DNA of 50,243 nt from Thermoanaerobacterales bacterium (lineage in GTDB: Bacteria > Bacillota > Desulfotomaculia > Desulfotomaculales > JASEER01), in the NCBI GenBank assembly GCA_030019475.1, contig JASEER010000016.1, positions 1-50,243 on the forward strand, read 5' to 3'. Positions 1 through 50,243 of this stretch are shown here, one piece after another (position 1 is the first letter of the stretch; each line of letters opens with the position of its first letter). The notes under the pieces were generated by a model. It was given only the letters and a program-made list of their open reading frames with translations, had not been told where the DNA came from and searched no databases. A program made the translations under genes and the position numbers.

Positions 1-43
1 ATGATTTTCCAGTTTGACCCCCTTGACTGTTGCACCGTGAGTC

Positions 44-880
44 TTACTTAAAACTGTTCTTCATGGTCAGGTTGTATACATTCCGCCGCGGCACCCCGTA
101 GCGGCGGGCCACCTCTTTCACGGCCTCGCGCCGGTCGGCCCCGGACGCCACGAGTTCCTCGACCGCCGCCCGCAGGTCCTGCTGCCCGCAGGCTTCCGCC
201 GCGCCCCCGGACGCCGCCCCTTCGATGACCAGGGTGAATTCCCCGCGCGGTTCCCGCTCCCGGAAGTGGGCCAGGGCCTCAGACAGGGTGCCCCGGAAGA
301 CCTCCTCGAACTTCTTCGTCAACTCCCGCGCCACCGCCACCCGCCGGTCCCCCATCACGGCCAGCAGTTCCTCCAGGGTGCGCACGACCCGGCGCGGCGA
401 TTCGAAGACGACCAGCGTCCGCGTCTCGCGCGCCAGCTCGGCCAGGACCTTCGCCCGGCCCTTACGCGGCAGGAAGCCCTCGAAGGCGAAGCGCGCCGTC
501 GGCAGCCCGGACACGACCAGGGCCGTCAGGGCCGCCGAGGCCCCCGGGATGGCCACGACCGGCACTCCCTCCGCCACGGCGCGGGCCACGAGCGCCGCCC
601 CGGGGTCGGATACCCCCGGCGTCCCCGCGTCGGAGACAAGGGCGATCGACCGCCCATCCCGCAGCCGGGCCAGGAGTTCCTTTCCCCGCGATTCCCGGTT
701 GTGGGCATGGTAGCTGACCAAGGGGGTGGGGATATCATAGTGGGCCAGCAGCTTCCGGGTCCGGCGGGTGTCCTCGGCGGCGATCAGGTCGACCTCGCGG
801 AGGACGCGCAGGGCGCGCAGGGTGATGTCTTCCAGGTTCCCGATCGGCGTCGCGCAAAGGTAGAGAGTCCCCGGATCCAT
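44..880 (-). CDS. rsmI: 16S rRNA (cytidine(1402)-2'-O)-methyltransferase RsmI
   Basis: The 278-residue protein matches the RsmI family, which uses S-adenosylmethionine to 2'-O-methylate C1402 in the decoding centre of 16S rRNA. The tetrapyrrole-methylase-type fold is visible as ATPIGN at residues 10-15, AEDTRR near 35, SDAGTPGVSDPG at 83-94 and IPGASA near 111. The short C-terminal helical domain ends near residue 275 and the length is normal for the family. The start is ATG at 880, preceded by GGGAG. It lies 10 bases downstream of ricT and is the last gene of the run that begins with the P-loop ATPase and kor genes. The rsmI-ricT-holB-tmk neighbourhood is conserved in spore-forming Firmicutes. 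No terminator can be judged in the 43 bases left of it. Confidence 0.97.
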   Translation of the reverse strand: MDPGTLYLCATPIGNLEDITLRALRVLREVDLIAAEDTRRTRKLLAHYDIPTPLVSYHAHNRESRGKELLARLRDGRSIALVSDAGTPGVSDPGAALVARAVAEGVPVVAIPGASAALTALVVSGLPTARFAFEGFLPRKGRAKVLAELARETRTLVVFESPRRVVRTLEELLAVMGDRRVAVARELTKKFEEVFRGTLSEALAHFREREPRGEFTLVIEGAASGGAAEACGQQDLRAAVEELVASGADRREAVKEVARRYGVPRRNVYNLTMKNSFK

Positions 881-890
881 CGCCGCTCCC

Positions 891-1712
891 TCAGTGCTTT
901 TCCCGCTCCCCGCCCAGGACTTTGACCTCGGCGGCCGGGAACTCCCGCACCTGCTTGGACTGCTTCAGCTCAACGCTGACGGTGTGCTTGAAGATGTTGA
1001 CGCCCGTGACCCTGCCCTCGCCCTCAGGGGTCTTGACCCGCGCCCCCGCTTCCGGGCATTCTTCGCGGGCATCCTCATAAACCTCGTTTTCATATTTCAG
1101 GCAGCACATGAGCCGGCCACAGATGCCGGAGATCTTCGTCGGGTTGAGGGATAGGTTCTGGTCCTTGGCCATCCGGATGGAGACCGGGGTGAACTCCCGC
1201 AGCCAGGTCGCACAGCATAGCTCACGCCCGCAGCAGCCCAGCCCGCCCATCATCTTCGCCTCGTCACGTACCCCGATCTGCCGCAGTTCGATGCGGGTGC
1301 GGAAGACCGAGGCCAGGTCCCGGACCAGTTCCCGGAAATCGATCCGCCCCTCGGCGGAAAAGTAGAACACGATCTTGTTGCCATCGAAGGTGTAGTCCAC
1401 GCCGATGAGCTTCATCGGCAGGCCGTGCGCCACGATCTTTTCCTGGCAGATCTTGAAGGCCTTTTCTTCCTTCCGGCTCAGTTCTTCCAGCCGCTGCCGG
1501 TCCTCCGCGTCGGCTTTGCGGACGACGGGCTTGAGCGGCTGGTCGCCGCCGTCAGTCCGGGGCTTGGAGCCCTGTACGACCTCCCCGTACTCCATGCCGC
1601 GCACCGTCTCAACAATCACCCCGTCGCCCGGCTTCAGCTCCAGCGTCCCGGGATCGAAGAAGTATATCTTGCCCGCCTTCTTGAAGCGGACCCCCACAAC
1701 TAGCCCGGTCAT
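891..1712 (-). CDS. ricT: PSP1-domain protein RicT (YaaT), RNA maturation and sporulation factor
   Basis: The 273-residue protein carries the PSP1 domain of RicT/YaaT. In Bacillus, RicT forms a complex with RicA and RicF that stimulates RNase Y-dependent mRNA maturation and affects entry into sporulation. The family's iron-sulfur-binding cysteines are present: C160, C161, C166 and C167 in a GLGCCGRELCC context, and C198, C203 and C204 in GICGRLMCC. The ATG at 1712 follows a strong GGAGG Shine-Dalgarno six bases away, so the start is secure. holB lies just upstream, with a short AT-rich spacer holding two copies of AATTTCC. The 3' end lies 10 bases before rsmI. Function is by family; the partner proteins RicA and RicF are not in the window. 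Confidence 0.95.
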   Translation of the reverse strand: MTGLVVGVRFKKAGKIYFFDPGTLELKPGDGVIVETVRGMEYGEVVQGSKPRTDGGDQPLKPVVRKADAEDRQRLEELSRKEEKAFKICQEKIVAHGLPMKLIGVDYTFDGNKIVFYFSAEGRIDFRELVRDLASVFRTRIELRQIGVRDEAKMMGGLGCCGRELCCATWLREFTPVSIRMAKDQNLSLNPTKISGICGRLMCCLKYENEVYEDAREECPEAGARVKTPEGEGRVTGVNIFKHTVSVELKQSKQVREFPAAEVKVLGGEREKH

Positions 1713-1763
1713 GAAAACCTCCTTGAAATCGGTAATTGGAAATTGGAAATTGCTCTCTACCGG

Positions 1764-2741
1764 CTACAGGTTTTTAATTTCAAGGTACAATACCTCGGCC
1801 AGGAGGCGCGGGTTGGCGTTCGCCGCGAGTCGCGCCCGGGCCTCTTCGACGGCCGCTACGCGGGCGGCGAGGGCACGGCTGCCAAGCCGGGCGCTCTGCT
1901 CCCGGATTTCTTCCAGGCGATCGGCGTTGACGATCCCGTCGGCCGTCCCCGTCTCCCGCCACCAGAGAAGGTCCCGGTACCAGAGCGAAAACCACTCGAG
2001 CCGCCGCGCCAGTTCGTCCCGGGTGCGCGTCTCCCCGGCGACGGCCAGCAATTCCGCTATTCCCATTCTGTCAATTTCTCCGGCCAGCCAAACGGCCTGC
2101 GCCAGCCCTTCGGCATCGTCCTCGCCCCGCGCCAGGGCCAGGGCCCGTCCGAGGCTGCCCTCGCAGCGCGCCGCCCAGACCGCCGTCCTCTCCCCGCTGA
2201 AGCCGTGGCGGGCCAGCCCTTCGAGCACCTCGTCCTTCGCCAGCGGACGGCAGGGCAGCCCCAGGCAGCGCGAGCGGACGGTGGGCAGGAGGCTGTCCGG
2301 CTGGTCGGTGACCAGCAGGAAGACGGCCGGGCCGCTGGGTTCCTCCAGGGTCTTCAACAGGGCGTTGGCCGCCTCGGCGGTCAGGCGCTCGGCGCCCTCC
2401 AGAGTGACGACGTGCCGCTTCCCGTAGGGCCGGTAGCGCATGGCGTGCTGCAGTTCCCTTACCGCGCCGATGCCGATGCTCTTCGTTTCGGCGGATACCC
2501 GGTGCCAATCGGGGTGGGTGCCGGCCAGGGCCAGGCGGCAGTCCCGGCAGCCGCCGCAGGCCTCGTCCCCGCCGGCCGGCGCCGCGCAGAGCAGGGTGCG
2601 GGCGAAGGCCCGGGCGAGCATGCGCTTGCCCACCCCGGGCGGGCCGTAAAAGAGGTAGGCCTGGGCGACCCGCCCGTTGCGCAAGGCGGCCTGCAGGGCG
2701 CGCCGTACGATTTGCTGGCCGATGACCTCGGAGAATGACAT
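1764..2741 (-). CDS. holB: DNA polymerase III delta' subunit
   Basis: This 325-residue AAA+ protein is the clamp-loader delta' subunit, which works with the dnaX product and delta to load the beta clamp (dnaN, also in this window). A P-loop-like GPPGVGKR lies at residues 33-40. A zinc-knuckle pattern follows with cysteines at 52, 62, 65 and 68, and LEEPSGPA marks the sensor-1 region. I place the start at the ATG at 2741, giving MSFSEVIGQQ, rather than at a longer in-frame start, because the upstream 130 codons are tmk sequence read out of frame. The ATG overlaps the tmk stop by one base (TAATG), which implies translational coupling. Confidence 0.94.
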   Translation of the reverse strand: MSFSEVIGQQIVRRALQAALRNGRVAQAYLFYGPPGVGKRMLARAFARTLLCAAPAGGDEACGGCRDCRLALAGTHPDWHRVSAETKSIGIGAVRELQHAMRYRPYGKRHVVTLEGAERLTAEAANALLKTLEEPSGPAVFLLVTDQPDSLLPTVRSRCLGLPCRPLAKDEVLEGLARHGFSGERTAVWAARCEGSLGRALALARGEDDAEGLAQAVWLAGEIDRMGIAELLAVAGETRTRDELARRLEWFSLWYRDLLWWRETGTADGIVNADRLEEIREQSARLGSRALAARVAAVEEARARLAANANPRLLAEVLYLEIKNL

Positions 2742-3370
2742 TAGTCCAACAGCGCCTCGATCCGCTCCAGGATGCGTTCCGCCAGAACGGGGACCGGCAG
2801 GTCCGCCTCGAGGACCAGGTAGGTATCCGGCGCAGCCGCCGCCAGGGCCAGGTACCCGGCCCGCACCCGCTCGTGGAAATCGGCCGCCTCCCGCTCCAGC
2901 CGGTCGCGCCGGCCGTCCGCCAGGCGCAGCCGGGCCTCGTCCACCGGCAGGTCGAGGACCACGGTCAGCGCCGGGTAGAGCCCGCCCGTCGCCAGGTCGT
3001 TGATCCGCCGCAGCAGTTCCAGGTCCAGCCCCCGCCCGTAGCCCTGGTAGGCCAGCGTCGAGTCGGCGAAACGGTCGCAGAGGACTACTGTCCCGCGCCG
3101 CAGGGCCGGGGCGATGACCTCCCGCACGCACTGGGCGCGGGCCGCAGCGTAAAGAAGGGCCTCGGTCTCGCCCGTCATCTCGGCGTTTTTGACGTCCAGC
3201 AGAAGGCGGCGGACCGCCTCGCCGAGCCGCGTGCCCCCGGGCTCGCGCGTCACCAGGACCTCCCGTCCCCGGCCGCGCAGCGCCTCGGCCGCCAGTGAGA
3301 CCTGGGTGCTCTTACCCGCGCCGTCGACGCCCTCGAAGACAATAAACCGGCTGTTGATACGATCACCCAT
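2741..3370 (-). CDS. tmk: thymidylate kinase
   Basis: This 209-residue enzyme phosphorylates dTMP to dTDP for DNA synthesis. The P-loop GVDGAGKST is at residues 14-22, the DRF substrate motif sits in CDRFADSTLAYQG, and a RDRLE lid-like stretch is present. I use the ATG at 3370 (MGDRINS), which overlaps the end of the upstream decarboxylase gene by 8 bases. A GTG- or TTG-type start up to seven codons earlier cannot be excluded. Genes on both sides overlap it, so the decarboxylase, tmk and holB form one translationally coupled unit, as in other Clostridia. Confidence 0.95.
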   Translation of the reverse strand: MGDRINSRFIVFEGVDGAGKSTQVSLAAEALRGRGREVLVTREPGGTRLGEAVRRLLLDVKNAEMTGETEALLYAAARAQCVREVIAPALRRGTVVLCDRFADSTLAYQGYGRGLDLELLRRINDLATGGLYPALTVVLDLPVDEARLRLADGRRDRLEREAADFHERVRAGYLALAAAAPDTYLVLEADLPVPVLAERILERIEALLD

Positions 3371-4835
3371 CCACGACCCGCAGGGCCGCAAGCTGTACGT
3401 CCTCGGCCGCCAGCGGCGCCCCCAGGGCCTTCTGTTCGTAAATATATTCTACCATTTCCGGGGTCACCTGTTCACCGGGGAGAATGAGCGGGTACCCCGG
3501 AGGGCTGATGCTCACCGTCTCGGCCGCCACCAGGCCCGCCGTTTCTTCAAGCGCCACCGTACGCTGGGGGGCCAGCCACGCCTCCCGGGGGGTCATACGC
3601 TTCGGCCCCGCCGCGGGCGGCACCGTGACGGGAACATCCCCGCTTTTGCACCGGCGCTGGGCGGCAATGGCCTCCACCTCCTCGCACAGGCGCCGGACAT
3701 CCTCTTTGCGCGTGCCGAGGCCCACCACCGCCAGGACGCCCTGGACGTCGCCCATCTCCACCTCGACCCCGGTGCGATGCAGGAGGCGCACCGTCCTGTA
3801 CCCGGTGATCCCGTACCCGCGAAGGGAGAAATAGACCTTGGTGGGGTCCTGCTCACCGCTCCGCGCCCTGAAAACCTCCACGCCTTCGGCGGACCCGAGC
3901 CGTTCGCGCAAGACGCCGGCCAGAGCCACCGCCCGGTCGACGAGGTCCCGCCCCCGGCGCGCCATCTGCCGCCGGGCGAGGTCCAGCGAGGCCATCAGGA
4001 GGTACGAAGGGCTGGAGGTCTGGAGCAGGGCCAGCGTCCGGGCGACGCGCCCGGCGTCCAGGCGGGGACCGGCCATGTGGAGCAGGGAGGCCTGGGTGAG
4101 GGCGCCGCCGAGCTTGTGCATGCTCTGTACGGCGGCATCGGCGCCGAGGGCCAGGGCGGCGGGAGGCATGTCGGGGTGGAAGGGCAGGTGCGGCCCGTGC
4201 GCCTCGTCCACCAGCAGGGGCAGCCCCCGGGAGTGAATGACGGCCGCCGCTTCGGCCGTGAGACCGGCCAGCCCGTGGTAGGTAGGGTGAACCGCCAGGC
4301 AGGCGGCGATGCCGGGGTCACCGTCCAGAGCGCGGGCCAGCGTAGCGGGGTCCGGCGCCCCGGGCAGGCCGAAGGCCGGCTCCGGCGACGGCGGCAGGAA
4401 GACCGGGTCGGCCCCCGACAGGACGAGGCCCGCCGCCACCGAGCGGTGAATGTGCCGGGGAAGGAGCAGCTTCTGTCCCGGGCGCAACGCGGCCAGGAGC
4501 AGCGCCTGAATCCCCGCCGTACTCCCGTTGACAAGGAAAAAAGTCCGGTCGGCGCCGTAAAGCGCGGCGGCAAGCGCCTGGGCCCGGGCGATGGGCCCGG
4601 ACGGGCGCGAAAGGTCGTCCAGCCCGGGGAGTTCGGTCAGGTCCAGGCCCAGGAGGTCACCTGCCGGGGCACGGAGGGCGGACGGTGCCGCCCGCCCTCC
4701 GGAATGCGCCGGGAAGTGCAGGCCGGCCACCGCGCGGCGGCGGTGGCGCCGCAGGGCCTCGAAGAGCGGTGCCCGTCTCTGGTCCATTGCACCACCCCAA
4801 AACGGTAAAAAGGGAGACTGGTTATCGTCTCCCAT
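3363..4835 (-). CDS. Orn/Lys/Arg decarboxylase family PLP enzyme
   Basis: The 490-residue protein belongs to the fold-type I PLP decarboxylases of ornithine, lysine and arginine, in the small version often found beside tmk in Firmicutes (YaaO/SpeA-like). The PLP lysine is K241 in SMHKLGG, the aspartate-histidine motif DEAHG is at 210-214, and NGSTAGIQA near 104 shapes the cofactor pocket. A C-terminal decarboxylase domain follows after about residue 380. The ATG at 4835 has AGAGG seven bases upstream. A second ATG at 4787 (MDQRRAPL), closer to where homologues often begin, is preceded by GGGGTGG and is the alternative. Substrate cannot be told from sequence, though arginine or lysine is likely and would feed polyamine synthesis. 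It lies 73 bases after korD with no clear terminator between. Confidence 0.9.
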   Translation of the reverse strand: MGDDNQSPFLPFWGGAMDQRRAPLFEALRRHRRRAVAGLHFPAHSGGRAAPSALRAPAGDLLGLDLTELPGLDDLSRPSGPIARAQALAAALYGADRTFFLVNGSTAGIQALLLAALRPGQKLLLPRHIHRSVAAGLVLSGADPVFLPPSPEPAFGLPGAPDPATLARALDGDPGIAACLAVHPTYHGLAGLTAEAAAVIHSRGLPLLVDEAHGPHLPFHPDMPPAALALGADAAVQSMHKLGGALTQASLLHMAGPRLDAGRVARTLALLQTSSPSYLLMASLDLARRQMARRGRDLVDRAVALAGVLRERLGSAEGVEVFRARSGEQDPTKVYFSLRGYGITGYRTVRLLHRTGVEVEMGDVQGVLAVVGLGTRKEDVRRLCEEVEAIAAQRRCKSGDVPVTVPPAAGPKRMTPREAWLAPQRTVALEETAGLVAAETVSISPPGYPLILPGEQVTPEMVEYIYEQKALGAPLAAEDVQLAALRVVDG

Positions 4836-4908
4836 GATGCTGCCTCTCAACTTTCAACCGCCAACCGCCCAACCGGCGAAGGATCGGGAACCTGTGGCTT
4901 CGCCCGCG

Positions 4909-5223
4909 TTAGTGCAGCGGCCGCTCCTCGTGCGGCTCCTCCTTCAGGGGTTTGGTCCCCAAATCCTTGCGCGCCGGCGGCCCCTGCCCGTTACGCCCGA
5001 TAAGGATGGCACAGTCCGGGCAGACCGCGGCGCAGATGCCGCAGGCGATGCAGTTTTCGTCGGGCTCCACCGAAGGGGTGCCGTAGATGCCGAGCACCTT
5101 GGACCAGCCCAGACTGTTCTTCGGACACTTCTGGATACAGAGTCCGCATCCCTTGCACAAGCCGGGGAAAACGGTGAAGACTCCTTTGTTGAATTTGAAC
5201 ATGACTGGTTCAAACCCGTGCAC
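4909..5223 (-). CDS. korD: 2-oxoacid:ferredoxin oxidoreductase delta subunit (2[4Fe-4S] ferredoxin)
   Basis: A 104-residue ferredoxin-type subunit with two cluster-binding motifs: C23, C26, C29 and C33, then C58, C61, C64 and C68 (plus C71). It would carry electrons from the TPP-dependent catalytic subunits to free ferredoxin. The start is GTG at 5223, chosen because an exact AGGAGG lies eight bases upstream. A later in-frame ATG (residue 8) has no such site. The first 14 bases overlap korC. Together with korC, korB and korA just upstream it completes a four-subunit enzyme. The hydrophilic, charged C-terminal tail after residue 80 is an extension beyond the cluster domain. Confidence 0.92.
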   Translation of the reverse strand: MHGFEPVMFKFNKGVFTVFPGLCKGCGLCIQKCPKNSLGWSKVLGIYGTPSVEPDENCIACGICAAVCPDCAILIGRNGQGPPARKDLGTKPLKEEPHEERPLH

Positions 5224-5803
5224 CCGCTTGACCTCCTCGCATGACCTGCCCTACCAGTTCCATGCCCCGTTCCATAGCGCGGTAGTTCAATTCTCTCAGC
5301 TTGGGATCCTTGGCAAACTTGTAGCCCAGCCGTTTTTCAATGGCTTTCTTGGCGCTGTCAACGGCCACCACGCCCGAAGCCTGGATCACGGCCCCCATAA
5401 TCAAAACGTTGAAAACCCGGGGGTGCAGTTCTTTCTTGGCCACCTCCACGCCCGGGATGGCGAGGACCTGCCGCGCCTCTTTCGGCAAATCTTCGGGCGA
5501 GGGTTCAGCCATTGTATCATAAACGTAGAGCGTCTCCGGCCCGGCGTAATGCGTGGTCCGGGGAACGGCCCGCTCGCTCAGGGCGACCACGATATCCCCT
5601 TTTTCGAACTTCGGGGCCCCGATGGGGCCGTCGCTGATCTGCAGGAAGGCCACCGAGACGCCGCCCCGCTGTTCGACGCCGAAGTTCGGGATGTAGAGCG
5701 CCTCCCGCCCCTCTTCGTAGGCCGCCTCGGCCAGAATCTCGGCCACCGCCTGGACCCCCTGGCCCCCCTCGCCGGCAATGACGATCTTTACTGTCTTAGC
5801 CAT
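5210..5803 (-). CDS. korC: 2-oxoacid:ferredoxin oxidoreductase gamma subunit
   Basis: The 197-residue subunit has the typical gamma-subunit opening IVIAGEGGQGVQ and the NFGVEQRGG segment of the 2-oxoglutarate/2-oxoacid oxidoreductase family, in which gamma helps bind coenzyme A. I place the start at the ATG at 5803 (MAKTVKI), which has AAGGGG six bases upstream and overlaps korB by 8 bases. An ATG two codons earlier is possible. A much longer in-frame reading into korB is rejected as out-of-frame korB sequence. The gene order korA-korB-korC-korD with overlaps at the last two junctions implies stoichiometric expression. Confidence 0.93.
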   Translation of the reverse strand: MAKTVKIVIAGEGGQGVQAVAEILAEAAYEEGREALYIPNFGVEQRGGVSVAFLQISDGPIGAPKFEKGDIVVALSERAVPRTTHYAGPETLYVYDTMAEPSPEDLPKEARQVLAIPGVEVAKKELHPRVFNVLIMGAVIQASGVVAVDSAKKAIEKRLGYKFAKDPKLRELNYRAMERGMELVGQVMRGGQAGARV

Positions 5804-6557
5804 TGCCATCCCCTTCGGCGGCGGGTACCTTGATCTCCCCGACCGTGAAGTAGCTCGGCATCTTCTCCTCGAGGAAGGACCACGTCTCCTCGGCGTTGGT
5901 GCGCCAGTTCGTGGGGCAGGTGGAAAGGACCTCGACAAAGGAGAAGCCCCGGCCCTCGATCTGGTTTTGCAGGGCGCGGATCATTATCTTGGTCAACTGC
6001 TTCAGCTTGCTGACCGTTCCCCGCGCCACGTAGGCGCCCTCCGGGGTGATCGCCGCCACCATCTCGGGGCCCAGGAGCGGGGGGCCGGTGAGTTCCGGGT
6101 CACGGCCGTACGGGGTGGTCTCGGTCTTCTGCCCCGGCATGGTCGTGGGGGCCATCTGGCCGCCGGTCATGGCATACAGAGTATTGTTGATCAGGATCAC
6201 GGTAATCTCCTCGTTGCGCGCCGCCGCGTTCACCAGGTGCTGCGCCCCGATGGCGTACCCGCCGCCGTCGCCCATATAGGCGACGCAGACCAGGTCGGGT
6301 TTGGCCCGCTTGATGCCCGTCATCACGGGAGTGGTCCGCCCGTGATGGGTCTGCACGGTGTCGACGTTGAAGAAGTCCCAGGCCAGGAGGCTGCAGCCGA
6401 TGTCACAGCCGAAAATGGCCCGGTCCTGGATGCCCAGGTGGTCGATAGCCTGCCCCAGCGCGCGCAGGGCTATGCCGTGGCCGCAGCCGGGACAGAATTT
6501 GTGGGGCTTGGTGTCCCGCCGCCAGCTCCTGGGCATCGACGGTGCCGCAATGGCCAA
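5796..6557 (-). CDS. korB: 2-oxoacid:ferredoxin oxidoreductase beta subunit (TPP-binding)
   Basis: This 253-residue subunit binds thiamine pyrophosphate: GDGGG at 96-100 is followed after the usual spacing by NN at 124-125. The FCPGCGHG motif at 21-28 is typical of 2-oxoglutarate- and 2-oxoacid-type beta subunits. The start is TTG at 6557, with AAGGGGG eight bases upstream. It lies 18 bases after korA. Known family members either oxidise 2-oxoglutarate to succinyl-CoA or run the reductive carboxylation in an incomplete or reverse TCA cycle. The direction here cannot be read from sequence. Confidence 0.95.
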   Translation of the reverse strand: MAIAAPSMPRSWRRDTKPHKFCPGCGHGIALRALGQAIDHLGIQDRAIFGCDIGCSLLAWDFFNVDTVQTHHGRTTPVMTGIKRAKPDLVCVAYMGDGGGYAIGAQHLVNAAARNEEITVILINNTLYAMTGGQMAPTTMPGQKTETTPYGRDPELTGPPLLGPEMVAAITPEGAYVARGTVSKLKQLTKIMIRALQNQIEGRGFSFVEVLSTCPTNWRTNAEETWSFLEEKMPSYFTVGEIKVPAAEGDGNG

Positions 6558-6575
6558 CTTTGAAACCCCCTTCTC

Positions 6576-7679
6576 CTAACTTACTAGCTCCCGCGCGTGG
6601 GCGGCGACTTCCTCCGGGGTGATCCCCACGCCCGGCTTGTAGTGGGACACCATTTCCACGGTCAGCCCGTAGAGGCCGTCGCGCAGGAGGCGCCCGAGCT
6701 GGCCGTAGGCCGACTCCACCACCAGGATGCGCCGCGTCCGCCCGGCGACGGCCCGCAGGGCGTCCACGGGGAGAGGACGCAGGGTGATGGGCCGGAAGTA
6801 GCCCACCTTCAGGCCCTCGTTCCGCAGCTGCTCCACGGCCTGCTTGCAGGCCCGGGCGACCACGCCGTGGGCCGCGACAACCACTTCGGCGTCTTCCGTG
6901 CCGAGATCGTCGTGCTCGACGATCTCCGGCGCCACTTTTTCGTACTCCTCGATGTAGTCCAGGAGCACTTCCTGGAGTTCTTCCTCCAGGTTGTAAGTAT
7001 TCCGGTACTGGGCCGGCGGGCGGTCGACGCCCGGCGTCCCCGGCAGGCCGAGGAAGGCCTCGGGCGCCAGGAGTTCAATGCCCCGCTCCACCGGGTCGTA
7101 GATCGTAAGGGGTTCCCGCATCTTGCCCTGGTACCCGTCGGCGAGGATGAAGGTCGGGAAGCGGTAGCGCCAGGCGGTATTGAAGGCCTTGATCGTGTAG
7201 TCGTAAAGCTCCTGGTGCGTGGCCGTGGAATAGACAACCCGCAGCCCCTCGCCGTTCCCGCCGAAAGTCGTCAGGTTGACCTCCTGCTGGGAGTAGATGA
7301 CCGTCCCGGTCGAGGGCCCGCCCCGCTGCATCACGGCGACCACCACCGGCAGGCGCATGGCCTCGGCCATTGACATGGGCTCCTGCATGAGCACGTTCCC
7401 CGGACCGGCGGTGGCGGTGAAGGCCTTCCGCCCGGCCATGACCCCGCCGAGGGTTGTGAACCCGGCTGAAAGCTCGTCCTCCGTCTGTAAGAACCCCTTG
7501 CCGTATTTCGGGGCCAGCCTGGTCCAGTAGTGCATGATCTCGTTCTGCGGGGTGATCGGGTAGCCGTACATAATGTCCGCCCGGGCGGCCAGGGCGGCCC
7601 AGGCGATGACTTCGTTACCGGTCATAAAGACCCTGCGTTCCCCTGTGATCGGGCTCCCCACTTCCTGTCCCTGGGGCAC
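6576..7679 (-). CDS. korA: 2-oxoacid:ferredoxin oxidoreductase alpha subunit
   Basis: The 367-residue alpha subunit carries the pyrimidine-binding and transketolase C-terminal domains of the family. The conserved TATAGPGN segment lies near residue 90, the GYPITPQNEIMHYW opening near residue 40, and AYGQLG in the C-terminal domain. The GTG start at 7679 has a strong GGGGAGG site. It is the first of the four kor subunit genes and lies 23 bases after the P-loop ATPase gene, so the two are very likely cotranscribed. The substrate is most likely 2-oxoglutarate by overall similarity, but a branched-chain or other 2-oxoacid enzyme remains possible. Confidence 0.94.
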   Translation of the reverse strand: MPQGQEVGSPITGERRVFMTGNEVIAWAALAARADIMYGYPITPQNEIMHYWTRLAPKYGKGFLQTEDELSAGFTTLGGVMAGRKAFTATAGPGNVLMQEPMSMAEAMRLPVVVAVMQRGGPSTGTVIYSQQEVNLTTFGGNGEGLRVVYSTATHQELYDYTIKAFNTAWRYRFPTFILADGYQGKMREPLTIYDPVERGIELLAPEAFLGLPGTPGVDRPPAQYRNTYNLEEELQEVLLDYIEEYEKVAPEIVEHDDLGTEDAEVVVAAHGVVARACKQAVEQLRNEGLKVGYFRPITLRPLPVDALRAVAGRTRRILVVESAYGQLGRLLRDGLYGLTVEMVSHYKPGVGITPEEVAAHARELVS

Positions 7680-7702
7680 TAGAATACCTCCCCTGCAATG
7701 GC

Positions 7703-8461
7703 TTACCAGAAACCGCGGGGCATAAAGCGCTCCAGCGCGCGCACCGGGTGGCCCTCGGCGTCCCGTGGCCCAATCAGCGCCGCCACGGGGGCCACCGCCG
7801 TTGTGGCCACGACGGGAAGGCCCAGCCGGCGTCCCGCCTCGGCGACCACCCGCGCCCCCTCCTGCACCACCTCGGCCGTCGTCTCTTCGGCCAGGTGGGT
7901 GTTATTGATCAGCCCGTCCACGGGACCGATTTGCCGGACGTGCTGTGCGATGTCGTCGGCCGTCGCCGTCATCGGGCGGCTGACGTTGATGACGGCCCAG
8001 ACCCTGAATGCCGGTTCGTCCTTGACCCCCTCGACGAGGTGGAGCGTCCGGGCGCCCCCGACGCCGTAGCCGACGTCGAAAATGATGTCCCCGGGGCGCC
8101 TCAAGGCCCACCGGGCGCCGGGTTTCAGGATGGTGCCCGCCTCGCCCAGGCCGGCCGTGTCCCGGGTTTCCCAGGCCACCACGTCTACGCCCCGTGCCGC
8201 CAATTCCTTCTGCAGGGGGCGCAGCGTGTAACACGGCTCGACAATGTCCAGGTCCACCAGGGTAACGGTGCGGCCCGCGCCCGCCAGATCGAGCGCCCGG
8301 TTAAGGGCGACCTCGCTCTTCCCGCTGGCGTACTCGCCGACATAGGCCTCCGCAACCCGCCCGTCCCCGGACCGTACCCCTATTGTTAGACAATTTTCGT
8401 CTATCATAAGCCTATCATCGAAACCCGTCAACAATTTTCCCGGCCCTTCCAGTGTATACAT
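7703..8461 (-). CDS. P-loop (MinD/CobQ-like) ATPase, unknown role
   Basis: The 252-residue protein has a Walker A motif GEYASGKS at residues 42-49, a conserved-looking VDLDIVEPCYTLR at 69-81 and a hydrophobic DIIFDVGYGVGG at 125-136 that fits Walker B. I recognise it only as a member of the SIMIBI-type nucleotide-binding proteins found beside ferredoxin oxidoreductase genes in anaerobic Clostridia. No specific function is known to me. A role in cofactor or cluster insertion into Kor would be a guess. The start is uncertain: ATG at 8461 has a poor ribosome site, and ATG at 8407 lies inside a strong promoter-like sequence. No other in-frame start precedes Walker A. korA follows after 23 bases. 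Confidence 0.75.
   Translation of the reverse strand: MYTLEGPGKLLTGFDDRLMIDENCLTIGVRSGDGRVAEAYVGEYASGKSEVALNRALDLAGAGRTVTLVDLDIVEPCYTLRPLQKELAARGVDVVAWETRDTAGLGEAGTILKPGARWALRRPGDIIFDVGYGVGGARTLHLVEGVKDEPAFRVWAVINVSRPMTATADDIAQHVRQIGPVDGLINNTHLAEETTAEVVQEGARVVAEAGRRLGLPVVATTAVAPVAALIGPRDAEGHPVRALERFMPRGFW
8403..8436 (-). promoter_or_regulatory. sigma-A-type promoter candidate upstream of kor operon
   Basis: On the minus strand TTGACG is followed after exactly 17 bases by TATGAT (bases 8408-8403). This is one of the better vegetative promoter matches in the window. It overlaps the 5' end of the P-loop ATPase reading frame: the ATG at 8407 lies inside the -10 box. A transcript from here would therefore lack both possible start codons of that gene, although it could still serve korABCD. 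Either the match is fortuitous, or it is an internal promoter for kor. Confidence 0.4.
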
Positions 8462-8502
8462 GGCCTAATGGCGCAAACACCGACAGGCCGCAACCTGAAG
8501 AC

Positions 8503-8525
8503 GTTCAAAAACGGTTTTTCAACGG
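8503..8525 (-). repeat. short inverted repeat resembling fused ends of the element at 30164-30297
   Basis: GTTGAAAAAC is followed at once by an imperfect inverted copy, GTTTTTGAAC, just after the bofA stop. The two arms match the left and right terminal repeats of the MITE-like element near 30.2 kb, but without any interior. It may be a remnant of that element. It could equally be a simple weak terminator for bofA. Confidence 0.4.
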
Positions 8526-8528
8526 CCT

Positions 8529-8801
8529 CTAGAGCAGTAAAACCTTCGCCAGGATCAACAGGACCACTCCCGGAATTTGCAGAAGACCCGCGGTGAAGAT
8601 GGTTACGGCATTGACGGCGATGTGCAGCCCGAACAGCGTTCCCGCGAGGTTCGTCAAAACCAGGAGAACCGTGCCCACGATCGCGTATCCCAATAGACGG
8701 CCCAGATACTTGACCGGGGTGACAAAGAAGCTGCCGACCAGGTAGAGGCCCGCCAGCCCCAGCAGGCCGAGCAGGATGGTCTTCCATTCCACGGCGCCCA
8801 C
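8529..8801 (-). CDS. bofA: pro-sigmaK processing inhibitor BofA family protein
   Basis: A 90-residue, almost wholly hydrophobic protein with two or three membrane segments (about residues 8-27, 35-55 and 62-88). BofA in Bacillus sits in the forespore membrane and holds the SpoIVFB protease inactive until sigma-K is needed. The position immediately after recR, in the dnaX-ybaB-recR-bofA order, is the conserved location of bofA, which supports the call beyond the short sequence. The ATG at 8801 follows GGAGG seven bases upstream. This is one of the clearest signs that the organism forms endospores. Confidence 0.9.
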   Translation of the reverse strand: MGAVEWKTILLGLLGLAGLYLVGSFFVTPVKYLGRLLGYAIVGTVLLVLTNLAGTLFGLHIAVNAVTIFTAGLLQIPGVVLLILAKVLLL

Positions 8802-8970
8802 CTCCAGGATTTAGCTTTGTCCCATAATATGAATGACGGGACAGGCTTAGAATCCCGGCACTGGACAACCTTCCCGGGAGGATGCCCGGGCAGCCCCCAC
8901 CAAATTACGCGCCCGCAGGGCACTGATTTCGGCCGCAAGGCCGCTGGTTTCGCGCCTGCATGGTGCGCGT

Positions 8971-9567
8971 TTATACATCCCGCCGGCCCTCGATGGCCCG
9001 CGCCAGCGTACGGCCGTCGGCGTATTCCAGGTCGGCTCCCACCGGCAGGCCGTAGGCCAGCCGGGTCACCCTGACCCCCAGCGGGCGCAGCACTTTCGCC
9101 AGGTACAGGGCGGTGGCCTCCCCCTCCAGGTTGGCGTTGGTGGCCACGATGACTTCGTCGACGCCGCCTTCCCTGACCCGCGCCAGGAGGCGGTCGATGG
9201 TCAGGTTCTGCGGCCCGACGCCGTCCATCGGGGAAAGGCTGCCGTGAAGGACGTGGTACAGGCCCCGGTAGCCGTGGGCCTTCTCCAGGGCGACCAGGTC
9301 ACGCGGCTGCTCGACGACGCAGATCAGGCGCCGGTCCCGCCCCGGGTCGCGGCAAAGGGCGCAGGGGTCCTCGTCGGTGATGTTGGCGCAAACCGAGCAG
9401 CGGCCGAGCTTCTCCCGCGCCTCAAGGATGGCCTGCGCCAGGTTGGCCGCCGCCTCCGGCGGGGCGGCCACCAGGTGGAAGGCCAGGCGCTGGGCCGTCT
9501 TCGGGCCGATGCCGGGCAGCCGGGACAGTTCCTCGATCAGCCGCGCCACCGGCCGGGCGTAGTGCAT
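8971..9567 (-). CDS. recR: recombination protein RecR
   Basis: The 198-residue protein has the RecR layout. An N-terminal helix-hairpin-helix LPGIGPKTAQR lies at 17-27, a four-cysteine zinc finger at C57, C60, C69 and C72, and then a Toprim domain beginning VVEQPRD at 84-90. With RecF (also in this window) and RecO, RecR loads RecA at single-strand gaps. Length and motifs are complete. It starts with ATG at 9567, 12 bases after ybaB, in the conserved dnaX-ybaB-recR operon. About 170 bases without a gene separate it from bofA. Confidence 0.97.
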   Translation of the reverse strand: MHYARPVARLIEELSRLPGIGPKTAQRLAFHLVAAPPEAAANLAQAILEAREKLGRCSVCANITDEDPCALCRDPGRDRRLICVVEQPRDLVALEKAHGYRGLYHVLHGSLSPMDGVGPQNLTIDRLLARVREGGVDEVIVATNANLEGEATALYLAKVLRPLGVRVTRLAYGLPVGADLEYADGRTLARAIEGRRDV

Positions 9568-9579
9568 CGGCGGCCGCTC

Positions 9580-9888
9580 CTAGAAGAGGCCGGGCACCGA
9601 CAACCCGCCGGTCAGCTTACCCATCTCCTGCGCCGCCATCTCGCGCGACTGGCGCAGGGCTTCGTTCACCGCCGCCAGGACGAGGTCCTGTAGCATCTCG
9701 ACGTCCTGCGGATCCACGGCCTCCGGCTGGATGGTCACCGCCACGATTTCCTGCTTCCCGTTCGCCGTAACCTTTACCGCCCCGCCGCCGGCGGCGGCCT
9801 CCACGGTGCGCTCCCCGAGTTCCTCCTGCAATCGCGCCATGTCGGCCTGGAGCTTCTGCACCTGCTTCATCATCTTGTTGATCCCCAA
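9580..9888 (-). CDS. ybaB: YbaB/EbfC family nucleoid-associated protein
   Basis: A 102-residue DNA-binding protein of the YbaB/EbfC family, with the helical KMMKQVQKLQADMARLQEEL opening and a C-terminal helix rich in Glu and Gln. The start is decided by the ribosome binding site. A consensus AGGAGG lies eight bases before the TTG at 9888, giving MGINKMMKQ. An ATG six codons earlier, directly after the dnaX stop, would place that ribosome site inside the coding region. The family binds DNA as a dimer and is nearly always found between dnaX and recR, as here; its cellular role is poorly defined. Confidence 0.94.
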   Translation of the reverse strand: MGINKMMKQVQKLQADMARLQEELGERTVEAAAGGGAVKVTANGKQEIVAVTIQPEAVDPQDVEMLQDLVLAAVNEALRQSREMAAQEMGKLTGGLSVPGLF

Positions 9889-9906
9889 TGGCGATACCTC
9901 CTCCAT

Positions 9907-11301
9907 CTAAGCTTCCCCGGCGGCACCGTCCCCAACACACCGGACCTGCCAGGGACCGGGGGCGATCTCCGCCATAACCTGTTCCAGGAAAGCCCGGTTC
10001 TCCGGGCGGTCTACCATGTCGTGGACAAAAGAGTCGTTGAACCGCAGAACCAGGCGCCCGGGCTCGATGTGGACCGCCGCCGCCCGGGCCAAAAAGCCCC
10101 CGATCGAGGGTCTCTTTTGGCGGACGGCCGCCAGGAGCGCCGCCCAGACCTCCTCCTTCCGCCGCACGCCGCCCCCCGGCGAGGGTACGTGCCCCGGCTG
10201 TTCTTTCCCGGGTTCCCGCGCGCGCTCGGGGCCTGCCGCCTGTCCTCCCTCCTCGTCCCGGCCGCGGACCAGGCGGACCGTCGCCAGTTCCAGGGGCAGG
10301 ATCTGCCGGCCGGCCTGGCGCATCTCCTGCTCGGCGCGGGCGAACAGGGTCAGGGCGTCCAGGAGCCCTCCCTCGCCCAGGCGCGGGTAAGGGCATTGGC
10401 CGCTGTCAAGGGTTTGAAGCAGCAGTTCCCGCAGGTGGTCGGTCAACTCACGGGCGAAGATCCGCAGGTCCTTGCCGGCGGCCTCGACCCCGTGCAGGCG
10501 GTGCAGGGCCGCCCCGGCATTGCCGGCATCCAGGTCGGCCATAAAGCCGGCCAGGACCTCCTGCGTGACGGTGCCCAGGATGGCGTGAACGTCTTCCAGG
10601 CGCACGGCGCCGTCGCCCAGGGCGGCCACCTGGTCCAGGACGCCGAGGGCGTCCCGCAGGCTGCCGTCGGCGACGCGGATGATCAAGGACCAAACCCCCT
10701 CTTCCACGGTGAGCCCGGCGCCGGCGGCGATGTGCTCCAGGCGGGCCCGCATCTCCCGCGGGCCGATGCGCCGGAAGTCGAAGCGCTGGCAGCGGGAGCT
10801 GATGGTCAGGGGGATCTTGTGCGGTTCGGTAGTGGCCAGGATGAACACGACGTGCGCGGGCGGCTCCTCCAGGGTCTTCAGCAGGGCGTTGAAGGCCTCG
10901 TTGGTGAGCATGTGGACCTCGTCGATGATGTAGACCTTGTAGGGCATGGCCGCGGGCCGGAACTTGACCTTCTCCCGCAGGTCGCGCACCTCGTCCACGC
11001 CGCGGTTGGAGGCGGCGTCGATCTCCAGGAAGTCGACGGCCGTCCCCTCGTTGATGGCGCGGCAGGACGGGCACTCGTTGCAGGGCTCGGCGCCGTCATC
11101 CCGCCGGGGGCAGTTGAGGGCCTTGGCCAGGACCTTGGCCGCGCTGGTCTTGCCGGTGCCCCGCGGGCCGCAAAAAAGATAGGCGTGGGCGTGCTTGCCC
11201 AGCCGCACGGCGTTGGCCAGGGTACGGGTGACGTGTTCCTGCCCGACGATCTCGCCGAAGGTCCGCGGGCGCCAGGCACGGTAAAGGGCCTGATAACTCA
11301 T
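9907..11301 (-). CDS. dnaX: DNA polymerase III gamma/tau subunit
   Basis: The 464-residue clamp-loader ATPase has Walker A GPRGTGKT at 45-52, zinc-binding cysteines at C64, C74, C77 and C80, and Walker B IIDEVH at 125-130. A LEEPPAH sensor-1 region follows. At 464 residues it is short for a tau protein, with only about 100 residues beyond the oligomerisation domain. No A- or T-rich slippery tract suggesting programmed frameshifting is evident. ATG at 11301 follows GAGGAAGG. Upstream genes have been displaced: the SRP RNA normally next to dnaX now lies about 9.5 kb away, beyond the hdr and small-protein operons. Confidence 0.97.
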   Translation of the reverse strand: MSYQALYRAWRPRTFGEIVGQEHVTRTLANAVRLGKHAHAYLFCGPRGTGKTSAAKVLAKALNCPRRDDGAEPCNECPSCRAINEGTAVDFLEIDAASNRGVDEVRDLREKVKFRPAAMPYKVYIIDEVHMLTNEAFNALLKTLEEPPAHVVFILATTEPHKIPLTISSRCQRFDFRRIGPREMRARLEHIAAGAGLTVEEGVWSLIIRVADGSLRDALGVLDQVAALGDGAVRLEDVHAILGTVTQEVLAGFMADLDAGNAGAALHRLHGVEAAGKDLRIFARELTDHLRELLLQTLDSGQCPYPRLGEGGLLDALTLFARAEQEMRQAGRQILPLELATVRLVRGRDEEGGQAAGPERAREPGKEQPGHVPSPGGGVRRKEEVWAALLAAVRQKRPSIGGFLARAAAVHIEPGRLVLRFNDSFVHDMVDRPENRAFLEQVMAEIAPGPWQVRCVGDGAAGEA

Positions 11302-11587
11302 CCTTCCTCGTCACCTTCCCCTACAAGGTTAACATGGCCTTCCATGTCCGGTCAAGGAAGGCCGGAGCGGTCGCCGGTCGTCAGGTGTCGGAGGGTAAGA
11401 ACCTGGGGAGATGGTCAGGGGTGTTCCCCTCCACTTCCCAGTCCAGCACTCAACTTTGTACTTCGGTTGAATTGCAAACCTAAGTACAGACGGCTTTCCG
11501 ACCATCCCTGAACCTTTCCCTCTGCCCCCACTTCCCACATCCCACTTCTCGCTTCTCACTATCACCTCCCGCCTCTCACCTCTCACA
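11302..11587. repeat. CT/GA-rich intergenic repeat tract between dnaX and hdrA
   Basis: No gene is visible in these 286 bases. They hold repeated variants of CACTTCCCAC, CACTTCTC and CACCTCTCAC between about 11425 and 11600, the same low-complexity family found at 34905-35075, 35285-35335 and 45540-45650. Near 11457-11488 there is a 12-bp inverted repeat with one mismatch and an 8-base loop (TGTACTT core). Around 11368-11395 there are GGTCG/GTCGG-type repeats. The last hdrA bases run into the tract. Confidence 0.6.
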
Positions 11588-14500
11588 TCACACCTCACAC
11601 CCCAGCACCGCGTCGATCATCGCGAAGATCTGCCCGTCCTCGAACCCCTGCTGCTGGCAGGCCCCGCTCGGGCAGGCGGCGACGCAGGAACCGCAGCCGC
11701 GGCAGAGGACCTCGTGCACCACGCTGATCCCGCGCTCCCGGTCGACTTCCCGCGCCCCGTAGGGACAGACCGGGACGCAGATCCCGCAGCCGGTGCAACG
11801 CTCGGGGTCCACCGTGACGATGTTGCGCTCGCTCTCGAGCTCACCGCGGGCCAGCAGGGTCACGGCGCGCATGGCCGCCGCCTGGGCCTGGCTGATGCTC
11901 TCGGAGAGGGTCTTCGGGGCGTGGGCCATGCCGCAGAGGTATAGCCCCTCGGTGGGGAAATCCACCGGCCGGAGCTTGGCGTGGGCCTCGGCAAAGAAGC
12001 CCTCCGGTGTCAGCGGGACGCGGAACAGCCGCGCCAGCTCCTGCGCGTCCGGGCGAGGGACGACGCCCGTGCCGAGCACAACGAGGTCGGCGTCCAGGGC
12101 CAACTCCGCCTCCAGGACGGGGTCGTAGGCGCGGACAACCAGTTTCCCGTCCCCGCCCTCCGCCACGGACGGCATCCGGTCCGAGTCGTAGCGGATGAAG
12201 AGGACGCCCTTCTCCCGCGCCCGGCGGTAGTACCGCTCCTGGAAGCCGTAGGTGCGCATGTCCCGGTAGAGGACGACCACCCCGATGCGCGGGGACAGCT
12301 CCTTCAGGTGAAGGGCGTTCTTGACCGCCTGGCCGCAGCAGACCCGGCTGCAGTATGGCCGCTCCCCGTCCCGGGAGCCCACGCACTGGATCATGACCAC
12401 GCGCCCGACGCCCCGCACCCGCCCGGCGTTCAGGCGACCCTCCAGCTCGGTCTGGGTGATGACGCCCGGGTGGGCGCCGTAGAGGTACTCCCCCCGCGGG
12501 CGGTACTCGGCCGCCCCGGTGGCCAGGATGGCCACGCCGTGGGTTATCTCCCGGACCATGTCCCCCTGGCGGACCAGGGTGCGGAACCGGCCCGTGTAGC
12601 CGCCGACCGCATCCACCGTGCTCCCGGTGAGGACCTCGATCCCCGGGTGCCGCTCAACGCGAGCCGTCAGGTCGAAGAGCAGGGCCTGGGGATCGCCCCC
12701 GGCCAGGGTCCGGGCCAGCCGCAGGAGGTTGCCCCCGAGGAGCTGGTCACGCTCCACCAGCGTCACCGGGAAGCCCTGGTCGGCCAGGGCCAGGGCGGCG
12801 GTCATCCCCGCCGCGCCCCCGCCGACGACCAGGGCCCGGGGCTCGACCGGGGTCAAGCGGGTGGTCACAGGTTTCAAGAGCCGCGCCTTGCCGACCGCCA
12901 TGCGGACCAGATCCCAGCCCTTCTCGGTCGCCCGCTCCGGCTCCTGCCGGTGCACCCAGGCCACGTGCTCCCGCAGGTTCACATGCTCGTAGAGGCTCGG
13001 GTTCAGGCCGGCCTCACGCAGCCCGGACTGGAAAAGGGGGGCGTGGGTGCGGGGGGTACAGGAGGCCACCACCACGCGGTTGAGGTCCTGTTCCCGGACG
13101 CGCTCGGCGATGCGGCCGATGCTGTCCTGCGAGCAGGCGAAGAGGAACTCCTCCGTCCAGACCACGCCGGGCAGCCCGGCGGCGCGCCGGACCAACTCGG
13201 GAACATCCACGACGCTCCCGATGTTCAGCCCGCAGTGGCAGACAAAGACCCCGATCCGCGGCTCCTCCCGGCTTACGTCCCGCTCGGGCGGGTAGACCTT
13301 CCGCGCCGTCAGAGAGCCCCGGGCGGGGGCCAGCAGGCGCGAGACGTTGGCGGCGGCCGCGGAGGCCTCGACCACCGTCTCCGGGATATCCTTCGGCCCG
13401 GTGAGCACCCCGCCGGCGAAGACCCCCGGGCGGGAGGTCAGGCCGGGATATAGCTCCCAGGTCTCGGCGAACCCGTACTCGTTCAGGGCGAACCCCGCCG
13501 CCCGCGCCAGGTCGCGCACGCCGGCCGCGGGGCGCAGCCCGAGGGCCAGGACCACCAGGTCGAACTCCTCCTCCACGTACCCGCCCCCGGGGGCGTGGTA
13601 GCGCAGGAGTAGGTTACGGCTGTGCGGCGCTTCTTTGACGGTGGAGATCAGGCTCCTGACATACCGCACCCCCTGCTCCAGCGCCCGCCGGTAGTAGCCC
13701 TCGAAGCCCTTGCCGAAGGCGCGGACGTCGGCGCAGAAGACCGCGGTCTCAACCTCCGGCAGGTGCTCGGCGGCCACCACCGCCTGCTTCGCCGTGTACA
13801 TGCAGCACACCGCCGAGCAGTACTCCTGGCCCCCGGCGACATCCCGGGAGCCCACGCACTGGATGAAGGCGATCCGGCGCGGCTCCCTGCCGTCCGAGGG
13901 CCGCACCAGGTGCCCGCCGGTCGGCCCCGAGGCCGAGAGCATCCGCTCGAACTGCAGGGAGGTGACCACGTTGGGATACTGGCCGTAACCGAACTCCGGC
14001 CGCTGCCGCGGGTCGAAGAGGTCGTAGCCCGGGCTGACGATCAGGGCGCCCACCGACAGCTCGACCTCGGTGTCCCACATAAACGGGTCGATCGCCCCGG
14101 CGGTGCAGGCCTCCGTGCACTCCACGCACTCCGGGCAGTGGAGCATGTCGATGGCGAAGGCGTTGGGGACGGCCTGGGCGTAAGGGCGGAAAATGGCCTT
14201 GCGCCGGCTCAAGCCCTCGTCGAACTCGTCGACGACCTCGATCGGACAGGCCGCTTCACAGTCCCCGCACCCCTTGCACTTCTCAATATCCACGTAGCGC
14301 GCCCGCCGCCGCAGGCGTACCTTGAAGTTTCCGACCTCGCCGCGGACACTTCGCAGCTCGGTGCCGGTCAACACCGTAACGTTCGGGTGCCGGTCGCAGT
14401 CCACCAGGCGGGGAGCCAGCGTGCACATCGAACAGTCGTTGGTGGGGAAGGTCTTGTCAAGCTGGGCCATCCGGCCCCCGATGGCGGGCTGACGCTCCAC

Positions 14501-14617
14501 CAGGTAGACCTTCAGACCGGCGTCACCGAGGTCCAGGGCGGCCTGGATGCCGCCCACCCCGGCGCCGATGACCATGGCCGCGCCGACCACCGGCGCCTCT
14601 CCGTTACCACGCGCCAT
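11588..14617 (-). CDS. hdrA: double-module HdrA-like FAD/iron-sulfur protein
   Basis: The 1009-residue protein is an enlarged HdrA of the heterodisulfide-reductase type, which in anaerobes bifurcates or confurcates electrons through FAD. Module 1 has a Rossmann FAD motif GAGVGG at 18-23 with a 4Fe-4S set at C114-C124 and further cysteines at 161-171. Then CVGSRD near 254 and the HdrA-specific CHCGLNIG at 460-467 and CTPRTHAPLF from 520. Module 2 has GGGAAG at 599-604, a second CVGSRD at 745-750 and a C-terminal pair of ferredoxin motifs at C941-C952 and C972-C983. The ATG at 14617 follows GAGGAGG. It is the last gene of hdrCBA. No hydrogenase or Flx partner genes are nearby, so the electron donor and acceptor are unknown. 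Confidence 0.92.
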   Translation of the reverse strand: MARGNGEAPVVGAAMVIGAGVGGIQAALDLGDAGLKVYLVERQPAIGGRMAQLDKTFPTNDCSMCTLAPRLVDCDRHPNVTVLTGTELRSVRGEVGNFKVRLRRRARYVDIEKCKGCGDCEAACPIEVVDEFDEGLSRRKAIFRPYAQAVPNAFAIDMLHCPECVECTEACTAGAIDPFMWDTEVELSVGALIVSPGYDLFDPRQRPEFGYGQYPNVVTSLQFERMLSASGPTGGHLVRPSDGREPRRIAFIQCVGSRDVAGGQEYCSAVCCMYTAKQAVVAAEHLPEVETAVFCADVRAFGKGFEGYYRRALEQGVRYVRSLISTVKEAPHSRNLLLRYHAPGGGYVEEEFDLVVLALGLRPAAGVRDLARAAGFALNEYGFAETWELYPGLTSRPGVFAGGVLTGPKDIPETVVEASAAAANVSRLLAPARGSLTARKVYPPERDVSREEPRIGVFVCHCGLNIGSVVDVPELVRRAAGLPGVVWTEEFLFACSQDSIGRIAERVREQDLNRVVVASCTPRTHAPLFQSGLREAGLNPSLYEHVNLREHVAWVHRQEPERATEKGWDLVRMAVGKARLLKPVTTRLTPVEPRALVVGGGAAGMTAALALADQGFPVTLVERDQLLGGNLLRLARTLAGGDPQALLFDLTARVERHPGIEVLTGSTVDAVGGYTGRFRTLVRQGDMVREITHGVAILATGAAEYRPRGEYLYGAHPGVITQTELEGRLNAGRVRGVGRVVMIQCVGSRDGERPYCSRVCCGQAVKNALHLKELSPRIGVVVLYRDMRTYGFQERYYRRAREKGVLFIRYDSDRMPSVAEGGDGKLVVRAYDPVLEAELALDADLVVLGTGVVPRPDAQELARLFRVPLTPEGFFAEAHAKLRPVDFPTEGLYLCGMAHAPKTLSESISQAQAAAMRAVTLLARGELESERNIVTVDPERCTGCGICVPVCPYGAREVDRERGISVVHEVLCRGCGSCVAACPSGACQQQGFEDGQIFAMIDAVLGCEV

Positions 14618-14635
14618 GGTTTCAGCCTCCTCGTT

Positions 14636-15487
14636 TCAGTCGATCAGGGACAGGCTTCGCAGCAGACCGAAGGGGTCGACGAGGTGACGTCCGAGCCAGG
14701 AGCGCGCCCCGTCAAGGCCGAAGGCCAGACCCATCAACTCGGTGAAATAAAAACAGGGCGCCCCTTGGGAGGTGGGGCGCTGCATCTCCAGGTTCGTCTG
14801 GCACAGGGGGCAGGCGGTCACCAGGGCGTCCGCCCCCGCTTCCCCGGCCCTCGCCAGGAGCCTGGCCACCAGCCCCCGGGAAACGTCCGGGTTCGTGATG
14901 GCCTGGCTGGCCCCGCAGCAGTCGGTCTTAAAGGACCAGGGGATGACTTCGGCCCCCAGGCGGCGCATGAGGTCGTCGAGCCAGACGGGGTCCTCCGGGC
15001 GCTCGACGCCGGTGACCTCGCGCGGGCGCACCAGGAGGCAGCCGTAGTAACAGGCCACCTTCAACCCGGTCAGCGGGCGTTTGACCCGCTCCTCGACGGC
15101 CGAAAGTCCCACCCGCTTGACCATCGCCTCCAGCAGGGAGAGGACGGTCACCCGTCCCCCGAAGGGTGCGCCGACCGCCTCCTCCAATTCCCTGGCCGCG
15201 GAACCGCCGCGGCGCAGGGTGTGCTCGGCCGTGCGCAGGCGGCTGTAACAGGCCGCGCAGGGCGTCACCAGGTCCAGGCCCGCGTTTTCCGCGAGGACCA
15301 GGTTGCGCGCCGGGAGGGCGAGGGCCAGCAGCCGGTTCAGGTTGTGGGCCGAAGTGGCCCCGCAGCAGTTCCAGTCCGCCAGGTCGGCAAGCTCGACGTC
15401 CAGGGCGGCGCAGACGGTACGCGCCGAGGCGTCATATTCCTTTGCCGTGGCTTCCAGCGAGCACCCCGGGTAGTAGGACAGCTTCAT
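14636..15487 (-). CDS. hdrB: heterodisulfide reductase subunit B-like CCG-domain protein
   Basis: A 283-residue protein with two CCG (DUF224-type) domains. The first has C9, NCCGA at C41-C42 and PCAAC at C77-C80. The second has CYYGC at C146-C150, DCCGA at C190-C191 and CPLC at C226-C229. In HdrB these cysteines bind two noncubane [4Fe-4S] clusters that cleave or form a disulfide. The MKLSYYPGCSL opening is typical, so the ATG at 15487 is secure even though it lies 56 bases inside hdrC, which implies tight coupling. The natural substrate is unknown, since methanogens' CoM-S-S-CoB is not expected here. Confidence 0.93.
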   Translation of the reverse strand: MKLSYYPGCSLEATAKEYDASARTVCAALDVELADLADWNCCGATSAHNLNRLLALALPARNLVLAENAGLDLVTPCAACYSRLRTAEHTLRRGGSAARELEEAVGAPFGGRVTVLSLLEAMVKRVGLSAVEERVKRPLTGLKVACYYGCLLVRPREVTGVERPEDPVWLDDLMRRLGAEVIPWSFKTDCCGASQAITNPDVSRGLVARLLARAGEAGADALVTACPLCQTNLEMQRPTSQGAPCFYFTELMGLAFGLDGARSWLGRHLVDPFGLLRSLSLID

Positions 15488-16061
15488 GACGGGTCACCCC
15501 TTCCCCTGACGCCAGGGCCCGGCTGAAGATGCGCTCGATCTCCTCCTGCCGCCGGATACGGCTGCCTAGCAGCGGGAACTTGCCCTTGCGGAAGAGGCGC
15601 AGGCCCAGGCCGAAATCGGCCATCAGCCGGTGCGTCTTCAGCTTGTAGCGGGCCAGGACCGCGGCCTCATGCACCCGCCCCATCCGGCGGACCCCGTCCA
15701 TGAACATCTGGTGGAACAAAGGGCCCTGCTCCGGGACGGCCAGCTTCTCGGCGACGGCCATCTCCTTCAGGCCGTCCATCACGGCGGCGATGTTGATGCC
15801 GTTCGGGCAGCGGGCGCCGCAGGCCTGGCAGGACGAGCAGACCCAGATCGCGCGGCTTCGCAGCACCTGCTCCCGCAGGCCGAACTGGACCATCCGCAGG
15901 ATCTGGTTCGGGCGGTAGTCGGTGTACTCCGCGACCAGGCAGCCGGAGGCGCACTTGGCACACTGGTAGCAGCGCTCGATCGGCTGGCCCGTACGGCGTC
16001 TGACCTCGTCGGCGAACCGGCCGGCGGTGTCGACGGCAAGCGGACCGGACACCTCGGACAT
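15432..16061 (-). CDS. hdrC: heterodisulfide reductase subunit C-like ferredoxin protein
   Basis: The 209-residue protein has two [4Fe-4S] motifs, C31-x2-C-x2-C-x3-C41 and C75-x2-C-x2-C-x3-C85, the second ending in CPNGI, followed by a helical C-terminal half. HdrC passes electrons between HdrA and HdrB. I place the start at the ATG at 16061, which has GGAGAG eight bases upstream. A GTG three codons earlier sits too close to that site. It opens the hdrCBA operon. The C-terminal 18 residues are encoded in the hdrB overlap. The promoter must lie in the 16070-16240 region, where only weak candidates are visible. Confidence 0.92.
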   Translation of the reverse strand: MSEVSGPLAVDTAGRFADEVRRRTGQPIERCYQCAKCASGCLVAEYTDYRPNQILRMVQFGLREQVLRSRAIWVCSSCQACGARCPNGINIAAVMDGLKEMAVAEKLAVPEQGPLFHQMFMDGVRRMGRVHEAAVLARYKLKTHRLMADFGLGLRLFRKGKFPLLGSRIRRQEEIERIFSRALASGEGVTRHEAVLLPGVLAGSHGKGI

Positions 16062-16070
16062 CGTCCCCAC

Positions 16071-16413
16071 TCTCCTTTAAGGCAGTCTTTTAGTAAGCCG
16101 TTACCTTCCTACCTATGGGCGGGGGTCCTGGGTCTGGCGGTGTGTCCGCAATGTGTGGGTTGGCAAATGTAGCTGAGAAATATTGAGGAAACAGTGGGAA
16201 AAGTCATAATATTGGCACAATAGACGGGGCAGAAAAGCCGGTATCCGCGGATACCGGTACCCAGGACCTCCGGATGCAGCCTTTTGTTACTTCATCAATA
16301 GCACCGCGCGGACCGGCGGGCAACACCGCCCCGGCGAGCGGTCGAAAACCCCTCGCCAGCAGTTCCATAACCTGTGAAACTTATCCCAATACGGGACAAG
16401 GGCATAGAGCCCG
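16071..16413. other. long intergenic region upstream of hdrC
   Basis: No gene is recognisable in these bases, which separate hdrC from the end of the upstream lipoprotein operon. On the minus strand an AT-rich stretch reading CAATATTATGAC near 16205-16217 could hold a -10 box, but no convincing -35 accompanies it. A 20-base perfect palindrome (16238-16257) lies about 25 bases upstream of that stretch. Confidence 0.5.
16238..16257. promoter_or_regulatory. 20-base perfect palindrome upstream of hdrCBA
   Basis: The ten-base arm CCGGTATCCG is followed directly by its exact reverse complement, so the site is fully symmetric with no spacer. On the minus strand it is followed by CTTTTCT. It could be an operator for a dimeric regulator of hdrCBA, since it lies just upstream of the only AT-rich promoter-like stretch. 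It could also be a weak terminator for the lipoprotein operon upstream, but a better terminator already exists at 16414-16438, so the operator reading is preferred. Confidence 0.45.
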
Positions 16414-16438
16414 AGAAAAGGCCCCGCCTAAGCGGGGC
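16414..16438 (-). terminator. intrinsic terminator after the small-protein/lipoprotein operon
   Basis: On the minus strand GCCCCGC, a four-base loop and GCGGGGC form a 7-bp GC stem, followed by CTTTTCTC. It lies about 130 bases after the stop of the 212-residue lipoprotein gene and would end that operon. Confidence 0.7.
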
Positions 16439-16565
16439 GCGGTGTACCGGCAAGCGGCGCCGCAGACACGCAACACGCCTGGAAGAGGGCTTAGACAATT
16501 CTCTTGGCGGTCCGGGCCTTTGACTGGTATCTCCCGGCGCCGGGAAGGGCAGCGGTCGCAAAGCG

Positions 16566-17204
16566 TCAGGGCATAGTGAAAACAACCTCCGAATTGGAAC
16601 CCAGGGCTTCGAGTTTCTTAACACCCTTCCAAGACCCATCATAAATGACTAAATAGCAGCCGTCGGTGACCTCTGCTTCTCTGGTCTCGCCATTAACGTA
16701 GGTGATCTTAACTGTCTTGATGTCTGGATCGTAGACTTGCCCATATGTTACGACGTATGGTTTCTCCAGGCCTGAGCTGGCTTCTGCGCCCCCGCTTGAC
16801 AGGGAGATGACCCCATCTATCGGCTCGGCAACGCCTCCGCCGCCGCCCCTGAGCACAACCCTGCCGTTCTTCAGTTGGAACAACTTATAGTTCAAGAAGC
16901 GAGTGCCGCCTACGTCGTAACAGTAAAGGGCCACATATCCCTCCCTAAAAGGTGCGGTTGTTAAGACCCGCAAATTAAGACGGTCACCCGCCGGCAAATC
17001 CTCCTTAATCAAGGCCTCACGAACCAAGTCTCTGTCTACAGGGGACGATGGACTTTCAGAGCAGCAACCTGTGATCAGCGCCGCTGCGAAGATGAAGAGT
17101 AAAGCTACGGCCGTGAACCGGCATTGCCGTCCATGGCCGATCATCATAAGGTTTGTGAAGATTGCCGGTAAGGCGTGCAGGCCTCGGAGCCCCATACGAT
17201 TCAA
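16566..17204 (-). CDS. putative lipoprotein, unknown family
   Basis: A 212-residue secreted protein with a hydrophobic segment at about 31-46 ending in the lipobox LITGC (C47), so it is predicted to be lipid-anchored outside the membrane. The mature part is mixed alpha/beta with a glycine run VVLRGGGGG near residue 120, and I recognise no domain. The start is uncertain: TTG at 17204 has GGGGG six bases upstream, and ATGs lie at 17195 and 17147 (MMIGHG, nearest the signal peptide). It is about 100 bases after the 49-residue membrane protein gene and before a clear terminator, so I read it as the last gene of the small-protein operon. Confidence 0.7.
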   Translation of the reverse strand: MNRMGLRGLHALPAIFTNLMMIGHGRQCRFTAVALLFIFAAALITGCCSESPSSPVDRDLVREALIKEDLPAGDRLNLRVLTTAPFREGYVALYCYDVGGTRFLNYKLFQLKNGRVVLRGGGGGVAEPIDGVISLSSGGAEASSGLEKPYVVTYGQVYDPDIKTVKITYVNGETREAEVTDGCYLVIYDGSWKGVKKLEALGSNSEVVFTMP

Positions 17205-17301
17205 GGAGAACCCCCTTTCAAAGAGACAGCCTCTCTAACGGCTGTGCTTCACTCCTGACAGCTAAACGCAACCCGGCTTCCATGTCCATACTTATCGCCT
17301 G

Positions 17302-17451
17302 TCACGGGCAGTCCTCATCCTCCGCCGCCATTTCTGCCATTTGACCTTTTTGACGATCCCTGTTCAGTTGTTTCTCGATCCTGTAAACAATCTCAAGTAT
17401 GCGCCACACCATATAGGACATAAGAATCAGAGTTATCAAGCTAAGTCCCAT
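17302..17451 (-). CDS. small membrane protein, 49 aa, unknown
   Basis: A short gene read from the ATG at 17451 to the TGA at 17302. The product has one N-terminal membrane segment (MGLSLITLILMSYMVW), then an amphipathic, charged tail (EIVYRIEKQLNRDRQKGQ) and an acidic end EDEDCP. The ATG overlaps the last codons of the upstream 165-residue membrane protein gene by 11 bases, which favours translational coupling. This strict overlap and the protein-like composition argue that it is real, but no family is known to me. Confidence 0.55.
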   Translation of the reverse strand: MGLSLITLILMSYMVWRILEIVYRIEKQLNRDRQKGQMAEMAAEDEDCP

Positions 17452-17938
17452 CCAGAAATCGATTAAGCTCACGGATAATCCTCCTGTACACGTTCTTATG
17501 AACTATTCCAAGTAAAGAATCATAGTGATCAATTAGCCGATAACCGTCTGCTGATAACAAAATACACAGAAGTGAGGACACCAACCCCGTAAGCCACGTT
17601 ATTGCGACGGTCATTACGAAGGCTGCCAACCAAAGTACGTAGTGCTCAAAGCGGAAATAAGCGTAGCCCGCGGCAACTACCGCAAATAGAAACGCTGCCC
17701 AGCGGGTGATAGTCTCGCCTATCAATAATCCTTGTCGAACGGTAAGTGATTTACCGTGTCGTCTGATTCCAATGGCCCTGATCGCCGGGTATAGTACGAT
17801 CGGGAATGCGAGTAAGTCTACGAACCAAGGAAAAACACTCAGTGTACGCTGTGAAGGGCTAATGATGTTTCCTATCACAAACAGGATCATCAGTAAAACA
17901 GCTAGAAGAGACCCGTATTTTGCCTCGTCGGTTATCAT
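17441..17938 (-). CDS. four-span membrane protein, unknown
   Basis: A 165-residue protein with about four hydrophobic segments (roughly residues 8-27, 36-56, 79-96 and 100-130) and a hydrophilic C-terminal tail rich in Arg and Asn. I recognise no family. Codon usage is less GC-rich than that of the flanking housekeeping genes (for example AT-rich third positions), which suggests acquired DNA. The ATG at 17938 overlaps the stop of a possible 19-codon peptide by one base. The stop overlaps the start of the 49-residue membrane protein. The setting is a string of very small membrane and lipid-anchored proteins. Confidence 0.7.
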   Translation of the reverse strand: MITDEAKYGSLLAVLLMILFVIGNIISPSQRTLSVFPWFVDLLAFPIVLYPAIRAIGIRRHGKSLTVRQGLLIGETITRWAAFLFAVVAAGYAYFRFEHYVLWLAAFVMTVAITWLTGLVSSLLCILLSADGYRLIDHYDSLLGIVHKNVYRRIIRELNRFLDGT

Positions 17939-17997
17939 CAGTCATCCATCCGCATCAAAGAGTAATCTCTTTCTACTGGCCAACAGCCGAGGTTCAC
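17938..17997 (-). CDS. possible 19-aa coupled peptide
   Basis: A GTG at 17997 with GGGGGA seven bases upstream opens 19 codons that end in TGA, overlapping the next gene's ATG by one base (TGATG). The peptide begins MNLGCWPVERDYS. The ribosome site and the coupling geometry are good, but so short a frame can occur by chance. Confidence 0.3.
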   Translation of the reverse strand: MNLGCWPVERDYSLMRMDD

Positions 17998-18009
17998 CCG
18001 GGCATCCCC

Positions 18010-18144
18010 CTATCTGTTGGTTACAGGATACCATTGAGCGGTATTTGCCATAATGCGATGACCTTCGACAGGGCTTTTTTCGACGCATCCCAGGGTAACT
18101 AGTACAAATACCACAAGTGCCAGGGCTTTTAAACTTCTTTGCAA
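18010..18144 (-). CDS. small lipoprotein, 44 aa
   Basis: From TTG at 18144 (GGGGAG nine bases upstream) to TAG at 18010. The product starts MQRSLKALALVV, continues with a hydrophobic stretch and ends the signal with lipobox LVTLGC, leaving a mature lipid-anchored peptide of only 25 residues. The signal peptide has the full positive-hydrophobic-lipobox layout, which is unlikely by chance. It lies directly after the hairpin at 18159-18206, so its expression would depend on read-through of that hairpin. Small lipoproteins of this size are often toxin-antidote or entry-exclusion type products in plasmids, but nothing here shows such a role. Confidence 0.55.
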   Translation of the reverse strand: MQRSLKALALVVFVLVTLGCVEKSPVEGHRIMANTAQWYPVTNR

Positions 18145-18158
18145 CGTTCTCAGCTCCC

Positions 18159-18206
18159 CAAAATAAGGGACTTGGACTACTTCAGGCCTACCTGAAGCAG
18201 TCCAAG
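18159..18206 (-). terminator. 16-bp hairpin with U-rich tail, probable attenuator
   Basis: On the minus strand CTTGGACTGCTTCAGG and CCTGAAGTAGTCCAAG form a 16-bp stem with one G-U pair and a TAGG loop, followed by TCCCTTATTTT. It lies between an 8-codon leader frame and the small lipoprotein gene. The distal arm's TGAAGTAG can also pair with CTGCTTCA inside the leader frame, which would break the hairpin. This is the layout of a leader-peptide attenuator. Confidence 0.6.
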
Positions 18207-18226
18207 GTTCCCCTTTAGTGGTTACG

Positions 18227-18253
18227 CTAATAGGTGATGTGAAGCAGCCACAT
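18227..18253 (-). CDS. 8-codon leader peptide frame (MWLLHITY)
   Basis: ATG at 18253 is preceded by AAAGGAGGTG, the strongest ribosome binding site in the neighbourhood, and the frame stops after eight codons: MWLLHITY. The Leu-Leu-His codons are the sequence that can pair with the distal arm of the downstream hairpin. A leader peptide whose translation decides whether the hairpin forms is the simplest reading. Confidence 0.5.
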   Translation of the reverse strand: MWLLHITY

Positions 18254-18445
18254 TCTCACACCTCCTTTCCGGCTTCACTATACATGACGCAGGAAGGGGG
18301 GGCGTTGGATCAATAAATGTTGCGACACTTTCCGACAAAGAATGACCGGCGAGAACTTGTTTCCGGTCCGCCGATTCCCACCCAAGATGAGGGACTCATT
18401 GCTTTCACGACCCCGGCGCCGGCCTTTGCGGCACGGAATTTATCC

Positions 18446-18474
18446 TTGACATTTTCTATATACAGCTTTACTTT
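18446..18474 (+). promoter_or_regulatory. sigma-A promoter of the padR operon, with AGCTA repeats
   Basis: Consensus TTGACA at 18446-18451 is followed after 17 bases by TACTTT at 18469-18474. Directly downstream (18476-18491) AGCTA occurs three times, including the 8-base palindrome AGCTAGCT. These repeats overlap the expected start of transcription and are a plausible site for autorepression by the PadR protein. Confidence 0.65.
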
Positions 18475-18519
18475 ATAGCTAGCTAAGCTAGGTACCATTG
18501 CAAGGGGGAAAAGACAGTA

Positions 18520-18873
18520 ATGAGCAAGCAATCCGGCCCGAGAGTGAAGGCGGGCTACGTGGATACCATCGTCCTGGGCCTCCTGGCCCGCGAACCGATG
18601 TACGGCTATCAGATCTGCCGGGAAATCGAGTGCCTGACGGAGGGCCGCATGGAATTCAAGGACGGCACGCTGTATCCTTCCCTGCGTCGCATGGAGAAGG
18701 CGGGTTTGATCGAGGGTTACTGGGAGGAGCCCGAGGTCTGCGGCCGTCCCCGCCGCAGGTACTACCGCCTGACCAAGGCGGGGCGGGAGGCATTCCGGGA
18801 ACGGACGGCCGAGTGGCGCGAGTTCCGCCGTTTGTTGGACCGTCTCCTGGGAGAACAGCCGTGCTTCGTTTAG
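18520..18873 (+). CDS. PadR family transcriptional regulator
   Basis: A 117-residue winged-helix protein of the PadR family. It has the expected GYVDTIVLGLLAREPMYGYQ opening, the DGTLYPSLRRMEKAGLI recognition region and RRYYRLTKAG of the wing, with a short C-terminal dimerisation helix. PadR proteins usually repress their own operon and a neighbouring transport or stress gene. The ATG at 18520 follows GGGGG at long spacing. The stop overlaps the next gene by 13 bases. It is the first gene of the only operon on the plus strand, against the direction of replication. Confidence 0.93.
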   Translation: MSKQSGPRVKAGYVDTIVLGLLAREPMYGYQICREIECLTEGRMEFKDGTLYPSLRRMEKAGLIEGYWEEPEVCGRPRRRYYRLTKAGREAFRERTAEWREFRRLLDRLLGEQPCFV

Positions 18874-19322
18874 GTTGGATACAGACTTGTGTCTTCCTGC
18901 TGGTCGTCGGCATCCTGGTCCCGGCCCTCTCCGGCTGCACGCAGGAGCGGGGCTGGAAAGCTCTGACCGGCCGGGGGCAGTACTGGGACGCCGTGGTGCT
19001 GGTGGAGATGGGGCAGGGAATGATTTATAAGCAAACGACCCTGTACCGCACGGGAACCGGCAGGGCGGGCGGACCGGTCATCGTTGAGACCAACGTACCC
19101 CTGCTGGGGCAAAGCCGGTTCTGGTCCAGTGATGAGCACGGTAAGCGGGTCGCCACCGGATGCGGCGGCGGGTCCTGGCATCTTCCATGGTGGGACACCG
19201 ACCGTACTCTGCGTTCGGGTGAAGTAACGATAACCTGGTTGGAGCAAGGCGTTTCCCACACCGAGACGATCAAGGTCACCGACGGACGGGGCGGCAACAA
19301 CCCGGCGAAGGGCGGTGACTAG
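18861..19322 (+). CDS. putative lipoprotein in PadR operon
   Basis: A 153-residue protein with a signal peptide whose hydrophobic core (CVFLLVVGILVPAL) ends in lipobox ALSGC, giving lipidation at C26. The start is GTG at 18861, with GGGAGA six bases before it. It lies inside the last codons of padR (13-base overlap), which indicates coupling. The mature part contains a repeated beta-like pattern and a TGCGGGSW stretch. I recognise no domain. A longer upstream frame is padR read out of frame and is rejected. It is likely an extracytoplasmic partner of the membrane protein encoded next. Confidence 0.75.
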   Translation: MLRLGWIQTCVFLLVVGILVPALSGCTQERGWKALTGRGQYWDAVVLVEMGQGMIYKQTTLYRTGTGRAGGPVIVETNVPLLGQSRFWSSDEHGKRVATGCGGGSWHLPWWDTDRTLRSGEVTITWLEQGVSHTETIKVTDGRGGNNPAKGGD

Positions 19323-19325
19323 GGC

Positions 19326-20456
19326 GTGCTGATCCAACAGTACCTCGACCGGCTTTTTCTTGAACTGCGCCTGCCCGAGGAGGAGGCGCGGGTGCTGCGG
19401 GAGGAGATGGAGGCCCACCTGCGCCGGCGGGCGCAGGACTACGTGCTCAAAGGGCATTCCGAAGAGGATGCCGCCCGGCTGGCTGTCGCCGGTTTCGGGC
19501 GCCCGGCCGCCGTGGGGAGCCGGATCATGCGCGCCACCCCGGCCGACCGCTGGGCTCTCCTGCGCCACCGGCTCGGGGATGCTATCACGGTCCTGGCCCT
19601 GCCGGCCGCCGTCGGCCTGGCTTATTATCTGCCGACCCTGACGTGGGATCCGCGCGACTTTCCGGGACCATTCACTCACGGACTGACGATGATGCTGGCC
19701 TCCGGGCTGGCCCTGGCCGGCACCCTGGCCCTGTATCTGCCCGGGTGGCACCGCCGGCGCCGCAGGGGGCTCGTCCCGGCCTTCAACCCGCCGGCGCTGG
19801 TCTATTTGCTGGCGGCCGTCTTGATGGCTCCCCGAGGGTTGGCTTTCTATGTGCCGGCAGTGGCCGACATGTACTCCTGGCTGCCGGCGGACCTGCACAT
19901 CATCTCCCTGCACGTAGCCCATTCCCCCGTCCCCGGCATCCTGCTCGGCGTGGCCATAGGAGAAGCGGTTAGGTTTAAACAGCACCCGGGGACCGCCTCC
20001 CAACGGGAGGGAGAAACCGTCCGTCAGTGGCACCAATGCCTCTGGTACCTTGCCGGCGTCTTATTGTTCTGGCTTTTCGTTTTCGCTTTCTACCGTTACG
20101 GTCCCGTGCTCAAAGCCTGCGCGGGCAGTTTTAGCCGGGAGTTGCTCCTCGAACCGGTGGGGTCCATTCTGATGCTCTGCGCCGCGGTGTCCCTCGGAAT
20201 CCCGCGCCTGGCGGGCGCCTTTCGCCACCGGCGGGCGACCGTCTTCGACCGGACGAAGTTCTTGTTTTTCCTCATCCCCGGACTGCTCATCCTCTTCAGT
20301 TATGCCCTTTACTTCTGGGTTCCCATCTACGCCGTGAAGCAGGCTTTCGGCGTGCTTTTCGCCTACTTCGCCCTGCACCGGTGGACCGTTCTCGGAGCGC
20401 CGATGATCGGCCTCGGCCTGTGGATGTCGGTCCGTACTACGGGCGACGCCTACTAG
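19326..20456 (+). CDS. membrane protein with N-terminal HAAS/permease-prefix-like domain
   Basis: A 376-residue protein. The first 75 residues are a soluble helical domain with LPEEEARVLREEMEAHL and GHSEEDAARLAVAGFGRP, which resembles the HAAS or permease-prefix domain commonly encoded after padR genes. About eight membrane segments follow (for example near 88-108, 120-140, 158-178, 245-265, 282-300 and 318-340). GTG at 19326 starts four bases after the lipoprotein stop. PadR next to a HAAS-type membrane protein is a recurrent Firmicutes pairing, often controlling antibiotic or envelope stress responses. The function of this member is unknown. Confidence 0.75.
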   Translation: MLIQQYLDRLFLELRLPEEEARVLREEMEAHLRRRAQDYVLKGHSEEDAARLAVAGFGRPAAVGSRIMRATPADRWALLRHRLGDAITVLALPAAVGLAYYLPTLTWDPRDFPGPFTHGLTMMLASGLALAGTLALYLPGWHRRRRRGLVPAFNPPALVYLLAAVLMAPRGLAFYVPAVADMYSWLPADLHIISLHVAHSPVPGILLGVAIGEAVRFKQHPGTASQREGETVRQWHQCLWYLAGVLLFWLFVFAFYRYGPVLKACAGSFSRELLLEPVGSILMLCAAVSLGIPRLAGAFRHRRATVFDRTKFLFFLIPGLLILFSYALYFWVPIYAVKQAFGVLFAYFALHRWTVLGAPMIGLGLWMSVRTTGDAY

Positions 20457-20680
20457 GCAAGCACCTCCCGCGCGACCTGCAGGGCGTAGTCGATATCCTC
20501 CCGCTTGACGTCCTTGTGGGTCACGAAGCGCACCAGCCGCGGGCCGAAGGCCACGGCCCGCACCTCCAGTTCCTTGACGGCGCGAAAGTGTTTCACACTG
20601 TAGGCAAGGTCAGCTGTCCCTTCGCCGAAATCCGCATCTCCGTTGCCACAACAGCCACCTGCCATCTTTGCTAAGTCCAT
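20453..20680 (-). pseudogene. C-terminal remnant of a threonine aldolase-type PLP enzyme
   Basis: The last 40 or so residues of this 75-codon frame, VRAVAFGPRLVRFVTHKDV and then REDIDYALQVAREVL, match the C-terminus of low-specificity L-threonine aldolases. That enzyme is normally about 340 residues and carries its PLP lysine far upstream. The first 35 residues (MAGGCCGNG and following) are unrelated to the enzyme. No aldolase sequence is visible to the right, where the SRP RNA terminator lies. I read this as a truncated relic, left when DNA next to the SRP RNA was replaced. Its end overlaps the end of the plus-strand operon by four bases. Confidence 0.65.
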
Positions 20681-20736
20681 TCTATCCTACCTACCTGGCA
20701 TAATCGAATGGCAACCAAAAGGGGGTGTCTAAGGGC

Positions 20737-20775
20737 AAAATAAAACGGGACAGGACCTTTGAACAGTCCTGTCCC
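20737..20775 (-). terminator. intrinsic terminator of the SRP RNA gene
   Basis: GGGACAGGAC and GTCCTGTCCC form a 10-bp stem with a 9-base loop, followed on the minus strand by GTTTTATTTT. It lies 12 bases after the 3' end of the SRP RNA. Confidence 0.9.
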
Positions 20776-20786
20776 CTTCAAACTCG

Positions 20787-21055
20787 GCCGTGCACCCGCC
20801 TCTGGAAGACGGCTTCCGGGCGTTACCGGCTGCAGGTGGCTCGGGCCAGGTGACCTCGCGGCACCCGGAGTGGTTCCCTTAGTGCTGCTTCCGTCAGGAC
20901 CTGACACGGTTCGGGAAGCTCCGTCGCGCGAGACCCAACCGTCAACACCCCTTACAGCGGTCAGACCCCACAAGCCGCAGCCGCGGGCGGGAATTCGACC
21001 CCGCTGTAGCGGATTGCGGGTTACAGGGTGCCGCTACCCCCCCGTCTAGCACGGC
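20787..21055 (-). ncRNA. ffs: large bacterial signal recognition particle RNA (4.5S/scRNA)
   Basis: The minus strand carries the helix 8 core of SRP RNA, GTGTCAGGTCC then GGAAGCAGCACTAAGG, with a UGAC tetraloop of the URRC type in place of the more usual GGAA. The ends pair: GCCGTGC at the 5' end with GCACGGC at the 3' end, giving about 269 nt, the size of the large Gram-positive form with an Alu domain. It scaffolds Ffh for cotranslational membrane targeting. A strong terminator follows. In related genomes this RNA lies next to dnaX; here about 9.5 kb of accessory genes separate them. Confidence 0.95.
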
Positions 21056-21139
21056 CAAACTTAAGACAAATCAACGTGAGAAGCTTCGGGTGGCGTTGAC
21101 CCTGTCCCACATCCAACCTCTCACGTCGCCCTTCTCATA

Positions 21140-21229
21140 TGGCGGAGAGAGTGGGATTCGAACCCACGAGGCGGTTACCCGCCCACACGCTCTCCAGGCG
21201 TGCGCCTTCATCCGCTCGGCCATCTCTCC
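21140..21229 (-). tRNA. tRNA-Ser(GGA)
   Basis: A 90-nt class II tRNA with acceptor GGAGAGA/TCTCTCC, discriminator G, encoded CCA, a long variable arm and anticodon loop CTGGAGA (anticodon GGA, reading UCU and UCC). The same strand continues into the SRP RNA after 84 bases. Confidence 0.96.
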
Positions 21230-21251
21230 GTGTGCCCGGTCAGACTATTTA

Positions 21252-21280
21252 ATTATAGCGTGATTACCGCCCGAGTTCAA
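21252..21280 (-). promoter_or_regulatory. strong promoter of tRNA-Ser(GGA) and possibly SRP RNA
   Basis: TTGAAC (21280-21275) is followed after 17 bases by a perfect TATAAT (21257-21252), about 20 bases before the tRNA 5' end. No equally good promoter is seen between the tRNA and the SRP RNA, so both may be read from here. Confidence 0.8.
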
Positions 21281-21321
21281 GCGGTCTCGGTCCGCGGGAG
21301 GTGTTCAACCCCCGGGAGTGC

Positions 21322-21353
21322 AGAAAGGGGTTCCGCGGCCTGCGCGGAACCCC
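21322..21353 (-). terminator. intrinsic terminator of the multicopper oxidase gene
   Basis: An 11-bp stem, GGGGTTCCGCG and CGCGGAACCCC with a 5-base loop, is followed on the minus strand by TTTCTG. It begins 16 bases after the oxidase stop codon. Confidence 0.75.
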
Positions 21354-21368
21354 CGGGATTCCCGATGT

Positions 21369-22937
21369 CTACCTTACCACTTCGTACGGCCGCATCATCT
21401 CGTGGTCCTCGTGCTCCAGGATGTGGCAGTGCCACACGTATTTACCGGTAAAGTCGCCGAAGCGGGCGATGATCCGGGTCGCCTCGCCCGGATGGACCAG
21501 CACCGTGTCCTTCCAACCTTTTTCGCCGGCGTCCGGCCGTGCTACTGAACCGGCATGGCGGATCTCGCCCGTCGCCCGGTAAGCGTTAACGTCAAACGGC
21601 TGCCGGTCAAGGACCTGGAACCGGACCAGATGCAGGTGGATCGGGTGGGTATCCGGCGTCGTATTGATCAGGCGCCAGATCTCGACGGTCCCTAACTGCG
21701 GCCGCTCAGTGATCGGGTCGGACCACCTCTTGTTGTCAAGCATCAGCATCAAGCGGCCGAAGCGGTCCGTATCCTCGACAAGGGCGAGGTTCCTGATGTT
21801 TAGCGCCGCCTCTTCCGGCAGGGGGATCACCGGCACAAGCCGCGAGGGCAGCGAACTCGTGTCCGGGCCGGCCAGCGGGATGGTCACTCTGAACTGCATG
21901 ATCTGGTCTGTGGTGCCCTCCTTAACCGGATCACCGTTGGGGAACGGGGTCGGCGCGTCGTTCAACAGGGTAATGGTCTCGTTGCCGAAGTCTGAGAAGT
22001 CGACGATGACGTCCAGACGCTCCCCGGGGCCGAAGAGGAGTTCTTCACGCGGCACCGGCTCGTCCAGGAACCCCTGGTCCGTCCCGATCTGGTAGAAGGG
22101 CTGACCCGAGGAAAGCCTCATCCGGTAGAACCGGGAGTTGGACCCGTTCAAGAAACGGAGGCGGTATTTCCGCGGTTCCACCTCGAGGTACGGCCAGACC
22201 TTGCCGTTGACGACAATGGTGTCCCCGAAAAACTCGGGAACGATGGACGGGTCCGGCAGGCGGGCGCCCGGCGGGGCGTCTTCGGGCCGCGCGGGATAGA
22301 ACAGCGAGCCGTCGCGCTGGAACGACCGGTCCTGGATGACGAGAGGGACCTCGTGGGGCCCGTGGGGCAGGTTCAGCCGGTCTTCGTAGGCGTCGCGGAC
22401 GATGTAGAAGCCGGCCAATCCCGCGTAAACGTTCAGGCGCGTGATGCCCAGCGCATGGTCGTGATACCACAGGGTGGTCGCCGGCTGGATGTTCGGGTAG
22501 ACGTAGGTTATATTCTTGAAGTACGGGCCTGTGACCAGAAATCTGTTGGTGAACCAGGCCTCGGGGTGGCCGTCGTACCTGGCCGGAACATTACCCCCGT
22601 GCAGGTGCACGACGGTGCGCACGCGGGGGTTGGGCGGCTCCGCCCCGTGGATGGTTCTATCGACCGGGAGCAGGTGCCGGAAGATGGGAAGCCTGTTGAT
22701 CCACTTGACCTTGATGATCTCGTTCGTCCGGACCTCGAACGTCGGGCCGGGGTACATCCCTTCATAACCCCAGACCGTGGTCGGCGGGGTGTCCCGGTGG
22801 AGCTTCTGCCGGACCTGCCTCATCTTTACCGTGTAGTGTTTGATGCCGAATAAGCGGTGTCTGGGCCGCAAGACGGGGGGAATGGGCAAGGGGTCAACAT
22901 ATTTTGGGATAGACGTAGGGTCAAGCCGTTCCTTCAC
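21369..22937 (-). CDS. CotA-like multicopper oxidase (laccase/bilirubin oxidase type)
   Basis: A 522-residue three-cupredoxin oxidase. All four copper-binding motifs are intact: HLHGG at 111-115, WYHDHA at 157-162, HPIHLH at 431-436, and HCHILEHEDHEMM from 503 with the T1 cysteine C504 and a methionine ligand. There is no signal peptide, as in the Bacillus spore-coat laccase CotA, so it is probably deposited in the spore coat and not exported. GTG at 22937 is set by AGGAGG seven bases upstream. It is monocistronic, with its own terminator. A copper- and oxygen-dependent enzyme is unexpected in a strict anaerobe, so a role in the resting spore is the most likely explanation. Confidence 0.9.
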   Translation of the reverse strand: MKERLDPTSIPKYVDPLPIPPVLRPRHRLFGIKHYTVKMRQVRQKLHRDTPPTTVWGYEGMYPGPTFEVRTNEIIKVKWINRLPIFRHLLPVDRTIHGAEPPNPRVRTVVHLHGGNVPARYDGHPEAWFTNRFLVTGPYFKNITYVYPNIQPATTLWYHDHALGITRLNVYAGLAGFYIVRDAYEDRLNLPHGPHEVPLVIQDRSFQRDGSLFYPARPEDAPPGARLPDPSIVPEFFGDTIVVNGKVWPYLEVEPRKYRLRFLNGSNSRFYRMRLSSGQPFYQIGTDQGFLDEPVPREELLFGPGERLDVIVDFSDFGNETITLLNDAPTPFPNGDPVKEGTTDQIMQFRVTIPLAGPDTSSLPSRLVPVIPLPEEAALNIRNLALVEDTDRFGRLMLMLDNKRWSDPITERPQLGTVEIWRLINTTPDTHPIHLHLVRFQVLDRQPFDVNAYRATGEIRHAGSVARPDAGEKGWKDTVLVHPGEATRIIARFGDFTGKYVWHCHILEHEDHEMMRPYEVVR

Positions 22938-23118
22938 CAGTTTACCTCCTTTCTACCTTGTTTGCCATAATATGCTAACCCCATGAATAGCGTAACCTGT
23001 CCGCCCCCGGGCCGCGATTAGGATAAGACAGAGGGGTTCTGCGCCAGGTCAGAACCCCCTTCCACGCTTCAGCCCAGGCGGCCTTTAACGGCCGGCGTCC
23101 GGCCCCAATGTTGCCGCT
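22938..23118. other. intergenic region with hairpin at 23033-23058
   Basis: A 9-bp stem (GGGGTTCTG/CAGAACCCC) followed by a weak T-rich stretch may terminate the broken reductase gene to the right. Nearer the oxidase, TATTAT with TTACGC 17 bases upstream is a weak promoter candidate for it. Confidence 0.45.
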
Positions 23119-23592
23119 CTAAGACTCCTTTTTCGGTTCGGACGGACCCAGGCGGGCCCCTGCATCCCTAAGCATCTGCCGGATCGGCAGGCTGTACGGA
23201 CACTTGCTCTCGCATTCGCCGCAGTCAATGCAGTCCCCTATTTTGGACTTCAAGGCCCGGTACCGCTCCCTGGCCCAGGCCTTAAGGTCATAGCGCGTGT
23301 AATAGCCGTCAAGAAGGAACACCATCGGGATATCGATCCCCTGCGGGCAGGGCTGGCAGTATTCGCAGCGGCGGCAGAATTGGGCCCCCAGCTGCGCTGC
23401 TTCCTCTTCCAACACTTCCCGCTCCGAAGGCGACAGCGGCCGCCTCTCGCTTCCGCTACGGGCGTTCTCGTCGATCTGTTGCACATCGTCCATTCCCGGA
23501 ATCACCGTGCTCACCGGGTGCTCCAGCACAAAACGCAGGGCCGGGCCCGCCCTTCTCAGCGCGCCCCCCGCCAGGGGCTTCATGATGGGTAA
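23119..23592 (-). pseudogene. C-terminal fragment of a ferredoxin-containing aldo/keto reductase
   Basis: From PIMKPLAGGAL onward the translation matches the last third of the aldo/keto reductases that end in a ferredoxin-like domain: LRFVLEHPVSTVIPGMDD, then FCRRCEYCQPCPQGIDIP and DCIDCGECESKCPYSLPI, with both cysteine sets intact. The first 200 or so residues of the TIM barrel, including the catalytic Tyr and Lys, are missing. Sequence immediately before the fragment belongs to a different, frameshifted gene. An internal ATG at 23583 could still produce a 154-residue iron-sulfur protein, but the enzyme is broken. Confidence 0.8.
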
Positions 23593-23599
23593 CCCCGTT

Positions 23600-23772
23600 C
23601 CTCCAAGGAGGCGCCGGCCCGGGAGCCGAACAGCGACCCTCGCCTCGTGGCCACGCAGGCCTTCAAGCACGATGCGGCGTACTTCCTGCAGGTCCCTGTC
23701 TATAAGTTGCTCACCGGGTGCCGGCGGCCATCCCCCCTTCCCCTCCTCGAGACGGTCCTTTCCCCCTAGCAT
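23600..23772 (-). pseudogene. remnant of a nucleotidyltransferase (MNT-type) gene
   Basis: The frame reads DLQEVRRIVLEGLRGHEARV and, after a one-base shift, LFGSRAGAS. Together these give the helix and the GSRA motif of small nucleotidyltransferases of the MNT/KNTase type, which usually continue GDARPDSDID. The sequence breaks off before the catalytic aspartates and joins directly to the aldo/keto reductase fragment. This is therefore a frameshifted, truncated relic fused by deletion to another broken gene. MNT proteins are commonly the antitoxin half of HEPN/MNT pairs, but no HEPN partner is visible. Confidence 0.6.
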
Positions 23773-23807
23773 ATGACCGTCCGTATTCCCCCGGTAACGG
23801 CTTCTCG

Positions 23808-25022
23808 CTACTCAAAACGCAGGGCCTCGATGGGGTCGGCGCCGGCAGCCTTGCGGGCCGGCCAATAGCCGAAGAAAACCCCCACCAGGGCGGAAAAACC
23901 GATGGCCAGCACGATCGCGCCGGCCGAGATCACCGTGGGCCAGCCGGCCACCTGCGAAACAACCTTACTCCCGACAACCCCTGTAACCATGCCGATCACC
24001 CCGCCGGCCAGGCTCAGCACCAGGGCTTCGATGAGAAACTGCGTCAGGATCGCCCCGCCGGTGGCGCCCACGGCCATGCGGATCCCGATCTCCTTGGTGC
24101 GTTCGGTGACCGAAACCAGCATAATGTTCATAATCCCGATGCCGCCCACCAGCAAGGACACCCCGGCGACGCTGGCCAGCAGGAGGGTCATGATCCTCGT
24201 GGTGTCTTCGACGGTTTCCATCAACGAGGTCATGTTCTGGATCGTGAAGTCGTCTTCCTGCTGATCGCTGAGGCGGTGCCTCTGTCGCAAGAGGGAAGCC
24301 ACTTCTTCCTCGACCGTGGCCAGGCTCATCTCGTCCTGCGCCTGGACATTGATCATACGGACATACCTTTCACCCGTGAAGCGTATCTGCGCGGTGGTAA
24401 TGGGAATATAGGCCACGTCGTCCTGGTCGGCGCCCCCCATGCCGCCGCCCTGGGAAGCCAGGACGCCGACCACAGTGAACTCAAGGTTGTTGAGACGGAC
24501 CGTGGCGCCAACCGGATTCGTTCCCCGGGGGAAAAGGTTTTCTACCACCGTCTGCCCGAGGACGGTTACCAGGGCCGCCCGGTCAACATCTTCTGCGGAG
24601 AAAAAAGAACCTGATTCCAAGGACAGGCTCTTGATCTCCTGGTAGGATTCAGTCGTTCCCGTTACATTGGTCGTCCAAGTCTGGCTCCCGGCAGTAAAAA
24701 CAACCGACTGACTGGTTTCCGGCGCCACGTTCTGCACCAGAGGCAGGTCTTGAATGGCCTCCGCATCATCCATGGTCAGGCTCATGGAGGCACTGCCGGC
24801 GCTGCGGACAGGGCCCCATCCGGTCCCCGGCCTGACCATCAGCAGATTCGACCCCATGCTGGCGATGCGATCGGTCACCTGTTTACCGGCCCCCTGGCCG
24901 ACGCTGATCATGACGATCACCGCCGCCACACCGATGATGATGCCCAGCGCCGTCAACAGCGAACGCATTTTATTGGCCATCAGGCCCCGCCAGGCTACGG
25001 CCAGGGCCGCCCGGAAACTCAT
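23808..25022 (-). CDS. MacB-type ABC transporter permease
   Basis: A 404-residue FtsX/MacB-family permease. One membrane segment near residues 20-42 (SLLTALGIIIGVAAVIVMIS) is followed by a large extracytoplasmic MacB core domain, to about residue 270. Three C-terminal membrane segments come next, with the conserved VTERTKEIGIRMAVGA cytoplasmic loop, and the protein ends in ARKAAGADPIEALRFE. MacB permeases do not span substrates through the membrane but drive the adaptor and outer tunnel mechanically. Its ATG overlaps the ATPase stop by four bases (ATGA). With the adaptor and the TolC-like protein upstream it completes a tripartite efflux system. Substrate unknown. Confidence 0.93.
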   Translation of the reverse strand: MSFRAALAVAWRGLMANKMRSLLTALGIIIGVAAVIVMISVGQGAGKQVTDRIASMGSNLLMVRPGTGWGPVRSAGSASMSLTMDDAEAIQDLPLVQNVAPETSQSVVFTAGSQTWTTNVTGTTESYQEIKSLSLESGSFFSAEDVDRAALVTVLGQTVVENLFPRGTNPVGATVRLNNLEFTVVGVLASQGGGMGGADQDDVAYIPITTAQIRFTGERYVRMINVQAQDEMSLATVEEEVASLLRQRHRLSDQQEDDFTIQNMTSLMETVEDTTRIMTLLLASVAGVSLLVGGIGIMNIMLVSVTERTKEIGIRMAVGATGGAILTQFLIEALVLSLAGGVIGMVTGVVGSKVVSQVAGWPTVISAGAIVLAIGFSALVGVFFGYWPARKAAGADPIEALRFE

Positions 25023-25768
25023 GCACAGACCTCCTTTTGAGCAACGGCCGCCAATTCTTCCGCCGCCTGCCGCGGCTTTTCCAGCACCCTGTCTTCTATG
25101 ACTGTCCCGTCCCGCAGGCGGATCAACCGCTGGCAGTAGGCAGCGATATCGGGTTCGTGAGTGACGATGACGATGGTGAGTCCCTGTTCCCTGTGCAAAT
25201 TCTGCAGCAGGGCCATCATTTCAATGCTGGTCCTGGTATCCAGAGCGCCGGTGGGTTCATCGGCCAGGATTATGGCCGGCTGATTAATCAGGGCGCGGGC
25301 AATGGCCACCCTTTGCTGCTGGCCGCCGGATAACTGGTTGGGCAGATGCCGTTCCCGCCCCTGTAACCCCACTTGCTGCAGGGCTGCCCAAGCCCTGGCC
25401 TTCATCTCGCTTTTGGCGACACCGGCATAAATCAGTGGCAGACAGACGTTCTCCCAGGCCATGGTATTCCTCAACAGGTTAAAGCTTTGAAACACAAAAC
25501 CAATGCGGCGGTTGCGGATCTCGGCCAATTCATCCCGCGTCAGCTTACTTACATCCCGGCCGTTCAACAGGTATTCTCCGCTTGTGGGACGGTCAAGACA
25601 CCCCACGATGTTCATCAGGGTGGACTTGCCCGACCCCGACGACCCCATAATCGCCACCATTTCTCCCGGGGATACGGTCAAGTCGACCCCCCTTAAGGCG
25701 TGTACCTGCATATCCCCTGTGACGTAGACTTTGGTTACCTGGTTGAGCTGGATGACGGGGTTACCCAT
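25019..25768 (-). CDS. MacB/LolD-type ABC transporter ATPase
   Basis: The 249-residue ATPase has Walker [10 protein letters not shown] at 42-50, signature LSGGQQQR at 146-153 and Walker B ILADEP at 167-172. It also has the FQSFNLL Q-loop segment typical of the MacB/LolD/FtsE group. ATG at 25768. It lies 6 bases after the adaptor gene and overlaps the permease gene by four bases. The split ATPase and permease correspond to the two halves of the fused Gram-negative MacB. Confidence 0.95.
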
Positions 25769-25774
25769 GATCCC

Positions 25775-27391
25775 TTACCTCCCCATCATTGGTGGGCCCA
25801 TCGGTTGCATCTGTCTCGTCGTCGTTGATCTACCGCTCGTACCGCTGCTCGTTGCCTGTTTTTCGGTACTGGCGCCAATGATGACCTGTTCGCCAACATC
25901 CAGTCCGCTGATGACTTCGATGTTGCTGGCATCGCTTAAACCTGTCACAATGTGCCGTAGCTGCGGGCGTCCATTTTCCAGGACCAGCACTGTGGCCTGT
26001 TTACCGTTACCCTCAGCACCCTCTCCCTGCTTCGGCTCAACGCTGCCAGTCGCGCCGCCAGGCGCTGCTTCCATACGAGCGCGGACCTGTTCACGAGTAA
26101 CCGTCGCCTTGCCGCTGCCAGGCTCACCACCAGGTACTGCCCCTGTCGTCTTGCCGCTGCCGGTCGCCGGCCGTGTTCCGCCCTCGTTGCCACCCGAAGC
26201 TGCTATGGCCTGATTTTTGGCCGCGTACGTAATGGCCGCTTGGGGAATGGTAATAACATCGTCCTTCTGGTTAACGATAATCCTGACACTCGCCGACATG
26301 CCGGCCTTGAGAAGTTGATCGGGATCGTCCACGGAAGCATCCACATCATACAACTGCACGTTGCTTTCCGTCGTCGCTTCGGCGGCGATGCGGGTCACCT
26401 TGCCCGTAAAGGTCCTCTCAGGGTAAGCATTGACGGTAAAGGTCACCGTTTGGCCGACTTTGGCGCGGCCGATGTCGGCCTCGTTGACCTGGATGGACAG
26501 CCGCAGGTCCGAGGTCAGCAGGGATATAAAACCGTTGGTCGTGTCATCGTTGCTGCCGCCGCCGCTGATGTGCTGGCCCACCTCACCTTCGACGTCCGTC
26601 ACGAATCCGTTCCATGGAGCACGCAGTTCGGCGGCGTCGAGGTTGTTCTGCGCCTCCTGCAAACCGGCAAGTGCGCCCTGAACCTGAGCTTCGGCGGCGG
26701 CCAGATCTTCCGGTTGAGTGCCTTCCTGAAGTTCTTTCAGGGCCGCCTTCGCGTAGCGCAACTTCGCGGCGGCCGCGTCACGGTCGGCAACGGACCTGTC
26801 CAGATCGGCCCGGGTCAGAAAACCGGCCTCAAAGAGGGCTTGATTCGCTTTCAGGGTCTCTTCGGCATTATGGTACGTACTTTGGGCTTCGATCAGATCC
26901 GCCTCCGCCTGGGCCAGTTCGGTAGCCTTGGGTCCGGCCTGCAGCTTGCGCAGCTCCGCCAGATTGGCCTCATAGTTCGCTTTGGCTTGGGCCAGTTCCG
27001 CCTCCAAACTCGAAGTGTCAAGGCACGCCAACAGTTCTCCGGCCTTGACGTAATCGCCGGGTTTAACAAAAATCGCTGCAATTTTGCCGCTGTTTTGAAA
27101 GTTTAAACCGATACTTTTTTGCGCCTCAACCATTCCTGTGGCGCTAATCGACTCGACGATACTACCCTGGCTCGCAGGCATCGTCATATACTTTGCCTGG
27201 GCTTCCCCGCCAAGCCACCGGTATCCGACCCCGGCCCCCAGAACGGCCAAAAATCCGAGAATGATGAACAGTTTTCGCCGCGGCTGCCGCCTGAAAAAAG
27301 GCAGCGCTTTCGCCGCGGCGGCCCGTATACTCAAAAGCCGTCCTCGCACGCCGCGTCCTGACTCTGTCGGCAGTGAACCTTCCGAAACCAA
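25775..27391 (-). CDS. MacA-like periplasmic-adaptor (HlyD family) efflux protein
   Basis: A 538-residue membrane-fusion protein. It has an N-terminal membrane anchor (LFIILGFLAVLGAGVGY, near 40-57), a lipoyl half-motif SATGMVEAQKSIGL, and a long coiled-coil hairpin (about residues 125-260). Then come the second lipoyl half and beta-barrel domains. A low-complexity Gly/Thr/Ala insert lies near 415-480, and the tail ends MGPPMMGR. The start is TTG at 27391, with AGGGGG nine bases upstream. It lies 84 bases after the TolC-like gene and 6 before the ATPase. It is larger than Gram-negative MacA (about 370) because of the insert and hairpin. Confidence 0.9.
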   Translation of the reverse strand: MVSEGSLPTESGRGVRGRLLSIRAAAAKALPFFRRQPRRKLFIILGFLAVLGAGVGYRWLGGEAQAKYMTMPASQGSIVESISATGMVEAQKSIGLNFQNSGKIAAIFVKPGDYVKAGELLACLDTSSLEAELAQAKANYEANLAELRKLQAGPKATELAQAEADLIEAQSTYHNAEETLKANQALFEAGFLTRADLDRSVADRDAAAAKLRYAKAALKELQEGTQPEDLAAAEAQVQGALAGLQEAQNNLDAAELRAPWNGFVTDVEGEVGQHISGGGSNDDTTNGFISLLTSDLRLSIQVNEADIGRAKVGQTVTFTVNAYPERTFTGKVTRIAAEATTESNVQLYDVDASVDDPDQLLKAGMSASVRIIVNQKDDVITIPQAAITYAAKNQAIAASGGNEGGTRPATGSGKTTGAVPGGEPGSGKATVTREQVRARMEAAPGGATGSVEPKQGEGAEGNGKQATVLVLENGRPQLRHIVTGLSDASNIEVISGLDVGEQVIIGASTEKQATSSGTSGRSTTTRQMQPMGPPMMGR

Positions 27392-27475
27392 AACCGTATT
27401 CCCCCTCGATTTCCTTGTGGTGCGCCACCCGTAACCGGCGTTAATCCCGATGAACCCCTCGCCCGTGGTGTGCGA

Positions 27476-28576
27476 CTAGCTATACGATGCCGCCCAGGGT
27501 TTTTCAAACAGCCGCTTGTTGTATGCGTACTGGATGGCCGTCTGCTTCAACGACAGCCTGGCCTCGGCCAGGGCCGCCTCGGCCTCCGTCACTTCGGCCG
27601 CCGTGGCCAAACCTGACCGCTGCAGGATCTGCTTGACCCGGAGGTCGGCCTCCGCCACCGCGATGTTCTTTTCGGCCAGGGCGTAGGACCGCTCCAGTTC
27701 CTGGAGGGTGTAGTAAAGGTTTCGCATCTGCAGCCGTACCGCGTCCTTGGCATTCTTCACGTCGAGTTCGGCCTGCTCCACCTCCTCGTCCTCCGCCGCG
27801 TCCCAGTAGGACAGGTCTTCCGTGTACTTGGCGTTCTGCTCGGCGATCCACACGGAAGGGCTCTCATCCAGGACCCGGTTGACCTCGGCCTCCAGGTTGT
27901 CCACCGCCAGCGGCGAGAACTCCACGTCATCCGCCAACGCCGGCCGGTCGGTCAGGGATAAACCCACCAGTTGATCGAACTGTATGTAGGCCGTCTCCAC
28001 GCCGTTTTTGGCCGCGTCCAGGTCGCCCTGCGCCTTGAGCAGCGCCTTCTCGGCCGCGTCCAGGCTCATGACCGTCTTCCCGCCCAGGGTCACCGAGGAG
28101 CCGTACTTGCTGACCAGCCCGCGGTCGTAGACGATACGGGTCTTGCCCAGGTCCAGCTCGGCCTTTTTCACGGCCGCTTCCGCGGCGGCCACCTTCTCCT
28201 GCGCCTCGAGAATGCCCCAGTACAGCTGACACGCCTTCAGGGTCACGCCATCCAGGGCGGCATCGTAGTTTTTCTTCGCCTTCTGCCACCCCAGGTCGGC
28301 CTGGAGTACCGCGGCCCACGCCGCGTCCATGTCACTGCCGTCGCTGTAGACGTCCTCGACCACGGTGTCGTACCTGTCCTCCGCTTTATCGTATGAGGAT
28401 TCGGCCCTGTCGATTTCCAGCTCCGCCTTCTGGGCCGCGATGCTGTACTTGACGGCCATAGCAATCGCTTGGTTAAGCGTAAGGCCGGATGGTGTGGCTT
28501 CCCCGGCCCAGGCAACCCCCGGGCCGGAAAGCCCGAAACAGGTAATGAGAACCAATGAAATCAACTTCTTTAGCAC
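27476..28576 (-). CDS. TolC-family protein
   Basis: A 366-residue exported protein with a Sec signal peptide (LKKLISLVLITCFGLSG, then AWA cleavage near residue 24) and long heptad-rich helices (AEAAVKKAELDLGKTR, AEAALAEARLSLKQTA) as in TolC/CusC-type outer-membrane tunnels. I start at GTG 28576, because GGAGGTGG lies just upstream; an ATG seven codons earlier precedes that site. It is shorter than Gram-negative TolC (about 430-490), and no clear beta-barrel segment is seen, so it may be a coiled-coil tunnel without an outer-membrane barrel. It is probably first in the efflux operon apart from the gtrA relic. Confidence 0.85.
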   Translation of the reverse strand: MLKKLISLVLITCFGLSGPGVAWAGEATPSGLTLNQAIAMAVKYSIAAQKAELEIDRAESSYDKAEDRYDTVVEDVYSDGSDMDAAWAAVLQADLGWQKAKKNYDAALDGVTLKACQLYWGILEAQEKVAAAEAAVKKAELDLGKTRIVYDRGLVSKYGSSVTLGGKTVMSLDAAEKALLKAQGDLDAAKNGVETAYIQFDQLVGLSLTDRPALADDVEFSPLAVDNLEAEVNRVLDESPSVWIAEQNAKYTEDLSYWDAAEDEEVEQAELDVKNAKDAVRLQMRNLYYTLQELERSYALAEKNIAVAEADLRVKQILQRSGLATAAEVTEAEAALAEARLSLKQTAIQYAYNKRLFEKPWAASYS

Positions 28577-28675
28577 GCTACCCCACCTCCGTTCCATATT
28601 TCAGGGTTATCGATACGGCCATCGTCATCCTCAGCGCGCACCTGATCACCTTCCTTGGCATCCTTTACCAGTATT

Positions 28676-29091
28676 CTAGCTACGAGATATGACCTTGTTG
28701 TGGACAAAACGTGACAGCTCTGTGAACCCCAGCCCCCGAGACCTGGTCGCAGGTGGTTCAGCATCGCAAGGCATATGTTTTTCTTCTTGAGTCTTAATAG
28801 CAACATTTGATAAAACCTTGACCAGGTAACCAAACAACAACAAAAGGTAGTAGGCTGCAACGAACAGGATGTCCTCCGAGGCGTCGGCTTGGCCCGCCGC
28901 CCGGAAGGTCCATCGTCGATTGACGAAGATACTGTTGGCGATGCCGGCGCATAGGAAAGTGTCTGGGCCGGCAGGTACGGCACCCCGCCCAGAGTCAGCA
29001 GGAGAAAAGACGCCAAATCGACCTCCGTGTTGCCGACCCCGACGATGCAGAAGCGCAGGAACTGGACGGCTCCGTGCTTATTGCTGAACAT
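28676..29091 (-). pseudogene. frameshifted GtrA-family membrane protein
   Basis: The frame from ATG 29091 reads QFLRFCIVGVGNTEVDLAS and then FLLLTLGGVPYLPAQTLSYA, the first membrane half of GtrA-type polyprenyl-sugar translocation proteins. A one-base loss near 28948 puts the next part, AGIANSIFVNRRWTF and AAYYLLLLFGYLVKV, into another frame, which ends at 28676. The combined sequence gives the family's order (NSxxxNRRWTF after the second span), so the gene is a recent frameshift mutant and not a chance match. It lies between the operator array at 29145-29220 and the TolC gene, so it is still transcribed with the efflux operon. Confidence 0.75.
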
Positions 29092-29144
29092 TCCGCGCCT
29101 CGCCCCCCTTTAAGCTTTCACGCTGTTTCACAACCACTGCCGAA

Positions 29145-29220
29145 ATAATACCCGCGCCGCCTGAATCGCCCCTTAACGGAAACTGAACGTTGATTGAATA
29201 CCGGCTGAGTGTACGCTGAA
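29145..29220 (-). promoter_or_regulatory. 11-bp-phased TTCAG array and -10 box upstream of gtrA relic/efflux operon
   Basis: Six consecutive 11-base units run from 29220 to 29155, beginning TTCAG, CTCAG, TTCAA, TTCAG, TTAAG and TTCAG, followed after four bases by TATTAT at 29150-29145. The same six-unit layout with the same -10 spacing is found at 30075-30150, and a four-unit version at 32650-32705 before the response regulator gene. Tandem half-sites with an 11-base period are the usual binding pattern of OmpR-family response regulators. Confidence 0.7.
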
Positions 29221-29268
29221 GGAGCATCTTGGGCCGCCCCGGAATGCCCGCCCGAGCATTAGACGAGC

Positions 29269-29297
29269 CAGGCAGCACCCGAAGCGAATGCTGCCTG
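29269..29297 (-). terminator. hairpin after the 186-aa lipoprotein gene
   Basis: CAGGCAGCA and TGCTGCCTG form a 9-bp stem with an 11-base loop about 45 bases after the stop codon. There is no U-run, so termination would be weak or factor-assisted. Confidence 0.4.
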
Positions 29298-29339
29298 CAC
29301 CACGAACCAACGGACAATATCCTTGATCGGCTTCTCCCC

Positions 29340-29900
29340 TCAGGAAGCCGGCGGCTCCGGCGGAGCCCCTTCACCCCTCTCCGGCCCCGCGTCCAACTTA
29401 TCAAGATCCATATTCTGTAATCCGGCCAATATGCTCCGGGCCTGCTCGGCGGTCATTTTCCCCTGGGCCACCTCTTCGTCCAGCCTTGCTTTTGTCTCGG
29501 CCAACAGTTTCTCCTTAAGCTGCGCCAGCGTCATCCCCTTGGCGGCGGCCAACTGCTCCAGGGTTTTCCCGGATTTCAACGCGGTCTGCAGTTCCTCGGC
29601 GGTCATGCCGAGAATCCCGGCTATGTCCTCCATCGGACCGCCCCGGGGACCGCCCCCCGGCACAGCGCCCTGCTTCGGCTGCCGATCCTGGTCGGCGGAG
29701 GCGGTGCCGCCGTCGTTGCCCGCCGCCGCCGGCTCTTCCGCCCGGCCGGTACCCGCATCCGAGGGCGCCTCGGAAACAACCGCCTGTTGCGAGGTATCGG
29801 TCGCCTGACCGCCGTCCGCGCCGGCATTGCTCTTACAACCCACCGACCCGAACAACAAAGCCACTGTCAGACCCAGGAGCAGCCACTTCTTTTTGTTCAT
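29340..29900 (-). CDS. putative lipoprotein of the two-component/efflux locus
   Basis: A 186-residue protein with signal peptide MNKKKWLLLGLTVALLF and lipobox SVGC (C22). A flexible Gly/Ala/Asp/Gln-rich linker runs to about residue 90. A helical region follows with MTAEELQTALKSGKTLEQLA and MTLAQLKEKLLAETKARLDE, two tandem copies of a helix motif also seen in SHOCT-like and heat-shock tail domains. A Pro-rich end closes it. ATG at 29900 is set by GGAGG seven bases upstream. A start 15 codons earlier lacks this. It lies between the array at 30075-30150, which probably drives it, and the efflux operon. A sensor accessory or substrate-binding role is possible but unproven. Confidence 0.8.
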   Translation of the reverse strand: MNKKKWLLLGLTVALLFGSVGCKSNAGADGGQATDTSQQAVVSEAPSDAGTGRAEEPAAAGNDGGTASADQDRQPKQGAVPGGGPRGGPMEDIAGILGMTAEELQTALKSGKTLEQLAAAKGMTLAQLKEKLLAETKARLDEEVAQGKMTAEQARSILAGLQNMDLDKLDAGPERGEGAPPEPPAS

Positions 29901-30074
29901 CTCCCAGCCTCCGAATTCCAACCTCCGATTGCCATCGCCGAACATCGTCGGACCCGGCCCGGATCACGCCGATAATGTCGCCCCTTTGCCGCGACCCGGC
30001 CGGCACAACAACCCTTTTGCAGAAAACACCTCCTGTCCCAAAGTCCACTGTGCCGCTTGTGTCCACCTTGCCAA

Positions 30075-30150
30075 ATAATACCCGCGTTGCCTGAATCATC
30101 CCTTAGCGAAAACTGAACATTGCTTGAAGTACGGCTGAACATCGGCTGAA
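30075..30150 (-). promoter_or_regulatory. 11-bp-phased TTCAG array and -10 box upstream of lipoprotein gene
   Basis: Six 11-base units from 30150 to 30085 begin TTCAG, TTCAG, TTCAA, TTCAG, CTAAG and TTCAG, followed after four bases by TATTAT at 30080-30075. Five of six units keep TTCA in exact phase. The arrangement is nearly superimposable on that at 29145-29220. The untranslated leader to the lipoprotein ATG is about 170 bases. Confidence 0.7.
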
Positions 30151-30163
30151 AATCGGGGGAACG

Positions 30164-30297
30164 CAAAAAGGGGCTGTTGAAAAACTTCGCCTGGCTTTGT
30201 CACGCTCGCCGCCCAGTACCCACGTACCACCCAGTACGCTCCGCGCTGGCTGGCTTCGCCTTCCGCGCCATGCTCGTTTTTGAACAGCCCCCGTTTT
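30164..30297. mobile_element. MITE-like element with 16-bp terminal inverted repeats
   Basis: GGGGCTGTTGAAAAAC at 30170-30185 is mirrored at 30276-30291 by GTTTTTGAACAGCCCC (one mismatch), flanked by A and T runs. The 90-base interior encodes no gene and has its own partial inverted repeats. The right-hand arm plus CCCC and TTTTT on the minus strand may end transcription of the two-component operon. A further copy of the arm (CTGTTGAAAAAAC on the minus strand) lies immediately to the right. The short hairpin at 8503-8525 looks like the two ends joined without an interior. Confidence 0.6.
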
Positions 30298-30375
30298 TTC
30301 AACAGGGCCAAAGCGGCATTCAAAGCGAATTCCGCTACCGTCGACAACAAATATGCATAACTAATCAGGAGACAT

Positions 30376-31923
30376 TTAAGTTACTGCGGGAAGCCGGATA
30401 TAAAACGTCGTTCCCTCTCCCTCCCGGCTTTCAACGCTCATGGTTCCGCCGTGCGCGCTGACGATGGCCTTGCTGATCGCCAGACCCAGACCCGCCCCGC
30501 CGTGTCTGCGCGTCCGGGAGGCGTCGCTGCGGTAAAAGCGGTCGAAGATATGGGGGAGATGATCGGCGCTGATCCCCGGTCCGTTATCCTGAACGGACAA
30601 TTGCACGCCGTCGCTCCCGGTCGACAGCGACAAGCGGATATGACCCCTTTCCGGATCCGTGTACTGCACCGCGTTGTGAAACAGATTCAAGATCACCTGT
30701 TTCATCTTGTCGGCGTTAAACCTGCACCTCACGTCCGGTTCGACCGACAGGTCAAGCCTCCTTTCGCCGGCCAGGATACGGAGCTGCGGCTCCATGTCCC
30801 GGATGAGGCCGTCCAGCAGACCTTCCGTGAGTTCGATGCGCGGTGCGCGGTCGAGTTTGGCCAGGAGAAGAAGGTCGTGTACCAGCTTGCTGAGCCGTTC
30901 CGATTCGCCGTGCATACTTTTGAGCGCCTTGTGCAGTTGATCCGGCTGATCCGCCGCGCCGCGCAGCAGTACTTCCAGGAAGCCGTGGATAGAGGTCAGC
31001 GGCGTGCGGAGTTCATGGGAGGCGTCGGCGATGAAGCGGCGCATCTGCTCCCTGGCTTCCCTTTCCGCGGCGAAGGAGGCCTCCAGCCGCTCCAGCATGC
31101 CGTTAAAGGATTCGGCCAAACGATCGATTTCCATCTGTCCCTGGCGGGTCGGGAAACGCCTGGCCAGGTTTCCGGCATCGATCTCTTCCGCGGTGTACAC
31201 CATATTGGATAAAGGAACCAGCGTTCTTCTGATCACCGGCATGAAGCCGAGCAGGCCGAACAGCATGGCGATGAGGGAAAGAAACGAAAAAGAAAGCAGT
31301 TGACGGACAAGCAGCTCCTTGAGCGGGCCCGTCAAGGTGCTTACTTGAACGACGCCCAGCGGCCGTCCGTGATCGAAAACCGGATGCAATACCACCAACT
31401 GCTCTGCTCCGCCTTCATCGACGATCCTGTAGTCCGGTCCCGGTTTTTTCCGTAAAACATCCGGACGCAGCGGCCGATCCGCTCCCGGAGGTTTTATGCC
31501 GCCGGCGCCGTCAACCGTTCCGCCGTTCGGCTCCGGGCTTTTCCGCAATACTTCCAGGTACTCCTGCTCGTCCAATCTCGGAGGGCTTTCGTCGCCAGGG
31601 CCGCTCGACAAAACGGCATAGTTGCCGTCGGCGTCCACGAAGGCCAGGTTCGCGCCGGGGACAAAAAAGAACGGCGGACGCCTATCGCCGTTTTCCCAAC
31701 CTGCGCCGAGAAGCCGCCAGGCATCCGGATGAACGGACATAATTTGGCTCAGCATGCTGGCGGCTTTGTTTCTGCAAATGACATCTCGCATAAAAGCATA
31801 TTGAAGCAAACCGATAAGGAAAAGCAAAACGGCGAGGATTAACAGCGAGCGGGACAGCAGTTGCGTCCGGAGTGAACCGGGGGCAAACAGGAGTCTGAAC
31901 CGCGTCCTTGCCCTTTGAATCAT
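30376..31923 (-). CDS. two-component sensor histidine kinase
   Basis: A 515-residue membrane kinase. Membrane segment 1 is near 26-44, an extracytoplasmic sensor region with Pro- and Gly-rich stretches runs to about 205, and segment 2 is near 208-230. A HAMP linker follows to about 285, then HisKA with the phosphorylated H303 in ASHELRTPL. The HATPase domain has the N-box NLFHNAVQYT, DNGPGIS and GGAGLGLAI. The start overlaps the response regulator stop by four bases (ATGA). The sensor region matches no domain I know. With the regulator it is expected to sense an envelope stress relieved by the neighbouring efflux pump. Confidence 0.93.
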   Translation of the reverse strand: MIQRARTRFRLLFAPGSLRTQLLSRSLLILAVLLFLIGLLQYAFMRDVICRNKAASMLSQIMSVHPDAWRLLGAGWENGDRRPPFFFVPGANLAFVDADGNYAVLSSGPGDESPPRLDEQEYLEVLRKSPEPNGGTVDGAGGIKPPGADRPLRPDVLRKKPGPDYRIVDEGGAEQLVVLHPVFDHGRPLGVVQVSTLTGPLKELLVRQLLSFSFLSLIAMLFGLLGFMPVIRRTLVPLSNMVYTAEEIDAGNLARRFPTRQGQMEIDRLAESFNGMLERLEASFAAEREAREQMRRFIADASHELRTPLTSIHGFLEVLLRGAADQPDQLHKALKSMHGESERLSKLVHDLLLLAKLDRAPRIELTEGLLDGLIRDMEPQLRILAGERRLDLSVEPDVRCRFNADKMKQVILNLFHNAVQYTDPERGHIRLSLSTGSDGVQLSVQDNGPGISADHLPHIFDRFYRSDASRTRRHGGAGLGLAISKAIVSAHGGTMSVESREGEGTTFYIRLPAVT

Positions 31924-32603
31924 GCCGGGTCAACCCGGTATCCTGATCCGCGAACAGTGCGTATCAATTGATGGTCTTTGTCTCCCAGCTTATCCCGTAA
32001 GGAGCGGACATACACCTCAACGATGTTTTCCTCGCCTCCGAAGTCATAACCCCATACCTTATCCAGAATCATTGCTTTACTCAAAACCAATCCGTGGTTG
32101 AGAACCAGGAATTTAAGGAGTTCGTACTCCGTCGGGGAGAGTTCCAGGGCGCGGTTTTCGAAGCGGATTTCCCTACGGCGGTCATCAATACGAAACGGCC
32201 CGATCACGACCTCTCCGAACAGATGCGGAAACTGGTTGCGGAGCCGGGCGTGAATCCTGGCCAGGAGTTCCTCGAAACTGAACGGTTTTACCATGTAATC
32301 ATCGGCTCCGAGATTAAGACCCTTCACCCGGTCATCCACTTCATCCCTGGCCGTGAGCATGATCACCGCCACATTGTCCATCTTCTTGATCATCCGGCAG
32401 ACTTCGAAGCCGTCCATTCCGGGCATCATAACATCAAGGATGACGACATGCGGCCGGAACTGCTTCAGCAGGGTGACGGCCCTCATACCGTCCTGGGCGC
32501 TTTGCACGGCGAACCCTTCGTTCTGCAGACCGATTTCCAGAAACTGCAGGATGTTGGGTTCATCGTCCACCAACAGTATTCTGATGCCGCTTAATTGCTG
32601 CAT
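31920..32603 (-). CDS. OmpR-family response regulator
   Basis: A 227-residue regulator. Its receiver domain has phospho-acceptor D57 in LDVMMPGMDG, the acidic pair in LVDDE and lysine in MVKPF. It is joined to a winged-helix DNA-binding domain (ELSPTEYELLKFLVLNHG, then YVRSLRDKLG and RTVRGSGYRVD). OmpR-type proteins bind direct repeats of about 10-11 bases. Such arrays lie directly upstream of this gene and of two neighbouring units, which suggests autoregulation and control of the efflux and lipoprotein genes. ATG at 32603. Confidence 0.95.
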   Translation of the reverse strand: MQQLSGIRILLVDDEPNILQFLEIGLQNEGFAVQSAQDGMRAVTLLKQFRPHVVILDVMMPGMDGFEVCRMIKKMDNVAVIMLTARDEVDDRVKGLNLGADDYMVKPFSFEELLARIHARLRNQFPHLFGEVVIGPFRIDDRRREIRFENRALELSPTEYELLKFLVLNHGLVLSKAMILDKVWGYDFGGEENIVEVYVRSLRDKLGDKDHQLIRTVRGSGYRVDPA

Positions 32604-32649
32604 TTCGGATCAGCACCCTTATGGTTATCCGTTAGACAGTACGGCAGTT

Positions 32650-32705
32650 ATATTATCCGGGTCTCAACTGAAATCCGGCTGAATACGACCTGAAAAGTTG
32701 TTGAA
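32650..32705 (-). promoter_or_regulatory. 11-bp-phased TTCAG array and -10 box upstream of response regulator gene
   Basis: Four consecutive 11-base units from 32705 to 32662 begin TTCAA, TTCAG, TTCAG and TTCAG, followed after six bases by TAATAT at 32655-32650, about 45 bases before the regulator start. Same half-site and period as the two longer arrays, hence a likely autoregulatory promoter. Confidence 0.7.
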
Positions 32706-32740
32706 CATCCGCAGTTGCCATTGCAGGGGCGGACGACCTT

Positions 32741-33580
32741 CTATCGCATCCGCAGCGCCGCCGGATCCACCTCCGGGACCAGCCCCGCCCGCGCGGCCTG
32801 GCCGAGCAGGACGGTTACCGCCGCGTAGCCCGTCTCGCCCAGATTCATGGAGAACTCGTTCACGTAAAGCTCGATGTGCGCTCTTACCACTTCCGGGGAC
32901 AACTCCTGGGCGTGGCGCAGCACGTACTCCTGCGACGCCTCCGGGTGTGCCCGGGCGTATTCCACCGATGCCCGGATCCAGCCGGCGATCGCCGGCAGAT
33001 CCAGTGACCGGCGGGCGATGATCGCGCCCAGCGGCAGCGGCAGGTTGGTATCGGCCTCCCACCAACGGCCTAAGTCAGCTAAGAGAGTCAGTCCATACGA
33101 AGGATAGGTGAAGCGCGCCTCGTGGATCACCAGCCCGGCATCAACCACCCCGTCGCGCACCGCCGGCATGATCCTGTGAAACGGCAGCACCACGATCTCC
33201 CCCACGTCCCCCGGCACGTGCGCGGCGGCCCACAGCCGGAACAGTAAGTAGGCGGTCGACCGCTCGCCCGGTACCGCCACCCGTCGGCCGGCCAGCGTCT
33301 CCGGACCGCCGCCTGCTCTATTTGACGTCAACACCAGCGGCCCGCATCCCCGGCCCACCGCCCCCCCGCACGGCAGCAGCGCGTATTCGGACAACACCCA
33401 TGGGAGCGCCGCATACGAAATCTTGATGACATCGGGCCCGCCGGGGCCGGCCGCCAAACTGTTCGTGATGTCGATATCGGCGTAGGTCACGTTTAGCTTC
33501 GGTGCACCGGGGATCAGTCCGTGTACCCAGGCGTGGAAAATGAAGGTGTCGTTGGGGCAGGGAGAGAAGGCGACTTTCAT
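32741..33580 (-). CDS. mqnD: 1,4-dihydroxy-6-naphthoate synthase (menaquinone, futalosine pathway)
   Basis: The 279-residue protein matches MqnD, which converts cyclic de-hypoxanthinyl futalosine to dihydroxy-6-naphthoate. The family opening FSPCPNDTFIFHAWVHG, the PDVIKISYAALP segment and the C-terminal FSMNLG region are all visible. ATG 33580 has GGAGGT six bases upstream and overlaps the mqnB stop by four bases. Its presence says the organism makes menaquinone by the futalosine route. mqnA and mqnC, which complete that route, are not in the window. Confidence 0.93.
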   Translation of the reverse strand: MKVAFSPCPNDTFIFHAWVHGLIPGAPKLNVTYADIDITNSLAAGPGGPDVIKISYAALPWVLSEYALLPCGGAVGRGCGPLVLTSNRAGGGPETLAGRRVAVPGERSTAYLLFRLWAAAHVPGDVGEIVVLPFHRIMPAVRDGVVDAGLVIHEARFTYPSYGLTLLADLGRWWEADTNLPLPLGAIIARRSLDLPAIAGWIRASVEYARAHPEASQEYVLRHAQELSPEVVRAHIELYVNEFSMNLGETGYAAVTVLLGQAARAGLVPEVDPAALRMR

Positions 33581-34218
33581 GCTAACACCTCCGATAACAC
33601 CGAGCCGGCAGCCTGCAGAACGTCCAGGGCCTCTTTGATACGCCACGCGTTCCGGTCGCGTGGGCCGACCAGGTTCGAGATAGCGCGGATTTCCAGAACG
33701 GGTACACAACGCTCGTGCGCGGCGAAAGCCACGCCATACCCCTCCATGGCCTCCGCGGCGGCCCCCGGCACCCGTGCGGCCAGTTCCGCGGCGCTCTCGG
33801 CCGTCCCCGTCCCCGTCGCCACCGTGAGCACAGGGCCGGTCCTGACCGTAAGCCCGGCCGCGGCCAGCGCCCCGGTCACCGCTTTCACCAGGCCGGCATC
33901 GACCGGGAGGCGGGTGGAGCCGAAACCGAGCTCATCCAGACTGCTGAAACCTTCGGGGGTCTCAACTCCCAGGTCGGCGGCGACGATCTCGTCCGCCACC
34001 ACGAGGGAGCCCACCTCGGCCCTACCGGCAAATCCCCCGCCGATACCGGCACTCACGACCAGGTCGTACCCGGCGGTGGCCAACACCTTCGCTGTGTTGG
34101 CCGCGGCCGCTACCGGACCGACACCGGCGACCAGGACGTCAAACATCCTGTCGCCGTGCAGCCCGCGCAACACCGCTTCCCTCTCCGCCGCAACGGCGGT
34201 CACCACGAGGATACGCAT
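33577..34218 (-). CDS. mqnB: futalosine hydrolase
   Basis: The 213-residue protein is an MTA/SAH nucleosidase-fold enzyme. It has the ILVVTAVAAEREAVLRGL opening, SAGIGGGF, and the AEAMEGYGVAFAA catalytic region with an essential Glu, as in MqnB, which removes hypoxanthine from futalosine. I start at ATG 34218 (MRILVV); the longer upstream frame is tRNA sequence. The gene lies between a tRNA-Ser and mqnD, and the four-base overlap with mqnD indicates one transcript. A general nucleosidase is the alternative, but the pairing with mqnD settles it. Confidence 0.92.
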   Translation of the reverse strand: MRILVVTAVAAEREAVLRGLHGDRMFDVLVAGVGPVAAAANTAKVLATAGYDLVVSAGIGGGFAGRAEVGSLVVADEIVAADLGVETPEGFSSLDELGFGSTRLPVDAGLVKAVTGALAAAGLTVRTGPVLTVATGTGTAESAAELAARVPGAAAEAMEGYGVAFAAHERCVPVLEIRAISNLVGPRDRNAWRIKEALDVLQAAGSVLSEVLA

Positions 34219-34295
34219 TCCCGCTTCCCACCTGCCGGAGTCCATAATAAGAGGGGTTTCGCGCCCGAAGCACGAAACCCCTTCATCTCTTGATA

Positions 34296-34391
34296 TGGCG
34301 GAGAGAGTGGGATTCGAACCCACGAGGCGGATTTTGGTCCGCCTACTCGATTTCGAGTCGAGCGCCTTCAACCAGACTCAGCCATCTCTCC
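34296..34391 (-). tRNA. tRNA-Ser(CGA)
   Basis: A 96-nt tRNA with encoded CCA, acceptor GGAGAGA/TCTCTCC, a long variable arm and anticodon loop CTCGAAA (anticodon CGA, reading UCG). Confidence 0.95.
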
Positions 34392-34415
34392 GCTTGTTGA
34401 CGTATTTGTTTGTGG

Positions 34416-34898
34416 TCACTCCTCTTCCCGGCGCAGCCGGGCGAAGAAGCGCTGCAGGAGCGCCGCGCACTCCCCGGCCAGGATCCCGCCGATGACCTCC
34501 ACTTGGTGGTTGAAGCGGGGCTCGCGCAGGAGCTCGACTACCGATCCGGCCGCTCCGGCCTTGGGGTCCTCGGCCCCGTAAACCACCTGCGCCACCCGCG
34601 CCTGCACCAAGGCGCCGGCACACATCGGGCAGGGCTCCAGGGTGACGTAGACGGCGGCGTTTTCCAGCCGCCAGCCGCCGAGGACGCGGGCCGCCGCGCG
34701 CATGGCGACGATCTCGGCGTGCGCCGTGACGTCGTTTTGCGTCTCCCGCAGGTTATGCCCCCGGGCGACGATCCGGCCGCCGACGGCCACCACCGCCCCC
34801 ACGGGCACTTCCCCGAGGGCCAGGGCCTTTTCGGCCTCGGCCAGCGCCTCGCGCATCAGCGCCTCGTGCGCATTCAGAACCGCCTTACCAAAACGCAA
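34416..34898 (-). CDS. tadA: tRNA-specific adenosine-34 deaminase
   Basis: The 160-residue enzyme has the zinc deaminase motifs HAE (H60, E62) and PCPMC (C90, C93), with RFNHQVEVIGG near the C-terminus as in TadA. It deaminates A34 of tRNA-Arg(ACG) to inosine; that tRNA is encoded 0.5 kb upstream on the same strand. Start uncertain: TTG at 34898 keeps the usual N-terminal helix but lacks a good ribosome site, while ATG at 34856 has GAGG five bases before it. Confidence 0.94.
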   Translation of the reverse strand: MRFGKAVLNAHEALMREALAEAEKALALGEVPVGAVVAVGGRIVARGHNLRETQNDVTAHAEIVAMRAAARVLGGWRLENAAVYVTLEPCPMCAGALVQARVAQVVYGAEDPKAGAAGSVVELLREPRFNHQVEVIGGILAGECAALLQRFFARLRREEE

Positions 34899-34904
34899 CG
34901 TAAA

Positions 34905-35075
34905 AACCCGGCTTTATGAGATGCGAGAGGTGAGTGAGAGGTGGGATGTGAGAGGTGAGAGGTGGGATGCTTGAAGGGATTCGCTTCGCGAATTCCCATC
35001 CGCTGTTCCCACTTCTCACTTCCCGCTCCCACTTCCCATCTCTCACTTCCAACCTCCCACTTCCCACTTCTCAAA
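34905..35075. repeat. GA/CT-rich inverted repeat element
   Basis: GAGAGGTGAG and GGTGGGATG units on the left face CCCACTTCTCAC-type units on the right across a core at 34970-35018. The core, GGATTCGCTTCGCGAATTCC then CATCCGCTGTTCCCAC, is nearly identical to that of 45579-45627. The whole can fold into a long hairpin. It encodes no convincing protein, since its apparent frames repeat WEVGS-like units. Confidence 0.7.
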
Positions 35076-35152
35076 TGGTGCGCCCGGAGGGACTCGAACC
35101 CCCGGCACGCGGTTTAGGAAACCGCTGCTCTGTCCTCCTGAGCTACGGGCGC
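35076..35152 (-). tRNA. tRNA-Arg(CCT)
   Basis: A 77-nt tRNA with acceptor GCGCCCG/CGGGCGC, encoded CCA and anticodon loop TTCCTAA (anticodon CCT, reading AGG). Confidence 0.95.
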
Positions 35153-35284
35153 AAGTAAGTCGTCGGTCAGCGGTCGTCGGGGATACAGGATAAGACAGAG
35201 AAATCCGCCCCCGGCGAATTCCCTGACCGCCCTGACCGACTGCAGGTCGGCACCCTAAACATTGTAAAAGTGAGAATGTCAGAA

Positions 35285-35334
35285 GGCATACCTTTGCCAT
35301 CCTACCTCCGACCTCTCACTTCCCACTTCTCAAA
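35285..35334. repeat. CT-rich repeat fragment between tRNA-Arg genes
   Basis: CCTCTCACTTCCCACTTCTC directly precedes the 3' end of tRNA-Arg(ACG) and is shared with the ends of the element at 34905-35075. A GTCGTCGGTCAGCGGTCGTC tract lies at 35159-35178. Confidence 0.5.
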
Positions 35335-35410
35335 TGGCGCGCCCGGAGGGATTCGAACCCCCAACCTACAGATCCGTAGTCTGGTGCTCTATCCATTGAG
35401 CTACGGGCGC
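35335..35410 (-). tRNA. tRNA-Arg(ACG)
   Basis: A 76-nt tRNA with acceptor GCGCCCG/CGGGCGC, encoded CCA and anticodon loop CTACGGA (anticodon ACG). It is the expected substrate of TadA, whose gene lies just downstream. Confidence 0.95.
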
Positions 35411-35415
35411 GTATC

Positions 35416-35509
35416 TGGCGGAGAGAGTGGGATTCGAACCCACGAGGCAGGTTTTGCCCACCTACTCCCTTAGCAGGGGAGCGCCTTCGACCGGCTCGGC
35501 CATCTCTCC
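35416..35509 (-). tRNA. tRNA-Ser(GCT)
   Basis: A 94-nt tRNA with long variable arm, encoded CCA and anticodon loop CTGCTAA (anticodon GCT, reading AGU and AGC). Confidence 0.95.
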
Positions 35510-35568
35510 AAACTCTTTAGCTTTAACGACGGAAGACTCGGGCGGCCTCCCACCGGCAGCCTCCATAA

Positions 35569-35658
35569 TGGCGGAGGGGGTGGGATTCGAACCCACGGAA
35601 CCCGTAAGGGTTCAACGGTTTTCAAGACCGCCTCCTTAAACCGCTCGGACACCCCTCC
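35569..35658 (-). tRNA. tRNA-Ser(TGA)
   Basis: A 90-nt tRNA with acceptor GGAGGGG, encoded CCA, long variable arm and anticodon loop CTTGAAA (anticodon TGA, reading UCA). It is first in the tRNA cluster after the promoter at 35686-35714. Confidence 0.95.
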
Positions 35659-35685
35659 GTATGGGCGGCGTCTCGCGCAAATATC

Positions 35686-35714
35686 ATTTTAGCATGGCCC
35701 CTGGTACCTGTCAA
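35686..35714 (-). promoter_or_regulatory. consensus promoter of the tRNA cluster
   Basis: TTGACA (35714-35709), a 17-base spacer and TAAAAT (35691-35686) lie about 30 bases before tRNA-Ser(TGA), directly after serS. It probably drives the two tRNA-Ser and two tRNA-Arg genes. Confidence 0.85.
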
Positions 35715-35731
35715 TAAAGGCCCCCGGCTTC

Positions 35732-37118
<1,387 letters not shown>

Positions 37119-38699
37119 TTACAGGCTCACCTGGCGCACCCCGAGCACGCCGTCCACCTTGGCGATCTCCTCGAGCGTTTCAGGCGGGACGGGGCTGTCG
37201 ATGGTCAGGACCATGACCGCCTTGCCGCCGACCGCCTTGCGCCCGACCTGCATGGCGGCGATGTTGATGTCGTGGGCGCCGATCAGGGTCCCCACCCGGC
37301 CGATGATGCGCGGCTTGTCAATGTGCGGGATGACCAGCATGTGCCCCCTGGGCACGGCGTCGATACGGTAGCCGTCGATGAAGACCACCCGGGGGTCGAA
37401 GCCCTGGAAGAGGGTGCCGGCGAGTTCGTGTTCCGACTCGCTGGCCGTGACCTTCACCGTCATCAGGCTGGCGTAGTCCTCGGCGCGCTCGGAGCGGGTC
37501 TCGGTGATCTCGATGCCGCGATCCCGGGCGACCAGCATGGCGTTGACGTAGTTGACCCGCTGCTGCAGGATGCTGTCCAGGAGCCCCTTGACCAGGGCCG
37601 TGGTCAAAGGCGTCACCGGCTTGGCGGCCAACTCGCCGTTGTAGGTGACCGAGACCGCCTTGATCCGCCCGCTGACCAGCTGCGCCTGGAAGCGCCCGAG
37701 CCTTTCGGCCAGCCCCAGGTACGGCCGGACCGCCTGCAGCTCGGCGGGCTTTAAGGCCGGGATGTTCACGGCGTTCTTGACCAGCTCGCCCCGCAGGGCG
37801 GAGACGATCTCCTCGGCCACGTCGACCGCCACGCTGACCTGGGCCTCGCGCGTGGACGCTCCCAGGTGCGGGGTGGCGATGAAGTTCGGCAGTCTCAAGA
37901 GGGGGCTTTCGGTCTGGGGCTCGACCTCGAAGACGTCGAGCGCCGCCCCGGCCACTTTCCCGGAGGTGACGGCCTTGTAGAGCGCATCCTCGTCGACGAT
38001 GCCGCCGCGGGCGCAGTTGATGACCCGCACCCCTTCCTTCATCAGGCCGAAGGCCCGCTCGTCCAGCATGTGGTAGGTCTCCTTGGTCTTCGGCATGTGG
38101 ATGGTGATAAAGTCGGCCTCGCGCAGGACGTCGTCCAGGGAGCCCAGCCGCACGCCCAGTTCCCGCGCCCGTTCCTCGGTGATGTACGGGTCGTAGGCCA
38201 GGACGTCCATCTCCATCGCCTGGGCCCTCTTGGCCACCCCGCTGCCGATGCGACCCAGGCCGAGGATGCCCAGGGTCTTGTTTCGCAGCTCCACGCCGAC
38301 GAAGGCCTTCTTGTCCCAGACCCCGGACTTCAGGCGGGCGTCGGCCTGGGGGACGTTCCGCGCCAGGGCGAGCATCAGGGCCATGGTATGTTCGGTGGCG
38401 GCGATCGTGTTCCCCTCCGGGGCGTTGACGACGATGATTCCCTTCTCGGTGGCGTGTGCCACGTTGATGTTGTCCACGCCCACGCCGGCGCGGCCGATGA
38501 CCTTCAGGTTCGCGGCGCGGTCGATGACCTCGGCCGTGACCTTGGTGGCGCTGCGCACGATCAGGGCGTCAAAGCCCGGGATGATCTCCAGGAGTTCCTC
38601 CGGGGTCATCTTGTTGCGGACCTCCACCTCTATGCCGGGCTCGCGCTTTAAGACCTCGACCCCTTCCTGGTTGACGTTGTCGGTTACCAGCACACGCAT
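37119..38699 (-). CDS. serA: D-3-phosphoglycerate dehydrogenase
   Basis: A 526-residue enzyme catalysing the first committed step to serine. The substrate domain opens VLVTDNVNQEGVEVLK, the NAD fold has LGRIGSG near 145-155, and RGGIVDE and HLGAST carry the active-site residues. The C-terminal ASB and ACT domains (about 320 to the end) allow serine feedback. I start at ATG 38699 (MRVLVT), with GGAG seven bases upstream; an in-frame ATG 10 codons earlier has no such site. It lies 42 bases after the aminotransferase gene and shares its T-box leader. Confidence 0.95.
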   Translation of the reverse strand: MRVLVTDNVNQEGVEVLKREPGIEVEVRNKMTPEELLEIIPGFDALIVRSATKVTAEVIDRAANLKVIGRAGVGVDNINVAHATEKGIIVVNAPEGNTIAATEHTMALMLALARNVPQADARLKSGVWDKKAFVGVELRNKTLGILGLGRIGSGVAKRAQAMEMDVLAYDPYITEERARELGVRLGSLDDVLREADFITIHMPKTKETYHMLDERAFGLMKEGVRVINCARGGIVDEDALYKAVTSGKVAGAALDVFEVEPQTESPLLRLPNFIATPHLGASTREAQVSVAVDVAEEIVSALRGELVKNAVNIPALKPAELQAVRPYLGLAERLGRFQAQLVSGRIKAVSVTYNGELAAKPVTPLTTALVKGLLDSILQQRVNYVNAMLVARDRGIEITETRSERAEDYASLMTVKVTASESEHELAGTLFQGFDPRVVFIDGYRIDAVPRGHMLVIPHIDKPRIIGRVGTLIGAHDINIAAMQVGRKAVGGKAVMVLTIDSPVPPETLEEIAKVDGVLGVRQVSL

Positions 38700-38741
38700 T
38701 TCTTGTCTCCGCCTCCCGTAGTCAATCATTAACCGCCTTCA

Positions 38742-39902
38742 CTATTCCTTCTGCTCTTCTACCACAAAGACTTCCTGCGCCGCGCGTACGCCGGACCCGA
38801 GGGTCACCGGTATCCCGAGCGCCGCCAGGCCCATCTCCAGGGCCGCCAGGGCCGCCAGAACGTCCAGCCGGTCGGCGTAACCCATATGGGCGATGCGGAA
38901 GACCTTCCCCTTGAGTTGCGCCTGGCCGCCGGCGAACAGGACGTTGTAGCGGTCCAGGAGGAGCTTCCGCAGGTCGTCGGCGTTGATCCCCGCCGGCGCC
39001 TTGACCGCCGTGACCACCGGGGAGCAGACCGCCTCCTCGACCGGCAGGAGCTCCAGGCTCAGGGCCTTCACGCCGGCGCGGGCGGCCCGGCCCAGCAGAC
39101 GGTGGCGGGCGTAGACGTTCTCCATCCCCTCGGCCAGCATCAGGTCCAGGGCCGCCTCCAGGCCGAAGAAGAGGGAAACCGCCGGGGTGTAGGCCGTGTT
39201 CCACTTGGCCAGGGACTTGCGCGCCGCCTCCAGGCTGAAGTAGTAGCGCGGAGAGCGGCACTGGGCGACCCTCGCCCAGGCCTTTTCGCTGACGCTGATG
39301 ACCGCCAGGCCGGGCGGCGTCATGAGGGCCTTCTGGCTGGCCGTCACCACGATATCAACGCCCCACTCGTCGGTCTTCAGTTCGATGCCGCCCAGGCCGC
39401 TGACGGCGTCGACGCAGAGGATCGCCCGGTGTTCGCGTACCAGCGCCGCCAGCGCGGCGATGTCGTTGGTCACGCCGGTCGAGGTCTCATTCTGGGTGGC
39501 CAGGACGGCCTTTATCTCCGGGTCGGCCGTAAGCCGGGCGCGGACCTGCTCCAGGTCGTAGGACCGGCCCCACTCGAAAGCCAGTTCGATGACCTCCGCC
39601 CCGTATATCCCGGCCAGGTCGCGAAAGCGCTCGCCGAATTTGCCCCCGACCAGGGCCAGCACCCGGTCGCCGGGGTTGACGGTGTTCGCCACCGCGGCCT
39701 CCAGGCCGCCGGTTCCCGAACCGGTGAGGATGAACACCTCGTTCTTCGTCTGGAGGACCTGCCGGAGTTTACCGGTCAGGCGTTCGATGACGGCCGCGAA
39801 GTCCTTGCTCCGGTGCCCGATCATCGGGCGGGCCATGGCCTCGCTGACCTCCGGCGGCACGGGGGTCGGGCCGGGGATCATCAGGCGCAGTTTCCTGGTC
39901 AT
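38742..39902 (-). CDS. class V aminotransferase (serine-pyruvate/alanine-glyoxylate type)
   Basis: The 386-residue PLP enzyme has K191 in VTASQKALM as cofactor lysine, GPTPVPPEV near the N-terminus and a TGSGTGGLEAA cofactor loop. The family includes serine-glyoxylate and alanine-glyoxylate aminotransferases. Paired with serA and behind a T-box, it most likely supplies the phosphoserine or serine aminotransferase step, as in many Clostridia that lack serC. ATG at 39902 follows AGGAAG. Longer frames run into the T-box terminator. Confidence 0.9.
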   Translation of the reverse strand: MTRKLRLMIPGPTPVPPEVSEAMARPMIGHRSKDFAAVIERLTGKLRQVLQTKNEVFILTGSGTGGLEAAVANTVNPGDRVLALVGGKFGERFRDLAGIYGAEVIELAFEWGRSYDLEQVRARLTADPEIKAVLATQNETSTGVTNDIAALAALVREHRAILCVDAVSGLGGIELKTDEWGVDIVVTASQKALMTPPGLAVISVSEKAWARVAQCRSPRYYFSLEAARKSLAKWNTAYTPAVSLFFGLEAALDLMLAEGMENVYARHRLLGRAARAGVKALSLELLPVEEAVCSPVVTAVKAPAGINADDLRKLLLDRYNVLFAGGQAQLKGKVFRIAHMGYADRLDVLAALAALEMGLAALGIPVTLGSGVRAAQEVFVVEEQKE

Positions 39903-39924
39903 AGTCGGTCTTCCTCTCCTCCTG

Positions 39925-40194
39925 TAAAATAAACAACCCCTCGCCCCAAAAACAAGGGACGAGAGGCTTGCTCCCGCGTTGCCACCCTTTTTGGCCGTCT
40001 TCACGGCCCTCTCTCGCCGCCGCTAACGGCTGCGGCCGCCGTCCCCGCCTAGTCCGGACCACCGTTTCAGCGGGACCCCTTCGGGGAGGAATTCCCCGCC
40101 TTCCCCGCCGGTTCGCACCGCCCACCGGCTCTCTGTTTGGAAGAAGCTGCGGGTACTTTGCCCCTGCATAGGGTTTGCCGTTTATCGGATGACA
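39925..40194 (-). promoter_or_regulatory. T-box leader (tRNA-sensing riboswitch) of the serine operon, with terminator
   Basis: The minus strand contains the T-box core AGGGTGGCAACGCGG at 39988-39974. An AG-bulge and stem I apex, AGAGAGCCGGTGGGCGGTG, lies near 40135-40117. The terminator, CCTCTCGTCCC paired with GGGGCGAGGGG and followed by TTGTTTATTTT, is at 39966-39925. Uncharged tRNA would bind and stabilise the antiterminator. The stretch GAATTCC near 40092-40087 is the best candidate for the specifier loop and would offer UCC, matching the tRNA-Ser(GGA) encoded in this window. That assignment is tentative. Confidence 0.9.
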
Positions 40195-40200
40195 AAACCA

Positions 40201-40229
40201 ATTCTACTATAACTTCGCCCGCAAGGCAA
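40201..40229 (-). promoter_or_regulatory. promoter of the T-box/serine operon
   Basis: TTGCCT (40229-40224), 17 bases and TAGAAT (40206-40201) lie just before the T-box leader, directly after the pdxT stop. Confidence 0.6.
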
Positions 40230-40238
40230 GAAATTTCT

Positions 40239-40826
40239 TCACGAGGCGGCAAGATCCAAGAAATAACGGTGCAGCCGCCGGTCGGGGGTCAGTTCCGGGT
40301 GGAAGGCCGCGGCCAGGAGTCGGCCCTGCCTCACGAGGACGATCTTGCCGTCGAACGAAGCCAGGACCTCTGTTCCGGGGCCGACCGCCGTGACATAGGG
40401 GGCACGGATGTAGACCGCCCGCACCGGCTCCGGGCCCAGCGCCGCGACGTGCAGGTCGGTCTCGAAGCTGTCGACCTGGCGCCCGAAGGCGTTACGCCGG
40501 ACGGTGATGTTCATCAGGCCCAGGCGGGGCTGGGGCACCCCGTCGATGTCCTGCGCGTCCTCGATCTCCTTCGCCAGGAGCACCATCCCGGCGCAGGTCC
40601 CGAAGATCGGCCACCCGGCCTCCCCTTTCTCACGGACCGGGTCGAGCAAGCCGTATTCTTTCATCAGCTTGCCGATCGTCGTGCTCTCGCCGCCCGGGAT
40701 GATCAGGGCCCGGCACTCATCCAGCCGGCCGGGCTTGCGGATTTCCACCGCCTCGCAGCCCAGCTCGCGGATGGCGCGGGCATGCTCGATGAAGGCCCCC
40801 TGCAGGGCCAGGATACCGACGCGCAT
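40239..40826 (-). CDS. pdxT: pyridoxal 5'-phosphate synthase glutaminase subunit
   Basis: The 195-residue glutamine amidotransferase supplies ammonia to PdxS. Class I features are intact: PGGEST at 44-49, catalytic C78 in FGTCAGM, and H176 and E178 in FHPEL. ATG at 40826, four bases after pdxS. The longer upstream frame is pdxS read out of frame. It forms the PLP synthase complex with the preceding gene, and PLP is used by several enzymes encoded here. Confidence 0.96.
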   Translation of the reverse strand: MRVGILALQGAFIEHARAIRELGCEAVEIRKPGRLDECRALIIPGGESTTIGKLMKEYGLLDPVREKGEAGWPIFGTCAGMVLLAKEIEDAQDIDGVPQPRLGLMNITVRRNAFGRQVDSFETDLHVAALGPEPVRAVYIRAPYVTAVGPGTEVLASFDGKIVLVRQGRLLAAAFHPELTPDRRLHRYFLDLAAS

Positions 40827-40830
40827 TCCC

Positions 40831-41715
40831 TTACCAGCCCCGGTCCTGCATCCGCTCGTGCGGGGCGATGCTCGAGATCTCCAGGCCGGGCATGGCCTCG
40901 CCCAGGTCGCGCGAGATCTCGGCCAGGATCTGCGGGTCGTTGTAGTGGGTGGTGGCGGCGACGATGGCCCTGGCGCGGGCCGCCGGGTTGGAGGACTTGA
41001 AGATGCCCGACCCGACGAAGATGCCGTCACAGCCGAGCTGCATCATCAGGGCGGCGTCGGCCGGAGTGGCGATCCCGCCGGCGGCGAAGTTGACGACCGG
41101 GAGGCGGCCCAACTCGGCCACCTGGGTCACCAGATCGTAGGGCGCGCCCATCTCCTTGGCGGCGTTGACCAGCTCCTCCCTGGGGAGCACGGTCAGGCGG
41201 CGGATCTCGTCGCTCACCAGGCGCATGTGGCGCACGGCCTCGACCACGTTACCGGTGCCCGGCTCGCCTTTCGTGCGGATCATGGCCGCGCCCTCGGCGA
41301 TCCGGCGCAGGGCCTCGCCCAGGTTCCGCGCTCCGCAGACGAAGGGAACCTTGAAGAGGTGCTTGTTGATATGGAACTGCTCATCGGCGGGGGTCAGGAC
41401 CTCGCTCTCGTCGATGTAGTCCACCCCGAGGGCCTCGAGGATCTGCGCCTCCACGAAATGGCCGATGCGCACCTTGGCCATCACGGGGATGCTGACGGCG
41501 TCCTGGATGCGCTTGATGACCGTCGGGTCGGCCATCCGGGCCACCCCGCCGGCGGCACGGATATCGGCCGGCACCCGCTCCAGGGCCATCACGGCGCAGG
41601 CCCCGGCCTCTTCGGCGATCCTGGCCTGCTCCGGGGTGGTGACGTCCATGATGACGCCGCCCTTGAGCATTTCAGCCAGGCCTTTCTTAACCGTCCAGGT
41701 TCCCTTTTCGACCAT
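40831..41715 (-). CDS. pdxS: pyridoxal 5'-phosphate synthase PdxS
   Basis: The 294-residue TIM-barrel synthase makes PLP from ribose 5-phosphate, glyceraldehyde 3-phosphate and ammonia. Conserved segments include [17 protein letters not shown] with D24, [12 protein letters not shown]81 in MAKVRIGH, and [19 protein letters not shown] at 41715. It is normal in length and the first gene of pdxST. A TTTCAC-17-TATATT match lies about 50-80 bases upstream and is a reasonable promoter. Confidence 0.97.
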
Positions 41716-41893
41716 TGAACAGATGCCTCCCGCTGAGAACTTTCTGCTTTTGCCCTATGATACGGGAATATATTACATCAACCATCGGCGTGAAACAACC
41801 GCCTCCTGCCGGCATGGGAAACATTGCTGCGCGAAGAGGATGGATTCCGTACGCAACCTATAGTCAAATGACAACTGCCGGAGGGGAAGAGGT
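41716..41893. other. intergenic region upstream of pdxS
   Basis: AT-rich sequence between pdxS and the small plus-strand frame. Nothing is visible beyond the possible pdxS promoter (TTTCAC-17-TATATT on the minus strand). Confidence 0.4.
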
Positions 41894-42060
41894 ATGGACA
41901 TGCGTGACGACGAGAAGGGCCAAAAGGCGGCCCCGCAAAACAGGAGCAGACGGTCCACCGCGCCGAAGGGTTAAAGGGCATAGCGCCGGAGCCTGATGAA
42001 CTCACGGCGTGGGACGTAAACCCCGAGTTGCAGGACACAGGTACCGACCAGGAACGGTGA
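41894..42060 (+). pseudogene. possible frame-disrupted small acidic protein gene
   Basis: ATG at 41894 follows GGAGGGGAAGAGG. The first frame codes for MDMRDDEKGQKAAP and stops at 41974 after 26 residues. One base shift in CCCCGCAAAACAGG leads to another open frame that continues KQEQTVHRAEGLKGIAPEP and DELTAWDVNPELQDTG, ending at 42060. The composition of the two halves (acidic, Gln and Pro rich, no stops) fits one hydrophilic protein of about 55 residues. It may be a pseudogene or chance. Confidence 0.35.
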
Positions 42061-42075
42061 GTGGCGGCCGACGGT

Positions 42076-42528
42076 CTAACGCACGAGCAGGACCGGGATC
42101 TTGGAGAGGTGCACCACCTTGTGGGCCACGCTGCCCAGGACCAGGCCCTCGAAGCCCTTCAATCCCCGGGTACCGACGGCGATCAGGTCGAAGTCGCGCC
42201 GCTCGGCGTAACGGCAGATCCGTTCGGCGGGATCACCGAAGCGGTGCTCGTAGATGATCTCCAGCCCTTCCCCGGCGAAATACTCCTTATACTTCTTCTC
42301 GATATTCGTGATGCTTTCCTCGACGGTCTCCATCAGCTTATCGTGCATAATAAACGAGAACTCGATCTCCTCGCCCTCTTGCTTCGGGCCGGACCTTTCG
42401 GCCGCGGGGAAGACCGAGAGGACGGTCACGCGGACCTGCGGATTCCTCTTCATCATCTCGATCACGAAATCCGCCGCGCGGAAGGATGACTTGGAGCCGT
42501 CGCCGGCCAGGAGAATATTGAATGCCAT
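42076..42528 (-). CDS. universal stress protein (UspA family)
   Basis: A 150-residue UspA-fold protein with an N-terminal ILLAGDGSKSS strand-loop and the ATP-binding pattern GTRGLKGFEGLVLGSVAHKV near the C-terminus (G-x2-G-x9-GS). This is the nucleotide-binding subfamily. ATG at 42528. A second member is encoded 30 bases upstream, and the two are likely an operon. Physiological role unknown; such proteins are induced by stress or energy limitation. Confidence 0.92.
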   Translation of the reverse strand: MAFNILLAGDGSKSSFRAADFVIEMMKRNPQVRVTVLSVFPAAERSGPKQEGEEIEFSFIMHDKLMETVEESITNIEKKYKEYFAGEGLEIIYEHRFGDPAERICRYAERRDFDLIAVGTRGLKGFEGLVLGSVAHKVVHLSKIPVLLVR

Positions 42529-42558
42529 TGCCTTCCTGCCTCCTCCCTCTCTCTCTTG

Positions 42559-43011
42559 CTACTTCACCAGGATTACCGGGCACGGGGCCATCTGCAGCAC
42601 CTTGTGGCTCACGCTTCCGATGAGAATCTCCTGGATGCCGCTCGCCCCCCGGGTACCCATGACGATGAGGTCAAACTGGCCGTCCCGGGCGTATTCGCAG
42701 ATTTCCTCCGCCGGGTTGCCTTTTCTGTAGGCGGTGGCCGCCGTGAACCCCTCCTTCTCGAGCACGGCCATGGTCCGGTTCAGGATCTCGGCGCGCTCCT
42801 CTTCAAACAGTTCTTCAATACTCGCCGCGGCCTTGCCCCGCTCGGCCGCCACCCAGAAGAGCTTCCGGGCCACGAAACGCCGGGGGACGTTGACCACGTT
42901 GAACACCGTCACTTCGATCTCCGGGTTCAGCCGTAAAAGCTTTACGGTGTACTCGGCGGCGCGCAGCGAATTCTCCGAACCGTCGGTGGGGATCAAGACC
43001 TTCTTCAACAA
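42559..43011 (-). CDS. universal stress protein (UspA family)
   Basis: A 150-residue paralogue of the next gene with KVLIPTDGSENS and GTRGASGIQEILIGSVSHKV, again the ATP-binding subfamily. The start is TTG at 43011 with GGGGG seven bases upstream; another TTG follows directly. It is about 40% like its neighbour by eye, so the pair probably arose by tandem duplication. Confidence 0.92.
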   Translation of the reverse strand: MLKKVLIPTDGSENSLRAAEYTVKLLRLNPEIEVTVFNVVNVPRRFVARKLFWVAAERGKAAASIEELFEEERAEILNRTMAVLEKEGFTAATAYRKGNPAEEICEYARDGQFDLIVMGTRGASGIQEILIGSVSHKVLQMAPCPVILVK

Positions 43012-43100
43012 CCGTTAACCCCCCTTTATCTTTAAGGTTAATTGGTTCCGTTAGAAGTACCGTAGAAGTACCGTTTGACGGCCGACGATCGACGACCGTC
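43012..43100. other. gyrA-usp intergenic region
   Basis: Contains a tandem 11-base repeat (GAAGTACCGTA) at about 43052-43073 and a palindromic CGACGATCGACGACCG tract of the same family as at 37090-37118. No clear terminator. Confidence 0.4.
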
Positions 43101-45524
43101 CTAGTCGTCCGGGGTAATGCGCGCCAGGGCCACCAGGGAGTCGCCCTCGCCCAAGCGCATCAGCAGGACGCCCTGGGTGGCGCGTCCCTGCACCGAGATC
43201 TCCCCGGTCTTGATACGGATGACCACCCCGGCCCGGCTGACCAGGACCACCTCTTCCCGGGGCGTGACCACCTGCAGGCCCACCACGCGGCCGTTGCGCT
43301 TGGACGGACGGATGGCGATGATGCCCTTGCCCCCGCGGCCCTGGGTGCGAAAGTCGCTGAGGGGGGTGAGCTTGCCGTAGCCCTTCTCGGTGACCACCAG
43401 CAGATGGGCGCCGGGTTGCACGTGCTCCATGCCGACCACGGCGTCCCCTCCGGTCAGCGAGATGCCGCGGACGCCGCGCGCGGTACGTCCCATGGGCCGC
43501 ACGTCCTCTTCCCGAAACCTGATGGCCAGGCCCCGCCGCGTACCGATCAGCACTTCCTGGTCGCCCTTGGTGATGGTCACAGCGACCAGTTCGTCCCCCT
43601 CGTCGAGGGAGATGGCGATCAGGCCGTCGCGGCGGACGGTGTCGAACTCCTCCAGCCGCGTCTTCTTGACCACCCCGCGGCGCGTGACCATGAGGAGGTA
43701 CTCGCCGGAGTCGAAGCTCTTAACGGGAATGATGGCCGTCACCCGTTCGTCGTTGCCCAGGAGCAAAAGGTTCACCAGCGCCGTTCCGCGGGCGTGCCGC
43801 CCGGCCTCCGGGATCTCGTAGACCTTGACGCGGTAAGCCTTGCCCCGCTCCGTGAAGAAGAGCAGGTAGTCGTGCGTCCGGGTCACGAAGAGGTCCTTGA
43901 CGAAGTCCTCGATCCTGGGCTCGACCCCGGTGACGCCCCGCCCGCCGCGGCGCTGGCTGCGGTAGACGTTCAGCGGCATCCGCTTGACGTAGCCCTCGTG
44001 GGTGATGGTCACCACGACGTCCTCCTGCGGGATCAGGTCCTCGGGGCGGAAGGACGTCTCGTCGCGGGCGATCTCGGTCCGCCGCGCGTCGGCGAACTTC
44101 TTCCTGACCTCCGCCAACTCGTCCTTGATGATGCCCAGTACGAGTTTCTCATCGGCCAGCACGGCCTGGAGATAATCGATGCGGGCGACGAGTTCCCGGT
44201 ACTCCTCCTCCAGCTTCTCCCGCTCCAGGGCGGTCAGGCGGTGCAGGCGCATGTCGAGGATGGCCTGCGCCTGCTTCTCGGAGAGGCCGAAGTTCTCCAT
44301 CAGGGCCGCCCGGGCCGTGTTGACGTCGCGCGAGCGGCGGATGATGCGGATGACCTCGTCCAGGTGCTGCAGAGCGATGCGCAGGCCCTCGACGATGTGC
44401 ATCCGGGCGCGCGCCTGTTCCAGCTCGTAGCGCGTCCGCCGCGTGACGACCTCCCGCTGGTGGTCCAGGTAATGGTGCAGGATGTCTTTCAGGCCCATCA
44501 CCCGCGGCTGCCCGTGCACGAGGGCGAGCATGATCACGCCGAAGGTCTCCTGCAGCTGGGTGTGCTTGTAGAGATGGTTGAGGACGACCCGGGCGTTGGC
44601 GTCGCGCCGTACCTCGATGACGACGCGCATGCCGTTGCGGTCGGACTCGTCCCGCAAATCGCTGATGCCGTCGATCTTCTTCTCCCGCACCAGGGCTGCG
44701 ATCTTCTCCACGAGCCGCGCCTTGTTCACCTGGAACGGGAGTTCACTGATGATGATCACCGGCCGGTGACCCTGCTTCTCGATCACCGCCCGGCCGCGGA
44801 CCTTGATACTCCCCCGTCCGGTCCGGTAGGCATCCTGGATGCCCTCGCGGCCCATGATGATCCCGGCCGTGGGGAAATCCGGGCCCGGGATGAAGCGCAT
44901 GAGTTCCTCCAGTTCGGCCTCCGGGTGGTCGATGTAGTGGACCAGGCCGTCGATGACCTCGCCCAGATTGTGGGGCGGGATGTTGGTGGCCATGCCCACC
45001 GCGATGCCCGAGGAGCCGTTGACGAGCAGGTTGGGGATGCGCGAGGGCAGGACGACGGGCTCCTTGGTGCTGCCGTCGTAGTTGGGGATGAAGTCGACGG
45101 TCTCCTTGTCGATGTCGGCCAGCATCTGCGCCGTGATACGGGCCATCCGAACCTCGGTGTAGCGCATCGCCGCGGGGGCGTCGCCGTCGACCGAGCCGAA
45201 GTTGCCGTGCCCGTCGACCAGCGGGTAGCGCGAGGAGAAGTCCTGCGCCAGCCGCACCAGGGCGTCGTAGATGGCGGCGTCGCCGTGGGGGTGGAACTTG
45301 GCCATCACCTCGCCGACGACGTAGGCCGACTTGCGGTGCGGCTTCTCCGCCGTCACGCCGAGGTTGTGCATGGCGTACAGGATACGCCGGTGCACCGGTT
45401 TCAGCCCGTCCCGGACATCCGGGAGGGCGCGCCCGACGATGACGCTCATGGCGTAGTCCAGGTAGGACTGGCGCATCTCGCGGCCGATGTCAATGGGGAT
45501 GACCTTACCGGCATTCAAGGCCAA
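43101..45524 (-). CDS. gyrA: DNA gyrase subunit A
   Basis: The 807-residue subunit has catalytic Tyr122 (RYT), the [11 protein letters not shown] segment, a coiled-coil region and the six-bladed C-terminal DNA-wrapping domain with the [10 protein letters not shown] gyrase box. Numbering matches E. coli. Position 83 in [10 protein letters not shown] is Ala instead of Ser, and 87 is Asp. The start is TTG at 45524 with GAGGAAG five bases away. It follows gyrB with only a repeat element between. Confidence 0.97.
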
Positions 45525-45539
45525 CTAAACTTCCTCCTC

Positions 45540-45649
45540 CCGCTGGGATGTGAGACGTGGGATGTTGGAAGTGAGAGACTTGAAGGACTTCGCTCAGCGA
45601 ATTCCCATCCGCTGTTCCCACATCTCAAGTCTCACCTCCCAACATCCCA
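45540..45649. repeat. inverted repeat element between gyrB and gyrA
   Basis: Left arm 45558-45584 (TGGGATGTTGG, then GAGAGACTTGA) and right arm 45625-45649 are imperfect reverse complements. The core is at 45579-45627, with TTCGCTCAGCGAATTCCCAT and then CCGCTGTTCCCA. The right arm ends one base before the gyrB stop codon. The core matches the repeat at 34970-35018. It encodes no gene and would form a long hairpin in the gyrBA transcript. Confidence 0.7.
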
Positions 45650-47587
<1,938 letters not shown>

Positions 47588-47601
47588 CTAAACACTCCAG
47601 A

Positions 47602-47630
47602 TAATTATTCTACCACATCTCAGTCGGCAA
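47602..47630 (-). promoter_or_regulatory. promoter candidate of gyrB
   Basis: TTGCCG (47630-47625), 17 bases and TAATTA (47607-47602). It overlaps the end of remB by the stop region only, and an AT-rich discriminator follows. Confidence 0.5.
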
Positions 47631-47633
47631 TGA

Positions 47634-47894
47634 TTAGTCATTAACGCTCCCCGAGCCGGAAAGAGCACGCTTTTTCAAGGTGCTGCAGGAAATCGGGGAA
47701 ATGTAAACGCGGTCGGTTGTAATGACGAAGGAGCGATGCCTTTCCCCCTCTTCTATAATTGTTTCCAGAAGTCCCTCGCTGCGAACCATGCGGAGAAAAT
47801 CACGCGTCGGCGTGGCCATCCTCGTCTGCAGGTCCAGGATGGCGATGATATCCTTCTTGGAAACCATCACGTCGGCCCCTAAATGCAAGAACAT
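47634..47894 (-). CDS. remB: RemB-like (DUF370) regulatory protein
   Basis: An 86-residue member of the DUF370 family, with MFLHLGADVMVSKKDIIAIL at the start and VYISPISCSTLKKRA near the end. In Bacillus, RemB (YaaB) lies between recF and gyrB as here; it helps control extracellular matrix genes, and relatives bind DNA. ATG at 47894 begins one base after the recF stop, with GAGGGG upstream. Confidence 0.9.
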   Translation of the reverse strand: MFLHLGADVMVSKKDIIAILDLQTRMATPTRDFLRMVRSEGLLETIIEEGERHRSFVITTDRVYISPISCSTLKKRALSGSGSVND

Positions 47895-47895
47895 C

Positions 47896-49005
47896 CTACC
47901 CCTCGTCCCCTTTCTTCAGAATTCTGCCTTCTTCGACATAAAACACCCTGTCGCCGTAGCCCGCGGCCAGCGAATCCCGGTTTACGGTGATAAAGGCCTG
48001 TCCCCGGCCGCGCAGGCCGGCCAGCAGCCTTTCCTGGCGCCCCTCGTCCAGCTCGTAGAGGACATCGTCCAGGAGGACGATGGGGTCCGATCCCAGGCGT
48101 TCCCGCCAGAGGTTCAGCTGGGCCATCTTGAGGGCCAGTATGATGGAGCGCTGTTGCCCCTGGGAGGCGAAAAGCCGCGCGGGACGGCCGCCGAGCGTCA
48201 GGCCCAGGTCGTCGCGGTGGGGACCGACCGTGGTCTGGCCGCTGCCCGTGTCACGCGGGTAGGCGGTCTCCAGCGCCTTCAGCAGGGCCTCCGCCACGTC
48301 CGCCTCGGTCAGCCCTGCCAGTTCGACTGCGCTCAGGTAACGCAGCCCCAGTTCCTCCCCCCCTCCGGCCCCGGTCCAGGCGGCGTACGCCCCGGCCACC
48401 GCCGGGGCCAGGCGGCGCAAAATCTCAAGGCGCGTTACGACGACCCGGGCGCCGTACCGGGCGACCTGCTCGGTCCAGAGAGCAAAGGAGGGGTCTTTCG
48501 ACGGCGCCGGGGCGCGCAGCAGCGCGTTGCGCTGGGCCACCGCCCGGCGGTAGGCCTGAATGTCGTCCAGGTAGCCGGGCCGCAGGGGGCCCAGTTCCAG
48601 GTCCATGAAGCGGCGCCGGTATTGCGGGCCGCTTTTGATCAGCCAGAGGTCGTCGGGCGTAAAGAGGACAAGGCCGGTCTCGGCGCCGAGGGTGCTGCGG
48701 GAAACTGTCTCCCCGGCAAGGGTGCTGCGCCGGCCTTCCGGCCCCAGGGCAAAGGCCACCTCGACCCTTCCCGCGGGAGTGTGCAACACCCCCTTAACCT
48801 CGGTCCCCCGGGCACCCCAGGCGATGACCTCGCCCTGCCGCACGGCGCGGTAGGAAAAGCCGCGTAACAGCATATAGCAGGCCTCGATGAGGTTCGATTT
48901 CCCCTGGGCGTTACGCCCGCAGACAATGTTTAAACCGGGGTGGGGCTGGAGACTGAATGTACGATAGTTGCGAAAATCCCGGCCCTCGAGTTGTTCCAGC
49001 CACAA
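47896..49005 (-). CDS. recF: DNA replication and repair protein RecF
   Basis: A 369-residue SMC-like ATPase with Walker A GRNAQGKSN at 30-38, LTLGGRPARLFASQGQQRS signature and LLDDVLYELD Walker B. It loads RecA at gaps with RecR and RecO. The start is TTG at 49005, because the family begins with a short WLEQLEGRDFRNY. The ribosome site GGGGAG is very close to the start codon, which may make translation inefficient. It lies 50 bases after dnaN. Confidence 0.95.
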   Translation of the reverse strand: MWLEQLEGRDFRNYRTFSLQPHPGLNIVCGRNAQGKSNLIEACYMLLRGFSYRAVRQGEVIAWGARGTEVKGVLHTPAGRVEVAFALGPEGRRSTLAGETVSRSTLGAETGLVLFTPDDLWLIKSGPQYRRRFMDLELGPLRPGYLDDIQAYRRAVAQRNALLRAPAPSKDPSFALWTEQVARYGARVVVTRLEILRRLAPAVAGAYAAWTGAGGGEELGLRYLSAVELAGLTEADVAEALLKALETAYPRDTGSGQTTVGPHRDDLGLTLGGRPARLFASQGQQRSIILALKMAQLNLWRERLGSDPIVLLDDVLYELDEGRQERLLAGLRGRGQAFITVNRDSLAAGYGDRVFYVEEGRILKKGDEG

Positions 49006-49055
49006 AGCTCCCCGAGTCTCCTCCCTGCCCCGTTTGCCGTCGGACTATGTCTTCC

Positions 49056-50168
49056 TTACGCCAGCCGGACCGGCAGCACCAGGCCCAGGTAGCCGTTATC
49101 CTCCGCCACCGGCCGGATCAGGGCGGGGCCGACGGGCCCGTTGAACTCCAGGCTCACCGGCGCCGGGCCGGCCGCCCGCAGGGCGTCGATGAGATACCCG
49201 GCGTTGAAGGCGACCTGCAGCGCCTCACCATCCAGGGCGGCGGGCAACTCCTCTATCAGGGAGCCCACCTGGGAACGCGCCGAGATGGTCAACTCGGTTG
49301 CCTTGAGTTCCAGGACCACCAGCGGGGTCTCGTTGGCGGCCAGCGTCGAGGCACGCTCCACCGCGGCCAGAAGGGTGAGGGGCTCCACCTGGTCCAGGCG
49401 GGAACGGTAACCGCCCGGGATCACCTGCCGGTAGTCGGGGAACTGCCCTTCGATCAGGCGGGTCAGGACGCGAACCGGGCCGTTGGCAAAGGTGGCGTAG
49501 CTGTCGGCGACGGCCACCTCCGTTTCCTCGTCCTCGGCCGCGCTGAGTAAACGACCCAGCTCGCCCAGGGCCTTCCCCGGCAGAATAACGTTGGTCAGAT
49601 TAATGTCGCTCCCCGGGAGGTCGACCCGCGCCAGCGCCAGGCGGTGGGTGTCGGTGGCCACCGCCCGCAGCTCCTGCTCGGTGAGTTCCAGCAGGATACC
49701 GGTGAACACCGGCCGCAGCTCGTCCTGGCCGACGGCGTAAAGGACCTGGCGGGTGACGTCCCGCAGGACCTCGCTGCGGAGGCTGAACTGCGCTCTGGGC
49801 GTCAGGACCGGCAGGTGGGGAAACTCCTCGGCGGCGTAACCGTTGAGGCTGGCTTCCGCCCGGCCGTAACGGATGGCGGCGCTGTACGAGGAAAGGTCGG
49901 CGATGAAGGACACCGGGCCCTCCGGCAGGCGGCGGATGATCTCCGAAAAGTAGCGGGCCGGCAGGACTATGGATCCCGGTATGATGTCGGAGGCCGTGAG
50001 CCGGCAGCTGATGTAGAATTCAAGGTTGGTGCCGGTGAACGTAAGCCCCTCTTCGTCGGCTTCGATAAGGATCCCGCCCAGTACAGGCATGGGGCTCTTG
50101 CCGGCCACGGCGCGTCCAACGGTGGTGATACCGGTCAAAAGGTTGTCCCGGGTTGTTTTGAAGCGCAT
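49056..50168 (-). CDS. dnaN: DNA polymerase III beta subunit (sliding clamp)
   Basis: The 370-residue clamp has three matching domains, with NLLTGITTVGRAVAGKSPMP at the start and the EFNGPVGPALIRPV end. ATG 50168 is chosen because GGAGGT lies six bases upstream; an in-frame ATG eight codons earlier is not preceded by one. It encircles DNA for processive synthesis. dnaA is expected just beyond the right end. No DnaA box is seen in the last 75 bases. Confidence 0.97.
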   Translation of the reverse strand: MRFKTTRDNLLTGITTVGRAVAGKSPMPVLGGILIEADEEGLTFTGTNLEFYISCRLTASDIIPGSIVLPARYFSEIIRRLPEGPVSFIADLSSYSAAIRYGRAEASLNGYAAEEFPHLPVLTPRAQFSLRSEVLRDVTRQVLYAVGQDELRPVFTGILLELTEQELRAVATDTHRLALARVDLPGSDINLTNVILPGKALGELGRLLSAAEDEETEVAVADSYATFANGPVRVLTRLIEGQFPDYRQVIPGGYRSRLDQVEPLTLLAAVERASTLAANETPLVVLELKATELTISARSQVGSLIEELPAALDGEALQVAFNAGYLIDALRAAGPAPVSLEFNGPVGPALIRPVAEDNGYLGLVLPVRLA

Positions 50169-50243
50169 CGTCACACCTCCGGAGATCGTCATGCGGGATA
50201 GGATTTTAAGGTATCAAATGACCGTGGTCGTAACCGTATGGGC

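Follow-up and report, generated by a model that had tools for sequence, protein, structure and literature searches.

Phased TTCAG arrays as predicted operators of an OmpR/PhoB-family two-component system in a Thermoanaerobacterales bacterium and other Bacillota

Introduction

In B. subtilis, the YclJK and YrkPQ two-component systems govern small OmpR-family regulons that contain YkcB (GT-C) and YkcC (GT2); these regulons (ykcBC, yngABC) also hold the GtrA flippase YngA and the UDP-glucose pyrophosphorylase YngB (PMC7961091, PMC5836110). The C. difficile two-component system HexRK, whose kinase is homologous to YrkQ, acts on a small envelope-glycolipid operon, and the YrkP regulon is again described as including YkcB and YkcC (PMC10128005). 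Among OmpR/PhoB-family proteins, M. tuberculosis PhoP recognises direct repeats of 7 bp separated by 4 bp, which gives an 11-bp period (PMC4832192).

Here we describe a locus of a Thermoanaerobacterales bacterium, studied in a window of 50,243 nucleotides (the whole stretch of DNA that was analysed, from contig JASEER010000016.1), in which arrays of 11-bp TTCAG units accompany the genes for an OmpR/PhoB-family two-component system. At E. coli PhoB promoters the operator (pho box) takes the place of the −35 element, and the YclJ box, like the arrays described here, is an 11-bp repeat starting with TTCA. With PhoP and PhoB the locus shares the winged helix of the family and direct repeats at an 11-bp period; unlike in those systems, the half-site is TTCAG, four or six half-sites follow one another consecutively, and the targets are unrelated to phosphate. 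The locus can be likened to YclJK and YrkPQ by regulon content, orthologues of its regulator having arrays ahead of GT39-GT2-GtrA-GalU/GalE genes, whereas the arrays are of TTCAG type, usually with four or six units, and an exporter of MacAB type and lipoproteins are among the predicted targets. HexRK is similarly a two-component system tied to a small envelope gene set, but its HexSDF targets differ and no TTCAG array has been described for it. A literature search on TTCAG arrays with MacAB or Paenibacillus, on YvrHb and on the YclJ box sequence returned nothing usable. The predicted regulon is new and its type of mechanism known, namely that of an OmpR/PhoB-type activator with 11-bp tandem direct repeats replacing the −35 element.

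A two-component locus with three phased arrays

The response regulator (227 aa; 31920–32603, minus strand) combines a receiver domain (PF00072, 2e-32) with a Trans_reg_C winged helix (PF00486, 1.4e-25) according to Pfam, and adjoins a HisKA/HATPase kinase, an arrangement that places it in the OmpR/PhoB family; its closest solved relative is M. tuberculosis PhoP. The gene for the sensor histidine kinase (30376–31923, minus strand), which has an N-terminal sensor region and Pfam matches to HAMP, HisKA and HATPase (PF00672, PF00512 and PF02518), overlaps the regulator gene, and the pair is kept in orthologous loci.

A preliminary description of this DNA had reported three arrays of TTCAG-like units that keep a strict 11-bp phase, and all three are present at the positions given there when the sequence is read on the minus strand. 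Array A (29145–29220; 42.7 bits by position weight matrix) has six units, which from 29220 to 29145 read TTCAG, CTCAG, TTCAA, TTCAG, TTAAG and TTCAG, with a perfect TTCA in four of the six, and a −10 hexamer TATTAT at 29150–29145. Array B (30075–30150, minus strand; 40.6 bits) also has six units, five of them perfect and one of CTAAG type when read from 30150 to 30075, and the same hexamer TATTAT at 30080–30075. Array C (32652–32705, minus strand; 37.2 bits) consists of four perfect 11-bp TTCA units (TTCAA, TTCAG, TTCAG and TTCAG). The −10 boxes originally given for A and B stand, but TAATAT, given for C, is an overlapping hexamer, and comparison with relatives fixes the box as GATAAT at 32657–32652. 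A −35 consensus is absent at the array promoters. Array A is the predicted promoter of the gtrA pseudogene-TolC-MacA-ABC-FtsX genes, array B that of the lipoprotein gene, and array C that of the response regulator gene; the position of an operator ahead of the gene for the regulator itself, which points to autoregulation, is shared by many orthologues, and four-unit arrays precede regulator orthologues in many genomes.

Arrays A and B align with approximately 80% identity over 83 bp, −10 included (66 of 83 columns match), and are therefore paralogous promoters that do not count as independent evidence. The original assertion that the arrays do not reflect recent duplication accordingly holds for C against A and B and for the relatives, but fails for A against B. 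Array A also has a homologue in the promoter of the GT39 gene in L012.

Occurrence in the window and the host genome

Within the window, the pattern TTCAN7TTCAN7TTCA with up to two mismatches has 12 matches against 1.1 expected, and the maximum in 100 dinucleotide shuffles of the same window was 4. The scans of the whole 2.28-Mb genome were pattern searches: perfect TTCA triples occur in arrays B and C only; one mismatch adds array A, a second register of array B and two isolated matches elsewhere; and a promoter-shaped pattern with one mismatch recovers A, B and C together with two AT-rich matches that contain no TTCAG. No further convincing copy of the array was found by these scans.

Arrays accompany the regulator across Bacillota

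Orthologues of the response regulator (67–91% identical) are found across Bacillota with the same arrays; the orthologue in Desulforamulus putei is 91% identical. The motif search in related genomes that had been proposed at the outset showed that array presence follows the regulator: TTCAGN6TTCAN7TTCAG occurs in 13 of the 14 genomes that carry an orthologue of the regulator and in 13 of the 285 that do not (Fisher p = 7e-15). On inspection, the arrays matching this pattern are genuine promoter-type arrays in 11 of the 14 orthologue genomes. Arrays ahead of unrelated genes in regulator-less genomes, which the preliminary description named as evidence against its proposal, did not emerge: promoter-type arrays are almost never present in such genomes, 12 of the 13 matches there being minisatellites, lying inside open reading frames or having no −10; a promoter-like array is present in G140, a genome with no regulator orthologue. 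The strict-pattern matches in G022 and G066 were rejected as regulon sites (minisatellite and non-promoter or coding sites), and the real site in G022, ahead of GT39 (L158), was found with the matrix.

When a matrix built on other loci was tested on 11 genomes of the same order outside the training set, a site was found ahead of the regulator gene in 10 of the 11, and several of these genomes also had one before MacA-ABC-FtsX, lipoprotein or GT39/GT2 (YkcB/YkcC/GtrA) genes. These held-out sites scored 28–47 bits, and shuffled sequences reached about 15 bits at most. No clear array was found close to the regulator in L016 and L028 (Paenibacillus), L160 (weak) or L196.

The close similarity of A and B, and the existence of true 11-bp TTCAG minisatellites in unrelated genomes, would suit an origin of the arrays as tandem-duplicated minisatellites, or as paralogous copies of a promoter that do not act as operators. 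This explanation is extremely improbable: the units vary except in TTCAG and phase, array C is distinct, unit-specific sequence is retained between genera, and the arrays are conserved across Bacillota only with the regulator and at a fixed distance from the −10, a conservation that already contradicts it. We also consider it quite improbable that another OmpR-family regulator, either a paralogue or a YclJ/YrkP-like protein, binds the arrays while the local regulator is merely one of its targets. The B. subtilis ykcBC operon does belong to both the YclJ and the YrkP regulons (PMC5836110), and in G155 (L163) an array also lies ahead of a second response regulator. Nevertheless, array presence tracks the local regulator, and almost all of the orthologues read share the recognition helix ENIVEVY[IV]RSLR, whereas the nearest paralogues (54%) show RYLREKL where the orthologues have RSLRxKL, and their loci contain no arrays; L028, the one divergent orthologue with RYLREKL, is likewise without a clear array. 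Co-occurrence, target classes and the fixed −10 distance support the earlier proposal that the arrays mark a regulon of the local OmpR-type regulator. The arrays are very probably landing sites of the adjacent two-component regulator, the protein encoded at 31920–32603 being the predicted binder.

Promoter geometry and a proposed circuit

Upstream of 17 orthologues, the distance between paired TTCAG motifs is 11 bp (17 pairs), 22 bp (8) or 33 bp (3), and every other distance occurs at most once. The −10 lies exactly at +15 from the last TTCAG in 45 of 46 curated sites, for which selection of the last unit was partly visual; for this reason the safer figure is that from automated site choice, which places the −10 at +15 in 34 of 51 sites and at +26 in 8, with shuffles never above 8. 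The arrays resemble pho boxes in being direct repeats of approximately 11 bp that adjoin the −10 in place of a −35 element. Transcription is predicted to begin approximately 7 bp downstream of the −10 in A, B and C.

We regard it as highly likely that the arrays are tandem operators of the adjacent-encoded OmpR/PhoB-family regulator, in the following circuit. The kinase next door presumably phosphorylates the regulator, whose monomers would lie head to tail on one DNA face, one per 11-bp TTCAG half-site, and occupy the array cooperatively as far as the unit beginning 15 bp before the −10 hexamer. Because there is no −35 consensus, the regulator may replace this element in recruiting sigma-A RNA polymerase, in the manner of PhoB at pho boxes. 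The four-unit array would serve the regulator promoter and six units the target promoters, and the output would be autoactivation of regulator and kinase and induction of the lipoprotein and the TolC-MacA-ABC-FtsX exporter; relatives would also induce an operon for YkcB/YkcC/GtrA lipid-linked-sugar glycosylation, which the host has lost except for the gtrA pseudogene. That the regulator instead represses the exporter and the lipoprotein through the arrays is unlikely. Sequence alone gives no direction, but a last half-site 15 bp upstream of the −10 with no −35 consensus matches promoters that depend on an activator, for example those of PhoB, and suggests activation. The signal may be envelope stress or an antimicrobial, the original label of envelope-stress sensor being suggested by the targets.

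Predicted target genes in the host genome and in relatives

The gtrA pseudogene (28570–29091, minus strand) is frameshifted and truncated, with residues 1–47 in one frame, approximately 26–78 in another and the rest lost, and the Pfam GtrA match is N-terminal only. A gtrA relic ahead of TolC/MacAB had been correctly recognised, but its origin in a glycosylation branch had been missed: judged by its sequence, it is the dead remnant of a YkcB/YkcC/GtrA glycosylation operon. GT39-GT2-GtrA genes lie behind the regulator-kinase pair or an array in L012, L014, L019, L150 and L161. Arrays precede ykcBC/GtrA-type genes in relatives, and the host keeps the pseudogene only; no PMT_2 was found in its entire genome, and the GT39 gene of the branch is absent.

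The first intact gene of the exporter operon encodes a TolC-family (OEP) protein (27476–28597; PF02321). It is followed, all on the minus strand, by genes for a MacA-like membrane fusion protein (25775–27391; HlyD_D23 and RND_mfp above cut-off), a separate MacB-type ABC ATPase (25019–25768; ABC_tran) and a MacB-type permease (23808–25022; MacB_PCD and FtsX). The ATPase and the permease are 57–59% and 53–61% identical, respectively, to their counterparts behind arrays in several relatives. As in MacAB-TolC, a MacA-like adaptor, a MacB-type ATPase and permease and a TolC-family protein are encoded in one operon; unlike in that system, MacB is split into two genes, and although MacB_PCD and FtsX are matched, the split MacB scores far under the 966 bits required by the NCBIfam equivalog model for MacB. 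Omp85 was not found in the host genome, and an outer membrane is therefore unlikely.

In many genera, arrays stand ahead of MacA/ABC/FtsX operons and of genes for the regulator, lipoproteins and YkcB-like glycosyltransferases, and on sequence grounds the predicted efflux, lipoprotein and autoregulation branches are conserved. We lean towards a wider reading in which an uncharacterised two-component system of much of Bacillota would control an envelope-defence regulon through four- or six-unit TTCAG arrays at a constant 15 bp from the −10; the regulon would comprise a MacAB-type exporter, lipoproteins, glycosylation with lipid-linked sugars and the regulator itself. Array length would track promoter class, and regulon content would have been reshuffled between genera with the operator kept, leaving the exporter and the lipoprotein here and the glycosylation branch dead. 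One regulator would thereby join a MacAB-type exporter, lipoproteins and YkcB/YkcC-type surface glycosylation, offering a comparative frame for the YclJ and YrkP regulons of B. subtilis. Because the operator is long and highly specific and the promoter geometry is fixed, the regulon of this unstudied two-component system becomes readable from sequence in many Bacillota, several of them poorly tractable anaerobes, and a defined promoter becomes available for signal screens.

The lipoprotein gene (29340–29945, minus strand), the predicted target of array B, is 201 aa long as a mechanical open reading frame; the length of 186 residues first given applies if the internal Met at 29900 is the start. 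The product shares 42% identity over 43 aa with a secreted protein of Desulforamulus putei whose gene also lies under an array, and 36% over 153 aa with a homologue under an array in L199, which has sites at all four branches.

Phased arrays at the regulator locus

The preliminary description proposed three 11-bp-phased arrays of TTCAG-like units, attributed to selection and not recent duplication. All three were present on the minus strand with a unit period of exactly 11, and the window contained 12 matches to the array pattern compared with approximately one in shuffled sequence. Array A (29220 to 29145) reads TTCAGCGTACA CTCAGCCGGTA TTCAATCAACG TTCAGTTTCCG TTAAGGGGCGA TTCAGGCGGCG CGGG TATTAT; array B (30150 to 30075) has six units, the last being TTCAGGCAACG, then CGGG TATTAT; and array C (32705 to 32652) has four units ending with TTCAGTTGAGA, then CCCG GATAAT. 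Across the entire 2.28-Mb genome, perfect unit triples were confined to this locus, and a promoter-shaped pattern recovered, beyond the arrays, just two extra AT-rich matches, both without TTCAG.

Array C lies upstream of the response regulator gene (31920-32603; receiver and Trans_reg_C domains), which overlaps the gene of a HAMP-HisKA-HATPase kinase (30376-31923). Array B precedes a lipoprotein gene, and array A precedes a gtrA remnant and genes for a TolC-family protein, a MacA-like adaptor, a MacB-type ATPase and a MacB/FtsX permease. The gtrA remnant (28570-29091) is a frameshifted, truncated pseudogene, since one frame matches residues 1-47 and a second frame residues 26-78, with nothing beyond. 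A family search of the whole host genome found no GT39 (PMT_2) gene, and the glycosylation branch has been lost in this genome, a point added to the preliminary description.

Arrays A and B are approximately 80% identical over 83 bp (66 of 83 columns), with the −10 box inside the alignment, and the GT39 promoter of Desulforamulus putei resembles both. A and B are paralogous target promoters and array C is a different type; the exclusion of duplication must be narrowed so as not to cover A and B.

TolC/OEP-family proteins (window copy 27476-28597) were found in 55 of 60 searched genomes (the window's and same-order relatives); they occur without an evident outer membrane, Omp85 not being found in the window's genome. 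A MITE-like element (30155-30310), whose inverted ends are GGGCTGTTGAAAAA...TTTTTGAACAGCCC, separates array B from the kinase gene; it has five more partial genome matches at 70–93% identity.

Promoter geometry and conservation

With the last unit aligned, an nAnnnT hexamer started exactly 15 bp after the last TTCAG start in 45 of 46 sites. When the last unit was picked entirely automatically, the hexamer fell at +15 in 34 of 51 sites and at +26 in 8, the latter having an additional degenerate unit; shuffled sequence gave at most 8. This −10 geometry, fixed relative to the array, extends the preliminary description; no −35 consensus was seen at the expected position in array promoters. Four units are usual in regulator promoters; target promoters usually have six, of which unit 5 is TTAAG and unit 3 often yTCAA.

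Regulator orthologues (67–91% identity) were identified at 17 loci, all with an adjoining kinase. Strict arrays occurred at 13, in eight immediately upstream of the regulator; a matrix scan added sites in L020 and L024, and neither approach gave a clear array in L016 or L028. The motif search in related genomes suggested earlier was run on 299 genomes of the phylum, 14 of which, including the window's own, encode an orthologue at ≥73% identity, the next proteins being 54% paralogues. TTCAGN6TTCAN7TTCAG matched in 13 of the 14 compared with 13 of the 285 others (Fisher p = 7e-15), and a reversed control pattern in one genome. On inspection, two orthologue-genome matches (G022, G066) were not promoter sites. 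G119, the fourteenth genome, has an array missed by the strict pattern (L148). Arrays upstream of unrelated genes in genomes lacking the regulator had been named as evidence against the circuit; 12 of the 13 such matches were identical-unit minisatellites, inside open reading frames or without a promoter, and only that in G140 looks real. In L135 (G156), L131 (G089) and G205:C140 there are TTCAG minisatellites of 11-bp period, perfect or nearly so, that have no relation to the regulator.

Eleven same-order orthologue genomes, none used earlier, were scanned with a matrix built from other loci. Sites scored 28–47 bits (shuffled maxima approximately 15 or less) and preceded the regulator in 10 of 11; no site was found in L196. 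Sites also preceded MacA-ABC-FtsX genes (L195, L197, L199, L200), a lipoprotein gene followed by ABC-MacA-FtsX (L193), GT39 (L192, L197, L198, L199, L200) and GT2 (L194). L199 has all four branches (regulator, exporter, lipoprotein, glycosylation), its lipoprotein sharing 36% identity over 153 aa with that of the window. The phylum-wide conservation seen in these comparisons likewise extends the preliminary description.

Predicted recognition and further targets

The autoregulated circuit proposed previously, with a putative role in envelope stress, is largely upheld, with the correction that A and B are duplicates: arrays track the regulator, and lipoprotein, exporter and regulator targets recur. 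Binding to the arrays, the direction of regulation and the signal are inferred. In the most probable reading, the phosphorylated regulator would bind head-to-tail along the array, extend into the −35 region and recruit polymerase there. The regulator's closest solved relative is M. tuberculosis PhoP, whose sites are direct repeats of 7 bp separated by a 4-bp spacer (PMC4832192). Nearly all orthologues read keep the recognition helix ENIVEVY[IV]RSLR; it differs in the 54% paralogues, whose loci contained no arrays.

Other genes preceded by arrays in relatives, mostly with envelope functions, encode PepSY_TM, YceI, Trypsin-PDZ (HtrA-like), MBOAT and DUF4405/cytochrome b561-like proteins. YclJ and YrkP both control ykcBC in B. 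subtilis (PMC5836110), where yngABC is under YclJ control (PMC7961091); HexK, a C. difficile kinase, is a relative of YrkQ (PMC10128005). In Paradesulfitobacterium an HtrA-like Trypsin-PDZ protease lies immediately downstream of an array (L018:4419-5774). A five-unit TTCAG array upstream of a second response regulator gene in G155 (L163:4966-5014) may indicate a regulatory cascade. In Thermoactinomyces daqus H-18 the GT39 gene behind the array reads as two overlapping ORFs (L014:10377-12456), probably through a frameshift or sequencing error.
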